Origin: Pseudomonas sp. B21-028
Lineage (GTDB): Bacteria; Pseudomonadota; Gammaproteobacteria; Pseudomonadales; Pseudomonadaceae
Direction: 5' to 3'
Assembly: GCF_024749045.1 (NCBI RefSeq)
Contig: NZ_CP087184.1
Span: 3,968,001-4,032,000 of the forward strand
Length of the DNA: 64,000 nt
The notes beneath the pieces are model-generated. The model saw only the letters and a program-made list of their open reading frames with translations. It was not told where the DNA came from and did no database searches. Below are positions 1-64,000 of the stretch, piece after piece (position 1 is the stretch's first letter; each line of letters starts with the position of its first letter). Made by a program: the position numbers and the translations under genes.

Positions 1-775
1 CGCTTACAGAGTTATTATTAGAGTCGTAAAACTCGGACTGTTGATCGCCAGGCAATGTTGAGTTCAACTTCGCCATTATGCCTAGAACGAGATTATTTAG
101 GTATCTGGTTTTTCCGACCCCATTCACACCAATGAGACAGTGTATTCTATCTGGTATAGAATCTATCTCGTGATATGGAAATCCTATAGTATGCTTGTTT
201 TGAAAGCCTTGGAGCTTCGTTGAGAAGCTGAATGGAATTTTTGCTTCTTCTTGTGGCTGTCTACGAAATGCTGATTTATAACCAAAACGAAAAGCTTTGT
301 ATGGTCCTAAGTCTCTAAGCACCGCTACGCAAAAGTGCGGCGTTTCAAGAATTTTCTCATATGTGCTAGCGCTGATAATACCAGCACGTGCTATAGCATT
401 GATTTCTTGGATAGCTATGAGGAGGCTTTCAAAATCCTCTCTTGTCATTTTTGAGGCAAGATCGTTATAGCTCTTTTGAATTGCCAATACCAAGACATAA
501 CTGGGAAATATTTTGTTTTGTTCTTTCCATTTCGTTTTATCAGCGTTTGCGTCCCTAAGATATTTTATCCACTCGATTACTGAGGGTTGAGGGGTATCCT
601 CCACGAATGGTAATAGCCTTGCAGGAAAATCTGTATGAACTCCGTTAATTAGGATTCTGATATTCACACGCAACGTATAGCCGAAATCGTTCCACCCCGA
701 TCCAGTCGAGTATATTAAGACTTTTTTTGAGTCATCGAGCAGCGTTGCTTCGTGGTGATAAAAAACTTTCCACAT
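1..775 (-). CDS. AAA/ABC-type ATPase, C-terminus beyond window
   Basis: I translated this leftward frame by hand. It is open from an ATG at 775 to the window edge, about 258 residues. The first ~210 residues are a non-ATPase N-terminal part (starts MWKVFYHHEATLLDDSK) that I do not recognise. A Walker A motif GVNGVGKT follows at about residues 216–223, preceded by CLI as in Rad50/SMC-like and AAA_15/AAA_21 ATPases. The signature, Walker B and any nuclease part would lie outside the window. An AAGGA ribosome-binding site sits about 9 bases before the ATG. Its low G+C and place beside a Hachiman-like pair suggest a defence-island ATPase, but the system cannot be named from this fragment. Confidence 0.75.
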   Translation of the reverse strand, partial: MWKVFYHHEATLLDDSKKVLIYSTGSGWNDFGYTLRVNIRILINGVHTDFPARLLPFVEDTPQPSVIEWIKYLRDANADKTKWKEQNKIFPSYVLVLAIQKSYNDLASKMTREDFESLLIAIQEINAIARAGIISASTYEKILETPHFCVAVLRDLGPYKAFRFGYKSAFRRQPQEEAKIPFSFSTKLQGFQNKHTIGFPYHEIDSIPDRIHCLIGVNGVGKTRYLNNLVLGIMAKLNSTLPGDQQSEFYDSNNNSVS

Positions 776-1483
776 TCATTTAATCCTTGAAAATAAACCT
801 TGAGCGATTCGCTACCTTAAACAGTTAGTAGCTTTTAGCTAAAACGGGTCTTAAATGCGATTATTAAGTAATTGTAATGCACACAATACCCTATTCCCAG
901 ATGCTATCAGAATGATATCTATTGGCGCTAGTGTGCATGTTGTTCGAATTCCCGCTGATCATAGCTAGCATCGCCGATGTTGACACCCGTTTACAGAGGC
1001 CGACTACTTTATATCTAGAGATCGCTGATTTCTGGGAAGGACACAGGGGCTGCGAATCCGAGAAAGTCGGGCCCGCTATGCAAGCGTTCCACTGCATTTC
1101 GTTTATGAACCTCGGCAATTTTATGAAAATCCAAAGGCCGCTGTGGGTCGAACTCTTCCATTGCTCACCGCAAGCTATGGGTCCGGGCCGTGTGAATACG
1201 CAGCAGTGCCTTTAGGGCTTCCAGAAACAGGGCGAAAATTACGCCTGTACGCAAAATCCAGCTCTGCCAATCAGCCAAACATTTACGGATTTCACATAGA
1301 AACGCTCTGTTCAATTCGTCGATGACGTTTTCACACAGCCTGGGTCGATTACGCCCCTCGTGACACCGAGATCGCCCCATAGCTGACGCTCGCAAAGGAC
1401 TGCATTCAGCGAGAATGCTGTAACTCGAAGGTGTCATTGACCGAGGGACTATTCAGTCACTGACGACCCGGAATCCGAACTGG
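776..1483. other. gene-poor spacer, 708 bp
   Basis: The spacer lies between the truncated ATPase and the end of the helicase gene. Several open frames of 60–97 codons exist on both strands, but none shows a recognisable motif, a good ribosome-binding site or a hydrophobic/charged pattern I would trust. I see no tRNA, terminator stem with U-run or insertion-sequence end. Confidence 0.5.
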
Positions 1484-4400
1484 TTAGCTAACTTTGATCT
1501 CTGAGAATACTGTTGGCAATTGTGATAAAGCTTGAGCAAGAGTTTCTGGGTTACTCTTGAGGATTTTGTAATCGATGATATTTGTTCCAGTCATAATTTT
1601 TTGCAGGCTATTTGCAACGAACTTGGATACCTCCCTATCCGCATAGCCTTGGCCGTACAACCAGATGTGGAACTCATCTGAAAGACCAAGCTTGAGCTGA
1701 TTTTGAAGCGTTCGTGCATTGGCTAAGACCGCATTATTGAGAGATCTGCCCTCTATTATATCTGCGAGGCTACCTATTATTAGCATTCCATCATAAGAAA
1801 GTGCTGAGCAGAAGTCCACAATATGCTCTTGAGTAATCCGATAAAGTCTTGATTTAGCCTGGACTTTAGTCCCATTATTTTTTGCATACGTAAAAATGGC
1901 ATGATAGCTTTCCCCCTTGCACCACAATTTTGCGATTTCTCCACTCTTGTCATTGGGGCGGATATTGCAAACTATCTTTGCGTTGGAAAACTTGTCTATT
2001 AACGGCCAGCAAACATCAAGTAACTCTAGTGGTGAATCACAAAACTCCAGTTCCCATAGGTTATCATCAATCCACTGCTCGATAAAAACTAGCTGATCCA
2101 GGCCGAGTAGGGTTCTTCCATAATACGAGAACTTTTCTGGCGGTAGAGATTGAAGTCGCATATGAATAATTGAAAAAATCTCCAATAACCGTGCCCTTTC
2201 GCTACCTTCCGCCAAATAATAAGCTAGAGTATCTTCAGCCAAGCTTAAAAAAGCTTCGAGCTGGAGTAACGAGCTGTTATCTTTTAACAATGAGAGAAAG
2301 TAGCTCTCAATCGCATTAAGCGTTTGCTCCTTATAGTCCATTTCCGCCAGAAGATCGGTAACATCAATATTGTTATTTGCCCCCCATTGTACCCATTGAG
2401 ATCGGCGAGCAGCAGGTCGTTGAATGAAATTCAAGAGGTCATCAGTTGCGTGCTCAAATCTAAACGGAGCTATAATTTCACTCAGGCTACTTATGCAGGC
2501 TTCCGAATTATTGAAATCCAATAATTTCAGAGTTCTAATCCACCTAGGCCGACCCTGCCACGAATGGCGCTTATCATAAATCTTAGGGTCGGTGAAAATT
2601 ATACTTCCTTCTGTGTGATAACCAGACCGCCCGGCTCTCCCGATCAGATTTTGAAATTCTCTCGTAGAAATCCTGCGCCCTGCTTGCATGGTGCTTGATA
2701 CAAGCAAATACTTAATTGGAAGGTTCACCCCTTGCGCCAGAGTAGACGTGCAGACCACTAAATGCGCTGCCTTTCTGTCCATTGCCCATTCGACTGAAAT
2801 TCGTAGGCCGTTTGGGACTGCTGAGCTATGAGGTAATACGCCTAGCGGGATAGCTTTAGAAAAAATATGATTTTCCGAGAAGTGTAGATTGGATAAAAAA
2901 GTGATTTTCGACAGTTCGCGACGATCCGACATATCGCTCGGTTTTGGAGTCGACAGTCCACGTTCATAAACGTCCACAATTGTTGTGCAGAGGGTAGTTA
3001 TTGACCTCTTATCACCGCAAAATATAGCGACAGGACCTTGTCGGCAGAGTTTAAGGCCTAAGTAGCAGGAGATCGTATGTGTTTTATCTTTGACGGGGAA
3101 TATTACATCACCGTTTTCTCCCTCTCTGCGGCCAAGGTTTACCTGCTGAATTATCTGCGGGACATACAATCCGCTGTCAAACTTATTATCTCTCCCTAGA
3201 TAGCTCAACTGCCCCATCCCGGTAACCCAACTGAGGAATGCGACGCTTTTAATAGAATGCAACCAATTACTACCTTGGATGTGTTCGCCTGATTCGCCAT
3301 TGAGCCACTCGCCAATGGTTTTTGCGTTAGACATCACAGCAGAAATCAAAACTTTCTGGGCATCCTTCGGAACTGAATCTTTAAGCGATGCGATAAGAAG
3401 CTCGTAGGTTACTCCACGTTTCCCACTATCAAATTGATGCCCCTCATCGAAAATTAGCAAGTTGATTTTTTCTGCCAATGCTGGTTCATGACGGAGCAAA
3501 TAAACCAGCTTCTCAGGTGTAGAGACGATTATGGTATGGTCGTATTTCCCCTTGTAGGCTTCTCCTAACAGAAACTTCAGAAACTCCTGTTCATCTTCAT
3601 CAACGTTCGTGATGTCTCGAAGCTCGTTAACGTTGACTGAATCGTGTTCGAAGGACTGTAAAAAGCCATAGGTGATTTCTCGGCATAACGCTCTAAATGG
3701 TGCTACTACAACCGCAAGCTTTGCCCTCCCGGAAAGAAATGCACTTCGAATAATAAGCTCAGCTGATTTTGTTTTCCCGGCACTGGTAGGCATCTGCATC
3801 ACAGCGGACACACCTTTCAAAACGCCTAGCTCGCCTACGAGTCTCTGACCAGGCCAAAACTCTTTCATAAAGCGGTCGTTGGAAAGAGCAGGTTTCCATT
3901 GATCCAAGCTGAGACCAGTATATTTCGGAAGGCAAACGAGTGAAGAGTTATGCATCTTCCGCTTAACCAATGCCATAATGGTATCAGCAATTAATATCTC
4001 GCGATCTGTACCATTGGAGTAGATCAAGTTTCGAAAACCGAACAGTTCCTCTTCCACATCCCACGCGTCGGCCTCCATGTTTATAAACGCTCGGTAGGCT
4101 AACGCGGTGCTTTGTATCTGATCGTTATATCGACCGGTTGGACTCAGGGTGAAATTTTTGCTTAAATCCGATCTTAAAATCCATACTAGAAACCGTTCTA
4201 ATTTGCTATCTGTTAAATGGCACGGCGAATCAGAAATGGAACGAGCCAACACTAATGAACTTCCAGGCATGTCAGCGAGGTAATATGACGCGGAGCTTAG
4301 AATCCTTAAATACTCGTCTGTCTCAGGTGTCAATCTCGCGGTGCTCATAGACTCAAAAAATTGACCAGCTAATACCAACTGCTCTTTTAGAATATCTCTG

Positions 4401-4618
4401 TAGTCGTGCCGGTCGTCATGCTCCCTAGACTCCGAAGCTGCTAACTCACCAAGAATGCCCACAGTAAATACTAAAAGTCGTTTCGGATCCTGAGGAAGGT
4501 CAATATGAAACTGTTCCTCGATACCAAACTCGTACTGCTTCGCTTTGGCGCGGGTGACGTCAAGGATAACTCGTGCTTTGACCTCAAGCCTCATCTGCTG
4601 CTCTCCGATAAAGCTCAT
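1484..4618 (-). CDS. hamB: Ski2-like superfamily 2 helicase, HamB-like (Hachiman defence)
   Basis: A 1044-residue helicase. Visible motifs are: I, PTSAGKT (277–283); II, DEGH (391–394); III, SAVM (426–429); V, STLAQGVNLP (625–634); VI, QNLIGRAGR (656–664). The Q…GRAGR motif and DExH box place it with Ski2/Hel308-type helicases. About 260 unfamiliar residues precede the helicase core and about 370 follow it. It starts inside the end of the upstream nuclease-like gene (35-base overlap), so the two are translated together. In Hachiman, HamB is the helicase that holds the HamA nuclease in check until phage-altered DNA is sensed. The pair order (small nuclease first, helicase second) fits. The protein is longer than the classic HamB proteins, so a Hachiman subtype or a close relative is possible. 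Confidence 0.72.
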   Translation of the reverse strand: MSFIGEQQMRLEVKARVILDVTRAKAKQYEFGIEEQFHIDLPQDPKRLLVFTVGILGELAASESREHDDRHDYRDILKEQLVLAGQFFESMSTARLTPETDEYLRILSSASYYLADMPGSSLVLARSISDSPCHLTDSKLERFLVWILRSDLSKNFTLSPTGRYNDQIQSTALAYRAFINMEADAWDVEEELFGFRNLIYSNGTDREILIADTIMALVKRKMHNSSLVCLPKYTGLSLDQWKPALSNDRFMKEFWPGQRLVGELGVLKGVSAVMQMPTSAGKTKSAELIIRSAFLSGRAKLAVVVAPFRALCREITYGFLQSFEHDSVNVNELRDITNVDEDEQEFLKFLLGEAYKGKYDHTIIVSTPEKLVYLLRHEPALAEKINLLIFDEGHQFDSGKRGVTYELLIASLKDSVPKDAQKVLISAVMSNAKTIGEWLNGESGEHIQGSNWLHSIKSVAFLSWVTGMGQLSYLGRDNKFDSGLYVPQIIQQVNLGRREGENGDVIFPVKDKTHTISCYLGLKLCRQGPVAIFCGDKRSITTLCTTIVDVYERGLSTPKPSDMSDRRELSKITFLSNLHFSENHIFSKAIPLGVLPHSSAVPNGLRISVEWAMDRKAAHLVVCTSTLAQGVNLPIKYLLVSSTMQAGRRISTREFQNLIGRAGRSGYHTEGSIIFTDPKIYDKRHSWQGRPRWIRTLKLLDFNNSEACISSLSEIIAPFRFEHATDDLLNFIQRPAARRSQWVQWGANNNIDVTDLLAEMDYKEQTLNAIESYFLSLLKDNSSLLQLEAFLSLAEDTLAYYLAEGSERARLLEIFSIIHMRLQSLPPEKFSYYGRTLLGLDQLVFIEQWIDDNLWELEFCDSPLELLDVCWPLIDKFSNAKIVCNIRPNDKSGEIAKLWCKGESYHAIFTYAKNNGTKVQAKSRLYRITQEHIVDFCSALSYDGMLIIGSLADIIEGRSLNNAVLANARTLQNQLKLGLSDEFHIWLYGQGYADREVSKFVANSLQKIMTGTNIIDYKILKSNPETLAQALSQLPTVFSEIKVS

Positions 4619-5609
4619 GTATTAGCGTCATCAGCTGGGTGCCACTTATAATGAGAAGCTCCAGTTTATCTGCGTTTGGATGGTTACTGGTGGCTGAATT
4701 GGTCACCACTGTTTCGTGCATTGAGGATTCTGTATAGACTGCCGCGGCGCCATACCGCCGCTTGCACGGGTGATCCGGTTCTCTTTGGAATCTATCTACG
4801 ATTTGTAGTCCATCCCAGTCCTTTCTGTCGTACAGTTTTTGCCTCATGGCATTTAACGACTCTGCAATTCGAATCTCATCTTTCACAGAATGATCGATTG
4901 CATCTTGGAGGACATTAGCCTTCGCCGACTCACTTGCTTTAGCTTTTACTTCAAAGATCAGCATTTCGTCATTATCGCTAATAACATCTGGTATTTTTTT
5001 GAAAGCAATAACGTCAGAGCCTTTGGTTGATTCGCTTGCAATCCCCTTACGATCATACCGAGTTCTAGGGATCTGATAGTTCCGTATAAACTGTAGATAG
5101 TCTGCTACCAAAATCTCCGCGAAATCACCTGCCCTTATGCTCGGCCCAGGAGCAATCGAAACATGAGGAAACTTTTCGGTGAGCAAGTATTCAGAATTTG
5201 TTTTTAAAGGATTTTTCAGGAACTGAAGCTCGTCGTCCTGACAGTAATGGTTCCTGAAATGCTTCGCCCATGCCGACATGATTTCGTGGTTCAAGGCATC
5301 ATGTTCAAGCTTGAAAGTCGGGATCGGTTTGCCACACGCAGATGTTAATGTACCGACTTGTTTGAGCCAGGCAAGATGGGTGGCCTCTAACGTCATTTCA
5401 CATCCTATGTGCATACAGACAGATTGGCGAATTGCTGTCCCTAAGACGCCCCCTGCGAGGCAGCGGTAAGCATATGAGCCCTCCCAATCATGCCTCAGGA
5501 GGTCTTTCATTGCTAGGAGCTGATCCACGCTTCGACTCACCGAATAGGACGGTTCGAAGTAGGTCGTTGGGTTATGCTGGTCAGTCTGAGATCGGCAGAC
5601 GACGACCAA
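4584..5609 (-). CDS. hamA: HamA/DUF1837-like nuclease (Hachiman defence)
   Basis: About 341 residues. The central part follows the HamA (DUF1837) pattern: R-x-GDFAEILVADYL (159–172), then KGSDV with D199, then the strand IFEVKAK with E220-x-K222, followed by a helix containing DAIDHS. This is a D…ExK nuclease arrangement. In characterised Hachiman the ExK residues of HamA degrade DNA once HamB releases it. The gene overlaps the downstream helicase by 35 bases, so co-translation is expected. The start is uncertain: 5609 is a TTG without a clear ribosome-binding site, and an in-frame ATG at 5510 would remove 33 residues. The C-terminal ~80 residues are unremarkable. Confidence 0.65.
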   Translation of the reverse strand: MVVVCRSQTDQHNPTTYFEPSYSVSRSVDQLLAMKDLLRHDWEGSYAYRCLAGGVLGTAIRQSVCMHIGCEMTLEATHLAWLKQVGTLTSACGKPIPTFKLEHDALNHEIMSAWAKHFRNHYCQDDELQFLKNPLKTNSEYLLTEKFPHVSIAPGPSIRAGDFAEILVADYLQFIRNYQIPRTRYDRKGIASESTKGSDVIAFKKIPDVISDNDEMLIFEVKAKASESAKANVLQDAIDHSVKDEIRIAESLNAMRQKLYDRKDWDGLQIVDRFQREPDHPCKRRYGAAAVYTESSMHETVVTNSATSNHPNADKLELLIISGTQLMTLIHELYRRAADEA

Positions 5610-5873
5610 GATTTGGAGGGACGAAGAGGGCGAGATCCTCTAGCTGTTAGGCAGGTTAGCGAATCTCACAGCTAATGGAGAGCATTGTCCCAATGGGGCT
5701 GACAGCCGGCATCAAACTCCTTGTGATCTCGTCCGACCGTGGCGTTGGGCTCATGCAACTGCCACCGCGGAGGACACAGGGCCGTTAAAAAAGCCCCCTC
5801 GAAACATCGCTACATGAGTGTAGGAAGTCTCAAAGACCAAACGTAAACGGTTGGAGGCATCGTCACTAATACA

Positions 5874-8800
5874 TTAAGAAACTATCCCTCCTGAGCCGGC
5901 AGGGAGACGCGGTCGAAGATCAAGCACCTTAATCAGTAACCGGAGACTGTTGCCCATTTCGCTGACAACTCTAGAAGCTTCGGATTCAAGCAGTTCTCGC
6001 AGCCCCTTAACGCCAATTAATTCGCCAGTTTCCGGATGCTCCCATCTGCGTTCGCTCGCGACAGTCACGAGAAGACAGCCGGAACGGCAGCTCTCAGCCG
6101 CCATGTATCGATTAACGAGTTGGTTTTTTATCGTGTCACGCAGTACACGACCTGACCAATTTTCGCCAAGCTTGAGTTCAACCGTGGCTTGCTGCCCCGA
6201 CTGCGCTCGCATGCGGATGTCCGTTTCCTTTTCGTCAGCAGTGACCGCTTCTTGGTCGACCGTGTAGACATGATTGGATGCGCCCCGTAACACCCTAGCA
6301 ATCTCACGGCGCATCACTTTTTCCTCACGGATCAAAACCCAAGCATCGCGTGGCGTGACATCCTGAAGCATCAAATCATCGAGATCCTCGAACCGGTCGA
6401 CAAGTACGGCGAACATGTCGTCGCTGGTGGTCGGTGGTGCCTCACCGTATCTATTGAGAATCGCCACCTCTGACTCGTTGAGCACCGCACCATCAACTTC
6501 TTCAGCCGATTTTTCGCGAGCAAGGAGCGCGAGACGATCACGAAAATGGGCAAATAATGGATCTTCAAGCATCTCCAGTTTGACCCTCCATGCCTCATCA
6601 CCTTGAATATCGAGAATTGCAGTGAGGAGCGCATTTCGTGCGTTTTGCGCCTCGTCTCTAGGACCAGGTGAATAGGTCCCCACATGAGTAATGTCGTCGC
6701 AAGGACGAACATACTGATATGCAAGTCGGAGGAGCCTGAGGAGCAACTGGGGGGTGAAGCCAGATGTCCGTAAATCGACCCGCAGGGTAGAGAAGCGGTC
6801 TCCAAACAAGGTACTGAAAGCGTTGATAGCGAAACCAGTTGGCATGGGCTCAAGCGGAGCCAGCAATAGCTCCAACGCTTCCACCCCAGCCACGGGATCA
6901 AGACGCATCAATGTAGTGAGCCAAACCTGGGTAAATGGCCCGTTGTCGGAAACGGTCAGTTGATTCACAGCCAATGTGCGAATCCTGTTATGCACTGCTT
7001 CTCCGCCGTGCAGGAGGAGAATTTTTAATACTCGCTCAAGTCGACCTAGCGCGGCTTCCACGTCTTCGGTATGACAAGGATTGTCGACATAAGCATCAAG
7101 CCAAGTGATCAAACGAGGCACGAACAATTGCGCGACAACATCCGAAGCATAGCCCACGTCCTGAAGTAGCATGACGAACGAATTCGTCTTAGCGACTTCA
7201 TTGAGTTCAGCAGACAAGTCGGGACCAAGTGTCTCTTCGACCGCAGCGGGAAACTCCCGCGCGAGGGACTCAAACCATGCTGGAAAACCGCTGCACTCAA
7301 TTCGCGCGTAGCGTGTGGCTAATTTAGCCTCATCGACGGAAAGTTTTCGCACCCAATCAGGGTCTTCAGCTTCGGCGGCTATCGCAGCCAATCCGAGCTG
7401 CCATTTAATAAGAAATGTACCTTTCTTGTCCGCAGGTCTCTCGTAACGAAGTGTCGGATGATCCCCGCGCCACATAGAGCGCATGCTGTCACGCAGTCGT
7501 TCGGCGGTCTCTTTACCAAAGTGGTCCTCGATAAAACGACGATCCCAACCGGAGGCACGGCTTTTGTTTCCGGAACGTTGCATTGCCTGCCACAAATTCC
7601 AAGCAGTATTGCCTTCGCGTTCGGGTTTGAAGGCGTCCTCAGGACGTTCGGCAACCTCACACCAGAATGCCACCCAAGCTGCATGCTGCGCTGCTTGACG
7701 CTCTTCCGCGGCTTTGCGTTGCAGATCTCTGCGTGCCTCTATCGCGACCATCTTCGGATCGATCTCCGCCGGAGCGAGAAACAGGTCGATCATGGCGATC
7801 AGCACAGGCTCATCGGCAACATACTGCTTCAGTCCTTCGATATGATTTCGAGAATCGCCGGCACCATCCCACATGCCACGCATTGAGGCATGGAGCATCA
7901 TTGCGCGCTCAGGCAACGGGCGATTACAGTCAGCCAAAACGCGGCGAACCCAAGCTGCATCTTGTTCGTAATTTAAATGGAGGGGACCGTTGAATGAAGC
8001 ATGAAAAAAACGCTCCCAGGAGTCCGCTCTCGGGTGCAAGCTTTCATTGAACTTATCGTCAGCCCAGAAAATCGCCTCGCGCTGCATTGCGCCCAATTCC
8101 GCAAGCGCTTTTCGTAGGCTCTCCATTGGCTCGTCGTGGCTATGATCATTAGGCTGGAGACGCAACGCAATCGTCGAAGAGCGGAGAACTTCTAACCGAA
8201 AATCGTCCCCGCGAATAAGCTTTAAGCAAACCGCAGCAAGCATCGATATCAAATGTGAACGCTTACTGACGAGATGCGGCCACTCACTCACCCAAGCCAA
8301 CTCCTCTGTGACCAGGTCGGTCAAACCTTCGCGCAACGTCTCCAAAAAACCTGGAGGGAACTCAAGTTCTGCAATGCTGTACGGTAGCGACCACTCTTGC
8401 TCAAAATCCGTACTTGATGACTCTGAAAGGCCCCTCAAGATTCCACAGAGTCGATCAGGCGTAAAAAACAGAGGGAGCAATCGAACGACCGCTCCACGAA
8501 CCACGGAATCAGGCCAGGGGGCTTGCGCCTCCACCATCGACTGTGTGAGTAACTCGACCCGAGAGTCGCCAAGACGAGCAAGTGCCGTAATCGAATCTAG
8601 ACGCTCCCCCTCCCTAGCTGATTCATCGAGTGCGACTGAATAAGCAATATCTGCACACGCTGGCATTGGCCCTGCGCCAATTAGATCGAGCAATAGCTCA
8701 CGGACTTCCTGATTCTCAATGCCCTCCCCCCACAGCTGTAAAACTTGTTCCTCCAAGTCAGGTGTAGCAAAACGATGGATCTGTACCTGCGGAGCTTGCA

Positions 8801-10217
8801 GCCCACGCCATCCTCCAGATCCGTAATGCCTCACATAGGCTCGCAATGCGTCCTGGCGCTGAGAAAGCGTGAGCGATTCTGGGTCAGCGTGGTCCAGTAG
8901 GACGTTGGGCTCGCGATCACGAACTTCGGAAAAAATAGTAGGCTGTGATGCAGCTAGCCATGCGGCGACCGGGCGCATAGTCGGCCGAATGACCTTATCG
9001 TTTTGTTGAGTCTCAGCGAAGAGCAGTCGCTTCACCGCCTTGATCGGCATGCCCTGGCTCAATCGATGGTCAAGATACTGTGCCGCAAGAAATTCAAGTA
9101 CCGAGCGGTGATGGAATCGGACTCGCCCGTAACTCGCAAATCCGAACAAAGCACGCTCCAGCAATGTCTCTCGTTCCTGCGGTGTCCAATCATGTAGCAG
9201 CACTTCGGGATCTAGCGCTCCACCAGGCTCACCGCCACGATCTGCTTCCACACTGAGGCGTATAGTCAACTTCCGGGTGAGCAGCGCAGCGAGCGCAAGC
9301 CGGCTTGCGCCCTCTAATGCTTTGTCGGGTGAGAGTTGTGCGGGCTCACCACGATCAGAACGCGGCTTGAGCTTGACGCGGATATTGTGCTCCACCTGCT
9401 CTCGATGGGTGCGAATGCGGCGGTGCTCGCGCCAATCAGAGCAAAGCTCGACAAGGTCTTGCGGTCGCCGCGCAAAATCTTCAGCGTTCCGCTTCCGTAT
9501 ATCCGCAAGTAAGGCATCAGCATCGTCGACACCCTCAATGACCGCCATGTCTCTAATCTGCCGGTCGGACAACGGCATTAACGCGACGTTACGCCATACC
9601 GGAGGTACGTCCTCCTTCTTCGCGGAATCACGCCGCACACGCCCTGTCGCGATGTCTGCAAAATCATCCCTGCTTGGTGCCAGTTCAATCTGAACCGGCA
9701 CTGGTAAATGGCGCTGGATCAGTGTCTGATCTACAGCGATTGGACGGGTTGTTATTACGATGCGCACCCTTCCGAGCTGACTGCCAATGGCCTTACCCAA
9801 ACGCTTCAGAGCCCCCTCAAAAGAACCGAGGGTCAGCTTTAACTCATCAACCGAGTCTAGAAAAAACGTGGCGATTTCGGATTGAGAAGCCAGCCAAGCC
9901 TCAAACCGCTCCTCTTCTTCTCGTGACAATAGGTCCAGTAGGTTGGTTGTTGCGAGCTGCGATAGCTCCAGAAAAAACGCAGGCTCGCCTTGGTCCCACA
10001 ATGCTTGCTGCTGTGTTTGACACTCATAAGTTTTTCCGGCGCCGGCTTCCGAAACGATCAGAATACGCTGCGACTCAAGCAGCGCTTCCCAGCCAACATC
10101 TTTTGCCCAACCCAATCGCGACAGCAGTGATGCCTGGTCAATGTCCGCGATCTCTTCCTGAGATAAATTGCGGAAGGTACGCTGAATACGTTGGTTGGTT
10201 TTTTGTAGTGATTGCAT
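5874..10217 (-). CDS. NACHT-type STAND NTPase with C-terminal PD-(D/E)xK-like nuclease domain
   Basis: A 1447-residue protein. An NTPase domain lies almost at the N-terminus, with Walker A EAGAGKT (57–63) and Walker B FFLDSVDEL (118–126). The second acidic pair after a small residue is typical of NACHT domains. A very long helical middle (about 300–1250) resembles the sensor repeats of STAND proteins. Near the C-terminus, ETDIR (D1333) is followed by VELKLGENW (E1347-x-K1349) and a helix with Q, a D…ExK pattern of restriction-like nucleases. I infer a sensor–switch–nuclease design as in bacterial NLR-like antiphage proteins, but with the nuclease at the C-terminus rather than the N-terminus as in Avs proteins. 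It lies 135 bp downstream of the KAP NTPase on the same strand, probably in one operon. Confidence 0.75.
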   Translation of the reverse strand: MQSLQKTNQRIQRTFRNLSQEEIADIDQASLLSRLGWAKDVGWEALLESQRILIVSEAGAGKTYECQTQQQALWDQGEPAFFLELSQLATTNLLDLLSREEEERFEAWLASQSEIATFFLDSVDELKLTLGSFEGALKRLGKAIGSQLGRVRIVITTRPIAVDQTLIQRHLPVPVQIELAPSRDDFADIATGRVRRDSAKKEDVPPVWRNVALMPLSDRQIRDMAVIEGVDDADALLADIRKRNAEDFARRPQDLVELCSDWREHRRIRTHREQVEHNIRVKLKPRSDRGEPAQLSPDKALEGASRLALAALLTRKLTIRLSVEADRGGEPGGALDPEVLLHDWTPQERETLLERALFGFASYGRVRFHHRSVLEFLAAQYLDHRLSQGMPIKAVKRLLFAETQQNDKVIRPTMRPVAAWLAASQPTIFSEVRDREPNVLLDHADPESLTLSQRQDALRAYVRHYGSGGWRGLQAPQVQIHRFATPDLEEQVLQLWGEGIENQEVRELLLDLIGAGPMPACADIAYSVALDESAREGERLDSITALARLGDSRVELLTQSMVEAQAPWPDSVVRGAVVRLLPLFFTPDRLCGILRGLSESSSTDFEQEWSLPYSIAELEFPPGFLETLREGLTDLVTEELAWVSEWPHLVSKRSHLISMLAAVCLKLIRGDDFRLEVLRSSTIALRLQPNDHSHDEPMESLRKALAELGAMQREAIFWADDKFNESLHPRADSWERFFHASFNGPLHLNYEQDAAWVRRVLADCNRPLPERAMMLHASMRGMWDGAGDSRNHIEGLKQYVADEPVLIAMIDLFLAPAEIDPKMVAIEARRDLQRKAAEERQAAQHAAWVAFWCEVAERPEDAFKPEREGNTAWNLWQAMQRSGNKSRASGWDRRFIEDHFGKETAERLRDSMRSMWRGDHPTLRYERPADKKGTFLIKWQLGLAAIAAEAEDPDWVRKLSVDEAKLATRYARIECSGFPAWFESLAREFPAAVEETLGPDLSAELNEVAKTNSFVMLLQDVGYASDVVAQLFVPRLITWLDAYVDNPCHTEDVEAALGRLERVLKILLLHGGEAVHNRIRTLAVNQLTVSDNGPFTQVWLTTLMRLDPVAGVEALELLLAPLEPMPTGFAINAFSTLFGDRFSTLRVDLRTSGFTPQLLLRLLRLAYQYVRPCDDITHVGTYSPGPRDEAQNARNALLTAILDIQGDEAWRVKLEMLEDPLFAHFRDRLALLAREKSAEEVDGAVLNESEVAILNRYGEAPPTTSDDMFAVLVDRFEDLDDLMLQDVTPRDAWVLIREEKVMRREIARVLRGASNHVYTVDQEAVTADEKETDIRMRAQSGQQATVELKLGENWSGRVLRDTIKNQLVNRYMAAESCRSGCLLVTVASERRWEHPETGELIGVKGLRELLESEASRVVSEMGNSLRLLIKVLDLRPRLPAGSGGIVS

Positions 10218-10352
10218 CAGCGACCTATATCCATATCAGTTTTACGCATGGGTGCCAAAGCGAAGGAGGCTTGCAACGAGGAGGAGTCTATATACGGACA
10301 GTTAATCAGACCTTCGTCACGAGTCTCTCATCTCCGTTTCCGGTGAGTTCTC

Positions 10353-12599
10353 TTACCCAGCATCCTCGTCGGGCTGGAGTTGTTGCTCGGCCAAAGCACT
10401 TCGGTGGAGGAAAACAAACTGGTGAGCAGTCATTCGCGCAGAGGTCCCCTCTTGGTGATACTGCGGGTCATCCAGCTCGGCTCCATAGCGGGAGCGCAGG
10501 TTCGCGGCGATGTAGTCCGGTGAAATCAATAAAGAAATATCGTCGTAGGTGTTGCGTCGAAGATCTGATCGAACCGGTAGACCGCTCTCTAGCTCCCACC
10601 CCTCCCCAATATAGGTGTCTAGGAAGTCATCCATGCAGGCTGGGTTAGCATCAAATAGTGCCCGTAGATTCGCTTCCACCTCCTCCTGATTTCGACCTTT
10701 CTGCCAGTACCAATACAGATGCGGCGCATCGCGCCCTGCCTTAACAAAAAGTGGCTCAACAGCGTTTGCCTCCCGGACGCGGTCGGCAAACAATCTGTAG
10801 ATAATGTCATTCGCCTCGTCTGGAAGTACTCGATGTTGCTCCTGTCTATCAGACGAATGCGTAAGCCAGCGAACGCATTCAATCCCCATTTCTAAAGGCG
10901 ACGCTGCCAGGACAGCCGCTTCGGCAGCAGCTTGCCTCTCTGGTAGCGGAATACGCCTCAAAAGTTGGGAGATAAGTATTCCAGCCTGCATCATCGTGCC
11001 ACCAAGTACATATGGTCCACGCTCACGGGGAAGTAGATCCCCATTTCTTGCAACGGCGACTGCAATCTGCAATGCAGAGGCCTCGTCCAGAAAATCCGCG
11101 CGATTTCGCAACGCCTGGATCAACTGCGGCATAGTCCGCTTGGAATACGTACTCAGAAGAATACGCTGTGCGTCCGGAGCGGCTGCGACGAGAGCTTCTG
11201 TCAAGACAGTCAGTTGACTATCCGCTATATCCCCTTCGGGTACTCCGTAAACGAAATAGCGCTTAAAGTATCGACCAGAGCAGATACGTTGCTCTCTAGC
11301 CCATTTTTCCTCCCATTCCCCCCCGTACATCATGTTGCCAATTCGAGGAAATAACGGTTTCAACAGTCCTTCTCGTACCTGCTCACGCTCTTCTGGAGTG
11401 GACGCAGGCATCGCGATTTCAAGAAGCCTGTTAAGAGGCGAAGACGGCCGCTCCAGGCCTCTTGGAGCCTCACGAGGCTCCCCTTTCAGGAATAGGTCGG
11501 GATTGTCACGAATAGCCGAATAGAGTTTTGGGTACAACACCCGCAGCCCCTCAATGAGCATGAATTCGGCAATGTTCACTTCGCCGTTCACAAGAGGTAA
11601 CGCGAACATCAGCGCATTTGTGTAAAGCTTCGCAACCCTTGGGGTCTCTAGCTTCGATTCAAGTCCGTCCACAAAATAACGCGAGAACACGTCGACCTGG
11701 CGCTGGTCTAGAACAATGCCTGCTTGGCCCAGAGCATGATCGACACCTTCAAAAGTGATCTGACGCAGACTCATCCGGTCGGCGGGCGGCAGATGCAAAG
11801 GCACTTGGATGATCTTTTCAAGAAACGCACGCCCGGCTTCTTGCCCACCAGCACCGTATCGTTCACCTAATGCGGCGGCGACCACATCGTCGTCGAAAGC
11901 CAATACATAGCAGGTGTACTTAAAACTTGCCGAGAGCTTTACCAGCTTGAAGATGGCATTTGTTTCGTCTCTATCTAACCGGTCAATGTCATCGATAAGG
12001 ATGACCAGCCTTTTTCCACTCTGGCCTAGTAGAACGTCAATCTGGTCTTTGAGTTGTTCGAGACTGACCTTGGATAAGGACTCACCGATATTCTTCGCAG
12101 CTTCGCCGGGATTGATTTCTACGCCCGGTAGAGCGACTGAGAGGACAGATAAAATACCGCCGTAGGATTCAAGCAGTGCTGCCGCTTTTTCTTTGAAGGC
12201 CGGCTCCTTACCTAGGGCCTCTGCCAGGGTGGCGAAAAATCCACGCAGGAGCGCATCCTCAGAAGGGAAATGCCAAGGGTTGAATCGTATCGTGATGACT
12301 TGCTCATATTGATCAAGCGACTCTTCCATCATTTTGAGGACGGAAGTCTTGCCATCGCCCCACGGGCCGAATAGGCCAATGACGATACTGGATGGATCGC
12401 GACGCTTGGCTATCGTCTCGGCAATCCGCGCGGCGAATAACGCTCGTCCGAACCGGTCGTGGGCTTTAGACGCGATGGGCTCATCCGAGAAATATTGATT
12501 GCCCTCTTGATCATGTTCTGATTTCTGAGTCCCGGGGTCATTAGCCGATGATGTCGAATTTGGCGTTTGACGGTCAAAAAGCTTGCGAATCCATTTCAT
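10353..12599 (-). CDS. KAP family P-loop NTPase
   Basis: A 748-residue protein with the full KAP set: Walker A GPWGDGKT (78–85), FNPWH (106–110), Walker B LVILIDDIDRLD (198–209), and EKIIQVPLHLPP (261–272). KAP NTPases are common in antiphage loci, including as the ATPase RdrA of RADAR, and often assemble into rings. No convincing transmembrane segment splits the Walker motifs, so I expect a soluble form. The C-terminal ~400 residues are not recognised. The gene begins the leftward KAP–NACHT pair and is separated by 426 bp from a divergent pair of nuclease-like genes, so the four may be controlled together. No deaminase partner is present, which argues against RADAR. Confidence 0.85.
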   Translation of the reverse strand: MKWIRKLFDRQTPNSTSSANDPGTQKSEHDQEGNQYFSDEPIASKAHDRFGRALFAARIAETIAKRRDPSSIVIGLFGPWGDGKTSVLKMMEESLDQYEQVITIRFNPWHFPSEDALLRGFFATLAEALGKEPAFKEKAAALLESYGGILSVLSVALPGVEINPGEAAKNIGESLSKVSLEQLKDQIDVLLGQSGKRLVILIDDIDRLDRDETNAIFKLVKLSASFKYTCYVLAFDDDVVAAALGERYGAGGQEAGRAFLEKIIQVPLHLPPADRMSLRQITFEGVDHALGQAGIVLDQRQVDVFSRYFVDGLESKLETPRVAKLYTNALMFALPLVNGEVNIAEFMLIEGLRVLYPKLYSAIRDNPDLFLKGEPREAPRGLERPSSPLNRLLEIAMPASTPEEREQVREGLLKPLFPRIGNMMYGGEWEEKWAREQRICSGRYFKRYFVYGVPEGDIADSQLTVLTEALVAAAPDAQRILLSTYSKRTMPQLIQALRNRADFLDEASALQIAVAVARNGDLLPRERGPYVLGGTMMQAGILISQLLRRIPLPERQAAAEAAVLAASPLEMGIECVRWLTHSSDRQEQHRVLPDEANDIIYRLFADRVREANAVEPLFVKAGRDAPHLYWYWQKGRNQEEVEANLRALFDANPACMDDFLDTYIGEGWELESGLPVRSDLRRNTYDDISLLISPDYIAANLRSRYGAELDDPQYHQEGTSARMTAHQFVFLHRSALAEQQLQPDEDAG

Positions 12600-13025
12600 T
12601 GCCTTCCCCTTAACGCTCCTCGGGTTTGTGTACGTTATCGCGGACAGGTGAGGCAGTAACCGAGCGCTAGAAATAACTCAGGATGTATTCGACTGTCCAT
12701 GCTGCTATTGTCAACCACAGCCACCTGACGTGGTTTCGACCGGTGCGGGCCGAGAGTAGGAGCGATGCGTCCAACGCTTTTGGCTATCGGATAGTGGCCG
12801 ATCGCATCCGCCGATGTTGCACCAACTGACTTCAATGTACTGTCGACCTTGAGGCACCGCGCGGTTTGTTCTAGCCAAAACTTGGCGCAACAGCTGTAGC
12901 AAGCGACCGAACAATTGGCACTTATGCGTAAAACTGATCGCTTACATTGCGATCAATTATTTTTAGCACCTCCAGATGAACTCTGCATGGATCGAGGCTT
13001 CAACAACGTCAGGGAATAAGATGTT
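12600..13025. promoter_or_regulatory. divergent intergenic region between KAP and SEC-C genes
   Basis: This 426 bp gap must hold promoters for both the leftward KAP/NACHT pair and the rightward nuclease-like pair. It contains small open frames on the minus strand without recognisable content. A perfect inverted repeat lies at 12935–12955, about 70 bases before the rightward start. I cannot assign −10/−35 boxes with confidence. Confidence 0.5.
12935..12955. repeat. perfect 7-bp inverted repeat upstream of SEC-C gene
   Basis: The arms TGATCGC and GCGATCA flank a 7-base spacer. The position suits an operator for a dimeric regulator or a small leader hairpin. No regulator gene is visible next to it. 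Confidence 0.4.
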
Positions 13026-15359
13026 ATGAACAAAGAAAACTTAAAAGAGGTCAATGTTTTCCTGTTGAAGGGTATGGAAGCTACTGCCGCCCGCATGCGC
13101 GAACTGATTGTCGCCATGCCTCCGCACGATCTACTCGGATACATCTATGCCCAGCACGTAATGAAAGCGATGGCAGATCAAAGTGTCACTCAGGTGGGGC
13201 AGGAGGCGGACGCCCCAGCTGATCTGATCAACGAAAATCAGTTCCTGCTGGAGTACGTACATGCGGTTCTCGCTTCAGACGTCTCCCCTCCGGACGTAAA
13301 ATTCGACGAAGCCAAGTGCGCCTTGCTGTTTGAACTTAGCCGAAAATTACGAGAGCAGGCCATGTTATTCGCCATGGCCTCGTCCGTCGGGACCAAAGAC
13401 GGCGTCTTTGGTCCCGACACGGCCGACATTGAATTTCGTGCGAAATCCACGTGGGTCATGCTACGAGGGAACCGCTACCAAGTCTTAGAAGGTGAGTTCT
13501 ATCGCTACGTTTTGGCGCCTCACGATGATGTCCTGAAAGAAGTGTACGATGTTAGTTCCGCCGATATCGCGGAAGGTTTCCAGGCCATGGCCGACGCCAC
13601 GCGAACAGGGCATGCCAACGCAATCACTGTGATGATGAACCAATTTGAGGCAGCACACGCCTTCGCTGCGGCAAAAGGCAAGCCACTGGAAAACGTCATG
13701 GAAGCGTGGGTTGCGGCCAATATGGAACAAACGGAAGCAGCCAGGCGGGCAATCGATGACATGTTTCGGGGTGGTATAGCCAACGTAAGCCTACACACGA
13801 AGCTGCCGCAGACGCTGCTAGCGGACTTGGCGTACCAGCGCGGAGAAGAAACCGAGTTCTTCGCAGCAGGTGATTTCGCGGGGACACCCTACCGGACACT
13901 ACCCGCCCGGAAGAAACCACTAATTCAGCTTGGTTCAGACTACTACGCCGTTGATCCATGCTTCACCCGTGATGCGGGATATCGCGCGCTTCTCTATAAC
14001 CTTCTTCAGCGAAAACCTGACTACAAGAAGATCTTTGAAAGTCGGCAGAAGACGATGAGCGAAGCTGCCTTCGCCGATGTCCTGGCCACTCAGCTACCCG
14101 GCGCCGCAGTTTTTCAGGAGGTCTACTACAAAGACCCTGCTACCAAAAAGTGGTCCGAAAATGACACCCTCATCCTGATGGATGACGTGCTGTTCTTGGT
14201 TGAAGCCAAGGCTGGCGCGGCCGCGACTATCGCATCGCCAGCACTTGATTTCGGTCGCCACGCCCAGTCGGTTCAGGATTTGGTACTCAAGGCCTACAAG
14301 CAATGTGAGCGCTTTTTCAATTATCTTAATTCTGCGGATGAAGTGCCGCTTTACCACTTGGTGGACGGCAAATACGAAAAGTGCGGGTGTGTCCGCCGCT
14401 CCGACTACCGCGTGATGGTGCCGATTGGGCTCACGGTCGAGTCGTTCTCTCCCTTCTCGGCATACTGCAAGGAACTGCCGCAGATTGAGCCGTTACTTGG
14501 GAAGCATGCCTTCGTTTCGTTGTCCATTGATGACTTATTCGTGCTCAAGCGCTTTCTGCCCACCCCCGGCGAGTTCTCTCACTACATGGAGGTGCGGCAG
14601 GCCGTGGCGGGGAAACGCCAAGCTCATCTCTTCGATGAGTTCGACCACCTGGGTGCGTACCTGAAGATAAACCGTTTCGATCAGACTATTGCCGACCAGT
14701 TAAAGGGGGGTAAGTCGAAAATGCTTATCTGGGACGGCATGAGCGACATCGTCGACAAGAGCTTTGTGGGTGAAAGTTGGGAAGGCACGCCGTATCCAAC
14801 GCAGGACTTCCCGAAGGAGGTGCTGAAGCTGCTTGAAGCGCTTGACGCCAGCCGAGCACGTGGATGGCTTTCAGCGGAGAGTCATATCCGTGATTTAGGA
14901 GAGGAAAATCGAAATAATCTGGCAAAGATGCTATTCGACCTACGCCAAACCCTGAACCAGCACCCCGCTCGTTGCTTTCTAGTATCCGAGGGCGGCGAGC
15001 CGATATTCATTTGGCTACAATTACACGACCATCAAATTAATTGGACTAAGGCAAATGACAAGGCCAGAGCAGCTGCGTTGGCAGTCAAGGCCTCTAACAT
15101 CATCGGCATCGTCGCGGAGGTTAGTACCGATGGAATCTATCGCCGGGCGCATTCTTTCAAGGTCCACATACCGATAGAGCGAACGGAAGAAAACACCCAT
15201 ATTTACGAAGACGCCGAGCGAATGGCTCAATCCACGCAGCCGGTAAACCTCAGTCAACCGAAAAATGTTATCCCTGTCTTGAAAATTAAAAAAACGGGGC
15301 GAAATGATCAGTGTCCGTGCGGCAGTGGTGCAAAATTTAAAAAGTGTCACGGCCTTTAA
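13026..15359 (+). CDS. SEC-C motif protein with putative PD-(D/E)xK nuclease core
   Basis: A 777-residue protein with two recognisable parts. In the middle, VFQEVYY (E366), ENDTLILMDD (D380) and LFLVEAKAG (E393-x-K395) form the E…D…ExK order of restriction-like nucleases, with strand-like hydrophobic stretches around the D and the ExK. At the extreme C-terminus, residues 758–777 form a SEC-C zinc motif with C763, C765, C774 and H775 (RNDQCPCGSG…KKCHG). The N-terminal 350 residues are unfamiliar. The start ATG at 13026 follows an AGGGA box. The next gene begins 61 bases downstream on the same strand and is also nuclease-like, so they probably form an operon. Role in defence is inferred from content and neighbours; no substrate can be deduced. 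Confidence 0.7.
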   Translation: MNKENLKEVNVFLLKGMEATAARMRELIVAMPPHDLLGYIYAQHVMKAMADQSVTQVGQEADAPADLINENQFLLEYVHAVLASDVSPPDVKFDEAKCALLFELSRKLREQAMLFAMASSVGTKDGVFGPDTADIEFRAKSTWVMLRGNRYQVLEGEFYRYVLAPHDDVLKEVYDVSSADIAEGFQAMADATRTGHANAITVMMNQFEAAHAFAAAKGKPLENVMEAWVAANMEQTEAARRAIDDMFRGGIANVSLHTKLPQTLLADLAYQRGEETEFFAAGDFAGTPYRTLPARKKPLIQLGSDYYAVDPCFTRDAGYRALLYNLLQRKPDYKKIFESRQKTMSEAAFADVLATQLPGAAVFQEVYYKDPATKKWSENDTLILMDDVLFLVEAKAGAAATIASPALDFGRHAQSVQDLVLKAYKQCERFFNYLNSADEVPLYHLVDGKYEKCGCVRRSDYRVMVPIGLTVESFSPFSAYCKELPQIEPLLGKHAFVSLSIDDLFVLKRFLPTPGEFSHYMEVRQAVAGKRQAHLFDEFDHLGAYLKINRFDQTIADQLKGGKSKMLIWDGMSDIVDKSFVGESWEGTPYPTQDFPKEVLKLLEALDASRARGWLSAESHIRDLGEENRNNLAKMLFDLRQTLNQHPARCFLVSEGGEPIFIWLQLHDHQINWTKANDKARAAALAVKASNIIGIVAEVSTDGIYRRAHSFKVHIPIERTEENTHIYEDAERMAQSTQPVNLSQPKNVIPVLKIKKTGRNDQCPCGSGAKFKKCHGL

Positions 15360-15420
15360 AAAAATTCCACCCGCTTACACTCGCCGTATTCTCAAAGACT
15401 TTCAGACAACAGGTGTGTGC

Positions 15421-16569
15421 ATGACAAAATTGAAAACGTATGCTGCCTTAGTAGACGACATTTTCGGCCCCGGAACAGCAACCTTCAAAACAGAATCAAC
15501 CACATCCAACGATGTCGTGGGGGCGATTGCAAGCACGACGGATTTCGAGGTCTTTAGGAAAAACTTCGAAGAACGTCTTCGCAGGCTCCAGGGCGCAATT
15601 CAGTTAAATCAGAAAATTTCCTTTCCTATAATCAACGCGGTAAATGGTGTCGCCAAACTTGGTGGCTGGGAAGGCTACTATGCAGAGTTAGTAGCTCTAG
15701 ATTACTTCCTGAGTGACGCAGAAACTGGGCCTGGAGAAATCGAGCTAGACGTCACAGTTCCCGCGTTGGACGCTATCGCATCCGAATTTAAAATGCAGAA
15801 CATTAATTATGACCTCTGTATTCCTTCCTTAGGCATTGTCACCGATGTCAAGATTCTTTCTGACAAAAGCGGTGGAATTCTAGACGGAATTTTCAAAGAA
15901 TTTCGTTCCGTCAAAGGAATAACGCACCTCACGATTCAGCCTGAGTACTCCGAGGACGAAGATTACGATGTCTTTCAAGGCCACCGCAGCAGTCTATTGA
16001 AGGAACTTATTGAAGAAATCGACACCACGGCCAGACCGCCTTATTTTCGTAGCAAGGTTATCGAGGGTCTTTCCTATCGATTTGCGTGGGAAGCGGGTGT
16101 AGTCATTGCTGAAAGTAGTTACGACTCCAAAACACACGCGTCTAACCATCAGCGCTTGCTCGTTACACACGCAAAAAAGTTTTCACGAAGAGAACCTACA
16201 ATAATTATCTTTGTTGTCTTCCCATGGGCTAGTGAAAGAATAATGTTATTTAGCGAAATGAGGATTGCTCAAGAATTCATCCATAATCTTGGCTCTATAT
16301 TTTTTGATATAACCGGGCCCTCTACTGTTGAAGCCCGAAGCATCAACAAGAATATAAAAACTAGCATCAGCCTTGCTGACGTATCTCGTCATCTGTCCGG
16401 CATTTTGCTGATCGAGGACAAAAGTATATTGGCTAGCGATGATGATCTCATTGCAGATGCGAGTTACATTTTTAACGAAAATGCGGTACACACACTCAAT
16501 GGGAGTAAATTAGAGAGCTACTTGAAACGAAGGAATGCGACAAACCTGATCAATTTCCTCAAAACTTGA
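15421..16569 (+). CDS. hypothetical protein with possible restriction-like nuclease fold
   Basis: 382 residues from the ATG at 15421. The frame is open further upstream but would overlap the previous gene. I recognise no named family. A possible PD-(D/E)xK core is visible: WEGYYAELVALDYF (E89) on a helix, NYDLCIPS (D131) and IVTDVKILSDK (D142-x-K144), the E…D…(D/E)xK order with a strand before the last lysine. The C-terminal half is mixed alpha/beta with no motif. The gene follows the SEC-C gene by 61 bases and ends the rightward pair. It could also be a non-catalytic partner of that protein. Base composition is lower in G+C than the core. Confidence 0.65.
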   Translation: MTKLKTYAALVDDIFGPGTATFKTESTTSNDVVGAIASTTDFEVFRKNFEERLRRLQGAIQLNQKISFPIINAVNGVAKLGGWEGYYAELVALDYFLSDAETGPGEIELDVTVPALDAIASEFKMQNINYDLCIPSLGIVTDVKILSDKSGGILDGIFKEFRSVKGITHLTIQPEYSEDEDYDVFQGHRSSLLKELIEEIDTTARPPYFRSKVIEGLSYRFAWEAGVVIAESSYDSKTHASNHQRLLVTHAKKFSRREPTIIIFVVFPWASERIMLFSEMRIAQEFIHNLGSIFFDITGPSTVEARSINKNIKTSISLADVSRHLSGILLIEDKSILASDDDLIADASYIFNENAVHTLNGSKLESYLKRRNATNLINFLKT

Positions 16570-16652
16570 AGTTACCCATTGAGAATTGAGTCCTAAAAGC
16601 ATGCCGCGGCGCACAGTTGCGGCAATCCACACGTATAAAATATTCACCAGCC

Positions 16653-16961
16653 TCATTCTGAGGCTAGGCGCTCATAAACAAGTTCATAGATATTTTGCGC
16701 TAGAGATGCATCGAAGGCGATTCTGAAGCCAGTGACAGCCATCCCCTCGCTGCTCCAGACACCACCGTCTGATGTGTCGGTGTAGATCCACCAGATGGAT
16801 TGATCCTTCACCACAGCAAACCAATTTGAGTAGCCAGAAGGAAGATTTTCTCGCAGTAAGGGTGTTGCTTGTCTCTCCTCAACCTCTGCCCAAGTACGCC
16901 ACCTGCTGACTTTCTCGCCAGTCTGAGCTATGTGTTTTTGAATACTGCTGCGCGTGCGCAT
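16653..16961 (-). CDS. small hypothetical protein
   Basis: 102 residues from the ATG at 16961; a TTG three bases earlier is also possible. A G-rich GAGGGGGG stretch just upstream can act as a ribosome-binding site. The protein is rich in tryptophan and aromatic residues (SNWFAVVKDQSIWWIY), soluble, with no known motif. It lies 75 bases downstream of the GIY-YIG gene on the same strand and may be the third gene of that set. It could be a chance frame; the aromatic pattern and ribosome-binding site make me favour a real gene. Confidence 0.45.
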   Translation of the reverse strand: MRTRSSIQKHIAQTGEKVSRWRTWAEVEERQATPLLRENLPSGYSNWFAVVKDQSIWWIYTDTSDGGVWSSEGMAVTGFRIAFDASLAQNIYELVYERLASE

Positions 16962-17036
16962 CAACCCCCCTCACGTAGTGCAAGAATCCTGAATGGGGAT
17001 CTGCATACCAGATCGAGCGACCCACGATTGACTCCG

Positions 17037-18062
17037 CTACCGGCAGCCAGACCTTGACAGGGCGTCCATCACCTTTCCTATCGCACGCTCGCTTTCGTGA
17101 CCGTCTGATGATGGGGTCAAGAAACGGCCGGGAGGAAAAATCGCGCTGATCCATCCTTCAGGAATGCTTTGTAGCTGATTGAACAATTCGAATTCCTCTA
17201 GGAAAACCTCATAGATAATTTCATCCGTTTCCGAACCTAAGTCGTCATGCAGATACGCACGGGGCAATTCCACTTTGGAGATTGTTCCCTCTCCGCAGGT
17301 AATTTGGCTGAAGCTACTCATTATTGAACCGCCACCACCTGGGTAGTCGTAGTGTGTTGATAGGGGCTTCAGCCCCCACAGCAAACCGCCTGACGGCAGT
17401 GGCACTGTATCGGCAAGCACAAGGTATGATCCCATGCTCGTATCACAGACTCCGGCGATGTTGCCGTTCAGTTTTAAGCGCTCCAGCTCTTGGGCTATCT
17501 TCGGGTGAACTACCTTCAAGCTGGCTCTCAGTCCTTCCAGCTGTGTCCGTCGATACGCAATGAATTCCACCTCACGCTCAATGCGGCGCGCCTCCTTTTC
17601 CTTCTTGAGTTGCTCACGTGAAATCATAGTTTGCGAAGGCTCAAGCTGCCTTTCGATCAGCGCGGCTAGCTCCCATCCACTGACCGTTTCGTGTGGATGT
17701 AGGTCCTGGTTATCTTTGAGGTATTGCAGCAAGCGCGGCCAGCAACTGGTGCTGAACCATTCGCTTGCGCCGTCTGCGCTCCCTCCACTGGCGACCACTG
17801 CAAGAGGATCAACGCTAGCAAGACGAAATGTGCGGTGTAGGATTTTTTCTAAGATGTATGCATCGGTTTCAGATGCCAGGCGAAGGCCAAGCGATTGTGG
17901 AAAATCAATGGATTCCCACCGGAAACTCCGGGCTCTGGCGAGGATATTGTTCGCTTTGCCAATCTTGAATCGAGGGTGTTTTAGGTCTCGCAGAATGTAA
18001 ACGTGGGAAGCCAAGTGCCGATCCTCGTGACTAGACCAAAGGGCCTTATTCGTAGATTCCAT
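17037..18062 (-). CDS. GIY-YIG/T5orf172-type putative nuclease
   Basis: A 341-residue protein with an N-terminal domain of the T5orf172/Mug113 branch of the GIY-YIG superfamily. HVYILRD (20–26) is followed by FKIGKANNILARARSF, then ETDAYILEKILHRTF with a conserved E and H, then a SEWF block typical of this branch. A charged helical segment rich in KEKEARRIEREVE follows at about residues 155–170, then about 170 unfamiliar residues. GIY-YIG proteins of this kind occur in phages and defence loci and can cut DNA. The start overlaps the end of the upstream Sel1 lipoprotein gene by 17 bases, which ties the two together. Confidence 0.7.
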   Translation of the reverse strand: MESTNKALWSSHEDRHLASHVYILRDLKHPRFKIGKANNILARARSFRWESIDFPQSLGLRLASETDAYILEKILHRTFRLASVDPLAVVASGGSADGASEWFSTSCWPRLLQYLKDNQDLHPHETVSGWELAALIERQLEPSQTMISREQLKKEKEARRIEREVEFIAYRRTQLEGLRASLKVVHPKIAQELERLKLNGNIAGVCDTSMGSYLVLADTVPLPSGGLLWGLKPLSTHYDYPGGGGSIMSSFSQITCGEGTISKVELPRAYLHDDLGSETDEIIYEVFLEEFELFNQLQSIPEGWISAIFPPGRFLTPSSDGHESERAIGKVMDALSRSGCR

Positions 18063-18759
18063 TAAGATCTAGGAAGGTTTGGACTCTCGGTTTGCTGTTG
18101 AACCGCGCGTACCAATTGCTTGCCTCGGTTTTAGCTTTCGTTACGAGCGCGCTCCCACCTTGTTTAGATGCGAGTAACGAATATGGACCACTCTGTGGGG
18201 TGGTGAAAAACGAAGACACGACACCACTCCACACGGCGGATTTGTATGCATCTGCCATTGGGTATATCACGAACATCCCCCATAAATAGCTGGCTGATGC
18301 CCTGCTGCCGTGAAGAAAAGCACTCTGGTAGTACTGCTCCGCAAGCAACCCATCTGCCTTGTTTTCAGATTTTTGAGAAAAACCGGCGAAGGCGCTCCCT
18401 AGCTTTTCCATCGCTGACACTGAGCCTGCACCAGCAGCGGCCTGAAGAATATTTATCCCTTCTTGCTGGTTCTGAGGCACGCCAGCCCCTTCTAGGTAAT
18501 CAACACCTAAAAAGTACATTGCATCAATGTCACCTACGTCGCTCGCCTGCTTGAAATACTTCGCAGATTTTAAGGGATCGTCTTTTCTAAAAATTCCTCC
18601 AAGGCGCACCTGGGCTCGATACTCTCCCTGTTCTGCAAGGTGGATGTAAGTCTCCGTACGAGCGGCTCCCAACGGCATAGCCTCGGCCTGTTCAAATGTT
18701 GCAGGCATACTGCATCCGAGAGTCAGAACTGCCAAGATCAGCGCTACAGTCCATCGCAT
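18046..18759 (-). CDS. Sel1-repeat lipoprotein
   Basis: 237 residues with a lipoprotein signal: MRWTVALILAVLTLGC, with the lipobox LTLGC placing the lipidated cysteine at residue 16. The mature part has Sel1-like helical repeats, for example YRAQVRLGGIFRKDDPLKSAKYF, IDAMYFLGVDYLEGAGV and VSAMEKLGSAF. Such repeats serve as protein-binding scaffolds in the envelope. The gene is first in a leftward set and overlaps a GIY-YIG-type gene. A membrane-anchored scaffold paired with an intracellular nuclease is unusual, and the meaning of the pairing is unknown. Confidence 0.75.
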   Translation of the reverse strand: MRWTVALILAVLTLGCSMPATFEQAEAMPLGAARTETYIHLAEQGEYRAQVRLGGIFRKDDPLKSAKYFKQASDVGDIDAMYFLGVDYLEGAGVPQNQQEGINILQAAAGAGSVSAMEKLGSAFAGFSQKSENKADGLLAEQYYQSAFLHGSRASASYLWGMFVIYPMADAYKSAVWSGVVSSFFTTPQSGPYSLLASKQGGSALVTKAKTEASNWYARFNSKPRVQTFLDLNGIYE

Positions 18760-19732
18760 TTAATATCCCTATTGGCTGCTTTATAGGTGAGTCCAGAGCA
18801 GTCATCTGCACTCCCCTCTGATAGGTCGGACTACCTTTGAACTGCGTTGGCTGCTTCCAAAAAACTTATCCTAGCAGTCATTTCTCTGTCGGCCTCTCAG
18901 ACACCACCAGCACCCGGGTCTATTTCCAGTATCCTCCCCGCCCCCAGTCCGGACCTACGAACCGACAGCGCTGCGCGTCAGAGAAAGCTTCATTCTTGGC
19001 AGGGCAACTCATGCGGTAGTTACCGCGCCAAGCAAACCAGAGCAGGCAGTTGCAGCGAAATTCGACCTGCTCCTCACGGAAGCATGTTGAACCGTTTAGT
19101 GAACTGCCCTAGGAGGACGTTGTTGCGTAACGATGTTGGACTCAAACAATCAACCTGCCCCATTCTCGGCTAATGGCCACGTCTCGGAGCGATCATTCTG
19201 ACGCAAAATACGGCCTATCGATTACTCAGACACGCCAATGCCCTCTGACCAAATAGGGTGGTCACTCAACATGCGAACCAGCTTTTTTTGAAGGTGTCAT
19301 CGAAGGGAGAAGGTTACTGAGCGCGGTTCGAAACAGATGGCCGTACGTAGAGCACTCGCCCGACAAATGCCGTCGGGGGTGGCGACGCAGGATTGCTAGA
19401 CTTTTTCGAGAAGGGAAGAGGATTGGAGCATCAAGCACATCGCGAGGGCTTCACAGGAGTGATGGGCAATCTGCGGCCACTGCTCCGGTTAATCGGCCAT
19501 TTTTACTTAATTTTGTCGATTTTTTTTGCTTGTAAAATAATACCCATATAAATCAGCAATTTAGCCACTGATCAGGTTTTTACAAAGGGGTTGACACGGG
19601 AGTCCAGTACAACAGATCTGTTGGCCATCAGTGTTCAGCTCTCAACGGGCATGCTTGCAAAAGCCGGGATGGTAACACGCTCAAGGAAATGGCTCGCCAC
19701 AAAGGCATACATACCTATTAAACAGGGCTGCA
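18760..19732. other. gene-poor junction between island and rnhA, 973 bp
   Basis: No convincing gene is present. Several frames of 60–108 codons occur on the plus strand without motifs or good ribosome-binding sites. The stretch around 19501–19560 is very A+T rich. I see no tRNA, integrase remnant or clear direct repeat to mark an attachment site. It separates the accessory island from the conserved rnhA block, and the dnaQ gene that usually follows rnhA in Pseudomonas is not here. Confidence 0.55.
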
Positions 19733-20185
19733 TCAGCCCTGCTTGTAACCCCGCACCTCATCCACCCCACGATTGGCCAACTGGTCGGCCCGTTCGTTGC
19801 CGTGATGGCCGATGTGTCCGCGCACCCACTTCCAGGTCACGTTATGGCGGCTGACCTGTTCGTCCAGCAGCTTCCAGAGGTCGGCGTTCTTGACCGGTTC
19901 CTTCGCGGCCGTCTTCCAGCCGCGCTTCTTCCAGTTGGCCATCCACTCGTTGATGCCCTTCATCACGTACTGCGAGTCGGTCACCAGCAGCACGTCGCAG
20001 GGGCGCTTGAGCTCTTCCAGGCCGCGAATGGCGCCCATCAGTTCCATGCGGTTGTTGGTGGTATTGGCTTCGCCCCCCCAGAGTTCCTTCTCTACGCCCT
20101 TGAAGACCAACAGCGCGCCCCAGCCGCCCGGACCGGGGTTGCCCTTGCAGGCGCCGTCAGTGAAGAGTTCTACGCTATCGCTCAT
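19733..20185 (-). CDS. rnhA: ribonuclease HI
   Basis: 150 residues from the ATG at 20185; two further ATGs lie just upstream. RNase HI cleaves the RNA strand of RNA–DNA hybrids, removing R-loops and primer RNA. The family landmarks are visible: [16 protein letters not shown] with the first catalytic aspartate, [10 protein letters not shown] with the catalytic glutamate, [13 protein letters not shown] with the second aspartate, and [19 protein letters not shown] with the conserved histidine and last aspartate. Length is normal. It sits downstream of a methyltransferase gene, as in other pseudomonads. Its usual partner dnaQ is missing on the downstream side, where the accessory island begins. 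Confidence 0.97.
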
Positions 20186-20273
20186 GCCCATCCATCCAGA
20201 AAAAATGCAAAGGCCTGCCAGGCGGGACCGCCAACCTCCAGGTTGACGATGCCGGGCAGGCCATCAGAAACGG

Positions 20274-21032
20274 TTATGGCTCGATATGGCGACGATTGAC
20301 CTTGGCCATCGGCAAGGGAATCAGCTTGCCCATCGGCTCGCGTCGCACCTGGCGCACCGGGCGTAGCCCGACCGCGATCTTGCGCGCCACCAGCAGATAG
20401 AAGCCGCCACCGGACAGTTGCCAGTCGCCGGCCCTGCGCTCCCACCCGGCCAGGCGGGCTTGCCACTTGGGCGACGCAAGCGGCGGACGATAGCACCCGA
20501 AGCGGCGTTTCTCCAGCGCGAAGCCCAGCAGGTTGAGCCAGTCGCCCACCCTCGATGCCGAGATGCAGCGGGCCTGGCGCAAGGCGTCATGGGCAAAGAC
20601 ATGGCGCAGCCCCCAAGTGCTCCAGGGGTTGAGGCCGATGATCAACAGATGCCCCCCCGGACGCACGCTGCTGGCGGCTTCACGCAGCAGGCCGTGGGGG
20701 GACAGGCAGAAATCCAGGCCGTGCTGCATCACCACCACATCGGCGGCGTGCTCGCTCAACGGCCAGGCCTGCTCCTCGCAGACGATCTCCACCCCGGGCA
20801 GCGGTGCGCCCAGGCGCACGTTGCGCTGGACCTGCGGTGCCGACGGCGGCGTCTGCGCCGACGGACCGTAGTGCACCAGATAACCGCCGAAGAAGCGACC
20901 CAGCTCGTCTTCGAGCATGCGCCGTTCCTCTTCCAGCAAAAATTGCCCGACGGGGCCGGACAGCCATTCACGGGCTGCGCTGATCAACGCCAGCCAGTCG
21001 GGATCAGCCTGAGCGAACGCTTCGTCAGTCAT
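20274..21032 (-). CDS. class I SAM-dependent methyltransferase
   Basis: 252 residues from the ATG at 21032, which has GGAG seven bases upstream. It has a Rossmann-type methyltransferase pattern: [40 protein letters not shown], matching the post-motif region of UbiE/BioC-like enzymes (PF08241). It is the conserved gene between rnhA and gloB in Pseudomonas (P. aeruginosa PA1814 position). Substrate is unknown. It is divergent from gloB with a 65 bp gap and followed by rnhA on the same strand after an 88 bp gap. That gap contains an inverted repeat built on GGCCTGCC/GGCAGGCC (around 20211–20262) that may attenuate transcription. Confidence 0.85.
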
Positions 21033-21097
21033 TGCATTCTCCAACGCGTCAGGAAGTTCTAAGATGCGCCTTTGTTTTCCGCTTGGCGAATTCCGCG

Positions 21098-21865
21098 ATG
21101 ATACAGATCAGTGCCCTGCCCGCCTTCACCGATAACTACATCTGGTTGTTACAGGATCACGCCAGCCGCCGCTGCGCCGTGGTCGATCCGGGTGACGCCG
21201 CGCCGGTCCAGGCCTGGCTCGAGGCCCATCCGGGCTGGGTCTTGAGCGACATCCTGATCACCCACCATCACCATGATCATGTCGGCGGCGTCCAGACGCT
21301 GAAAAATGCGACGAACGCCACCGTCCACGGCCCCGCCAGCGAGAACATCCCGGCGCGGGACGTGGCGCTCAAGGACAACGACCAGGTCAAGGTGCTCGGC
21401 CTGGACTTCGATGCCTACGCCGTGCCCGGCCATACATTGGGGCATATTGCCTATTACCACCATGGTTTGTTGTTCTGCGGCGACACCCTGTTCGCCGCCG
21501 GTTGCGGACGGCTCTTCGAAGGCACGCCGGAGCAGATGCACCACTCCCTCGGCCGCCTCGCCGCCCTGCCGGACGATACGCTGGTCTACTGCACCCACGA
21601 ATACACCCTCAGCAACCTCAAGTTCGCCGCCGCGGTGGAGCCGGGCAACCCGGACATCGCCGCCCGCCTGGAAAAAGTCGGCCGGCAACGCAGTGAGGGC
21701 ATCATGACCCTGCCGTCGACCCTGGCCCTGGAAAAACTCACCAATCCGTTCCTGCGCACCACTGAAACATCCGTTAAACAAAAAGCAGACGAACGGAACG
21801 GCCAGCGAAACGGGACGCCGAGTGAGGTTTTTGCGGCCTTGAGAGCCTGGAAAGACAAGTTCTAA
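21098..21865 (+). CDS. gloB: hydroxyacylglutathione hydrolase (glyoxalase II)
   Basis: 255 residues from the ATG at 21098 ([18 protein letters not shown]); the frame is open upstream but this start matches the family. It hydrolyses S-D-lactoylglutathione to D-lactate and glutathione, the second step of methylglyoxal detoxification. The metallo-beta-lactamase metal site [11 protein letters not shown] is present, followed by [29 protein letters not shown] and [14 protein letters not shown], which supply the other metal ligands. The C-terminal NPFLRT and K…ER block that binds glutathione is also visible. Neighbours match the Pseudomonas core order. Confidence 0.97.
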
Positions 21866-21964
21866 GGACCCCATCGGCTGATACAAAAATTCTGAATGGT
21901 TGACCTGTTGGGGTGCGCTTTCTAGAATCGGCCGACATTTTTGCCCGGAACTTACTTCCAGCCA

Positions 21965-23416
21965 ATGTCGTCATCCATACGTAGGTCCGTCCCGTCAGCT
22001 ACATTGACCCGCCTGGCTCAAGCCATCGCGGTGGCTGTGTCCGCCATTCTGGCGGGCTGCCAGAGCTCGGGCCAGATGCCCCAGGCCGACGCGGTCGCGC
22101 CAAAGAACATGGCGGCCCGCGCCAAGCAGAAGCCGGTCTGGCTCAGCGAGAAGCCCACCCCCCAGGTACCCCAGGACATCTGGGAGCGCATGCGCCAGGG
22201 TTTCCAGTTGCAGGAGACCGCCGGGGTCAACCCGCGTATCGAGCAACAGCGCCTGTGGTTCGCCAGCAACCCGTCGTTCCTCGAGGGTGCCGGTGAACGC
22301 GGCAGCCTGTACATGCACTACATCGTCGAACGCCTCGAAGAACGCAACATGCCCCTGGAGCTGGCGCTCCTGCCGGTGATCGAAAGCGCCTACAACCCCA
22401 TGGCCTACTCCCGGGCCAACGCCGTGGGGCTGTGGCAGTTCATCCCGTCCACGGGGCGTTATTTCAACCTGCGCCAGACCCGCTTCTATGACGGGCGTCG
22501 CGACATCACCGCTTCCACCACGGCGGCCCTGGATTACCTGACGCGCCTGCACGATATGTTCAACGGTGACTGGCTGTTGGCGCTGGCCGCCTATAACGCC
22601 GGCGAAGGCACGGTCAGCCGCGCCATCGAGCGTAACGAAAAACTCGGCTTGCCCACCGATTACTGGAACCTGCCGCTGCCCGCCGAGACCCAGGCCTATG
22701 TGCCCAAGTTGCTGGCGTTGTCCCAGGTAGTGCTCGCTCCGGAAGCCTATGGCGTGAACCTCAACCCGATCGCCAACGAGCCCTATTTCCAGGTCGTCGA
22801 AATCAACCGTCGCATGGACCTGTCCAAGGTCGCGGAAGTGGCCAACATCGACGAAGACGAACTGTTCCAGCTCAACCCGGCCTTCAAGCAGCGCACCACC
22901 ATCGACGGCCCGCAGCACCTGCTGGTGCCCACCTCCAAGGCCCAATTGCTGACCGCCAGCCTGTCGACCATGCGCCCGGAAGAGTTGATCAGCCAGCGCC
23001 CGCTCAAACCGGTTTTCGAAACCGCCGATGACGGTGAAGTGGAAGGCGTCAGGCGCACCTACCGCGTCAAGCGCGGTGACAACCTCGCCCAGATCGCCAA
23101 GGCCAACCACGTCCAGACGAAGGACCTGCAACGCTGGAACAAGCTCAGCGGCAGCAAGCTCAAGATCGGCCAGACCCTGGTGATGCAGGACACCAAAGCG
23201 ACCAAGACCACCGGCAAGCGCATCAACACCGTGGTGGCCTCCACCACTAAGGGCCGGAAGAAGCAGCAGACCCAGTACAAGGTCCAGCGAGGCGACTCGT
23301 TGTATGTGGTAGCCAAGCGCTTCAACGTCGAGATGCAACACCTCAAGCGCTGGAACCCGCGGATGGGCAAGGCCCTCAAGCCGGGCCAGATGCTGACGGT
23401 CTACTCCCCTCACTGA
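21965..23416 (+). CDS. mltD: membrane-bound lytic murein transglycosylase D
   Basis: 483 residues from the ATG at 21965; a TTG eight codons earlier is possible. It is an outer-membrane lipoprotein that cleaves the glycan strand of peptidoglycan. The lipobox ILAGC puts the lipidated cysteine at residue 32. The SLT/GH23 core follows, with LLPVIESAYNPMAYSRANAVGLWQFIPSTGR containing the catalytic glutamate and LLALAAYNAGEGTVSRAI. Two LysM peptidoglycan-binding repeats close the protein: YRVKRGDNLAQIAKANHV…LKIGQTL and YKVQRGDSLYVVAKRFNV…LKPGQML. Follows gloB by 99 bp on the same strand. Confidence 0.95.
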   Translation: MSSSIRRSVPSATLTRLAQAIAVAVSAILAGCQSSGQMPQADAVAPKNMAARAKQKPVWLSEKPTPQVPQDIWERMRQGFQLQETAGVNPRIEQQRLWFASNPSFLEGAGERGSLYMHYIVERLEERNMPLELALLPVIESAYNPMAYSRANAVGLWQFIPSTGRYFNLRQTRFYDGRRDITASTTAALDYLTRLHDMFNGDWLLALAAYNAGEGTVSRAIERNEKLGLPTDYWNLPLPAETQAYVPKLLALSQVVLAPEAYGVNLNPIANEPYFQVVEINRRMDLSKVAEVANIDEDELFQLNPAFKQRTTIDGPQHLLVPTSKAQLLTASLSTMRPEELISQRPLKPVFETADDGEVEGVRRTYRVKRGDNLAQIAKANHVQTKDLQRWNKLSGSKLKIGQTLVMQDTKATKTTGKRINTVVASTTKGRKKQQTQYKVQRGDSLYVVAKRFNVEMQHLKRWNPRMGKALKPGQMLTVYSPH

Positions 23417-23440
23417 CCCACAGACCTGTGGAGCAAAGCC

Positions 23441-23532
23441 CTGTGGGAGCAAAGCTTGCTCGCGATAGCGGTGCACCAGCCAAAACAGTTGTCGACTGAC
23501 ACCCCAATCGCGAGCAAGCTTCGCTCCCACAG
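23441..23532. repeat. REPIN (inverted pair of GAGC…GCTCGCG REP palindromes)
   Basis: Two head-to-head REP units, CTGTGGGAGCAAAGCTTGCT… and its near reverse complement, separated by about 40 bases, lie in the mltD–nppA1 gap. Confidence 0.85.
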
Positions 23533-23642
23533 GTTTGCGGCTTAACTGACCGGCATTCACCCCAGGCCTCCTTTTTCCTGCCGATACAAGCTGTTACTGT
23601 ACAGGCCATAAAAGCCCAAGCCGCCTGGATCGGATACCAGAC

Positions 23643-25475
23643 TTGATACGTCCCCTCCTCCTGTTCCTGATCAGCCTGGCCCTGAGCTTCCCCGCCAGCG
23701 CAACCATCAGCGAAAGCCATGGCTACGCACAATTCGGCACGCTCAAGTACCCGGCCAGATTTACCCACTTCGACTGGGTCAACCCGCAAGCGCCCAAGGG
23801 CGGTACCTTGCGGGTCATGGCATTCGGCACCTTCGATACGCTCAACCCCTACACCTTCAAGGGCAGCAGCCCGGTCTCCACGGCGAACTTCCTGCAATAC
23901 GGCATCAACGAGCTGAACGAACCGCTGATGGTCGGCACGGGCCAGTACGCGCCTTCCGGCGACGAGCCCACATCGAGCTATGGCCTGATCGCCCAGAGCG
24001 TGGAATACAGCGAAAACCGCAGCTGGGTGGTCTTCAACCTGCGACCCGAGGCGCGATTTCACGATGGCGTGCCGATCACCGCCTATGATGTGGCGTTCTC
24101 CTACCGGACGCTGCTCAAGGAGGGCCACCCGCAATACCGCACCAGCCTTCAGGAAGTGCTGCGGGTCGACATCCTCAATCCGCGGAAAATCCGTTTCGTC
24201 TTCAAGCGCGCAGGCAATCCGTTGTTGATCCTGCGCCTGGGCGAGCTGCCGGTGCTGCCCCAGCACTACTGGGAAAACCGTGATTTCAAGGCCACCACGT
24301 TCGAGCCGCCCCTGGGCAGCGGTCCTTACCGCATCACCAAGGTGCAGCCTGGCCGCCAACTGGTGTTCGAGCGGGTCAAGGATTACTGGGGCAAGGACCT
24401 GCCGGTCAATCGCGGCAAGTACAACTTCGACCGGATGGAGGTGGAGTTCTATCGCGACAGCGACGTGGCCTTCGAAGCCTTCAAGGCGGGCGAGTTCGAC
24501 ATCTACATCGAGCACCAGGCCAAGAACTGGGCCAACGGCTACGATTTTCCGGCGGTCAACCGCGGCGATGTGATCAAGGCACAGATTCCCCACCAGATCC
24601 CGACCCAGACCCAGGGTCTGTTCATGAACACCCGGCGCAGCACGTTTGCCGAGGTCAAGGTGCGAGAGGCCCTGGGGTTGATGTTCGACTTCGAATGGAC
24701 CAACCGCACGCTGTTCAGCAGCGCCTATAAACGCACCCTCAGTTACTACCCCAACAGCGAATTCTCCGCCAGCGGCCTGCCGGTGGGGCACGAATGGCTG
24801 TTGCTCAAGCCATACCGTGAACAACTGCCGCCCCGGCTGTTCACCGAACCCTTCAGCCTGCCCCATACCGACGGTCGCGGCATTCCCCGGGAAACCCTGC
24901 GCAAGGCCCTCGAGTTGCTGAAAGAGGCCGGATGGACCCTCAACGGCCAGCGTCTGATGAACGCCGACAGCAAACCCCTGAGTTTCGAGATTCTGTTGGT
25001 GAACCCGAACCTGGAGCGCATCCTCCAGCCCTACGTCGAGAACCTCACCAACATCGGCATCCAGGCCCGCCTGCGCACGGTGGATCGCGCCCAGTACAAA
25101 CAACGCCTGGACCAGTTCGACTTCGACATAGTCCTGCTGACTCTGAACCAGACACTCAGCCCGGGTCTCGAGCAGTGGCAGTACTTCCACTCCAGCCAGG
25201 TCGGGGTCAAGGGCAGCAAGAACTACGCCGGCATCGCAAATCCGGTGGTCGACCACCTGCTGGAAAAACTGCTCGCCGCCCAGACCCGCGACGAACAGGT
25301 CGCCGCCGGCAAAGCCCTGGACCGTGTACTGTTGTGGCAGCACTACTGCATTCCCAACTGGTATCTGAATTATCATCGCCTGGCCTACCGTAACCGGTTC
25401 GCCTTTGTCACCACGCCGCCCTACACCCTGGGCCTGAGCGCGTGGTGGCTGAAATCTTCGGAGAAAGATCAATGA
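23643..25475 (+). CDS. nppA1: peptide ABC transporter substrate-binding protein, first copy (NppA1/YejA-like)
   Basis: 610 residues beginning at a TTG codon (no better ATG). The signal peptide is MIRPLLLFLISLALSFPASA. Family 5 solute-binding protein features: PARFTHFDWVNPQAPKGGTLRVM, LNPYTFKG, RPEARFHDGVPITAYDVAFSYRTL and LGSGPYRI…[15 protein letters not shown]. It binds oligopeptides in the periplasm for import. It is the first of five genes matching the P. aeruginosa NppA1A2BCD/PA1811–PA1807 transporter, which is known to take up peptidyl nucleoside antibiotics. It overlaps the next gene by four bases (ATGA). A tandem pair of similar binding proteins is normal for this locus. Confidence 0.9.
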   Translation: MIRPLLLFLISLALSFPASATISESHGYAQFGTLKYPARFTHFDWVNPQAPKGGTLRVMAFGTFDTLNPYTFKGSSPVSTANFLQYGINELNEPLMVGTGQYAPSGDEPTSSYGLIAQSVEYSENRSWVVFNLRPEARFHDGVPITAYDVAFSYRTLLKEGHPQYRTSLQEVLRVDILNPRKIRFVFKRAGNPLLILRLGELPVLPQHYWENRDFKATTFEPPLGSGPYRITKVQPGRQLVFERVKDYWGKDLPVNRGKYNFDRMEVEFYRDSDVAFEAFKAGEFDIYIEHQAKNWANGYDFPAVNRGDVIKAQIPHQIPTQTQGLFMNTRRSTFAEVKVREALGLMFDFEWTNRTLFSSAYKRTLSYYPNSEFSASGLPVGHEWLLLKPYREQLPPRLFTEPFSLPHTDGRGIPRETLRKALELLKEAGWTLNGQRLMNADSKPLSFEILLVNPNLERILQPYVENLTNIGIQARLRTVDRAQYKQRLDQFDFDIVLLTLNQTLSPGLEQWQYFHSSQVGVKGSKNYAGIANPVVDHLLEKLLAAQTRDEQVAAGKALDRVLLWQHYCIPNWYLNYHRLAYRNRFAFVTTPPYTLGLSAWWLKSSEKDQ

Positions 25476-27325
25476 AGCCTTTACGCGCCCTGCTCCTGCA
25501 GGCTGGCGGCCTGCTTTTCGCCGGGCTGGCCTGTGCCGCGCCGCAGCACGCCCTGACCTTGTACAACGAGCCGCCGAAGTACCCGGCCGATTTCAAGCAC
25601 TTTGACTATGTGAACCCCGACGCACCCAAGGGCGGGATATTCCGCCAGGGTGGCTTTGGCGGTTTCGACAGCCTCAACCCATTCATCAGCAAAGGCGTGC
25701 CGGCCGATGACATCGGCCTGATCTACGACACCCTGGCCAAACAAGGCCTCGACGAACCCTTCACTGAATACGGCCTGATCGCCGAAAAAATCGAGAAAGC
25801 CCCGGACAATGCCTGGGTGCGCTTCTACCTGCGCCCCGAAGCCCGGTTCAACGATGGCCATCCGGTACGCGCCGAGGACGTGGTCTTCAGCTTCCAGACC
25901 CTGACCAAGGACGGCGCACCGATGTTCCGCGGCTATTACAACGACGTCGCCGAAGTCATCGCCGAAGACCCGCTCAGGGTGCTGTTCAAGTTCAAGCACA
26001 CGAACAACCGTGAACTGCCGCTGATCCTCGGCCAACTGCCGGTATTGCCCAAGCATTGGTGGGCGGATCGCGATTTCAACAAGGGCAACCTGGAGATCCC
26101 CCTGGGCAGCGGCCCCTACCGGGTCGCCGAAGTAGAAGCCGGACGCTCGGTCCGCTATGAGCGGGTCAAGGACTATTGGGGCAAGGACCTGCCAGTCAAT
26201 CGCGGCTTCTACAATTTCGATGTCCTGACCACCGACTACTACCGCGACAACACCGTCGCGGTCCAGGCCCTGAAAGCCGGGCAGTTCGATTTCTGGCTGG
26301 AAATGACCGCCAAGAACTGGGCCAACGCCTACAACATCCCGGCCGTGACCGAAGGCCGGCTGATCAAGGAGCAGATTCCCAACGGCAACCCCACCGGCAT
26401 GCAGGGCTTCGTCTACAACCTCCGTCGCCCGGTGTTCCAGGACGTGCGGGTGCGCAAGGCCCTGAGCCTGCTGCTGGACTTCGAATGGACCAACAAGCAA
26501 CTGTTCAACAGCGCCTATGCCCGCACTCGCAGTTATTTCGAGAACTCGGAAATGGCCGCCACCGGCCTGCCCGGCGAGGACGAATTGAAGATCCTCGAGC
26601 CCCTGCGCGGCAAGATTCCCGAGCAGGTCTTCACCGAAGCGTTTCAGCCTTCGATATCCGATGGCAGCGGCATGATCCGCGACCAGCAGCGCAAGGCCTA
26701 TCAATTGCTGCAGGAAGCCGGCTGGCGCATCGTCGACGACAAGATGGTCGATGCCCAGGGCAAGCCGGTGGTGCTGGAATTCCTGCTGGCCCAGACCGAG
26801 TTCGAGCGGATACTGCTGCCATTCAAGCGCAACCTGAGCGACCTGGGCATCGAGCTGGTGATCCGTCGGGTCGACGTGTCCCAGTACATCAACCGCGTGC
26901 GCTCCCGGGATTTCGACCTGATAGTGGGCAGCTTCCCGCAGTCCAGCTCGCCGGGTAACGAACAGCGTGAGTTCTGGATGTCGGCCGCCGCCGACAAGCC
27001 CGGCAGCCGCAACACCATGGGCTTGAAGGATCCGGCCGTCGACCAGTTGGTGGAACAACTGATCAACGCCGATTCGCGCAAAAGCCTGGTCGCCCACGCC
27101 CGTGCCCTGGATCGCGTGCTGCAATGGGGCTACTACGTGATCCCCAACTGGCACATCAAGACCTGGCGCGTGGCCTACTGGAACCATATCGGCCACCCGA
27201 AAGTCACGCCGACCTATGACATCGGCACGACCACCTGGTGGGTCAAGCCGGACACCAAGCCTGCCGATGAAGTAAAGCAAGTAATCGAACAACAGAACAA
27301 CGCTGCCCCGGCGAGCGTGGAGTAA
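25472..27325 (+). CDS. nppA2: peptide ABC transporter substrate-binding protein, second copy (NppA2/YejA-like)
   Basis: 617 residues from the ATG at 25472, preceded by GGAGAAAG and overlapping the stop of the first copy (ATGA). Signal peptide [22 protein letters not shown]. It is a paralogue of the preceding protein over its whole length: [52 protein letters not shown] and [16 protein letters not shown]. It is a periplasmic peptide receptor. Two receptors sharing one permease may widen the range of peptides accepted. It is followed after four bases by the permease gene. Confidence 0.9.
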
Positions 27326-27329
27326 CCCG

Positions 27330-28403
27330 ATGCTGGCTTATATTTTCCGGCGGCTGCTGCTGATTATCCCGACCCTGTTCGGCATCCTGCTGATCAACTT
27401 CATCATCATCCAGGCCGCGCCCGGCGGGCCGGTGGAGCAGATGATCGCCAAGCTCGAAGGCTTCGAAGGCGCCACCAGCCGCATTGCCGGCGGCGGCGCG
27501 GAGGTGTCGGTGGCCGGCTCCTCCTATCGCGGCGCCCAGGGCCTGGACCCGGCGCTGGTCAAGGAAATCGAGCGCATGTACGGCTTCGACAAGTCGGCGC
27601 CCGAACGCCTGTGGATCATGATCAAGAACTATGCCCACCTGGATTTGGGCGACAGTTTTTTCCGCGACGCCAAGGTCATCGACCTGATCAAGGAAAAGAT
27701 GCCGGTGTCCATCTCCCTCGGGCTGTGGAGCACGCTGATCATGTACCTGGTGTCGATCCCGCTGGGGATCGCCAAGGCCACGCGGCATGGCAGCCATTTT
27801 GACATGTGGACCAGTTCGGCGATCATCATCGGCTATGCGATTCCGTCATTCCTGTTTGCCATCCTGCTGATCGTGGTGTTCGCCGGTGGCAGCTATTTCG
27901 ACTGGTTCCCGTTACGCGGGCTGACCTCGAACAATTTCGACCAATTGAGCTGGGGCGGCAAGATCCTCGATTATTTCTGGCACCTGGCCCTGCCGGTGAC
28001 CGCCCTGGTAATCGGTAACTTTGCCACCATGACCCTGCTGACCAAGAACAGCTTCCTCGATGAGATCAACAAGCAATACGTGGTCACCGCCAAGGCCAAG
28101 GGCCTGACCCGCAACCGGGTGCTCTACGGCCATGTGTTCCGCAACGCCATGCTGCTGGTGATCGCCGGTTTCCCTTCGGCGTTCATCGGCATCTTCTTCA
28201 CCGGCTCCTTGCTGGTGGAGGTGATCTTCTCCCTCGACGGCCTCGGGCTGATGAGTTTCGAAGCGGCCATCAACCGCGATTACCCGGTGGTCTTCGGCAC
28301 CCTGTTCATCTTCACCCTGCTGGGGCTGGTGGTGAAACTGATCGGTGACCTGACCTACACCTTCGTCGATCCACGCATCGACTTCGAAAGCCGGGAGCAT
28401 TGA
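27330..28403 (+). CDS. nppB: peptide ABC transporter permease (NppB/YejB-like)
   Basis: 357 residues. The N-terminal segment [27 protein letters not shown] is the usual first membrane helix of DppB/OppB/YejB permeases, followed by a periplasmic part and five further hydrophobic segments. The EAA loop contacted by the ATPase is visible as [33 protein letters not shown]. It starts four bases after nppA2 and ends one base before the ATG of the second permease, so translation is tightly coupled. Confidence 0.92.
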
Positions 28404-28404
28404 G

Positions 28405-29424
28405 ATGAACCTGTCCCCCCTCAATCGCCGCCGGTTCGAACTGTTCAAGGCGAACAAGCGTGGCTGGTGGTCGCTGTGGCTGTTCATGATTCTGTTCGTC
28501 CTCAGCCTGGGCGCCGAACTGATCGCCAACGACAAGCCCCTGGTGGTGCATTACGACGGCGGCTGGTACTTCCCGGCCCTCAAGCGCTACCCGGAAACCA
28601 CCTTCGGCGGCGAATTTCCGCTGGAAGCCAACTACAAAAGCCCGTACATCCGCGAATTGCTGGCGGCCAAGGATGCCTGGGTGTTGTGGGCACCGATTCC
28701 GTTCAGCTACCAGAGCATCAACTACGACCTGAAGGTCCCCGCCCCCGCGCCACCCTCCGTGGTGAACTGGCTGGGCACCGACGACCAGGGCCGCGATGTA
28801 CTGGCCCGGGTCATCTACGGCTTCCGTATTTCGGTGCTGTTCGCCCTGACCCTGACACTGCTCAGCTCGATCGTTGGCGTCATCGCCGGGGCCTTGCAGG
28901 GTTTCTATGGCGGTTGGGTCGACCTGGCCGGCCAGCGGTTCCTGGAGATCTGGTCCGGCCTGCCGGTGCTGTACCTGCTGATCATCCTGGCCAGCTTCGT
29001 CCAGCCCAATTTCTGGTGGCTGCTGGGGATCATGTTGCTGTTCTCCTGGATGAGCCTGGTGGACGTGGTGCGCGCCGAGTTCCTGCGCGGGCGCAACCTC
29101 GAATACGTGCGCGCCGCCCGGGCCCTGGGCATGCAGAACGGTGCGATCATGTTCCGGCATATCCTGCCCAATGCCATGGTCTCGACCATGACCTTCATGC
29201 CGTTCATCCTCACCGGCGCCATCGGCACCCTCACCGCCCTCGACTTCCTTGGTTTCGGCCTGCCGGCCGGCGCACCGTCCCTGGGCGAGCTGGTGGCCCA
29301 GGGCAAATCCAACCTCCAGGCGCCCTGGCTGGGCATGAGCGCATTCGCGGTACTCGCGATCATGCTGAGCCTGCTGGTGTTCATCGGCGAGTCCGCTCGC
29401 GATGCCTTCGATCCGAGGAAGTGA
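28405..29424 (+). CDS. nppC: peptide ABC transporter permease (NppC/YejE-like)
   Basis: 339 residues. The N-terminal RRRFELFKANKRGWWSLWLFMILFVLSLGAELIAN is the OppC_N region. A periplasmic insert with YFPALKRYPETTFGGEF follows, typical of the YejE branch. The core has GTDDQGRDVLARVIYGFRISVLFAL and the EAA loop EYVRAARALGMQNGAIMFRHILPNAMVSTMTFMP. It pairs with NppB to form the inner-membrane pore. The ATPase gene starts one base after its stop. Confidence 0.92.
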   Translation: MNLSPLNRRRFELFKANKRGWWSLWLFMILFVLSLGAELIANDKPLVVHYDGGWYFPALKRYPETTFGGEFPLEANYKSPYIRELLAAKDAWVLWAPIPFSYQSINYDLKVPAPAPPSVVNWLGTDDQGRDVLARVIYGFRISVLFALTLTLLSSIVGVIAGALQGFYGGWVDLAGQRFLEIWSGLPVLYLLIILASFVQPNFWWLLGIMLLFSWMSLVDVVRAEFLRGRNLEYVRAARALGMQNGAIMFRHILPNAMVSTMTFMPFILTGAIGTLTALDFLGFGLPAGAPSLGELVAQGKSNLQAPWLGMSAFAVLAIMLSLLVFIGESARDAFDPRK

Positions 29425-29425
29425 C

Positions 29426-31036
29426 ATGAACCAGGACAATCTGATCGAAGTACGCGACCTGGCAGTGGAATTCGTTGTCGGGCAACACCGCCAGAGGGTG
29501 GTCGAGGGCGTCAGTTTCGACATCAAGCGTGGCGAAACCCTGGCCCTGGTAGGGGAAAGCGGCTCGGGCAAATCGGTGACCGCCCACTCGATCCTGCGGT
29601 TGCTGCCCTACCCGCTGGCCCACCACCCCACCGGCGCCATCCAGTACGCCGGGCAGAACATACTGGGGTTGAAGGAAAAAACCATTCGTCATATCCGCGG
29701 CAACCGGATTGCGATGATCTTCCAGGAGCCGATGACATCCCTCAATCCGCTGCACTCCATCGGCAAGCAGATCAATGAAGTACTCGGTATCCACAAGGGC
29801 CTGACCGGCAAGGTCGCGACCCGGCGGACCGTTGAGTTGCTGGAGCTGGTGGGCATCCCCGAGCCGCACAAGCGCCTCAAGGCCCTGCCCCACGAACTGT
29901 CCGGCGGCCAGCGCCAGCGGGTCATGATCGCCATGGCCCTGGCCAACGAACCAGAACTGCTGATCGCCGACGAACCGACCACCGCCCTGGACGTCACCGT
30001 CCAGCTGAAAATCCTCGATCTGCTCAAGGATCTGCAGGCACGATTGGGCATGTCGCTGCTGCTGATCAGCCACGATTTGAATCTGGTCAGAAGAATTGCG
30101 CACCGCGTATGTGTCATGCAGCGCGGTTGCATCGTCGAACAGGCATCGTGCGCAGAGTTGTTCCGCGCCCCGCAGCATCCGTACACTCGGGAACTGCTGG
30201 CCGCCGAGCCCAGCGGCAACCCGGCAAGCAACGTGGTCGGCCCGCCGCTGTTGCAGGTCGAGGACCTGAAAGTCTGGTTCCCGATCAAGAAAGGCCTGTT
30301 CAAGCGCACGGTGGATTACATCAAGGCCGTGGACGGCATTCGCTTCAGCCTGCCCCAGGGCCAGACCCTGGGCATCGTCGGCGAAAGCGGCTCCGGCAAG
30401 TCCACCCTGGGGCTGGCGATCCTGAGATTGATCGGCAGCCAGGGCGGGATCCGCTTCGAAGGCAAGCAGCTGGACAGCCTGACGCAGCAGCAGGTGCGAC
30501 CGCTGCGCCGGGAGATGCAAGTGGTGTTTCAGGACCCGTTTGGTAGCCTGAGCCCGCGGATGAGTGTGGGCCAGATCGTCGGTGAAGGCCTGCGGATCCA
30601 CAAGATCGGCACCGAAGCCGAACAGGAACAAGCGATAATCGCGGCATTGAAGGAGGTAGGCCTGGACCCGGACACCCGGAACCGCTACCCCCATGAATTT
30701 TCCGGTGGGCAACGGCAGCGTATCGCCATTGCCCGGGCCCTGGTGCTCAAGCCGGCGTTGATTCTGCTGGATGAACCGACGTCGGCCCTGGACCGTACCG
30801 TGCAACGCCAGGTGGTGGAACTGTTGCGGTCGCTGCAAACCAAGTACAACCTGACGTACCTGTTTATCAGCCATGACCTGGCTGTCGTCAAAGCGCTGAG
30901 CCACCAATTGATGGTGGTCAAGCATGGCCAAGTGGTCGAACAAGGTGATGCCCGCAGCATATTCGCCGCGCCGCAACACCCCTATACACAGCAGTTGCTG
31001 GAGGCCGCCTTCCTGGCCCCAACAACTGCCGAATAA
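29426..31036 (+). CDS. nppD: peptide ABC transporter ATP-binding protein, two fused domains (NppD/YejF-like)
   Basis: 536 residues from the ATG at 29426. Two complete ABC domains lie in one chain. Each has Walker A GESGSGKS, a signature ([16 protein letters not shown] in the first, [16 protein letters not shown] in the second) and Walker B ([12 protein letters not shown] and [12 protein letters not shown]). The first domain is followed by the C-terminal oligopeptide-transporter tail [12 protein letters not shown], and the second ends [12 protein letters not shown]. It drives the NppB/NppC permease. fabI follows after only 19 bases and may be partly co-transcribed. Confidence 0.93.
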
Positions 31037-31055
31037 CCTGAAAGAGGAGCAACAC

Positions 31056-31850
31056 ATGGGTTTTCTCGCCGGTAAGCGCGTACTGATCGTCGGTGTCGCC
31101 AGCAAGCTGTCCATCGCATCCGGCATCGCCGCCGCCATGCATCGCGAGGGCGCTGAACTTGCCTTCACTTATCAGAACGACAAACTCAAGGGTCGTGTCG
31201 AAGAGTTCGCACAAGGCTGGGGTTCGAGCCCTGAGCTGTGCTTCCCGTGCGACGTGGCCAGCGATGAAGAAATCGCCAAGGTCTTCGAAGAACTGAGCAA
31301 GAAGTGGGACGGCCTGGACTGCATCGTGCACTCCGTGGGCTTCGCCCCGGGCGACCAGCTGGACGGCGACTTCACCGAAGCCACCACCCGTGAAGGCTTC
31401 CGCATCGCCCACGACATCAGCGCCTACAGCTTCGTGGCCCTGGCCAAGGCCGGTCGCGAAATGATGAAGGGCCGCAACGGCAGCCTGCTGACCCTGTCGT
31501 ACCTGGGTGCCGAGCGCACCATGCCGAACTACAACGTCATGGGCATGGCCAAGGCTTCCCTGGAAGCCGGCGTACGCTACCTGGCCGGCTCCCTGGGCCC
31601 GGACGGCACCCGCGTCAACTGCGTCTCGGCAGGTCCGATCCGCACCCTCGCCGCTTCCGGCATCAAGAACTTCCGCAAGATGCTGGCCGCCAACGAAGCG
31701 CAAACGCCGCTGCGTCGCAATGTCACCATCGAAGAAGTCGGCAACGCCGGCGCCTTCCTGTGCTCCGACCTGGCGTCGGGCATCAGCGGTGAAATCATGT
31801 ACGTGGACGGCGGCTTCAACACCACCGCCATGGGCAACATCGAAGAGTAA
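31056..31850 (+). CDS. fabI: enoyl-[acyl-carrier-protein] reductase (NADH)
   Basis: 264 residues from the ATG at 31056, with the ribosome-binding site AAAGAGGAG. It reduces enoyl-ACP in the last step of each fatty-acid elongation round. Family features: the dinucleotide-binding start [35 protein letters not shown], the IVHSVGFAP strand, and the catalytic Y-x6-K as [15 protein letters not shown], then [11 protein letters not shown] and [12 protein letters not shown] at the end. It is the triclosan-sensitive FabI type rather than FabV. A strong terminator follows, so this ends the transcription unit that begins at nppA1 or at a local promoter. Confidence 0.97.
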
Positions 31851-31865
31851 TCTTCACCCGGCATG

Positions 31866-31905
31866 AAAAACGCCGCTCGCCCTGAAAAGGACGAGCGGCG
31901 TTTTT
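31866..31905 (+). terminator. rho-independent terminator after fabI
   Basis: The stem AACGCCGCTCG…CGAGCGGCGTT is closed by a short loop and followed by a T-run. The A-run on the other side could let it work in both directions. Confidence 0.9.
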
Positions 31906-31938
31906 CATTCCCGGTTCCGCAGCTACCCCATTCCCCCT

Positions 31939-32164
31939 CGTAGGAACAAGCCTGCTCGCGATGGCAATCCGTCAGTCGTATCCATAGTGGCTGAACCACC
32001 GCTATCGCGAGCAGGCTCGCTCCCACAGGGGGATTGGCAGTGGGCAGAGATTTTTCGGCCAACCCGAACCTGTGTGGGAGCGAGCCTGCTCGCGATGGCA
32101 ATCCGTCAGTTGCATCCATAGTGGCTGAACCACCGCTATCGCGAGCAAGCCCGCTCCCACAGGG
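31939..32164. repeat. two tandem REPINs
   Basis: Two REPINs (31939–32030 and 32070–32164) lie in the fabI–araC gap. Each is an inverted pair of GAGC…GCTCGCG units around almost the same middle segment (CAATCCGTCAGT…CATAGTGGCTGAACC), so one appears to be a recent copy of the other. Confidence 0.85.
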
Positions 32165-32248
32165 TTTCAACGAGTCGGGCGACTCATGGGGGCATTTGCC
32201 GGCGAGGGCCTATACACTGCGCACAGGTTCAATAAAAGGTGCCGACCG

Positions 32249-33073
32249 ATGAAGCTCATCTCCCAGGGTTCCGCCCCTCGTTTCTGGCGCGATTCAGCCT
32301 TGCCCTTCATCGAAGCCCGGGCCATCGCGGATGGGCGCAAGGTTTGTTACTCACGGCATTCCCACGACCATTTCTCCATCGGGGCTATCACCGCCGGATG
32401 CAGCACCTACGTGCATGGGCAGTCGAACTTCAAGATCGAGAGCGGCACCGTGGTGCTGATGAACCCTGGGGACGTCCACGCCTGCAATCCGATTGACGAC
32501 CAGCCATGGTCATACGTGATGCTCTACGTCGACACCTCGTGGCTGAGGGACCTGCAACGGCGGATCGGCTTTGACGAACAGCTGGATTTCCAAGGCTTTG
32601 CCACCACCCACAGCCGCGATGCCGAGCTGTTTGCCGCACTGCAAGGGTTGTACGGGCAATTGGTGGACGAACGGCTCACCCCTTCGTATAAACAGGCCGC
32701 CGCCGAGGCGTTCTTTACCGATCTGCAGCAGCGTCTCAACCCGGCGGGGCGTCCGGACCGGGGCAGCCATCCAGGGTTGATGCGGGCGGCGCAGTTTATC
32801 CATGACCATTGCACCGAAGCCTTGAAGCTCGAAGACATCTGCGCCGCCGCGCAACTGTCGCCGTCGTACCTGAGCCGCGCCTTCAAGCGCCACTACGGGA
32901 TGACACCCCACGCCTTCCTGGTCAATCGCCGGATCCAGTTCGCCCGCCGGCAATTGCGCGAAGGCAAGCTGATCGCCGACGTCGCGCTGGACAGCGGATT
33001 TGCCGATCAGGCGCATTTCCAGCGCGCCTTCAAGCAGCACCTGGCGGCGACGCCAGGGCAATATCGAGGCTGA
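32249..33073 (+). CDS. AraC-family transcriptional regulator
   Basis: 274 residues from the ATG at 32249. The N-terminal cupin-like sensing domain is visible as SRHSHDHFSIGAITAGCSTYVHG…GTVVLMNPGDVHACNP. The C-terminal two helix-turn-helix DNA-binding domain is LKLEDICAAAQLSPSYLSRAFKRHYGMTPHAFLVNRRIQFARRQL…IADVALDSGFADQAHFQRAFK (about residues 190–270). Regulators of this subgroup often sit beside LysE-family exporters and control them, and such a gene faces this one across a REP-containing gap. The ligand, probably an amino acid or related compound, is inferred only. Confidence 0.9.
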   Translation: MKLISQGSAPRFWRDSALPFIEARAIADGRKVCYSRHSHDHFSIGAITAGCSTYVHGQSNFKIESGTVVLMNPGDVHACNPIDDQPWSYVMLYVDTSWLRDLQRRIGFDEQLDFQGFATTHSRDAELFAALQGLYGQLVDERLTPSYKQAAAEAFFTDLQQRLNPAGRPDRGSHPGLMRAAQFIHDHCTEALKLEDICAAAQLSPSYLSRAFKRHYGMTPHAFLVNRRIQFARRQLREGKLIADVALDSGFADQAHFQRAFKQHLAATPGQYRG

Positions 33074-33096
33074 CACGAGGCCATCGGGTGATCCCC

Positions 33097-33232
33097 TGTG
33101 GCGAGGGGATTTATCCCCGCTGGGGTGCGAAGCAGCCCCTCTAAAACGTTCAATTAAGCGTACCTGACTCACCGCGTTGCAGTTTGCAGGGGCTGCTGCG
33201 CACCCCAGCGGGGATAAATCCCCTCGCCACAA
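33097..33232. repeat. inverted pair of GAGGGGATTTATCCCC repeats
   Basis: Two palindromic units in opposite orientation (GTGGCGAGGGGATTTATCC… and its complement) lie about 90 bases apart between the convergent araC and lysE-type genes, where they could also act as a bidirectional stop. Confidence 0.85.
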
Positions 33233-33263
33233 AAAGCTTGCAAGTCAAAACACCCGTGACACC

Positions 33264-33851
33264 TCAAGGCAACAACAAATACACCGCACTGCCCACCAGC
33301 AACCCCGCCATCGTCCGATTGAACCAGCGCATGGTCGCCGGATTGCCCAGCCAACTGCGCAGGAAACTGCCGGCATACGCCCAGCACCCCACCGAGACGT
33401 AGCAGATCACCAGGTAGACAGCTGCAAATTGCCAGACCAGCCTCGCCTCGCCATCGGCCACGAAAGCCCCCATTCCCGCGACACAGGCTAACCAGGCCTT
33501 GGGGTTGAGCCATTGCATCAGTGCTCCGTGGAACATCGAGGGCGCACGCCCTTCGTCCGCACTTCCCAGGTGTCCATTATCCCGGGCCAGTTTCCAGGCC
33601 ATGAACAACAGGAACGCCACGCCGCCCAATTGCACCACTCGCGTAAGGCTGGGCCAGCGCTGTAGCACTTCATGCAGCCCCAGCCCCATCAACACCAGCA
33701 GCAGGACAAAGCCCAGGGTTGCACCGGCCACATGACGCAACGTCGCACGAAAGCCGTACCGGGCCCCGGAGCTGAGGGCGACGATATTGACCGGGCCCGG
33801 CGTGATGGAGGCAACAAGCGCAAACGCCGCCATGGAGAAAAACAGAGTCAT
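33264..33851 (-). CDS. LysE/RhtB family amino-acid exporter
   Basis: 195 residues with six hydrophobic segments. The family start is clear: LFFSMAAFALVASITPGPVNIVALSSGARYGFRATLRHVAGATLGFVLLLVLMGLGL, with the conserved TPGP motif and the glycine-rich second helix. It exports amino acids or derivatives across the inner membrane. It is convergent with the AraC-type gene and probably one of its targets. Length is normal for the family (about 200). Substrate is not predictable. Confidence 0.9.
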   Translation of the reverse strand: MTLFFSMAAFALVASITPGPVNIVALSSGARYGFRATLRHVAGATLGFVLLLVLMGLGLHEVLQRWPSLTRVVQLGGVAFLLFMAWKLARDNGHLGSADEGRAPSMFHGALMQWLNPKAWLACVAGMGAFVADGEARLVWQFAAVYLVICYVSVGCWAYAGSFLRSWLGNPATMRWFNRTMAGLLVGSAVYLLLP

Positions 33852-34029
33852 CGCATACCTTCTTCATGTTGGTGAGATGCGCACACAGTAAATCTGCGCA
33901 AGCCGCAGGTATTGAACAAAACTGCCCCATCGCAACCACGCGATATCGCGGTGATTTTTTACGCAAAATTTATGCAATATCCGGCCTGCGGAGCCGATAC
34001 TGTGCGGCTATCTCAATCAGGCGTGCCCT

Positions 34030-35484
34030 ATGTCCTTTGCGGTATTGCGATTCATTGGCTTCATCCTCGGTATTTTCCTGATCACGCTGGCCGCGAGCAT
34101 GGTGATTCCGCTCGTCACGCTGATGATTTATGGACGAAACGATGACCTCTCGGCATTTTTATGGTCGAGCCTGATCACCTTCACCTGTGGCATCGTACTG
34201 GTCGCTCGCGGACGACCCGCGCACACGCAGATGCGCCCTCGGGACATGTACCTGTTGACGACCGCCAGTTGGGTCGTCGTCTGCGGGTTCTGCGCGCTAC
34301 CACTGGTGTTCATCCAGCACATCAGCTACACCGACGCCTTTTTCGAGACGATGTCAGGCATCACCACCACCGGCTCGACCGTCCTGACCGGACTGGACAG
34401 CGCATCCCCCGGCCTGTTGATCTGGCGCTCGATGTTGCACTGGCTTGGCGGGATCGGCTTTATCGGCATGGCGGTGGCGGTCCTGCCGCTGCTGCGGGTC
34501 GGCGGCATGCGACTGTTCCAGACCGAGTCGTCGGACTGGTCGGAAAAAGTCACTCCGCGCTCCCATGTCGCGGCGAACTACATTCTGTGGATCTATATAG
34601 GATTGACCGCTCTGGCGGCCCTCGCCTTGTGGCTGGCAGGCATGACGCCCTTCGAAGCGATCAATCATGGGATGTCCCTGATCTCCACGGGCGGCTTTTC
34701 CACGTCGGACGCCTCCCTGGGGCACTGGCCTCAACCGGCCATCCATTGGGTATCGGTCGTGGTCATGATGGCCGGTTCGCTGCCATTTACCTTGTATGTA
34801 GCCACCTTGCGCGGCAACCGGCGAGCCTTGCTCAAGGACCAGCAAGTCAGAGGCTTTGTCGGCTTTCTGGTCGTCACCTGGCTTGTGGTAGGCACATGGC
34901 TGAGCCTGAACAGTGACTACACATGGTGGGACGCTGTCCGTATCGTGGCCGTCAACGTGACCTCCGTGGTCACCACCACGGGCGTTGCGCTGGGTGACTA
35001 CACCCTTTGGGGCAGTTTTGCCTTGTTGTTGTTCTTCTACCTGACGTTCGTCGGCGGCTGTTCCGGATCCACCGCCGGCGGCCTGAAGATCTTTCGCTTT
35101 CAGGTGGCCCGAGCCTTGCTGATGGGCAGTTTGAAACAACTGATCCATCCCCGGGCAGTGATCCAGAAAAAATACAACAACCACCCCATCGATGAAGAAA
35201 TCGCCCGCTCGCTGCTGACGTTTTCATTTTTCTTCGCCATCACCATCGGCGCTATCGCCCTGGGGCTGGCACTGATCGGGCTGGACTGGACAACCGCCTT
35301 GACCGGCGCGGCCACCGCCGTGTGCAACGTGGGGCCGGGGTTGGGCCCGATCATCGGGCCGGCGGGCAACTTCTCGACATTGCCGGACGCCGCAAAATGG
35401 CTGTTGACCGTTGGCATGTTGCTGGGTCGCCTGGAGATCCTGACCGTCCTGGTATTGTTCACGCCCGTGTTCTGGAAGTACTGA
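34030..35484 (+). CDS. trkH: Trk potassium uptake system membrane protein
   Basis: 484 residues, strongly hydrophobic throughout. The four pore-loop repeats of the TrkH/KtrB family are visible with their selectivity glycines: MSGITTTGSTVLTGLD, SLISTGGFSTSDASL, NVTSVVTTTGVALGDY and ATAVCNVGPGLGPI. The inner-membrane K+ pore works with the regulatory ATP/NAD-binding protein TrkA, which is not in this window; Pseudomonas trkA normally lies elsewhere. The SMLHWLGGIGFIGMAVAVLPLL segment is also typical. A bidirectional terminator closes the gene. Confidence 0.95.
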   Translation: MSFAVLRFIGFILGIFLITLAASMVIPLVTLMIYGRNDDLSAFLWSSLITFTCGIVLVARGRPAHTQMRPRDMYLLTTASWVVVCGFCALPLVFIQHISYTDAFFETMSGITTTGSTVLTGLDSASPGLLIWRSMLHWLGGIGFIGMAVAVLPLLRVGGMRLFQTESSDWSEKVTPRSHVAANYILWIYIGLTALAALALWLAGMTPFEAINHGMSLISTGGFSTSDASLGHWPQPAIHWVSVVVMMAGSLPFTLYVATLRGNRRALLKDQQVRGFVGFLVVTWLVVGTWLSLNSDYTWWDAVRIVAVNVTSVVTTTGVALGDYTLWGSFALLLFFYLTFVGGCSGSTAGGLKIFRFQVARALLMGSLKQLIHPRAVIQKKYNNHPIDEEIARSLLTFSFFFAITIGAIALGLALIGLDWTTALTGAATAVCNVGPGLGPIIGPAGNFSTLPDAAKWLLTVGMLLGRLEILTVLVLFTPVFWKY

Positions 35485-35522
35485 ACCCCTCGGTTCTTGC
35501 AAAGTACGAGGCACAAAAAAAA

Positions 35523-35560
35523 TGCCGCGACACCTCGATAGAGGCGTCGCGGCTTTTTTA
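35523..35560. terminator. bidirectional terminator between trkH and glycine-rich gene
   Basis: The stem GCCGCGACACCTC…GAGGCGTCGCGGC is flanked by an A-run on the left and a T-run on the right. It serves two convergent genes. Confidence 0.88.
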
Positions 35561-35568
35561 TCGGACGA

Positions 35569-36033
35569 TCAGCGGTCGTTCTTGATCGAAGAGCTGGTCG
35601 CCTTGGTCAGTCCCTTGGTGTTGTGGGTACCGGGCGTGGCATCGGAGATAGCCGAAGCCTTGGTCAAGCCCCGGGTGTCGCGGTCGTTGGCAATGCTCGA
35701 GGTGACCGAGGCATGGCTCGCACGGTCAGTGCGAGTGGTCCCGGTGTGCTTGCCGCTTACGCCATGATCGCGGGTGCGCGTGGCAGTGCCGATGTGGTCG
35801 CTGCTCAGGCCTTTGCCATGACCGCTGGAATCGCTGGATTTGCCGCTGCCCTTGCCGCCGCCATTACCACCGCCGCTGCCGCCTCCGTTGCCACCGCCAT
35901 GACCGCCACCATTTCCACCCCCGGCAGCGTAGCTCGCGCCAATGGGCGACAGATCCGCCGGCAGCAAGGCAGAGGCCCCGAGCATCAGGGTGCAGACTGC
36001 GGCGGCAATCAATGACTTCTTATGTTTGGACAT
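35569..36033 (-). CDS. glycine-rich exported protein of unknown function
   Basis: 154 residues from the ATG at 36033. Signal peptide MSKHKKSLIAAAVCTLMLGASALL, then a glycine-rich block of GGGN/GGGS/GGGH units (about residues 37–65), then a hydrophilic tail rich in Ser, Thr, Asp, Arg and His. The tail contains a repeated element (RGLTKASAISDATPG… and KGLTKATSSSIKND). It is probably secreted or envelope-associated and partly disordered. I know no function for it. It is convergent with trkH and divergent from ada across a 132 bp gap. Confidence 0.75.
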   Translation of the reverse strand: MSKHKKSLIAAAVCTLMLGASALLPADLSPIGASYAAGGGNGGGHGGGNGGGSGGGNGGGKGSGKSSDSSGHGKGLSSDHIGTATRTRDHGVSGKHTGTTRTDRASHASVTSSIANDRDTRGLTKASAISDATPGTHNTKGLTKATSSSIKNDR

Positions 36034-36165
36034 GTTGTCTCCGAAAGACAAAATCAACGGTTGAACCCTTGAGACTCAAAGGTTCAGTTTTTGTTCGCGG
36101 TTCTCCAACCAACGAGAAAAAATTCACTGTCGATTTTTCGGTGGAGCTGGACCGGAGGCGGTTCT

Positions 36166-37260
36166 ATGCTCAGCCCCATGAACAGACAAGACTCGCTGCT
36201 CCCACCCCACGCCGAGATGGTCCGCGCCATGCTCGAACGAGACACCGCCTACGAGGGGGTGTTCTTCACCGCGGTCAAGACCACCGGCATTTTCTGTCGC
36301 CCTGCCTGCACGGCGCGCAAACCCAAACCGGAGAACGTCGAGTTCTTCGCCCACGCCGACGAAGCCATGTCGGCCGGCTACCGCGCCTGCCTGCGCTGCA
36401 AGCCCCTGGACGCGGCCGCCATCGCACCGGACTGGATCCAGGCGCTGCTCAAGGCCGTGGACGCCGATCCCGATCTGCGCTGGACGGACGCTCTGCTGCT
36501 GGAACAAGGCATCGAACCCTTGAAACTGCGGCGCTGGTTCAAGCAGCATTTCGGCATGACCTTTCACGCCTACCTGCGCACCCGGCGGCTGGGCATTGCC
36601 CTGGGTGGCATCAAGGAGGGCAACTCCATCGATAACGCGGCGTTCGATTCGGGTTACGAATCCCTGAGCGGCTTTCGTGATGCGTTCGTGAAGTCTTTCC
36701 ACATCACGCCCGGCCGCGCAGCCCACAGTGAACCCCTGCTGTTCACGCGCCTGACCACGCCATTGGGGCCGATGCTGGCCATGGCCGAACGACGCGGGCT
36801 GGTGCTGCTGGAGTTTCTCGACCGTCCGGCCCTGACCCGGGAAATCGAGGAACTGCAACAGCGCTACGGCTACACCGTCGCGCCGGGGCACAACGCGCAC
36901 TTGCAGCAGATCGAAACCGAATTGACGGATTATTTCGCCGGCAATCTCACGGCGTTCAACGTCCCGTTGCACATGCCTGGCAGTGCCTTCGCCGTCCGGG
37001 TCTGGGCCGAACTGCAAAAGATCCCTTATGGCGAGACTCGCAGCTACGGCGCCATCGCCGCCGTACTCGGCAGCCCTGGCGCCAGCCGCGCCGTGGGGCT
37101 GGCCAATGGGCAGAATCGCCTGGCCATCGTTGTACCGTGCCATCGGGTGATCGGTGCGGACGGCTCCCTGACCGGCTATGGTGGCGGGCAACCGCGCAAG
37201 GCCTTCTTGCTGCGACTGGAAAAGGCCGCCGTGCAGGTTTCCCTGCCCCTGGCGTTCTGA
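36166..37260 (+). CDS. ada: Ada: bifunctional alkylation-response regulator and O6-methylguanine-DNA methyltransferase
   Basis: 364 residues from the ATG at 36166, with GGAGG seven bases upstream. The N-terminal zinc domain has the four cysteines C44, C48, C75 and C78 (GIFCRPAC…YRACLRCKP), of which the first takes methyl groups from phosphotriesters. An AraC-type helix-turn-helix region follows (about 95–183). The C-terminal suicide methyltransferase domain has the active-site IVVPCHRVIG (C325) and the TGYGGG loop. Methylation of the N-terminal domain makes Ada an activator of its own operon in the adaptive response. An AlkA-like glycosylase follows after 22 bases, as expected. Confidence 0.95.
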   Translation: MLSPMNRQDSLLPPHAEMVRAMLERDTAYEGVFFTAVKTTGIFCRPACTARKPKPENVEFFAHADEAMSAGYRACLRCKPLDAAAIAPDWIQALLKAVDADPDLRWTDALLLEQGIEPLKLRRWFKQHFGMTFHAYLRTRRLGIALGGIKEGNSIDNAAFDSGYESLSGFRDAFVKSFHITPGRAAHSEPLLFTRLTTPLGPMLAMAERRGLVLLEFLDRPALTREIEELQQRYGYTVAPGHNAHLQQIETELTDYFAGNLTAFNVPLHMPGSAFAVRVWAELQKIPYGETRSYGAIAAVLGSPGASRAVGLANGQNRLAIVVPCHRVIGADGSLTGYGGGQPRKAFLLRLEKAAVQVSLPLAF

Positions 37261-37282
37261 TCAGCCCGAGGACACAGACCCG

Positions 37283-37915
37283 ATGCCCGTGCCGTACCAC
37301 GATGCCAGCGTCTTTCTTGCCAATCTCGATGAAGATTGGCGACACCATGTCGAAACGACCGGCCCCTGCCTGCTGCAACCCAAGCCGGCCCGCGATCCCT
37401 ACGAAGTCCTGGTGCGGGCCATTGCCTACCAGCAACTGCACGCCAAGGCCGGCGATGCGATCTTCGGTCGACTGCTGGCGTTGTTCCCGACGCAGCCGTT
37501 CCCCAGGCCTGAGCAGATTCTGGCGACCGACTTCGAGAAGTTGCGGGGTTGCGGATTCTCCGCCAGCAAGATCGCGACCATCCAGGGCATCGCCCAAGCG
37601 GCTCTGGGTGGCGTAGTACCGGACTATCCGACCGCGTTGGCCATGGACGACGAAGCCTTGATCGAGCGCCTGGTCACCCTGCGCGGCGTCGGTCGCTGGA
37701 CCGTGGAGATGTTGCTGATCTACAGCCTGGAGCGACCGGATATCCTGCCGGTGGACGACTTCGGTGTGCGCGAAGGCTATCGGCGCCTGAAGGGCCTCGA
37801 ACGACAACCCGGTCGCAAGCAGATGATCGACATCGGCCTGGCCTGGAGTCCCTATCGGACGGTGGCGGCGTGGTACCTGTGGCGGGTGCCGGTGCCTGGC
37901 CGCGGGACCGCGTGA
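37283..37915 (+). CDS. DNA-3-methyladenine glycosylase, AlkA/Mag type
   Basis: 210 residues from the ATG at 37283. It excises alkylated purines as the first step of base-excision repair. The HhH-GPD fold is visible: ARDPYEVLVRAIAYQQLHAKAGDAI, helix-hairpin-helix LRGVGRWTVEMLL (133–145), and ILPVDDFGVREGY with the catalytic aspartate (D159 by analogy with AlkA). It lacks the N-terminal extra domain of E. coli AlkA, so it belongs to the short form found in many bacteria and yeast Mag1. It follows ada by 22 bases and is most likely in the same operon. Confidence 0.92.
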   Translation: MPVPYHDASVFLANLDEDWRHHVETTGPCLLQPKPARDPYEVLVRAIAYQQLHAKAGDAIFGRLLALFPTQPFPRPEQILATDFEKLRGCGFSASKIATIQGIAQAALGGVVPDYPTALAMDDEALIERLVTLRGVGRWTVEMLLIYSLERPDILPVDDFGVREGYRRLKGLERQPGRKQMIDIGLAWSPYRTVAAWYLWRVPVPGRGTA

Positions 37916-37916
37916 T

Positions 37917-38181
37917 CGTTCTTCGCGAGCAAGCCCGCTCCCACAGTGGCCTGCGTACACCAATCAAAATGTGGGAGCGTTCTTCGCGAGCAGGCTCGCT
38001 CCCACAGTGGCCTGCGTACACCAATCAAAATGTGGGAGCGTTCTTCGCGAGCAAGCCCGCTCCCACAGTGACCTGCGTACACCGATCAAAATGTGGGAGC
38101 GTTCATCGCGAGCAGGCTCGCTCCCACAGTGGCCTGCGTACACCGATCAAAATGTGGGAGCGGGCTTGCTCGCGAAGGCGT
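37917..38181. repeat. tandem array of REP units, 61-bp period
   Basis: Four consecutive 61-base repeats begin with CTTCGCGAGC at 37921, 37982, 38043 and (variant) 38104, closed by a final inverted unit near 38156–38178. Each repeat holds a palindromic REP half, CGAGCAAGC/GGCTCGCTCCCACAG, and a nearly constant linker (CCTGCGTACACC-A/G-ATCAAAAT). The array starts directly after the glycosylase stop codon and fills most of the 335 bp gap. Confidence 0.9.
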
Positions 38182-38250
38182 CGGACCAGTCACCCTGAAC
38201 ACCAACCGTCTACGCTGTCCTGGGTCATTTCATCTCCATCGGAGGTTCCC

Positions 38251-38739
38251 ATGCAGCTCGAAGGTTCCTGCCATTGCGGCGAGGTGTCATTCAGCCTGAC
38301 CTGTGCCCACCCCTACCCTTATCAACGCTGCTACTGCTCGATCTGTCGCAAGACCCAGGGCGGCGGCGGCTTCGCGATCAACCTGGGCGGCGATGCCCGC
38401 AGCCTCAAGGTGCGCGGTCGCCGGCACATCTCGATCTACCATGCGCGGCTCAAGAACGAAGGCGATAAACGCGCCCACCGCAGCAGTGCCGAACGGCATT
38501 TCTGCTCCCTTTGCGGCTCGGGTTTGTGGCTGTTCAGCCCCGAATGGCCGGAGCTGATTCACCCTTTCGCCTCGGCCATCGACACGCCGCTGCCGGTTCC
38601 GCCGGAACACACCCACCTGATGCTCGGCTCCAAGGCACCCTGGGTGGAAGTCGAAGCACATCCGGACGACCAGCGGTTCGAGGTTTATCCCGAGGAGTCC
38701 ATTGCCCAGTGGCATGAGCGCCTGGGGTTAACGGCTTAA
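38251..38739 (+). CDS. GFA family (CENP-V/glutathione-dependent formaldehyde-activating-like) protein
   Basis: 162 residues from the ATG at 38251, with GGAGG seven bases upstream. The frame is open far upstream through REP sequence, which is not coding. It is a zinc-binding GFA fold: C7 and C9 in GSCHCGEV, C27, C29 and C32 in RCYCSICRKTQGGG, and C85 and C88 in RHFCSLCGSGLW. Founding members condense formaldehyde with glutathione, but most homologues have no proven activity, so function is left open. Confidence 0.9.
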   Translation: MQLEGSCHCGEVSFSLTCAHPYPYQRCYCSICRKTQGGGGFAINLGGDARSLKVRGRRHISIYHARLKNEGDKRAHRSSAERHFCSLCGSGLWLFSPEWPELIHPFASAIDTPLPVPPEHTHLMLGSKAPWVEVEAHPDDQRFEVYPEESIAQWHERLGLTA

Positions 38740-38744
38740 CGCCC

Positions 38745-38813
38745 CCATCGCGAGCAGGCTCGCTCCCACAGGAGGAATGCGTTTCCATGTGGGAGCGAGC
38801 CTGCTCGCGATGG
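38745..38813. repeat. REPIN
   Basis: A compact inverted pair, CATCGCGAGCAGGCTCGCTC… and its complement, sits between the convergent GFA and miaE genes with a short spacer. Confidence 0.85.
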
Positions 38814-38835
38814 CGCCAGTACAAACGACGCAGGA

Positions 38836-39441
38836 CTAAAGCGCCGGTACCCCACTGTGAAACCGAAATTCCATATCCGGCGACTCGATCAGGTCCCGCT
38901 CGGCCTCACGCACCTTGTCGATCACCTGGGCGATGTCCCTGGCATCGCCATACTGGTAGGCCAGCTTCAGGTAACCCTGGAAATGCCGGGCCTCGCTTTT
39001 CAGCAGGCCGAAATAGAACTTGCCCAGTTCTTCGTCCAGATGCGGCACCAACGCCTCGAAACGCTCGCAACTGCGGGCCTCAATGAACGCACCGACCACC
39101 AGGGTATCCACCAGCTTGACCGGCTCATGGCTGCGCACCACCTTGCGCAGGCCCGAGGCATAACGCCCGGCGGAGAGCTGGCGCAAGCCGATCTTGCGCT
39201 TTTTCATCAGGCGCATGACTTGCTCATGGTGCACCAGCTCTTCCCGGGCCAGACGCGACATCATGTTGATCAGATCGACATGGGAATGGTACTTGGCGAT
39301 CAGGCTCAGGGCGGTGCTCGCGGCCTTGAACTCACAGTTCTTGTGGTCGATCAGCAACGTGTCCTGATCGGCCAACGCAGCCTGGACCCAGGCGTCGGGG
39401 GTGCGGCAGCCAAGGAATTCGTGGATTTCGGGAAGGATCAT
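38836..39441 (-). CDS. miaE: tRNA-(ms2io6A37) hydroxylase
   Basis: 201 residues from the ATG at 39441; the frame continues upstream without need. MiaE hydroxylates the isopentenyl side chain of 2-methylthio-N6-isopentenyladenosine at tRNA position 37, using a di-iron centre. The ligand pattern of the ferritin-like fold is present: NCEFKAASTALSLIAKYHSH, REELVHHEQVM (ExxH), EARSCERFEALV and KSEARHFQGYLKLA (ExxxH). Length is normal. It stands alone between a convergent GFA gene and a divergent stress protein gene. Confidence 0.93.
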   Translation of the reverse strand: MILPEIHEFLGCRTPDAWVQAALADQDTLLIDHKNCEFKAASTALSLIAKYHSHVDLINMMSRLAREELVHHEQVMRLMKKRKIGLRQLSAGRYASGLRKVVRSHEPVKLVDTLVVGAFIEARSCERFEALVPHLDEELGKFYFGLLKSEARHFQGYLKLAYQYGDARDIAQVIDKVREAERDLIESPDMEFRFHSGVPAL

Positions 39442-39606
39442 GGGGCTCACGGGCAAAAGGTAGTCGAGCGAAGGGCGCCGATTATACCGGGCTGCCCCCA
39501 GACCACCAGTCACCGCCGTTGATATGCTTCAAGTCAACGACGCTTCGCAACAACTAGAACTATAGTTGAGCAACGCCACGCCTTTTCATCGTTGGAGACA
39601 CCGATC

Positions 39607-40470
39607 ATGCAAGCCATTCGCAGTATCCTGGTGGTCATCGACCCCGAACACTCGGAAAGCCTGGCGCTCAAACGCGCCAAGTTGATCGCCGGCGTGACCC
39701 AGGCCCACCTGCACCTGCTGGTGTGCGACAAGAAGCACGACCATGCCGGCATGCTCGGCGTGCTGAAGGCCGCATTGCTGGCAGACGGCTACAGCGTGAC
39801 CACCGAACAGGCCTGGAACGAAAGCCTCTACGAAACCATCATCGACGTGCAGCAGGCCGAAGGTTGCGGGCTGGTGATCAAGCAGCATTTCCCGGACAGT
39901 CCGCTGAAGAAAGCCCTGCTGACGCCAACGGACTGGAAACTGCTGCGCCATTGCCCGACCCCGGTATTGCTGGTGAAAACCGCAGGTTCCTGGCAGGACA
40001 AAGTGATCCTGGCCGCCGTTGACGTGGGCAACGCCGACGGTGAGCACCGGCACCTGCATACCACCATCATCGACCACGGCTATGACATCGCTCGCCTCGC
40101 CAAAGCCCACCTGCATGTCATCAGCGCCCACCCTTCGCCGATGCTCTCGGCGGCCGATCCGACGTTCCAGCTCAAGGAAACCATCGAGGCCCGCTATCGC
40201 GATCAGTGCCGCTCGTTCCAGGCGGAGTTCGACATCGATGACCAGCACCTGCACATCGAGGAAGGCCCGGCGGACGTACTGATCCCGTTCATGGCGCACA
40301 AACTGCAAGCGGCCGTGACCGTGATCGGCACCGTGGCCCGTTCCGGGCTGTCAGGGGTGCTGATCGGCAATACCGCCGAAGCGGTGCTCGATACCCTGGA
40401 AAGCGATGTACTGGTGCTCAAGCCGCAGGAGGTGGAGGATCACTTGGTGGAGTTGGCGGTAAAGAGCTGA
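39607..40470 (+). CDS. tandem universal stress protein (UspE-like)
   Basis: 287 residues from the ATG at 39607, with GGAGA upstream. Two Usp domains lie in tandem. The first begins IRSILVVIDPEHSESLALKRAK, and the second ends with the ATP-binding pattern IGTVARSGLSGVLIGNTAEAVLDTL (G-2x-G-9x-G-N/S). The first domain has a weaker glycine pattern (VIKQHFPDSPLKKALLTPTDWKLLRHCPTPVLLV), as in UspE. Such proteins help survival under energy limitation and membrane stress. The gene is monocistronic. Confidence 0.9.
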   Translation: MQAIRSILVVIDPEHSESLALKRAKLIAGVTQAHLHLLVCDKKHDHAGMLGVLKAALLADGYSVTTEQAWNESLYETIIDVQQAEGCGLVIKQHFPDSPLKKALLTPTDWKLLRHCPTPVLLVKTAGSWQDKVILAAVDVGNADGEHRHLHTTIIDHGYDIARLAKAHLHVISAHPSPMLSAADPTFQLKETIEARYRDQCRSFQAEFDIDDQHLHIEEGPADVLIPFMAHKLQAAVTVIGTVARSGLSGVLIGNTAEAVLDTLESDVLVLKPQEVEDHLVELAVKS

Positions 40471-40483
40471 AGCGGGTCGCCAT

Positions 40484-40621
40484 TGTGGCGAGGGGATTTA
40501 TCCCCGCTGGGGCGCGGAGCGGCCCTAAACCAGGCGACTCGTGGGTCGATTAGATCCGGGGGCTGCTTCGCAGCCCAACGGGGATAAATCCCCTCGCCAC
40601 AATAAATCCCCTCGCCACAAA
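40484..40621. repeat. inverted pair of GAGGGGATTTATCCCC repeats with a partial third copy
   Basis: A forward unit (from 40484) and a reverse unit (to about 40602) are followed by a duplicated fragment AATAAATCCCCTCGCCACAA, between two convergent genes. Confidence 0.85.
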
Positions 40622-40650
40622 AATGTTTCAGCAGGATCCCTGGTGGAGCA

Positions 40651-41121
40651 TCACCGCCCCATCGCATCCTTCAGGAACCCCGGCGCGATGTAGCGCTGGT
40701 AATGGGCTTCGGACAGCAGGAAAAATTCCCGATCGATGGCATCGCGCAGGTCCGGCAGCTCCCAGTCTCGGAATTCCGGCAGCAGCACCATGCCGTAGGC
40801 TTCGAGGTTGTTGATCACCCGGGCGCCCCGGGCGATCAACTGGTAGGCCCAGCAATACTCCGACTGGTGTGCCACGAAGCGGATCTGGCGCGCCACCAGT
40901 TGCTCGCGCAACAACCCGGCGTCGAACACCTCGAGTTTCGCCACCATGACTTGCACCAGCAGTTGCTCAAGACGCATCCACACCGCGCGTTTCTCGTCCT
41001 CGTTGTAGCCGTTCCAGTGAATCACCTCGTGGTGGAAGCGCTTGCAGCCACGGCATACCAGGTCACCGTAGACAGTGGAGCAAAGGCCGACGCAGGGGGT
41101 CTTGATGAGCTGGTTGGGCAT
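40651..41121 (-). CDS. DUF1289 family protein
   Basis: 156 residues from the ATG at 41121 (MPNQLIKTPCVGLCSTV). The DUF1289 cysteine cluster is C10, C14, C23 and C26 (CVGLCSTVYGDLVCRGCKR), probably a metal site. The rest is a helical extension of about 110 residues, longer than the minimal DUF1289 proteins of 60–80 residues and typical of the Pseudomonas form. Function is unknown. It is divergent from acnB. Confidence 0.88.
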   Translation of the reverse strand: MPNQLIKTPCVGLCSTVYGDLVCRGCKRFHHEVIHWNGYNEDEKRAVWMRLEQLLVQVMVAKLEVFDAGLLREQLVARQIRFVAHQSEYCWAYQLIARGARVINNLEAYGMVLLPEFRDWELPDLRDAIDREFFLLSEAHYQRYIAPGFLKDAMGR

Positions 41122-41526
41122 AACGGAACGCACACGCAAAAGCAGGACAGGCCGGCATGTTAGCCCTTTGTCTAAGATTGATCACCCCTCAAACTTCCCG
41201 GCCCAACTTACCTTTAACTTTTTTTTCCCGTAGAATCAGCCAGCCTTTTAAGGCGCCAATGTCCGTTAGAAGCTGTTTTCAAAGCGTCACGAGCACAGTC
41301 GTTCCTTCAGAGCGGTGTTGGCGAAGGGTCTTTCCAGCGGGGAAAGCCCAACGCCAACCCTCATCAGCTCCCCGTTCTGCAGGCGTAAAACTTTGAAAGC
41401 AGCTTCTGTGAGGAACCCCGGAAACCCTGGCGTGGTGGCTCAAAAAGCCCCCGACGTGCATGGGTACCGCGGTTTCTGGATGAGCGTCCCGGACACCCAT
41501 TTGGGACCACTGATGAGGGTAATACT
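41122..41526 (+). ncRNA. long structured 5' leader of acnB (candidate cis-regulatory RNA)
   Basis: This 405 bp gap before acnB holds striking base-pairing potential. An outer stem of 17 pairs joins 41268–41284 with 41391–41407 (one G·U pair). Inside it, a long hairpin runs from 41317 to 41358: a 7-pair stem GTTGGCG/CGCCAAC, a symmetric AA/AA internal loop, GGG/CCC, a one-base bulge, then CTTTCC/GGAAAG with a five-base loop. A further small stem, GGCT-CAAAA-AGCC, lies near 41437–41449. acnB begins at a GTG. The arrangement suggests a regulated leader, for example one sensing iron or citrate status, but the ligand is unknown and no known family is recognised. Confidence 0.6.
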
Positions 41527-44136
41527 GTGCTTGAAGCCTACCGCAAACATATCGAAGAGCGTGCAGCACTGGGTATCGTTCCCCAGCCGCTCAACGCCGA
41601 ACAAACCGCAGGCCTGGTCGAGCTGCTGAAGAATCCCCCGGCTGGCGAAGAAGCTTTCCTCGTTGACCTGATCACCAATCGCGTTCCACCGGGAGTCGAC
41701 GAAGCCGCCTACGTCAAGGCCGGTTTCCTTTCCGCCCTGGCCAAGGGCGAAGTCCAATCCCCTCTGCTGGACAAGAAGCGCGCCGTTGAACTGCTCGGCA
41801 CCATGCAGGGCGGCTACAACATCGTGACGCTGGTGGATCTGCTGGACAACGCCGAGCTGGCGCCAGTGGCCGCCGAAGAACTCAAGCACACCCTGTTGAT
41901 GTTCGATGCCTTCCACGACGTGGCTGAAAAAGCCAAGAACGGCAACGTCCACGCCAAGGCCGTGCTGCAATCCTGGGCCGACGGCGAGTGGTTCAAGAAG
42001 CGTCCGGTACTGGCCGACAAGATCAGCCTGCGGGTCTTCAAAGTCACCGGCGAAACCAACACCGACGACCTGTCCCCTGCCCCGGACGCCTGGTCGCGCC
42101 CTGACATCCCGCTGCACGCCCTGGCCATGCTGAAAATGGCCCGTGACGGCATCGTTCCGGACGAGCAAGGCAAGACCGGCCCGATGAAGCAGATCGAAGA
42201 AATGCGCGGTCAGGGTTTCCCGATCGCCTACGTCGGTGACGTGGTCGGTACCGGTTCCTCGCGTAAATCCGCCACCAACTCGGTGCTGTGGTTCTTCGGC
42301 GACGACATTCCATACGTGCCGAACAAGCGTGCTGGTGGTTTCTGCTTCGGCAGCAAGATCGCCCCGATCTTCTACAACACCATGGAAGACGCCGGCGCCC
42401 TGCCGATCGAATTCGATGTGTCGAACATGAACATGGGCGACGTGATCGACCTGTACCCGCATGCCGGCAAGGTCTGCAAGCACGGTACCGACGAAGTCAT
42501 CACCACCTTCGAAATGAAGACCCCGGTCCTGTTGGACGAAGTCCGCGCCGGCGGCCGTATTCCGCTGATCATCGGCCGCGGCCTGACCGAGAAGGCACGT
42601 GCCGAGCTTGGTCTGCCACCGTTCGACCTGTTCAAGAAGCCTGAAGCGCCGGCTGAAAGCACCAAGGGTTTCACCCTGGCGCAGAAAATGGTCGGCAAGG
42701 CGTGCGGTCTGGCAGAAGGCCAGGGCGTGCGTCCTGGCACCTACTGCGAACCGAAAATGACCACCGTGGGTTCCCAGGACACCACCGGTCCGATGACCCG
42801 TGACGAGCTGAAAGACCTGGCATGCCTGGGCTTCTCCGCTGACCTGGTGATGCAGTCGTTCTGCCACACCGCGGCATATCCAAAGCCGATCGACGTGACC
42901 ACCCACCACACCCTGCCTGACTTCATCATGACCCGTGGCGGCGTTTCCCTGCGTCCGGGCGACGGCATCATCCACTCGTGGCTGAACCGCATGCTGCTGC
43001 CAGACACCGTCGGTACCGGTGGCGACTCCCACACCCGTTTCCCGATGGGCATCTCGTTCCCGGCCGGTTCCGGCCTGGTGGCGTTCGCCGCCGCCACCGG
43101 CGTCATGCCGCTGGACATGCCGGAATCGATCCTGGTGCGCTTCAAAGGCAAGATGAAGCCTGGCATCACCCTGCGTGACCTGGTTCATGCCATTCCTTAC
43201 TTCGCCATCCAGAACGGCCTGCTGACTGTCGAGAAGAAAGGCAAGAAAAACGCCTTCTCCGGCCGCATCCTGGAAATCGAAGGCCTGGAAGGCCTGACGC
43301 TGGAACAGGCTTTCGAACTGTCCGACGCGTCGGCCGAACGTTCGGCTGCCGGTTGCACCATCAAGCTGTCGAAAGAGTCGATCACCGAGTACCTGCAATC
43401 GAACATCACCCTGCTGCGCTGGATGATCGGCGAAGGCTACGGTGATGCCCGTACCCTGGAACGTCGTGCCCAAGCGATGGAAGCCTGGATCGCCAACCCT
43501 GAGCTGATGGAAGCCGATGCCGACGCCGAATACGCCGAAGTCATCGAAATCGATCTGGCCAACATCAGCGAGCCTGTGCTCTGCGCCCCGAACGACCCGG
43601 ACGACGCCCGTCTGCTCTCCAGCGTGGCTGGCGAGAAGATCGACGAAGTGTTCATCGGTTCGTGCATGACCAACATCGGTCACTTCCGCGCTGCCGGCAA
43701 GTTGCTGGATCAGGTCAAGGGTCAGCTGCCAACCCGTCTGTGGCTGTCGCCGCCGACCAAGATGGACGCTCACCAACTGACCGAAGAAGGCTACTACGGC
43801 ATCTACGGCAAGGCCGGCGCACGCATGGAAATGCCAGGCTGCTCGCTGTGCATGGGTAACCAGGCACGCGTGGAGCCGAACAGCACCGTGGTGTCGACCT
43901 CGACCCGTAACTTCCCGAACCGTCTGGGCGACGGCGCGAATGTCTACCTGGCCTCGGCCGAGCTGGCATCCGTTGCGTCGATCCTGGGTCGCCTGCCGAC
44001 CGTCGAGGAGTACATGGAATACGCCGGCAAGATCGACAGCATGGCAGCGGACGTGTACCGCTACCTGAGCTTCGACCAGATCGCCGAGTTCCGTGAAGCG
44101 GCTGCAAACGCCAACATCCCGGTCGTTCAAGCCTAA
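41527..44136 (+). CDS. acnB: aconitate hydratase B
   Basis: 869 residues from the GTG at 41527. It isomerises citrate to isocitrate in the TCA cycle and can hydrate 2-methylaconitate. The domain order is that of AcnB: N-terminal HEAT-like helical domain (about 1–160), swivel domain with [19 protein letters not shown] and [17 protein letters not shown], then the core. The [4Fe-4S] ligands are C713 (GSCMTNIGH), C772 and C775 (GCSLCMGNQ). AcnB apo-protein can act as an RNA-binding regulator in E. coli, which fits the structured leader upstream. A strong terminator follows. Confidence 0.98.
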
Positions 44137-44154
44137 GGCTTCGACGCTCGACTG

Positions 44155-44192
44155 AAAACGCCGCCCTTCTTGCGAGGGGCGGCGTTTTTTTA
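44155..44192 (+). terminator. rho-independent terminator after acnB
   Basis: The stem AACGCCGCCC…GGGCGGCGTT is followed by a seven-T run. Confidence 0.92.
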
Positions 44193-44220
44193 TGCCTGGG
44201 CTTTGATGCAAGCCGCACCG

Positions 44221-44386
44221 CCGCTATCGCGAGCAGGCTCGCTCCCACAGGGGATCTGGGGTGAACACAATTCCCGAGAACACCTCACAGCCTGTGGGAG
44301 CCGAGCTTGCTCGCGATGGCGGCGGCACATCCAGCATCACCGCAACTGACCCACCGCATTCGCGAGCAAGCCCGCTCCCACAGGGG
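44221..44386. repeat. three REP units
   Basis: REP palindromes of the GAGC…GCTCGCG kind occur at 44225–44252, 44293–44318 and 44358–44384 in alternating orientation, between acnB and the convergent transporter gene. Confidence 0.85.
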
Positions 44387-44396
44387 ATTTGTGGTG

Positions 44397-45677
44397 TCAG
44401 GCCGTGAGGGAATAGACCAGCGCGGTAATCGCCACCAACCCCACCGATACCACGAAGACATTCGAGGCCTGGCCACGATAGCGGGCCATGGCCGGGACTT
44501 TGCGGATGGCGTACATCGGCATCAGGAACAGGATGGCCGCGATCACCGGGCCGCCCAGGGTTTCGATCATGCCGAGGATGCTCGGGTTGAGCGTGGCGAC
44601 GATCCAGCACACCAGCAACATGAACGCCGCCGTCAGGCGGTCCAGGGTCTTGGCTGCCGGGCGATGGCCGCTCTTGGCGATCAGCCCCTTGAGGCCTTCA
44701 CTGGCGCCGATGTAGTGCCCCAGGAACGACTTGGAAATCGCCACGAAGGCAATCAACGGCGCTGCAAACGCGATGGTCGGGTTGCTGAAATGGTTGGCCA
44801 GGTACGACAGGATCGACAGGTTCTGCGCCTTCGCTTCGGCCAGTTGCGCCGGCGACAGGGTCAGCACGCAGCTGAACACGAAAAACAGCACCATCACCAC
44901 CATCAGCACATGGGCGCGGGACAGGATCTGCGCGCTGCGCTCCTCGGCGCCGTCCCCGTGGCGGCGTTTCTGGTCCACAGCGAATGCCGAGATGATAGGC
45001 GAGTGGTTGAAAGAGAACACCATCACCGGAATCGCCAGCCACAGGGTATGCAGCAGCGCCGAAGGGGTCGGCAGCGTGGACGCGGTGCTCAGGATGCCAC
45101 CGTTCCAGTGCGGGATCAGGAACACCGCCAGGAACAGCAGCGCAACGATGAACGGGTAGACCATCAGGCTCATCGCCTTGACGATGGCCTGCTCGCCACA
45201 CCGCACCACCGCCAGCAGCCCCAGGATTAACACCAGGGACAGCACCGCGCGGGAAGGCGGCTGGATGTGCAGTTGATGCTCCAGAAAGCTGCCCACCGTG
45301 TTGGTCAGCGCCACGCTGTAGATCAGCAGGATCGGGAAAATCGCAAAGAAGTACAGCAGGGTGATCAGCGCGCCGGCCTTGATGCCGAAATGCTCCTCCA
45401 CCACCTCGGTGATGTCCGCGCCATCGCGGCCGGACAGCACGAAACGGGTCAGGCCCCGGTGTGCGTAGAAGGTCATGGGAAATGCCAGCAATGCCAGGAT
45501 CAGCAGGGGCCAGAAACCGCCCAGGCCGGCATTGATCGGTAGAAACAGCGTACCGGCACCGATGGCGGTACCAAACAGGCCCAGCATCCAGGTCGTGTCC
45601 TGGCGACTCCATTGGCTGAGGGTGGCTGGGGCTGTCGATTCAAAGCGCTCTTCAACGCTATTGGCCTGATCATTCAT
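44397..45677 (-). CDS. HAAAP-family serine/threonine-type amino-acid transporter
   Basis: 426 residues from the ATG at 45677. Eleven hydrophobic segments can be picked out, with the family start TTWMLGLFGTAIGAGTLFLPINAGLGGFWPLLILALLAFPMTFYAHR. This pattern is typical of the hydroxy/aromatic amino-acid permease family (SdaC, TdcC, YhaO). The protein is an inner-membrane proton-coupled importer. SFNHSPIISAF in the middle is shared with SdaC-type serine carriers, so serine is the likely substrate, but this is inference. No serine deaminase gene lies nearby. Confidence 0.88.
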   Translation of the reverse strand: MNDQANSVEERFESTAPATLSQWSRQDTTWMLGLFGTAIGAGTLFLPINAGLGGFWPLLILALLAFPMTFYAHRGLTRFVLSGRDGADITEVVEEHFGIKAGALITLLYFFAIFPILLIYSVALTNTVGSFLEHQLHIQPPSRAVLSLVLILGLLAVVRCGEQAIVKAMSLMVYPFIVALLFLAVFLIPHWNGGILSTASTLPTPSALLHTLWLAIPVMVFSFNHSPIISAFAVDQKRRHGDGAEERSAQILSRAHVLMVVMVLFFVFSCVLTLSPAQLAEAKAQNLSILSYLANHFSNPTIAFAAPLIAFVAISKSFLGHYIGASEGLKGLIAKSGHRPAAKTLDRLTAAFMLLVCWIVATLNPSILGMIETLGGPVIAAILFLMPMYAIRKVPAMARYRGQASNVFVVSVGLVAITALVYSLTA

Positions 45678-46024
45678 CCGGTCGGATCTCCGCTTTCCGG
45701 TCATGTGCACCCGGCCGGGACGAGTCGGAAACCCCGACAGGCAGCGCCCTGGCCGAAACAGGGGCGCGATTGTCCGGGATTAGCGAGCAGAAGCAAAGAC
45801 TTAGCTGAGGAGCGGTGGTGAATGGCAAAAAAATGCCAGCGCATGAGGTATCGCCGCTTTGCCCCAGCTCCTACACTCACAAACAGAATCCACAAGACCT
45901 GTGGGAGCGAGCCTGCTCGCGATGGCGACCGTCAGCCAACATGGCGTCGACTGACTCACCGCCATCGCGAGCAGGCTCGCTCCCACAGGGTGTTCGTCAG
46001 TACGATTGCCCACAGGAGCCCAGC
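45678..46024. repeat. divergent gap with a REPIN (45899–45990)
   Basis: A 347 bp gap between the divergent transporter and dehydrogenase genes. Its right half carries an inverted REP pair (GTGGGAGCGAGCCTGCTCGC… and its complement). Promoters for both genes must lie in the rest; I could not place them. Confidence 0.75.
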
Positions 46025-46975
46025 ATGACCGCAACCGTCCTGGTACTGGTTGAAACCGTCAACGACTACCTGCCGATCCTCGAACGCCAGGGTTATCACC
46101 TGGAACTGGCGCCCACGCCGGCCGAGCGCAAGGCGGCGATTTTCGACCATGGCGAGCGGTTCAATGCGGTGCTGACCCGCGGCCCCCTGGGCCTGACGGC
46201 CGACGAAATGGCCGCCCTGCCCAACCTGCAGATCATCTGCGTGATCGGTGCCGGCTACGAGCAGGTGGACCTCCAGGCTGCCCGCAACCGCGGCATCGTG
46301 GTCACCAACGGTGCCGGGGTCAACGCGTCGTCGGTGGCCGACCACGCCATGGCGCTGCTGCTGGCGCTGGTGCGCGACATCCCCCGGGCCGACGCCTGCA
46401 TACGCCGGGGGGAATGGACCAAGGTCATGCGCCCTTCCCTGGCCGGCAAACGGTTGGGGCTGCTGGGTCTTGGCGCGGTGGGCATGGCGATTGCCAAACG
46501 CGCGGCCCTGGGCTTCGACATGAGCGTCAGCTACCACAGCCGACGGGTGCGCAACGATGTGCCCTACACCTTCTGCGCCACGCCCACGGAGCTGGCCCGG
46601 GTGTCGGACTTCCTGATCGTTGCCACTCCCGGGGGGCTCGACACCCGGCGATTGATCAACAAACAGGCCCTCGATGCCCTGGGCCCCAAGGGCTTCCTGG
46701 TGAATATCGCCCGGGCCAGCGTGGTCGCCACCGACGAACTGATCAACGCCCTGGAACATCGACGCATTGCCGGAGCGGCCCTGGACGTATTCGATCATGA
46801 ACCCGAAGTGCCCGACGCCCTGAAGCACTTGCCCAATGTGGTCCTGACACCCCACGTCGCCGGCCTGTCGCCAGAATCGACCCGAGCCACGGTGGAACTG
46901 GTGGGCCAGAACCTGAATGCGTTCTTTTCCGGCAAACCGGTGCTGACGCCGGTGCCAATGCCGGAGCCGAATTGA
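46025..46975 (+). CDS. D-2-hydroxyacid dehydrogenase (GhrB/hydroxypyruvate-reductase-like)
   Basis: 316 residues from the ATG at 46025, with AGGAG upstream. The Rossmann motif LGLLGLGAVGMAIAKR (144–159) and the catalytic triad R230 (VNIARAS), E259 (FDHEPE) and H277 (TPHVAG) are present. The strand after the glycine-rich loop ends in SYHSRRVR with arginines where NAD-specific enzymes have aspartate. This points to NADPH and a glyoxylate/hydroxypyruvate-reductase role. Exact substrate is uncertain. Confidence 0.92.
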   Translation: MTATVLVLVETVNDYLPILERQGYHLELAPTPAERKAAIFDHGERFNAVLTRGPLGLTADEMAALPNLQIICVIGAGYEQVDLQAARNRGIVVTNGAGVNASSVADHAMALLLALVRDIPRADACIRRGEWTKVMRPSLAGKRLGLLGLGAVGMAIAKRAALGFDMSVSYHSRRVRNDVPYTFCATPTELARVSDFLIVATPGGLDTRRLINKQALDALGPKGFLVNIARASVVATDELINALEHRRIAGAALDVFDHEPEVPDALKHLPNVVLTPHVAGLSPESTRATVELVGQNLNAFFSGKPVLTPVPMPEPN

Positions 46976-47037
46976 TTACAAGCCTGTAGAACTGACACTG
47001 AACCTGAGTGATCACTGAATCTGTGTGATCACTCACC

Positions 47038-47171
47038 CTGTGGCGAGGGGATTTATCCCCGCTGGGCTGCGAAGCAGCCCCAATACAATCAACACAATCT
47101 ATCTGTTGCACCGAGGCGTCAGGATTTAGGGCTGCTTCGCAGCCCAGCGGGGATGAATCCCCTCGCCACAA
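47038..47171. repeat. inverted pair of GAGGGGATTTATCCCC repeats
   Basis: A forward unit at about 47038–47070 and a reverse unit at about 47130–47171 are separated by a segment containing GCTGCGAAGCAGCCC. They lie between the convergent dehydrogenase and tssA genes. Confidence 0.85.
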
Positions 47172-47197
47172 AAGCCGTTCACCTGTACTGGCACCAC

Positions 47198-48286
47198 TCA
47201 GAGAACCCCCAGCAACGTCCACAACCGCCGGGACTCGGCATCGGCGCTGATCAGTTCTCCCAGCAACTCGCTCAACGGCTTGTTGCCCCACTCCACGCCC
47301 CGCCGGATCAGGTAAGGCACCGGGCTGTGGGGTTCGGTGCGCGACAGGTAGCCGGCGATGACCAGCAACTGCCGGTAGGCCTCTTCGCGACTGGCCGGTT
47401 CCTGGAAGACTTGGGCAGGTGCTGTGCCCGCCTGGGCCTGGACAGGCGACGGCGCGGCCGAAGGTGATGCTTGCGCCGGCACGACGGTGGGTTGCTGTGG
47501 ATACATCGCGATGAACTCCTCTACCAGCGTCAGCAAGGCCTGCATCACGTCCTGCAGGGATTTGTAGCCCGGGGCCAGGTTGCCCAGGTAGGCGTCGCTC
47601 CAGGCTTCGAGCCGTTGCAGGTGTTGCTGGCTCAACATGAGGCTGCCCTGGCGATGGAGCCAGAACGACAACGGCGTGCCGCGAATCAGCTCAGTGAGCT
47701 TCTTCTGATCGCTGCGCGCCGCCTCCGCCGAAGCCTTGGCGTTCTTGCTGTCGTTGGCCTGCACCTGCTGACGCTGCAAGCGTTGCCAATCGTCCAGACA
47801 GAAGCCGTCGAAGGCCGAGTCGCGACCATTGAACAGCGGCACCCGCGTCAACAGCACTTCACTGTAACGCCGGGCCAGCCATTCCAGCGGGATCACCCGC
47901 CACGACTGGTCGCCCTCTTCGGCCTGGGGATGCAACTGCTCGGGGTAGCGTTCACACAGGCCTGTCACCAGCGCCAGGCTGCCCGGCAAGCCCTCCAGCC
48001 CGGCCAGGTGCAACCAGGCCTCCCCCAGCCAGGCGCTGATCATCAGGTCCTTGCTGCGCTCAAGCAGCAGCGCAGTGGCGAGCTTTTCCAGCTCCGGCCA
48101 CTGCGCGCGCTTGACCTGGGACTGCCACACCCCGGTGGGCAGGCTGGTGTCGTCTTCCCGGCGCAACTCCCGCAGTTGATCGTATTCCGGTTCATAGCGC
48201 AGATCCTGTCCGCAGGGCGATTCGGCGCTGACCGGTTCGAGCAACTGGCTGATCAGCTCGGGCAAGGGGGAGATAGGTACGCTCAC
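47198..48286 (-). CDS. tssA: type VI secretion protein TssA (ImpA-N)
   Basis: 362 residues. The N-terminal ImpA domain is clear: AESPCGQDLRYEPEYDQLRELRRE…WPELEKLATALLLERSKDLMISAWLGEAWLHLAGLEGL. The C-terminal part ends with YLSRTEPHSPVPYLIRRGVEWGNKPLSELL, the helical TssA C-terminal region. TssA primes baseplate docking and sheath polymerisation. A proline/alanine/glutamine-rich linker lies around residues 260–300. It overlaps tssM by four bases (ATGA) and is last in the leftward tssJKLMA operon. In P. aeruginosa HSI-III a sigma-54 activator gene follows here; this locus has none. Confidence 0.93.
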   Translation of the reverse strand: MSVPISPLPELISQLLEPVSAESPCGQDLRYEPEYDQLRELRREDDTSLPTGVWQSQVKRAQWPELEKLATALLLERSKDLMISAWLGEAWLHLAGLEGLPGSLALVTGLCERYPEQLHPQAEEGDQSWRVIPLEWLARRYSEVLLTRVPLFNGRDSAFDGFCLDDWQRLQRQQVQANDSKNAKASAEAARSDQKKLTELIRGTPLSFWLHRQGSLMLSQQHLQRLEAWSDAYLGNLAPGYKSLQDVMQALLTLVEEFIAMYPQQPTVVPAQASPSAAPSPVQAQAGTAPAQVFQEPASREEAYRQLLVIAGYLSRTEPHSPVPYLIRRGVEWGNKPLSELLGELISADAESRRLWTLLGVL

Positions 48287-51200
48287 AGGCCCTCCTCACG
48301 GGTGGCGATGGCGGGGCTCGACGAGGTCGCCATGAAAGGTGAACGGGGTGCCTGGGTCGGCAGCGGCGGCACCGACAGCGGCAGCTTCGAACCCTGGCTC
48401 ATCAACGACAGGCGCAGGAACATCAACGTCTGCTGCGTCGTGCGGGCCTGGAGCTGGGCCTGGGCCGGGCTCTGGGCTGGCATCTGGCCGGTTACCGGCA
48501 GTTGCAGGGTCAGCGGGAAATCGGTGTAGTCGACATTCGGCTGGCGTTGCACCGACACCAGCGAGCGCATCAGGCGCAGCAACGACCATGGACCCTGGTA
48601 TTCCCAGCCGGCCTCCAGATCACGCACCACCAGGTCCGGCTGCAACGGATCGTTGGCCGGTCGCTGGTAACCGTTGCGGGCCCAGCGCAAGGTCAACCGC
48701 ACGGGCTGCCCGACCATCCAGCGCAGGTTCTGCTGGGCGTCGCCGGGGTAGCTGATCTGTTGGTTGCCGGCGTTCAGTGCCCAGGCGATCACCTGGTCGG
48801 CGCCACGCTCCTCGTCGCGGTCGGTGCGCCAGCGCACGTCCATTTCCACGCCGAGAATGCCGCTCTTGTCGCGCACGAACAGCGGCCCCAGCCAGGTACC
48901 GGCCTGTTTCAATTGGTTGAGAAAATCCTCGGCGGCCAGGCGCTCCGGTGTCTGGCTCAGCGCCAGCCCAGCCTGGGCCAGGGGCAGGCGTGTATCGATC
49001 AATTCCAGCAAACGCCGCACCCGCGCCGGATCGGCGTCACTGGCCCGCAGGTTTTGGGAAAACGGAAAGCGCCCGGCCAGGTATTGATTGAAATAGTTGG
49101 CCACGTCGTTCCAGGCCGTCGCCGCCTGATTCTGTTGCAGGTACAGGCAGCGTTGCAGCGCACTCTGCTGCAAGCTCACGGCACGCTGGGCCAGGTCGCC
49201 ACGACCACCGGACAGGTTGGAGGTCTGCAGGATCTGCGCGCAGGAGGCGGTGTCCATCTGGTTGAAGTCCCGGCTCACCAACTGTTCCAGTTGCGCCGCC
49301 GAACTGGCCGGGTTCTGGCTCTTGTATTTGAGCAACTCGTCGTTGATCGCCATGAACCGCGACACCCGGTCGTGCTCCAGGGCCGAGAGGTCGTCCTGCT
49401 GGACGATCAACCATTCCAGGGCCGGCATGCGTTGCTCGGCGATCTGTACCATGGCGTCGAACTGCTGGTTCAGGCTCAGTTTCAGACCTTGTGGATCGCT
49501 GGCCCCGTAGAGCTGCAAACCGAAATTCTTCGAACCGTCCCAGCGCTGGATATCGGCTCGCTGGCTGAACAGGGGCTGGGCTTCGATTTCGTCCAGGCCA
49601 CTCTTGATCTGCGCCAGGGCGCGACGGTTGAGCAGGCGCTGGAACCGCGTCGCCAGGTCGGCACGGTGCACGTCCATGAACGCCTTTTGCACCGCGACGG
49701 CCTGGTTGGTCTGGACATTGAAGCCCATGCCTGGCAACTGTTCCTCGCTTTCATCCAGGCTCAGCCACATCGCCTGGGCGGCGGCACTTTCAGCTGCCTG
49801 GATCAGGGCGTCGCGGTAGTCCGGCGGGATGCGCGGCAGTTCCTCGCTGGTATAGCTCTTGTAGCTGGCGAAATAGTTCAGGGCGACGCTGAAATCGTCG
49901 CTGCCGTCGCCTTGCCCCATGGCATCGGAGTTACCGCCAGAGGGATCCTTCTGCAGGGCCAACGCCACGAAGTCACGCTTGAACAAGGCTTTCACCGCGT
50001 CATCCAGGGCCGTGACATGCTCCTGCAACACCAGCAAGCCACTGCCCTGCTGGACCAGCAGGTTGTCCCGGGAACCGGTCTGGACGATCCACTGGTCGCG
50101 AAAGCTCTGTTGCAGCTTCGCCGCCTGGCTTTCCAGGTCCTGGGCAAGCTCCGGCCCGAGCAAGGTGCTGTGGCTGACTTTGTCCATCATCTGGGTGTAA
50201 CCGGGCACCAGGTCCTGGCCCTTGCCCCGCCCCCAGGCTGCGTTGGTCAGGTTGACCAGGGTCTGCAAGTCGTCGACCAGTGCCATCAGGTCTTCCAGCT
50301 CGCTCAGCGAGTTACCGCTTCCCGCCTCCAACCGTTGCAGGTGCAGCTTGAGATAACCGGCCTGACGCACGAAGTTGTCGGCCAGGAAGTAATGATCGAG
50401 CCAACGCTGCATCAGGCCGGTGAAATTATCGCCGATCAACGTACGCGCCGCGTTCAGGTCCAGCCCCTGCAAGTCCTGTCCGTACGCCCCCATGCCATGC
50501 GGGTCGAACAGCACCCGGTTGTAGAACCGCGCCCGGCTCAACGTGCCGGTATTGAGGCTCAGCGAGAGGGCGTTGTTGCTCAATTGCACCAGTTCATCCA
50601 GCGGTGCCTTGGGGTTGCTCACCGCCTGGCTGAACATCTGGTTCTGTTGTTCGAGGCGCACCGCACGCTCCACCAGGTCCTTGGCCTTCACGTAGCTCTG
50701 CCATTGCGCCGGGTCTTCGCTTTCCACGTTGCCCCGCCGCTCGGTGTTGCGGATGGTCTTGAGCTGTTCCAGGTCCGACGCCAGCAGGTCGCGCAGGGGC
50801 AAAACCCAGTGGTGCCGGGCGGTCAGGCGCAAGCCTTGCTCCAGCTGAGTATCCACGGAGGAGAACCACGAGGTGGGAAACACCACCGCGACGTAGCGCC
50901 AGCTCGGAGCTTTCTCCAGCATGTTCCAATAGGTCTGCACGTTGTAACGGGTAGGCTCCAACTGCGGTTGGTCAGGGTCGACCACCAGGTAATTCTTATG
51001 GGTGCGCAGGATCAACTGCGACAACGCCTCGGCCTCTTCCACCGAATCGTGCCAGATCCAGAGCATGCCCCCCAACCAGACCAGCCCGACCACCAGCGCA
51101 ACCACGCCGGCCAGCCGATGCCAGCGCTGGCGCAAACGCAACAGGCGCGGCACGGGCTGGGCCAAGCCGCGTTCGGCGACGAAACGCCGCGCCCACAATT

Positions 51201-52152
51201 GCCGGGCGAACACCGTCTGACGCAAGCCCTTGTCGCTGGCGGCATAACCGTCCCCGGTCACAGTCGGCGCCTGGGTCGCGGTGAAGTACACGCCGCGAAA
51301 GCGTGGCGCCTCGCCCTGGGCATTGCCCTGGAACACCGGTTCCAGAAGGATCTGCATGGCCCGCCGCAACCCCTCGAAGCGCTCCGGCAAGCCGTACAGA
51401 TCGCCGCTCAACTGCCCCGAAAGCGCGCCAATTTCGATGATCGACTGCGACAGCGCGGCGTTGACCTGATCCAGCGCCTGGTCGCTCCAGTGCGACTGCC
51501 ACGCCGCGTCGGGCGAGTACGGTGACGACCAGCCCAGTGTCGATTCCCGGGCCTCGGCGGGCAGCGCGCTGACCAGCTCCTGGAACCCGGGCAACTCTTC
51601 CATCCCGGTAATCACCACGTACACCGGCAGACTGAGGCCGAACCGTTGCAGCAGGTCGATGAAGCAGCGGCGCACCTTGAGGCTCAGCTCGGTGGTGTGC
51701 TCGATATCGTCGAGCCTGCCGAACGGCACGGTCCAGATCACCGCGTCCATCGGTCGTCGGCTGCGCAGCCGCAGGATCAGCCCCAACAGCCGCCACCAGT
51801 TGCCCCGTTGCCGGTTCAAGCCTTCATCGGGCAGGAACAATGCCTGGGGCACCACCAGTACCGCGCCCTCGGCATCCGACCACCAGCGCCCGAACCACGC
51901 GGCCTTGTCCGTCGGCTGCAAATGCCACTGGGTACACAACTGGGCCCCGTCGGTTTCGTTGCCGAGCATCAACAGCCAGGGGATCTGGTAGCGATCCCGG
52001 GTGCCCTGCTCCTGCTCCATGTGCCGGACTGCCCCGTAGAAACTGCGAATCGCCGCGCCGCCCTGGGTCCGCAGCCACCAGATCAGCGCCGCGATCACCA
52101 GCACCACGACGATGACCAGCAGCACCACGGCGACGATGCTCAAGGGGTTCAT
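48283..52152 (-). CDS. tssM: type VI secretion inner-membrane protein TssM (IcmF)
   Basis: 1289 residues. Two membrane segments are visible: 5–27 (IVAVVLLVIVVVLVIAALIWW) and 347–367 (LAGVVALVVGLVWLGGMLWIW), with a cytoplasmic domain between them and a large periplasmic part after. It joins TssL and TssJ to form the trans-envelope complex. At the place where many IcmF proteins have a Walker A motif, residues 64–73 read GNETDGAQLC, without GKT, so nucleotide binding is probably lost. The periplasmic IcmF-related domain and the C-terminal DUF1215-like region are recognisable by length and by LTLRWARNGYQRP. Four-base overlaps tie it to tssL and tssA. Confidence 0.93.
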   Translation of the reverse strand: MNPLSIVAVVLLVIVVVLVIAALIWWLRTQGGAAIRSFYGAVRHMEQEQGTRDRYQIPWLLMLGNETDGAQLCTQWHLQPTDKAAWFGRWWSDAEGAVLVVPQALFLPDEGLNRQRGNWWRLLGLILRLRSRRPMDAVIWTVPFGRLDDIEHTTELSLKVRRCFIDLLQRFGLSLPVYVVITGMEELPGFQELVSALPAEARESTLGWSSPYSPDAAWQSHWSDQALDQVNAALSQSIIEIGALSGQLSGDLYGLPERFEGLRRAMQILLEPVFQGNAQGEAPRFRGVYFTATQAPTVTGDGYAASDKGLRQTVFARQLWARRFVAERGLAQPVPRLLRLRQRWHRLAGVVALVVGLVWLGGMLWIWHDSVEEAEALSQLILRTHKNYLVVDPDQPQLEPTRYNVQTYWNMLEKAPSWRYVAVVFPTSWFSSVDTQLEQGLRLTARHHWVLPLRDLLASDLEQLKTIRNTERRGNVESEDPAQWQSYVKAKDLVERAVRLEQQNQMFSQAVSNPKAPLDELVQLSNNALSLSLNTGTLSRARFYNRVLFDPHGMGAYGQDLQGLDLNAARTLIGDNFTGLMQRWLDHYFLADNFVRQAGYLKLHLQRLEAGSGNSLSELEDLMALVDDLQTLVNLTNAAWGRGKGQDLVPGYTQMMDKVSHSTLLGPELAQDLESQAAKLQQSFRDQWIVQTGSRDNLLVQQGSGLLVLQEHVTALDDAVKALFKRDFVALALQKDPSGGNSDAMGQGDGSDDFSVALNYFASYKSYTSEELPRIPPDYRDALIQAAESAAAQAMWLSLDESEEQLPGMGFNVQTNQAVAVQKAFMDVHRADLATRFQRLLNRRALAQIKSGLDEIEAQPLFSQRADIQRWDGSKNFGLQLYGASDPQGLKLSLNQQFDAMVQIAEQRMPALEWLIVQQDDLSALEHDRVSRFMAINDELLKYKSQNPASSAAQLEQLVSRDFNQMDTASCAQILQTSNLSGGRGDLAQRAVSLQQSALQRCLYLQQNQAATAWNDVANYFNQYLAGRFPFSQNLRASDADPARVRRLLELIDTRLPLAQAGLALSQTPERLAAEDFLNQLKQAGTWLGPLFVRDKSGILGVEMDVRWRTDRDEERGADQVIAWALNAGNQQISYPGDAQQNLRWMVGQPVRLTLRWARNGYQRPANDPLQPDLVVRDLEAGWEYQGPWSLLRLMRSLVSVQRQPNVDYTDFPLTLQLPVTGQMPAQSPAQAQLQARTTQQTLMFLRLSLMSQGSKLPLSVPPLPTQAPRSPFMATSSSPAIATREEGL

Positions 52153-52910
52153 GAGTCCTGCTCCTGAACCACCGATTCGTTCAATTGCAAGACCGGTTCG
52201 AGCTCCGAGCGGATGTCACGCCAGAACACCTGTCCCAGTCCGGTCAGCAACAACACCATCGCCAGGATCGCCAGCCCCAGGCGCAATCCGTCCGGCAGCG
52301 ATGTCTGTGCCGGCATGCGTATCGGCGGTGCCGCCGCGGACATCGCCAGGCGCTGGGTGACGTCGGCATAGTCCGGCTCATGCTGCCAGGCGAAGGTGAA
52401 CAGCGCCGCGCGCCATTTTTCATGCTGGACCTGGCCGGGCTCGCCGCGCAGCCGTCCCTGAAACCCGAGGACCAGGCATTGCAGGTAGACGTTCGCCAGG
52501 TCCCGGGTGCCGGGCATCTGTTCATCCAGCAGTTTCTTGATGGCCGCGGGCAGCCGTTCGCCGGCCTGGCGGCTGGAATACATGCGTGATTCAAGGGGAT
52601 GTTGCTGCCAGGCCAGTTGCCCCGGCCAAGGGGTGAATAGCAAGGTCTCGTCCACCAGGGCGACGAAGGCATAGACCAGCGCCTTGACCTGCTCGGTCGC
52701 CGAGTCGCCGACAGTGGCAAAGGCCACCCGCCACAAGCGCTGGGCGCTACGTCCGGAAAACTCCACCACCCGGCTGACCAGGGCCGCGGAGTCGTTGTCC
52801 TTGGGCAAGTCCTGCCATTCCTGGAACCATTTCAGCCAGGCCTGCCGAAACGCGCTGCTCAGCGGCGCCTCATGCAGACCCCGGACCGCCCCGCCACTTC
52901 CGTCAGGCAT
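52149..52910 (-). CDS. tssL: type VI secretion inner-membrane protein TssL (DotU)
   Basis: 253 residues from the ATG at 52910. The cytoplasmic DotU domain shows VKALVYAFVALVDETLLFTPWPGQLAWQQHPLESRMYSSRQAGERL and NVYLQCLVLGFQGRLRG, characteristic of the family. A single membrane helix follows near the C-terminus (LGLAILAMVLLLTGLGQVFW). There is no OmpA/peptidoglycan-binding extension, so cell-wall anchoring would need another protein. It starts 18 bases after tssK and overlaps tssM by four. Confidence 0.93.
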   Translation of the reverse strand: MPDGSGGAVRGLHEAPLSSAFRQAWLKWFQEWQDLPKDNDSAALVSRVVEFSGRSAQRLWRVAFATVGDSATEQVKALVYAFVALVDETLLFTPWPGQLAWQQHPLESRMYSSRQAGERLPAAIKKLLDEQMPGTRDLANVYLQCLVLGFQGRLRGEPGQVQHEKWRAALFTFAWQHEPDYADVTQRLAMSAAAPPIRMPAQTSLPDGLRLGLAILAMVLLLTGLGQVFWRDIRSELEPVLQLNESVVQEQDS

Positions 52911-52928
52911 ACGACTCCCCTCTTGCAA

Positions 52929-54260
52929 TCAGGCACTTTCACCGACTTGCGGGACAAACAACACCACTTGCCACGGGCTGCTGGCCTGGGTCGAGGCCGG
53001 CGCCACGATGTGCAAGGGCAGTTGCCCGTCGAACCACTGGCCGCTGGCGGCCACCACGAACAACCGGGTGTCGTCGCCCACGCTGTAGGCCACCTGCTCG
53101 TTGCGGCTCATGGCCTGATGGGGCAGCCCGCTCATGCGCTGCCGGCTCAACAGCGGGACGTGCGGCGCGGAGGCGATGATCGCACCGCGCAACCAATCGG
53201 CCGCCGCCTGCTCGCTGGCGCCGTTGGGCATGCGCAGGCCGATCACCAGGCGCTGGCTCGGCTGGTCATCGGGCAGCTGGATGGAGAAAACCTGCTCATC
53301 GCGCTCGAAAGCCAGGCTGCGATAACCGGCGCGGACCAGCTCCAGGGTGGTGTCGAGCCAGTCGAGCAGCGGTTCGTAACCGCGTTGCAACTCGAGGAAA
53401 TCCAGCGGTGCAAATGCCGGTACACCGGCCAGCGGATCGAGGGCCGACCAGGCACCTGCCAGCCCCAGCAACAAACCGTACAACGCCTGGGGGGTGGCCA
53501 CCCGCGTGTTCAGGCTGCCTTCGACTTCCGGCAGGCGCGCCCACAAGGCGGTCATCTGCCGGCGGATCTCCAGCGCATCGTCCTGGTTGCCGGCCGCCTG
53601 GGCCTGGCGCAACCGACCGGCGAGGAACAGGCACTTTTCCCGGGCCCGGGCACACAGCCCGGCCACCCGCCGACCGAGCACCGATTCGGGTAACAACACC
53701 GGCGTGGGCGGCGTATAGGGCATCCGCAGAAAGCCGCCGCCTTCCTTGCGAATGCGCAGCAGCGGCAGGCAGATCGAATCGGCCTTGCTCAGTTGCGTGC
53801 ACAGCCGCGGGTTCGGACGCCAGACGGTGATCGATTCGGGAAACTCGCCACTGGTGAGGTCCGGCAGCGCATCGCCGACCACCGATTGCAGGCGCCCCTT
53901 GAGCGGCAGCAATTGCCCGGCGCGCCAGAGCGGGCTGATCGCCAGGTAGACGGTGACGGTAGCATCGTCGGTCTTGTTGACCGCCTCGGTGATGTCCAGC
54001 TCCAGGGTCGGCCCGACACCGGCCTGGAGATTGACCGGCAAGCCGTCCGGCAAGGTGCCCTGCAGCTGCAGCAACCGCACCTGCCCGGCGCTGAGGGCCG
54101 AAGGGTCGACCTCCAGTTGGCCGACACCCCAGAACCAGGGATTGCAGGCGGCCGCGACATGGGCGGCCAGGGCCTCGGCGCGCAGCCCCTGCAGTTGAAA
54201 ATGCTGGGGCAACAACTGCATGCCCTCATGCCAGCACACCGCGTCAGGTAACAGACTCAT
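52929..54260 (-). CDS. tssK: type VI secretion baseplate protein TssK
   Basis: 443 residues from the ATG at 54260. The N-terminus VCWHEGMQLLPQHFQLQGLRAEALAAHVA is the family signature (W-x-EGM-x-LxPQHFQ). TssK joins the baseplate wedges to the membrane complex. Further conserved pieces are WRAGQLLPLKGRLQSV and the C-terminal ATAS…QVVLFVPQ region. It follows tssJ by 51 bases on the same strand. Length is normal for the family. Confidence 0.94.
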   Translation of the reverse strand: MSLLPDAVCWHEGMQLLPQHFQLQGLRAEALAAHVAAACNPWFWGVGQLEVDPSALSAGQVRLLQLQGTLPDGLPVNLQAGVGPTLELDITEAVNKTDDATVTVYLAISPLWRAGQLLPLKGRLQSVVGDALPDLTSGEFPESITVWRPNPRLCTQLSKADSICLPLLRIRKEGGGFLRMPYTPPTPVLLPESVLGRRVAGLCARAREKCLFLAGRLRQAQAAGNQDDALEIRRQMTALWARLPEVEGSLNTRVATPQALYGLLLGLAGAWSALDPLAGVPAFAPLDFLELQRGYEPLLDWLDTTLELVRAGYRSLAFERDEQVFSIQLPDDQPSQRLVIGLRMPNGASEQAAADWLRGAIIASAPHVPLLSRQRMSGLPHQAMSRNEQVAYSVGDDTRLFVVAASGQWFDGQLPLHIVAPASTQASSPWQVVLFVPQVGESA

Positions 54261-54311
54261 ACGACTCCCTTCGACATCCCAGTGTCGCCGCACAAGGCGG
54301 CCCGCGGTCAT

Positions 54312-54776
54312 TCAAGGCTGACTGGCATTGAGCTGGCCATCGTCGACGAGGCTCATCTCGCGACTGTCGAACTTCAGCCAGGCCTTGCGCTGATCGTCCA
54401 GCCGGAGCCGGTGGGCTCCGGGAGTGTTATAGCTGGCGAAGACCAAAAGTCCAGCGGCCCGCCGGCCCTCCAACGGGAAGGGTTGGCGGTCGATGAACTG
54501 CCCCGGGACCAGCTCCAGCCCCCATACCGACATGAGTTGACGATAGTCGCGCTGGAATTGTTCGCGCTCGGCGAACCACTGGCGGGCGGTGATCGCTGAC
54601 AGTTGCTTGAGCAGGTCAGGATCGTTTACCGCGATGAAATCCACGGCGATGGGCGTGTCGTCGTTGGCGCCGGGCGCGACGTCGAGGGTCAGGCTGTTCA
54701 GGTCGACGCTGGGCGCAAAGAACGAACAACCGCTGAGCGCCAGGCTGAAAAAAAATCCATAAAAAAACCCACGCAA
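54312..54776 (-). CDS. tssJ: type VI secretion outer-membrane lipoprotein TssJ
   Basis: 154 residues with a lipoprotein signal MRGFFYGFFFSLALSGC, lipidated cysteine at residue 17. The transthyretin-like TssJ fold shows as VDLNSLTLDVAPGANDDTPIAVDFIAVND, and the loop that meets TssM as LEGRRAAGLLVFASYNTPG. It anchors the membrane complex in the outer membrane. First gene of the leftward operon; its ATG lies 171 bp from the divergent tssB. Confidence 0.92.
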   Translation of the reverse strand: MRGFFYGFFFSLALSGCSFFAPSVDLNSLTLDVAPGANDDTPIAVDFIAVNDPDLLKQLSAITARQWFAEREQFQRDYRQLMSVWGLELVPGQFIDRQPFPLEGRRAAGLLVFASYNTPGAHRLRLDDQRKAWLKFDSREMSLVDDGQLNASQP

Positions 54777-54947
54777 AATGAATCTTCCTTTTCGTTACGG
54801 TCAAAAATTGTTTTTGCTTGCATTTTTATAGACCTGTTCTAGCTTCTTGGGTAGTTCGACCTGCACGGTTGAATGCACCAGGTTCGTCAAGGGAATGACA
54901 GATGTTCTGCCCTTCATTTGCAACCTGCGGATCAGCAAGGGAATGCG
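54777..54947. promoter_or_regulatory. divergent promoter region of the two T6SS operons
   Basis: The only non-coding gap between tssJ (leftward) and tssB (rightward) in the cluster is 171 bp. The tssJ side is A+T rich (around 54790–54840). Promoters for both operons are expected here. I found no convincing −24/−12 sigma-54 pair. Confidence 0.6.
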
Positions 54948-55559
54948 ATGAGCGGGCCCCCCGACGCATTGCTCCCACATGCTTCGGAGTCGGCCGCCAT
55001 GGCAGAAAGTACCCAGCACAAGCTCGACAGAGTCCGCCCCCCCCGCGTCCAGATCACCTACGACGTGGAAATCGGCAACGCCATCGAAAAGAAAGAATTG
55101 CCACTGGTCGTCGGCATTCTGGCCGATCTCTCGGGCAAGCCACTGGACCCGCTGCCCAAGCTCAACGAGCGGCGCTTCACGGAAATCGATCGCGACAATT
55201 TCAACGAGGTGCTCGCCTCTATCTCCCCCCGCGCCACGCTCCAGGTGAACAACACCCTCAGCGGCGACGACAGCAAGCTCAACATCGAACTCAACTTCCG
55301 CCACATCGATGACTTCGACCCGGTCAAGGTCGTGGAGCAGGTCACGCCGTTGCGCCGTCTGTTCGAAGCCCGCCAGCGTCTGCGCGACCTGTTGACCAAG
55401 CTCGACGGCAACGATGACCTGGACAAACTGCTGCGCGACGTGATCGCCAACACCGAAGGCCTGCAAGAGATCAAGTCGGCCCGGCCCCAGGACACACCGC
55501 AGGAGCTGCCGACCGTGGCCGCCAACGATGATCCGGCCCCGGCCGAACCACAGGCCTGA
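54948..55559 (+). CDS. tssB: type VI secretion contractile sheath small subunit TssB (VipA)
   Basis: 203 residues from the ATG at 54948, which has AAGGGA upstream. The family core begins at a later ATG (54999, MAESTQHKLDRVRPPRVQITYDVE), which is an alternative start. VipA features: RVQITYDVEIGNAIEKKELPLVVGILADLSG, RRFTEIDRDNFNEVLASI and HIDDFDPVKVVEQVTPLRRLFEARQRLRDLL. With TssC it builds the contractile sheath that drives the Hcp tube out of the cell and is later disassembled by ClpV. tssC follows after 30 bases. Confidence 0.93.
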   Translation: MSGPPDALLPHASESAAMAESTQHKLDRVRPPRVQITYDVEIGNAIEKKELPLVVGILADLSGKPLDPLPKLNERRFTEIDRDNFNEVLASISPRATLQVNNTLSGDDSKLNIELNFRHIDDFDPVKVVEQVTPLRRLFEARQRLRDLLTKLDGNDDLDKLLRDVIANTEGLQEIKSARPQDTPQELPTVAANDDPAPAEPQA

Positions 55560-55589
55560 TCGTGCTCATCACTCAAGGGAGATAAAGCC

Positions 55590-57071
55590 ATGCCTGCTTC
55601 ATCCAGCACTCAAACCAGCGAGAGCACGACCCAGACCCTGTCCCTGCTGGACAAGATCATCGCCGAAGGCCGTATGGCCCATGACGACAGCCAGCAGGAT
55701 TACGCCCGCGACATGCTGGCCGAATTTGCCACCCAGGTCCTTGACGAAGGCATGGCCATCGACAAGGACACCGTGGCAATGATCAACGACCGCATCAGCC
55801 AGATCGACCAGCTGATCAGCGCCCAGCTCAACGAAGTGCTGCACCACCCCGACCTGCAGAAACTCGAAGCGTCCTGGCGCGGCCTGCACCTGCTGGTGCA
55901 GAACACCGAAACCAGCACGCGGCTCAAATTGCGCCTGCTCAACGTCACCCAGAAAGAGCTGCAGAACGACCTGGAGAAAGCCGTCGAATTCGACCAGAGC
56001 GCGCTGTTCAAGAAAATCTACGAGGAAGAATACGGCACCTTCGGCGGGCACCCGTTCAGCCTGCTGGTGGGCGACTACACCTTCGGCCGGCACCCGCAGG
56101 ACATTGGCCTGCTGGAGAAACTTTCGAACGTCGCCGCCGCGGCCCATGCCCCATTCATTGCCGCCGCCAGCCCGCGCCTGTTCGACATGACCAGCTTCAC
56201 CGAACTGGCGGTGCCCCGGGACCTGTCGAAGATTTTCGAGAGCCAGGAGCTGATCAAGTGGCGCTCGTTCCGTGAAAGCGAAGACTCGCGCTACGTGTCC
56301 CTGGTGCTGCCGCACTTCCTCCTGCGCCTGCCCTACGGCCCGGATACCCGGCCAGTGGAAGGCATCAACTACGTCGAGGACGTCAACGGCACCGACCACA
56401 GCAAGTACCTGTGGGGCAACGCGGCCTGGGCGCTGTCGCAGCGCATCACCGAAGCCTTCGCCAAATATGGCTGGTGCGCGGCGATCCGGGGTGCCGAGGG
56501 TGGCGGCGCGGTGGAAGGCCTGCCGGCCCATACCTTCCGCACCAGTTCCGGCGACCTGTCGCTCAAGTGCCCGACCGAAGTGGCGATCACCGACCGCCGC
56601 GAGAAAGAACTCAACGACCTGGGCTTCATCGCCCTGTGCCACAAGAAGAACAGCGACATCGCAGTGTTCTTCGGCGGCCAGACCACCAACCGGGCCAGGG
56701 TCTACAACACCAACGAGGCCAACGCCAACGCACGGATCTCGGCGATGTTGCCCTACGTGCTCGCGGCCTCGCGTTTCGCTCACTACCTGAAGGTGATCAT
56801 GCGCGACAAGGTCGGCAGCTTCATGACCCGCGACAACGTGCAGACCTACCTCAACAACTGGATCGCCGACTACGTGCTGATCAATGACAACGCGCCCCAG
56901 GAGATCAAGGCGCAGTACCCGTTGCGCGAGGCCCGGGTGGACGTGACGGAAGTGGCCGGCAAACCCGGGGCCTACAACGCCACGGTGTTCCTGCGACCAC
57001 ATTTCCAACTAGAGGAGCTGACCGCCTCGATCCGCCTGGTGGCGACCCTGCCGCCACCGGTTGCGGCCTGA
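55590..57071 (+). CDS. tssC: type VI secretion contractile sheath large subunit TssC (VipB)
   Basis: 493 residues, normal for the family. Conserved blocks: SWRGLHLLVQNTETSTRLKLRLLNVTQKEL, EEYGTFGGHPFSLLVGDYTFGRHPQD, YVSLVLPHFLLRLPYG, GNAAWALSQRITEAFAKYGWCAAIRGAEGGGAVEGLP, and the C-terminal YLNNWIADYV…YPLREARVDVTEVAGKPGAYNATVFLRPHFQLEEL. It forms the sheath with TssB. A 227 bp gap with a repeat pair separates it from hcp, the only large gap inside this operon. Confidence 0.96.
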   Translation: MPASSSTQTSESTTQTLSLLDKIIAEGRMAHDDSQQDYARDMLAEFATQVLDEGMAIDKDTVAMINDRISQIDQLISAQLNEVLHHPDLQKLEASWRGLHLLVQNTETSTRLKLRLLNVTQKELQNDLEKAVEFDQSALFKKIYEEEYGTFGGHPFSLLVGDYTFGRHPQDIGLLEKLSNVAAAAHAPFIAAASPRLFDMTSFTELAVPRDLSKIFESQELIKWRSFRESEDSRYVSLVLPHFLLRLPYGPDTRPVEGINYVEDVNGTDHSKYLWGNAAWALSQRITEAFAKYGWCAAIRGAEGGGAVEGLPAHTFRTSSGDLSLKCPTEVAITDRREKELNDLGFIALCHKKNSDIAVFFGGQTTNRARVYNTNEANANARISAMLPYVLAASRFAHYLKVIMRDKVGSFMTRDNVQTYLNNWIADYVLINDNAPQEIKAQYPLREARVDVTEVAGKPGAYNATVFLRPHFQLEELTASIRLVATLPPPVAA

Positions 57072-57099
57072 CCGCTGAAACCTTTGGCGAGGATGCTTG

Positions 57100-57234
57100 T
57101 TGTGGCGAGGGGATTCATCCCCGCTGGGGCGCGAAGCGGCCCTAAATAACAGCAACTCGGTGCATCCGGCAGGTTGAGCCGGCTGCTCATGGGGCCGCTT
57201 CGCGCCCCAGCGGGGATAAATCCCCTCGCCACAG
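57100..57234. repeat. inverted pair of GAGGGGATTTATCCCC repeats between tssC and hcp
   Basis: A forward unit (57100–57145) and a reverse unit (57192–57234) lie inside a T6SS operon. Such a foldback in the transcript could stabilise tssBC mRNA or reduce read-through into hcp, or the gap may hold an hcp promoter. Confidence 0.85.
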
Positions 57235-57298
57235 GAGTTTGGCGTTCGTTTCTAACGGTATTGGGTATCCCCTACGTCTTCTTCTGGAGTTCCACACC

Positions 57299-57796
57299 AT
57301 GGATGCAATCATTCTCGACCTCGGCGGCGACATCAAGGGCGACAGCCTGCTGGAAGGTTTCACGGACAAGATCGAGGTCATGTCCTACAGCCACAACGTG
57401 GCGATGCAAGTCACCAACGACGTCAGCAACTCGGAGCGCACCTCCGGTCGACCCCACATCGGTGAATTCACCCTGACCAAATTCATCGACAGCTCCACCC
57501 CTTCCCTCAACGAATATTGCTGCGCCGGCAAACCGATCCCGCAAGCCGTCATCACCATCGGCCGCAACGCCGCCGAAGGCAGCGGCCAGATCATGCCCTT
57601 CATCGTCTACACCCTAAGCAACGTCGTACTGTCCAACGTCAGTGTCAGTGGCGGTACGGGCGGCAAACCGGTGGAAACCCTGTCGCTGAATTTCACCAAG
57701 ATCAAATGGGAACTCACCGCCCAGAAAGACGATGGCACCAAGGAAGGCACGGCGGGCACGACCTGGGACCTGGCGGCCAACAAGATGACCAAGTAA
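57299..57796 (+). CDS. hcp: type VI secretion tube protein Hcp (TssD)
   Basis: 165 residues from the ATG at 57299, preceded by TGGAG. Hcp fold features: AIILDLGGDIKGDS at the start, IEVMSYSHNVAMQV, TSGRPHIGEFTLTKFIDSSTPSLNEYCCAGKPI, and NVSVSGGTGGKPVETLSLNFTKIKWEL. Hexameric rings stack into the inner tube and can carry small effectors. The sequence resembles the Hcp of HSI-III-type clusters rather than the H1 type, which starts differently. tssE follows after 13 bases. Confidence 0.95.
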   Translation: MDAIILDLGGDIKGDSLLEGFTDKIEVMSYSHNVAMQVTNDVSNSERTSGRPHIGEFTLTKFIDSSTPSLNEYCCAGKPIPQAVITIGRNAAEGSGQIMPFIVYTLSNVVLSNVSVSGGTGGKPVETLSLNFTKIKWELTAQKDDGTKEGTAGTTWDLAANKMTK

Positions 57797-57809
57797 GGGC
57801 GCCGCCGTC

Positions 57810-58253
57810 ATGGCTGGCTTCGGGCTTCGCCCGCCGCTGTTCGAACGCCTGGCCATCCAGGCGGATGAACACGGTCGGGTGTTCGACCGGCAGGCGCTAC
57901 AGGACTCGGTCCACGCCGAACTGCAACGCCTGTTCAACACCCGACGCGGTCCCCGGACGCTGACCGATCCGCCGAGCATCCTGGATTACGGCATTGCCGA
58001 CTGGACCGCGTTGCAACAGCAGCGCAGCGATGACCGGCGCCTGCTGACCCGGGAAATACACCAGGCCATCAGCCATTTCGAACCGCGCCTGCAACTGGGC
58101 GAGGTCCAGGTCGTCCCAGTACCGGGCCACCCGCAACGACTGGGCATACGGCTGTCGGGGGTGCTGCGTGGCGACCCGCACTCATGGCCCGTGGCATTTG
58201 TCATCGAGCACGCCGGCGACGGTCTTGAGGTGCGACATGAGCGACTCGATTGA
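57810..58253 (+). CDS. tssE: type VI secretion baseplate protein TssE (gp25-like)
   Basis: 147 residues. The gp25/lysozyme-like baseplate family: LQDSVHAELQRLFNTRRGPRTLTDPPSILDYGIADWTAL at the N-terminus, and REIHQAISHFEPRLQLGEVQVVP with the conserved FEPRL motif. It connects the sheath to the baseplate wedge. Its stop overlaps the start of tssF by 17 bases, which indicates coupled translation. Confidence 0.93.
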   Translation: MAGFGLRPPLFERLAIQADEHGRVFDRQALQDSVHAELQRLFNTRRGPRTLTDPPSILDYGIADWTALQQQRSDDRRLLTREIHQAISHFEPRLQLGEVQVVPVPGHPQRLGIRLSGVLRGDPHSWPVAFVIEHAGDGLEVRHERLD

Positions 58254-60027
58254 CCCGCAACTGCTGGATTACTATCAGCGCGAACTGACTTGGCTGCGCC
58301 ATGCCGGAAGCCTGTTCGCCGAACGCTATCCTAAAGTCGCCCGGCGCCTGGAGCTGTCTCCCGGCGAATGCCCGGACCCACACGTCGAGCGGCTCCTGGA
58401 AGGCTTCGCGCTGCTGGCCGCCCGGCTGCAACGCCGACTGGACGACGACTACGCCGAATTCAGCGACGCCCTGCTCGAACAGCTGTATCCCCTGGCCATG
58501 CGCCCGTTGCCTTCCTGCGCCATCGTGCAGTTCGAGCCCGACCCGAGCAAAGGCAACCTCGACGACGGCTACCCCCTGCCCCGGGACACGCCGCTGTTTG
58601 TCACCACCGACAAGGGCCAGAGCATTCACTTTCGCACCACCGCCGCCGTGCACCTGTGGCCGCTGGAAGTCAGCGAAGCCGTGCTGCTGGGCAGTGACGA
58701 AGCCCAGGCGCTGACCGGTGTGATCCAGGCGCGTTCGGCCTTGCGCCTGAACCTGCGCTGCCTGGACGAGCGCCAATGGTCGACCCTGGAAATCGATTAC
58801 CTGCGGGTGCACCTGGCAGCTTCGCCGATGATCAACGCCTGGCTGTACGATCTGCTTGGCGCGCACACGGTCAAGGTCCTGGCCGGCGCGCCGGGCAGCG
58901 TGCCGGAACCGCTGGCGGGCCTGCCGCGGATCGTCGGTTTCGCCAGCGACGAAGCCCTGCTGCCGGATGAGGACGGCGTGCATCCGGGCATGCGCCTGCT
59001 GGCGGAATACTTTGCCTTCCCCGACAAGTTCGGTTTCTTCGACCTGCCCCTGGCCGGTGCGACCAGCGACAGCTCGTCGCTGTACCTGTACATCGTCTTC
59101 GATCGCGCCCCCGCCAATCGCCTCCCGCTCCAGGCCAGCGACATCGCCCTGGGCTGCACGCCGGTGATCAACCTGTTTCCCAGGACCAGCGAACCCCTGC
59201 GCCCGGACGGCACCCGCAGCGAATACCGGCTGGTGGCCGACAGTCATCGGGAAAACAGTGTCGAGATCCACAGCATCCGCACCGTGCGTGCCACGTCCAG
59301 CCAGGGCGTGCGCAAGGTGCCGGCCTATTACGGCAGCCAGCACGGCAACGACCAGACCTGTTATTGGCATGCGCGACGGGTCAGCGGCATGAGCCCGAAC
59401 CGGCTGGGCACCGACTTGATGGTCAGCCTGGTGGATACCCAGCTCGACCCACTCGCCGATACCCGCGACTACAGCCTCACCGCCGAACTGCTGTGCACCA
59501 GCCGGCACCTGGCCCAGAGCCTGCCGGCGGGCACGCCGCTGGGTTTCGAACGTCCGGGGCCGGTGGCCTGGGCGCGCCTGCGCAACCCGCCGAGCCCACA
59601 GAGTCTGCCACGCCTGGACGGTGAATCGCGCTGGCGGCTGGTGTCGCAATTGACCCTCAACCATTTGTCCCTGGTGGAAGGCCCCCAGGCGCTGGATGCA
59701 CTGCGCGAGATCCTGGAGTTGCACAACCTGCGGGACGAGGCCAGTGCTCACCGCCAGATCGAAGGGGTCATGGGCCTGGGTTGCGACCGGGTCATCGCCC
59801 ACGTCGGCGAAGACGCCTGGCGCGGCTGGCGCAATGGCCTGGAAGTCCGCCTGCAACTGGACCCACAGCATTTCGTCGGCAGCAGCGCCGTATTGTTCTC
59901 GGGCGTGCTGGCGCAGTTCTTTTCACTGTATGCCACCGCCAATCGCTTCGTGCGCACGGTGCTGGTCCAGTCCGACAGGGAGGTGAAGACATGGCAACCC
60001 CAAGCCGGCAAACCCCTGACACTCTGA
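58237..60027 (+). CDS. tssF: type VI secretion baseplate protein TssF
   Basis: 596 residues from the ATG at 58237 (MSDSIDPQLLDYYQRELTWLRHAGSLFAERYPKVARRL). The start matches the TssF family (YYxxEL…AxxFA…PKVAxRL). Further blocks: DPHVERLLEGFALLAARLQRRLDDDYAEFSDALLEQLYP and FVTTDKGQSIHFRTT. It forms wedge trimers with TssG around the VgrG hub. It overlaps tssE by 17 and tssG by 37 bases. Confidence 0.95.
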   Translation: MSDSIDPQLLDYYQRELTWLRHAGSLFAERYPKVARRLELSPGECPDPHVERLLEGFALLAARLQRRLDDDYAEFSDALLEQLYPLAMRPLPSCAIVQFEPDPSKGNLDDGYPLPRDTPLFVTTDKGQSIHFRTTAAVHLWPLEVSEAVLLGSDEAQALTGVIQARSALRLNLRCLDERQWSTLEIDYLRVHLAASPMINAWLYDLLGAHTVKVLAGAPGSVPEPLAGLPRIVGFASDEALLPDEDGVHPGMRLLAEYFAFPDKFGFFDLPLAGATSDSSSLYLYIVFDRAPANRLPLQASDIALGCTPVINLFPRTSEPLRPDGTRSEYRLVADSHRENSVEIHSIRTVRATSSQGVRKVPAYYGSQHGNDQTCYWHARRVSGMSPNRLGTDLMVSLVDTQLDPLADTRDYSLTAELLCTSRHLAQSLPAGTPLGFERPGPVAWARLRNPPSPQSLPRLDGESRWRLVSQLTLNHLSLVEGPQALDALREILELHNLRDEASAHRQIEGVMGLGCDRVIAHVGEDAWRGWRNGLEVRLQLDPQHFVGSSAVLFSGVLAQFFSLYATANRFVRTVLVQSDREVKTWQPQAGKPLTL

Positions 60028-61016
60028 ACCTGAGCCAGCGCCTGCGCCGCGATCCGCAGCGTTTCGAATGGCTCCAGGCCCTGTTGCTGCTGGAGCGTGA
60101 GCATCCCCAGGCCGAACCCCTGGGCAGCGGCACCGCGCCCCACGCCGAAGCGTTGCGCCTGCGGGGACCGTTGACGCCGCTGTTCGCCGCCAGCGAAGTC
60201 GAGAACCTGAGCGAGGAACCCGGCTCGTCGCCGGTGCTGACCACGCCGATCTTTGGCCTCGGCGGCCCCGACGGCCCGTTGCCCTACGCCTATCAGGAAT
60301 GGCTGCAACAACGGGCACGGGCGCGGGATCATGCGCCGGCGGAATTTCTCGACCTGTTCCAGCACCGTCTGCTCAGCCTGCTCTACAAAGTGATGCGCAA
60401 GCACCGCATTGCCCTGGGCTTCACCCCTCCGGGCGCCTCCGCCGTGCAGGCCCAACTGCGAGCGCTGACCGGCCTGCTGCCCAAGGCCTTGCAGGAGCGC
60501 CAGGCCGCCCCCGACTCCGCCGCGCTGGCGTGCAGCGCGCTGTACGCCGACGGCCGTCGTTCCCTGGCCGGGTTCGCGGCCATTGTCCGCGAGCAGTTCG
60601 GACTGCCAGTGGAGCTGAGCGCGTATGAAGGTGGCTGGCGTGAAATCCCGTCGGCCAGCCGCAGCCGCTTGCAAGCGGGCGGCCGCAACTTGTGCCTGGG
60701 TCGCAGCGCAGTGGCCGGCACCCGGGTCTGGGACGAGCATGCCGGCGTGCGCCTGACCCTCGGCCCATTGAGCGCAGCCCAGGCCGGCGGATTGCTGCCC
60801 AATGGCGAGACCCATCCGCTGCTTGCCAGCCTGTATGCCCTGTATTTCGGCCCCGACCTGGATTGCACCCTGGTGCTGCTGGTCCGTGGTGCCGGCCCGT
60901 TGCAACTGGGCCGTCAGGCCCCGCCGCGACTGAACTGGAACGGCGGCCTGCAACGGCAATCGAGCCTGGCCCTGCAACGGATCGAAACCCGCCTTCGTCA
61001 GCCGGAGATCGCCTGA
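59991..61016 (+). CDS. tssG: type VI secretion baseplate protein TssG
   Basis: 341 residues from the ATG at 59991. Family pattern: LSQRLRRDPQRFEWLQALLLLER, LGLGGPDGPLPYAYQEWL-like segment (FGLGGPDGPLPYAYQEWLQQRARARDHAPAEFLDLFQHRLLSLLYK), and LGRSAVAGTRVWDEHAGVRLTLGPLSAAQ at the C-terminal side. It binds TssF2 in the wedge. It overlaps tssF by 37 bases, and tssH starts one base after its stop. Confidence 0.94.
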   Translation: MATPSRQTPDTLNLSQRLRRDPQRFEWLQALLLLEREHPQAEPLGSGTAPHAEALRLRGPLTPLFAASEVENLSEEPGSSPVLTTPIFGLGGPDGPLPYAYQEWLQQRARARDHAPAEFLDLFQHRLLSLLYKVMRKHRIALGFTPPGASAVQAQLRALTGLLPKALQERQAAPDSAALACSALYADGRRSLAGFAAIVREQFGLPVELSAYEGGWREIPSASRSRLQAGGRNLCLGRSAVAGTRVWDEHAGVRLTLGPLSAAQAGGLLPNGETHPLLASLYALYFGPDLDCTLVLLVRGAGPLQLGRQAPPRLNWNGGLQRQSSLALQRIETRLRQPEIA

Positions 61017-61017
61017 A

Positions 61018-63561
61018 ATGGAACTGGCCAGCCTGATCGGACGCCTCAACCCGGACAACCGCCGCGCACTGGAACGGGCCGCGCAGCGCTGCATGCAGCG
61101 CAGTCATCACTACGTGGAAATCGAGCACCTGCTGCTGGAGTTGCTGGACATCGAAGGCGGCGACTTCGCCTGCCTGCTGCCGCGCTTCGGGCTTGAGCGT
61201 GACGCGGTGGCGGCGGAAACCAACAAGGCCCTGGACCTGTTCAAGTCCGGCAGCACCCGCACACCTGCGCTGTCGGCGCAAACCATCGGTTTGCTGGAAG
61301 ACGCCGTGGTCCAGGCCAGCGTGCTCGGCCTGGACAGCATCCGCTCGGGGCTATTGCTGCTGGCGCTGCTGGACCGCGATGAGCGCCGTAGCCTGTTGCT
61401 CAACAGCGCCTCGTCGCTGCTGCGCATTCCCCGGGACGCCCTACGCGCCCATCTGCTGGAATGGACCGAAAGCTCCCGGGAGCATGTCGGCGTTGCCCGT
61501 CCAACCAAACCCGGGGAGGCAGCGCAAAAACAGGATCCGGTGCTCGACCAGTACACCCAGGACCTGACCGACGACGCCCGCAACGGCCGCATTGACCCCA
61601 TCGTCGGGCGCGACGGTGAGATCCGCCAGTGCATCGACATCCTGCTCAGGCGCCGGCAGAACAACCCGATCCTCGTGGGCGCGCCGGGGGTCGGCAAAAC
61701 CGCCGTGGTGGAGGGCCTGGCCCTGCGCATCGCCGCCGGGGATGTGCCGCCGTCACTGCAAGAGGTCACGCTGCGGGTGCTCGATCTCGGCCTGTTGCAG
61801 GCCGGCGCGGGGGTCAAGGGCGAATTCGAACAACGCCTCAAAGGCGTGATCGACGCGGTACGCAGCGCCGAGAAACCGATCATCCTGTTCATCGACGAAG
61901 CCCACACCCTGATCGGCGCTGGCGGCGCAGAGGGCGGCAGCGACGCGGCCAATCTGCTCAAACCGGCCCTGGCCCGGGGCGAACTGCGCACCCTGGCCGC
62001 CACCACCTGGCTGGAATACAAGAAATACTTCGAGAAAGACCCGCCCCTGGCCCGCCGCTTCCAACTGGTGCAGGTCGAAGAGCCGGACGAACTCACCGCC
62101 GTGGAAATGCTCCGTGGCGTGGCGAGCAAGCTGGAACAGCACCATGGCGTGCAAGTGCTGGATGCGGCGATCCACGAAGCAGTGAAGCTCTCCCACCGCT
62201 ACATTTCCGGACGGCAACTGCCGGACAAGGCCATCAGCGTGCTCGACACCGCCTGCGCCCGGGTCGCCCTCGGCCAGCACGACGTACCGCCGCCACTGGA
62301 AAGCCTGCGGCACCGGCAGAACAGCCTCAAGGACGAAGTCGACCGCCTGCGCCGGGAACAGGCCACCGGCCTGGATCATCGCGAACGCATCACCCTGCTC
62401 GAAGGTGAATCCACCGCCAATGTGCAGGCCATCCGCGAACTGGAAACCCGCTGGGGTGAAGAACGCGAAGCCGTGCGCGAACTGCTCGACACCCGGCGCG
62501 AACTGCTGGCCCTGAGCGAACGGGCCGACGCTGAAAAAGCCGACACCGAAGTCGACAATCGCATCGACCACCTGGCCGCCGAACTGCTGCGCCTGGAAGC
62601 CGGCCTCGATGCCATTCGCCAGGACGATCCACTGGTGCCCGAGCAAGTGGACAGCAAGACCGTGGCCGCCGTGATCGCCGGCTGGACCGGCATTCCCGTG
62701 GGCAAAATGCTCGCCGATGAAGCCCATGCCGTGCGCACCCTCGGCCAGCGCATGGGCCTGCGGGTCATGGGCCAGGGCACCGCGCTCAACACCATCGCCC
62801 AACGCCTGCAAGCCTACCGCGCCGGCCTCACCGATCCGCAAAAGCCGGTGGGCGTGTTCCTGCTGGTCGGCCCCACTGGGGTGGGCAAGACCGAAACCGC
62901 CTATGCCCTGGCCGACGCCTTGTACGGCGGCGAACGCAACCTGATCAGCATCAACCTCTCGGAGTACCAGGAAGCCCACACGGTCAGCCAACTCAAAGGC
63001 GCCCCGCCCGGCTACGTCGGCTACGGCAGCGGTGGCGTACTTACCGAAGCGGTGCGGCGCAAACCCTATTCGGTGGTGCTGCTGGATGAAATCGAAAAGG
63101 CCCACCCGGATGTGCTCGAAGCATTCTACAACGTGTTCGACAAGGGTCTGATGGAGGACGGCACCGGCCTGGTGGTGGATTTCAAGAACACCGTGATGCT
63201 CGCCACCAGCAACGTCGGCGCCGAACTGCTACTGGACACACCGGCCGCGCAACTGGGCAGCGATGCCTTCAACGAAGCCCTGCACAAGGTGCTGCTGCAA
63301 GCGTTTCGTCCGGCGTTCCTGGCGCGCATGACGGTGGTGGCGTATCGACCGTTGGATGAGGCGACGCTGGAAGGGATTGTATTGGCGAAGTTGGAGAAAT
63401 TGCGCGGACGCTACAAGGCGGCGACGGGCAAACAGTTCGAGTTCGATGCCGGGATCGTCAAGGCCGTACTGGCCAAGTGCAGCGCGGCGGGGGCGCGGGA
63501 TGTGGAGAATGTGTTGATGACGCAGGTGACTGGGAAGTTGGCGGAGTGGGTGTTGGAATGA
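61018..63561 (+). CDS. tssH: type VI secretion AAA+ ATPase ClpV (TssH)
   Basis: 847 residues. The N-terminal Clp_N repeats (LERAAQRCMQRSHHYVEIEHLLLELLD) bind the sheath protein TssC. Two AAA+ domains follow. D1 has Walker A GAPGVGKT (221–228) and Walker B ILFIDEAHTLIGAGG. The coiled middle domain spans about 420–520. D2 has Walker A GPTGVGKT (618–625) and Walker B VVLLDEIEKAH. It pulls contracted TssBC sheath apart for reuse. It is the last core gene of the rightward operon in this window; a low-G+C gene follows after 30 bases. Confidence 0.96.
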   Translation: MELASLIGRLNPDNRRALERAAQRCMQRSHHYVEIEHLLLELLDIEGGDFACLLPRFGLERDAVAAETNKALDLFKSGSTRTPALSAQTIGLLEDAVVQASVLGLDSIRSGLLLLALLDRDERRSLLLNSASSLLRIPRDALRAHLLEWTESSREHVGVARPTKPGEAAQKQDPVLDQYTQDLTDDARNGRIDPIVGRDGEIRQCIDILLRRRQNNPILVGAPGVGKTAVVEGLALRIAAGDVPPSLQEVTLRVLDLGLLQAGAGVKGEFEQRLKGVIDAVRSAEKPIILFIDEAHTLIGAGGAEGGSDAANLLKPALARGELRTLAATTWLEYKKYFEKDPPLARRFQLVQVEEPDELTAVEMLRGVASKLEQHHGVQVLDAAIHEAVKLSHRYISGRQLPDKAISVLDTACARVALGQHDVPPPLESLRHRQNSLKDEVDRLRREQATGLDHRERITLLEGESTANVQAIRELETRWGEEREAVRELLDTRRELLALSERADAEKADTEVDNRIDHLAAELLRLEAGLDAIRQDDPLVPEQVDSKTVAAVIAGWTGIPVGKMLADEAHAVRTLGQRMGLRVMGQGTALNTIAQRLQAYRAGLTDPQKPVGVFLLVGPTGVGKTETAYALADALYGGERNLISINLSEYQEAHTVSQLKGAPPGYVGYGSGGVLTEAVRRKPYSVVLLDEIEKAHPDVLEAFYNVFDKGLMEDGTGLVVDFKNTVMLATSNVGAELLLDTPAAQLGSDAFNEALHKVLLQAFRPAFLARMTVVAYRPLDEATLEGIVLAKLEKLRGRYKAATGKQFEFDAGIVKAVLAKCSAAGARDVENVLMTQVTGKLAEWVLE

Positions 63562-63591
63562 ACACATATTTGCAGCAGCCAGGAGTTAGAA

Positions 63592-64000
63592 ATGATATCT
63601 GACGAAATCAAACAAAAAGTGAGAGTTGAATTACTGAGAAGGGAGAGAGCTTACCAGCACACCGCCGCCGCTGGCGTTGTATTGTATGACGATACCAATT
63701 ATGGAGAGATTCATTTTGGACACAGCGGTTACATACCCCCTGGCAAACATAACAGCACTGTTTCCGACCACCGTTACATTGCTGGAAAAAACAAGAATGA
63801 CGCCGAGGTTACCGTATTCAATGAAGTTGGCTGGGAGATCATCTATTGGCTGAAACAGAAAATAAAACCAAGTGAGATGTACATCTATATTGTTGGCCCG
63901 CACGACATGTGCAAACAGTGCAAATCATTAAAATTCAAATTTGCCATGTCATTTGGAATAAAGCCGGGGAATATTAAAAAAGAGTACGCACAAAAATCCA
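63592..64000 (+). CDS. partial gene after clpV with a deaminase-like zinc pattern (candidate T6SS effector)
   Basis: I translated this frame by hand: 136 residues from the ATG at 63592 to the window end, with an AGGAG ribosome-binding site and no stop. G+C falls to about 40%, against well over 60% in clpV. The pattern NDAEVTVFNEVGW (D70-A-E72) followed 35 residues later by VGPHDMCKQC (C107, C110), then KFKFAMSFGI, fits the [H/C/D]xE…CxxC zinc site and following helix of cytidine-deaminase-fold toxins. Having D as first ligand is less common. There is no signal peptide. Position beside clpV suggests cargo of this secretion system. The C-terminus and any immunity gene lie outside the window. 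Confidence 0.6.
   Translation, partial: MISDEIKQKVRVELLRRERAYQHTAAAGVVLYDDTNYGEIHFGHSGYIPPGKHNSTVSDHRYIAGKNKNDAEVTVFNEVGWEIIYWLKQKIKPSEMYIYIVGPHDMCKQCKSLKFKFAMSFGIKPGNIKKEYAQKS

Follow-up and report, generated by a model that had tools for sequence, protein, structure and literature searches.

PifA, the F-plasmid protein that excludes T7, is membrane-associated, and its abortive mechanism is triggered by T7 gp1.2 and gp10, according to a review (PMC9311878). Antiphage HyoA is a name given by NCBIfam (NF058534); no founding paper for it was found in the literature searched. NERD is mentioned in a preprint on YprA helicase, which mentions neither SEC-C nor KAP. No mention of Hyo, Eru, KAP, or SEC-C was found in the DefensePredictor passages searched. 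For island hotspots of Pseudomonas, exchangeable modules are reported (PMC12629846).

The window analyzed here, a 64,000-nucleotide stretch of the 6.49 Mb chromosome of Pseudomonas sp. B21-028, includes four neighboring genes whose open reading frames lie as an earlier note had described them: a NACHT and a KAP gene run leftward, and a SEC-C gene and a last gene run rightward. The NACHT-type NTPase, HyoA, is encoded at 5874..10217 (minus strand, 1447 aa). After a gap of 135 bp, the PifA-like KAP P-loop NTPase is encoded at 10353..12599 (minus strand, 748 aa). The SEC-C protein (777 aa) is encoded at 13026..15359 and the last gene, whose 382-aa product has no family model, at 15421..16569, both on the plus strand. 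The divergent intergenic region between the KAP and SEC-C genes (12600..13025) has 426 bp, the length noted earlier. Directly to the left of HyoA, on the same strand, PADLOC identifies the two adjoining genes of a Hachiman system, encoding the HamA nuclease (4584..5609, minus strand; PADLOC HamA 346.6 bits; PF08878) and the HamB helicase (1484..4618, minus strand; PADLOC HamB 1218 bits). The true start of HamA is probably further in, because the profile match opens at residue 73. The candidate system PDC-M01AB is found further left, past Hachiman. Neither of these two systems was mentioned in the earlier note.

Over its first 20 kb the window has a GC content of 0.43-0.55, against 0.59-0.69 in the remainder, which fits an island. 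At 19733-20191 lies a gene judged by eye to be rnhA-like. No Rfam match was found in positions 1-20500 of the window, and the DNA of the region has no match in plasmids. Promoter-like sites were found at chance level (6 found vs 5.5 expected) and were set aside.

The NACHT protein matches NF058534 with 1534.8 bits (cut-off 1200) over residues 11-1437. It had been taken as part of an undescribed system; since NCBIfam already names it antiphage HyoA, it is not undescribed. EruA was rejected as its identity (138.9 bits vs the NCBIfam cut-off of 1000). The Pfam NACHT score of 19.6 bits is below the gathering threshold of 26.7, and Walker-type motifs are conserved by eye in a six-sequence alignment. 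The nuclease-like site proposed at the C-terminus, D(1333)...E(1347)xK(1349), holds up, as all three residues are invariant in the six aligned sequences (identity down to 27%). HyoA above the cut-off is found in two of 198 genomes of the family, its own genome counted, and in none of 14 control genomes. The window protein is 27-31% identical to a higher-scoring copy in another genome of the family (G159). A PDB sequence search gave no usable relative for HyoA, the KAP protein, or the last gene.

The KAP protein matches PF07693 at 2.6e-48. It also matches PADLOC PifA (PDLC02361) with 228.8 bits, a score for which no curated cut-off is shown, over residues 34-648 and profile positions 3-651 of 720. 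The highest 19-residue Kyte-Doolittle mean is 1.64, at residue 139. QatA of the Qat system was rejected for this protein (86.6 bits vs the NCBIfam cut-off of 600). With its own genome counted, the gene is found at 1e-60 in two of 293 genomes of the order and at 1e-100 in two of 369 genomes of the class.

The SEC-C protein consists of a helical N-terminal part, a predicted PD-(D/E)xK (NERD-like) nuclease domain at about residues 345-509, and a C-terminal SEC-C zinc motif at 759-776. SEC-C (PF02810) is its sole Pfam match, and the PADLOC, NCBIfam, and PHROGs matches are confined to that motif. A PDB sequence search with this protein returned SEC-C-motif proteins and rows at chance level. The nuclease site had been given as E366/D380/E393-x-K395. 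D380, E393, and K395 are indeed invariant in 13 sequences with identity down to 23%, and the first residue is E365 rather than E366; it is kept in 12 of the 13 (the most distant lacks it) and in all 33 sequences of a closer set. Scoring of 7997 candidates in the protein database gave at least 1068 relatives. Among the 120 matches listed, identity is 78-100%, with Pseudomonas, Burkholderia, Rhizobium, and Trichlorobacter among the sources named. Counting its own genome, the full-length gene is found in three of 198 genomes of the family. Among viral contigs, searched for close relatives only, SEC-C is present at two loci, and HyoA, KAP, and the last gene at none; phage records gave no SEC-C match at 1e-10.

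The last open reading frame spans 15304-16569. The conserved protein starts at M40 (position 15421), giving 382 aa, and residues 1-40 of the reading frame are poorly modelled in an AlphaFold2 model with a pLDDT of 88.3. In an alignment of 42 sequences, E128, D170, D181, and K183 are invariant; these are E89, D131, D142, and K144 in 382-aa numbering, so all four residues of the site proposed earlier are borne out. In the model they appear to follow a PD-(D/E)xK-like order, helix(E128)-strand-strand(D170)-strand(D181xK183)-helix-strand. The protein has no Pfam, PADLOC, or PHROGs match, and its NCBIfam Brig1 score is far sub-threshold (13.3 vs 230 bits). There are 85 relatives in the protein database (7996 candidates scored), and the gene is found in three of 398 genomes, its own counted. 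One relative sits on an apparent small plasmid. The SEC-C and 382-aa genes were also considered as a duplicated pair; they are unlike one, because profile comparison shows no relationship (probability 0.2%). They represent two new nuclease-like families, neither of which has a dedicated model in Pfam, NCBIfam, PADLOC, or PHROGs. Conservation this uniform among distant hosts suggests recent spread. Both are singled out as candidates for single-gene tests.

Other loci of the four genes were searched by tblastn with the window proteins at 1e-3 (1e-5 for L056 and L079). In five of six further HyoA loci, fetched with 7-8 kb flanks, the other three genes are absent; these five (L073-L077) are from four plasmids, taken out of 45 matching plasmid records, and from the family genome G159. 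At the sixth, in Alcanivorax (L056), a SEC-C gene and a 47% identical HyoA relative are 6.5 kb apart. A lower-scoring HyoA relative in genome G127 (L079) has none of the other three alongside. The KAP gene is found without the other three in three of four further loci, namely a Xanthomonas citri plasmid (out of 19 matching plasmid records) and two genomes (G267 and G948), and with SEC-C adjoining in the fourth, in P. frederiksbergensis (L040). The last gene is without the other three in both further loci (G555 and G033). A 35-residue match to it in L040 falls in the stretch preceding M40, where the reading frame overlaps the end of the SEC-C gene, and was not counted. Among 33 named SEC-C loci, the last gene occurs in none, a KAP orthologue in one, and a HyoA relative in one, where it is not adjacent. 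At least 3 kb upstream is available in 27 of these loci, at least 1.5 kb downstream in 30, and both in 24; the other nine are cut by a contig end on one side. At L060, in Rhizobium multihospitium, the SEC-C gene has a distantly related KAP NTPase (26% identical) some 1.9 kb away. No neighbor family recurs in more than six of 36 SEC-C loci (ORFs of at least 80 aa within 7 kb, BLASTP 1e-8), and four more SEC-C plasmid stretches (of nine matching records), examined by annotation only, have no gene named KAP or NACHT. Neither KAP with NACHT nor SEC-C with the last gene, the pairs implied by the earlier note, was seen in any other examined locus.

This stretch of the defense island is therefore very probably made of stacked modules, in which each of the four genes occurs elsewhere without the other three and is likely a separate anti-phage module. 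Such independent modules can be mistaken for one system when they are stacked in an island, and the counts favor separate modules. The co-occurrence pattern is that of exchangeable modules, as in the Pseudomonas hotspots of PMC12629846. What carries the reading is the set of genes present, their family matches and conserved residues, the fact that they occur independently across the examined loci, and the shared KAP and SEC-C block; the activities, triggers, and anti-phage function of all four are predicted. HyoA would sense a phage product and assemble via its NACHT NTPase, with the C-terminal D...ExK domain cleaving nucleic acid. The role of the KAP protein would be that of an exclusion or abortive-infection NTPase resembling PifA. 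For the SEC-C protein, a single-chain PD-(D/E)xK nuclease is predicted, with a zinc knuckle that likely aids binding of nucleic acid or a partner, and for the 382-aa protein a second nuclease. For the SEC-C protein and the last gene, what points to an anti-phage role is the company they keep and the predicted fold. Several observations speak against stacked modules: KAP with SEC-C in a second genome, the distant KAP at L060, the HyoA relative at L056, and a 24-bp element shared within the locus. The contexts are also few, with four loci for KAP and two for the last gene, and nine of the 33 SEC-C loci are truncated on one side.

Among the loci examined, KAP and SEC-C are the sole recurrent adjacent pair (one of 33 SEC-C loci), a pairing that cuts across the grouping of the earlier note. 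A block of KAP, gap, and SEC-C (10295..15362) is common to the window and P. frederiksbergensis 38F7. It falls into two pieces with DNA identities of 93.2% (2414 positions) and 90.5% (2578 positions), and similarity stops on both sides just beyond the KAP and SEC-C stop codons. Past KAP, the next large ORF in P. frederiksbergensis is not HyoA but a dCTPase-type defense gene (561 bits). In addition, the 100%-identical clusters of the KAP and SEC-C proteins list the same longest contig, of 8530 bases. Because of the pairing in a second genome and this common contig, the two may work together, as a two-gene divergent system in which the NTPase senses or licenses and the nuclease cuts, with HyoA and the last gene as bystanders. 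The distant KAP close to SEC-C at L060 is also consistent with this. The KAP orthologue is, however, missing from 32 of the 33 SEC-C loci (at least 3 kb upstream is available in 27), SEC-C is missing near KAP in three of four other KAP loci, and the high identity suggests a single recent transfer rather than repeated co-selection. A two-gene system is unlikely.

Somewhat less probable again is that the SEC-C and 382-aa proteins are nucleases of DNA repair or mobile-element maintenance, carried in the island as cargo and not for defense. Neither has a specific model in the libraries searched, integrases make up four of 62 SEC-C neighbors, and the apparently plasmid-borne relative of the last gene would fit such a role. 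Against this, the neighbors of SEC-C match far more defense models than the core ORFs of the window. The 62 hand-picked nearest ORFs matched 144 PADLOC models at 1e-10 (including PD-T7-1, Avs2, AbiEi, Old, PtuA, and AriA) and 33 mechanically called ORFs from the core part of the window matched three, a comparison that counts models rather than members in sets of unequal size and so gives a rough enrichment only. The patchy distribution of both genes (SEC-C three of 198, last gene three of 398) is also unlike that of housekeeping repair genes.

The 24-bp element is found upstream of both HyoA and SEC-C, within 43-nt arms that are 74% complementary. The left arm is at 10235..10277 (plus strand), with its core at 10235-10258 (-18 to -41 relative to the start codon of HyoA). 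The right arm is at 12896..12938 (minus strand), with its core at 12915-12938 (-88 to -111 relative to the start codon of SEC-C). The element has the same orientation to HyoA and SEC-C, and it therefore forms an inverted repeat flanking KAP. These are its only two copies in the chromosome at up to three mismatches, so a dispersed chromosome repeat was rejected. It was found in none of 37 other relatives (up to two mismatches) and in no viral contig, and the 81-101 bp around the repeat have no match in 94 other relatives or in plasmids. The 426-bp intergenic region is similar in P. frederiksbergensis except for about 74 bp missing there, and the missing stretch is the one holding the SEC-C copy of the element. 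The 24-bp sequence may serve as an operator common to both genes, or it may be a scar left by some element, and HyoA and SEC-C may be under joint control through it. It is one candidate control element common to two defense genes. Together with the tight packing, it is what favors the main idea of the earlier note, one four-gene system under joint control, which is highly improbable, as no other examined locus has three or four of the genes, the last gene is in none of the 33 SEC-C loci, and the genes occur independently in the loci examined, which the earlier note itself had named as refuting a single system.

What stands of that note is its picture of NTPases and nuclease-like proteins with conserved D/E/K residues in a defense setting. 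Within the preferred reading of stacked modules, a further proposal can be made tentatively. The SEC-C protein could found an undescribed stand-alone family of anti-phage nucleases, with a helical sensor half, a NERD-type PD-(D/E)xK domain, and a SEC-C zinc knuckle, spreading between proteobacterial classes almost unchanged. Here it might be teamed with a PifA-like KAP protein and placed under the upstream control element of HyoA, so that separate modules fire together.

Compared with known systems, Hachiman (HamAB) has both genes at this locus, yet it is a separate neighboring system outside the four genes. HyoA matches NF058534 over its whole length and has the conserved D...ExK; among the features tested, none distinguishes it from that family. 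The KAP protein shares with PifA the KAP type of NTPase and a similar length; its hydropathy shows no clear transmembrane stretch. Foldseek gave nothing at 0.001 for the SEC-C or the 382-aa model. The defense protein Upx (PDB 9wuf) is no more than a lead for the SEC-C model (an rmsd of 11.4 and 9% identity, with a pLDDT of just 67 for the model), and PADLOC Upx does not match the window protein at E 0.1. SEC-C was also compared with NERD-type PD-(D/E)xK nucleases. A Lactococcus relative (23% identity in the alignment, 27% by tblastn) passes Pfam NERD with 24.1 vs 22.1 bits, another relative is sub-threshold, and for the window protein Pfam NERD gives nothing at E 0.1. To the NERD-type nuclease, the window protein adds the SEC-C zinc motif and the helical N-terminal part.

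KAP, the gene of the 748-aa PifA-like NTPase (10353-12599, minus strand), is flanked by the arms of an inverted repeat at 10235-10277 and 12896-12938, the core of which is 24 bp long and perfect with two free positions. This 24-bp element lies 5' of both HyoA, the NACHT-type NTPase gene, and the gene of the SEC-C nuclease-like protein, in identical orientation relative to each gene, and these are its only two copies in the chromosome. Between the element and the SEC-C start, at 12935-12955 on the plus strand, a hairpin with a T-rich stretch after it resembles a terminator. Because 12 such sites are found against 7.3 expected, this hairpin may be a chance occurrence.

In Alcanivorax sp. DSM 26293, a HyoA relative (47%) and a SEC-C gene share one island, 6.5 kb apart. 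The SEC-C gene of Rhizobium multihospitium is preceded, at a distance of about 1.9 kb and with a single ORF in between, by a gene for a distantly related KAP NTPase (26% identical). A relative of the 382-aa last gene is divided between both ends of an 18,077-bp contig (G033 contig 153), where it adjoins ORFs that by eye resemble ParA and relaxase genes; this is the picture that a small circular plasmid would give.

To the right of the last gene, between it and the rnhA-like gene, lies the gene of a 341-aa protein with a T5orf172/MUG113 domain (17037-18062, minus strand), for which the PADLOC search gave no match. To the left of HyoA is the Hachiman system. Its HamA ORF (4584-5609) opens with TTG, and the HamA profile matches from residue 73 on; therefore, the true start is probably further inside this ORF.

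Left of Hachiman are genes encoding a 569-aa AAA ATPase and a 282-aa protein (2-775 and, in the fetched stretch L102, 222-2776). They are bracketed by two copies of a 177-bp repeat with 90% identity, one at 1174-1350 and the other about 3.3 kb leftward (positions 17863-18039 of fetched stretch L080). In PADLOC, the ATPase corresponds to the candidate PDC-M01A (218.6 bits) and the 282-aa protein to the candidate PDC-M01B (94.5 bits).
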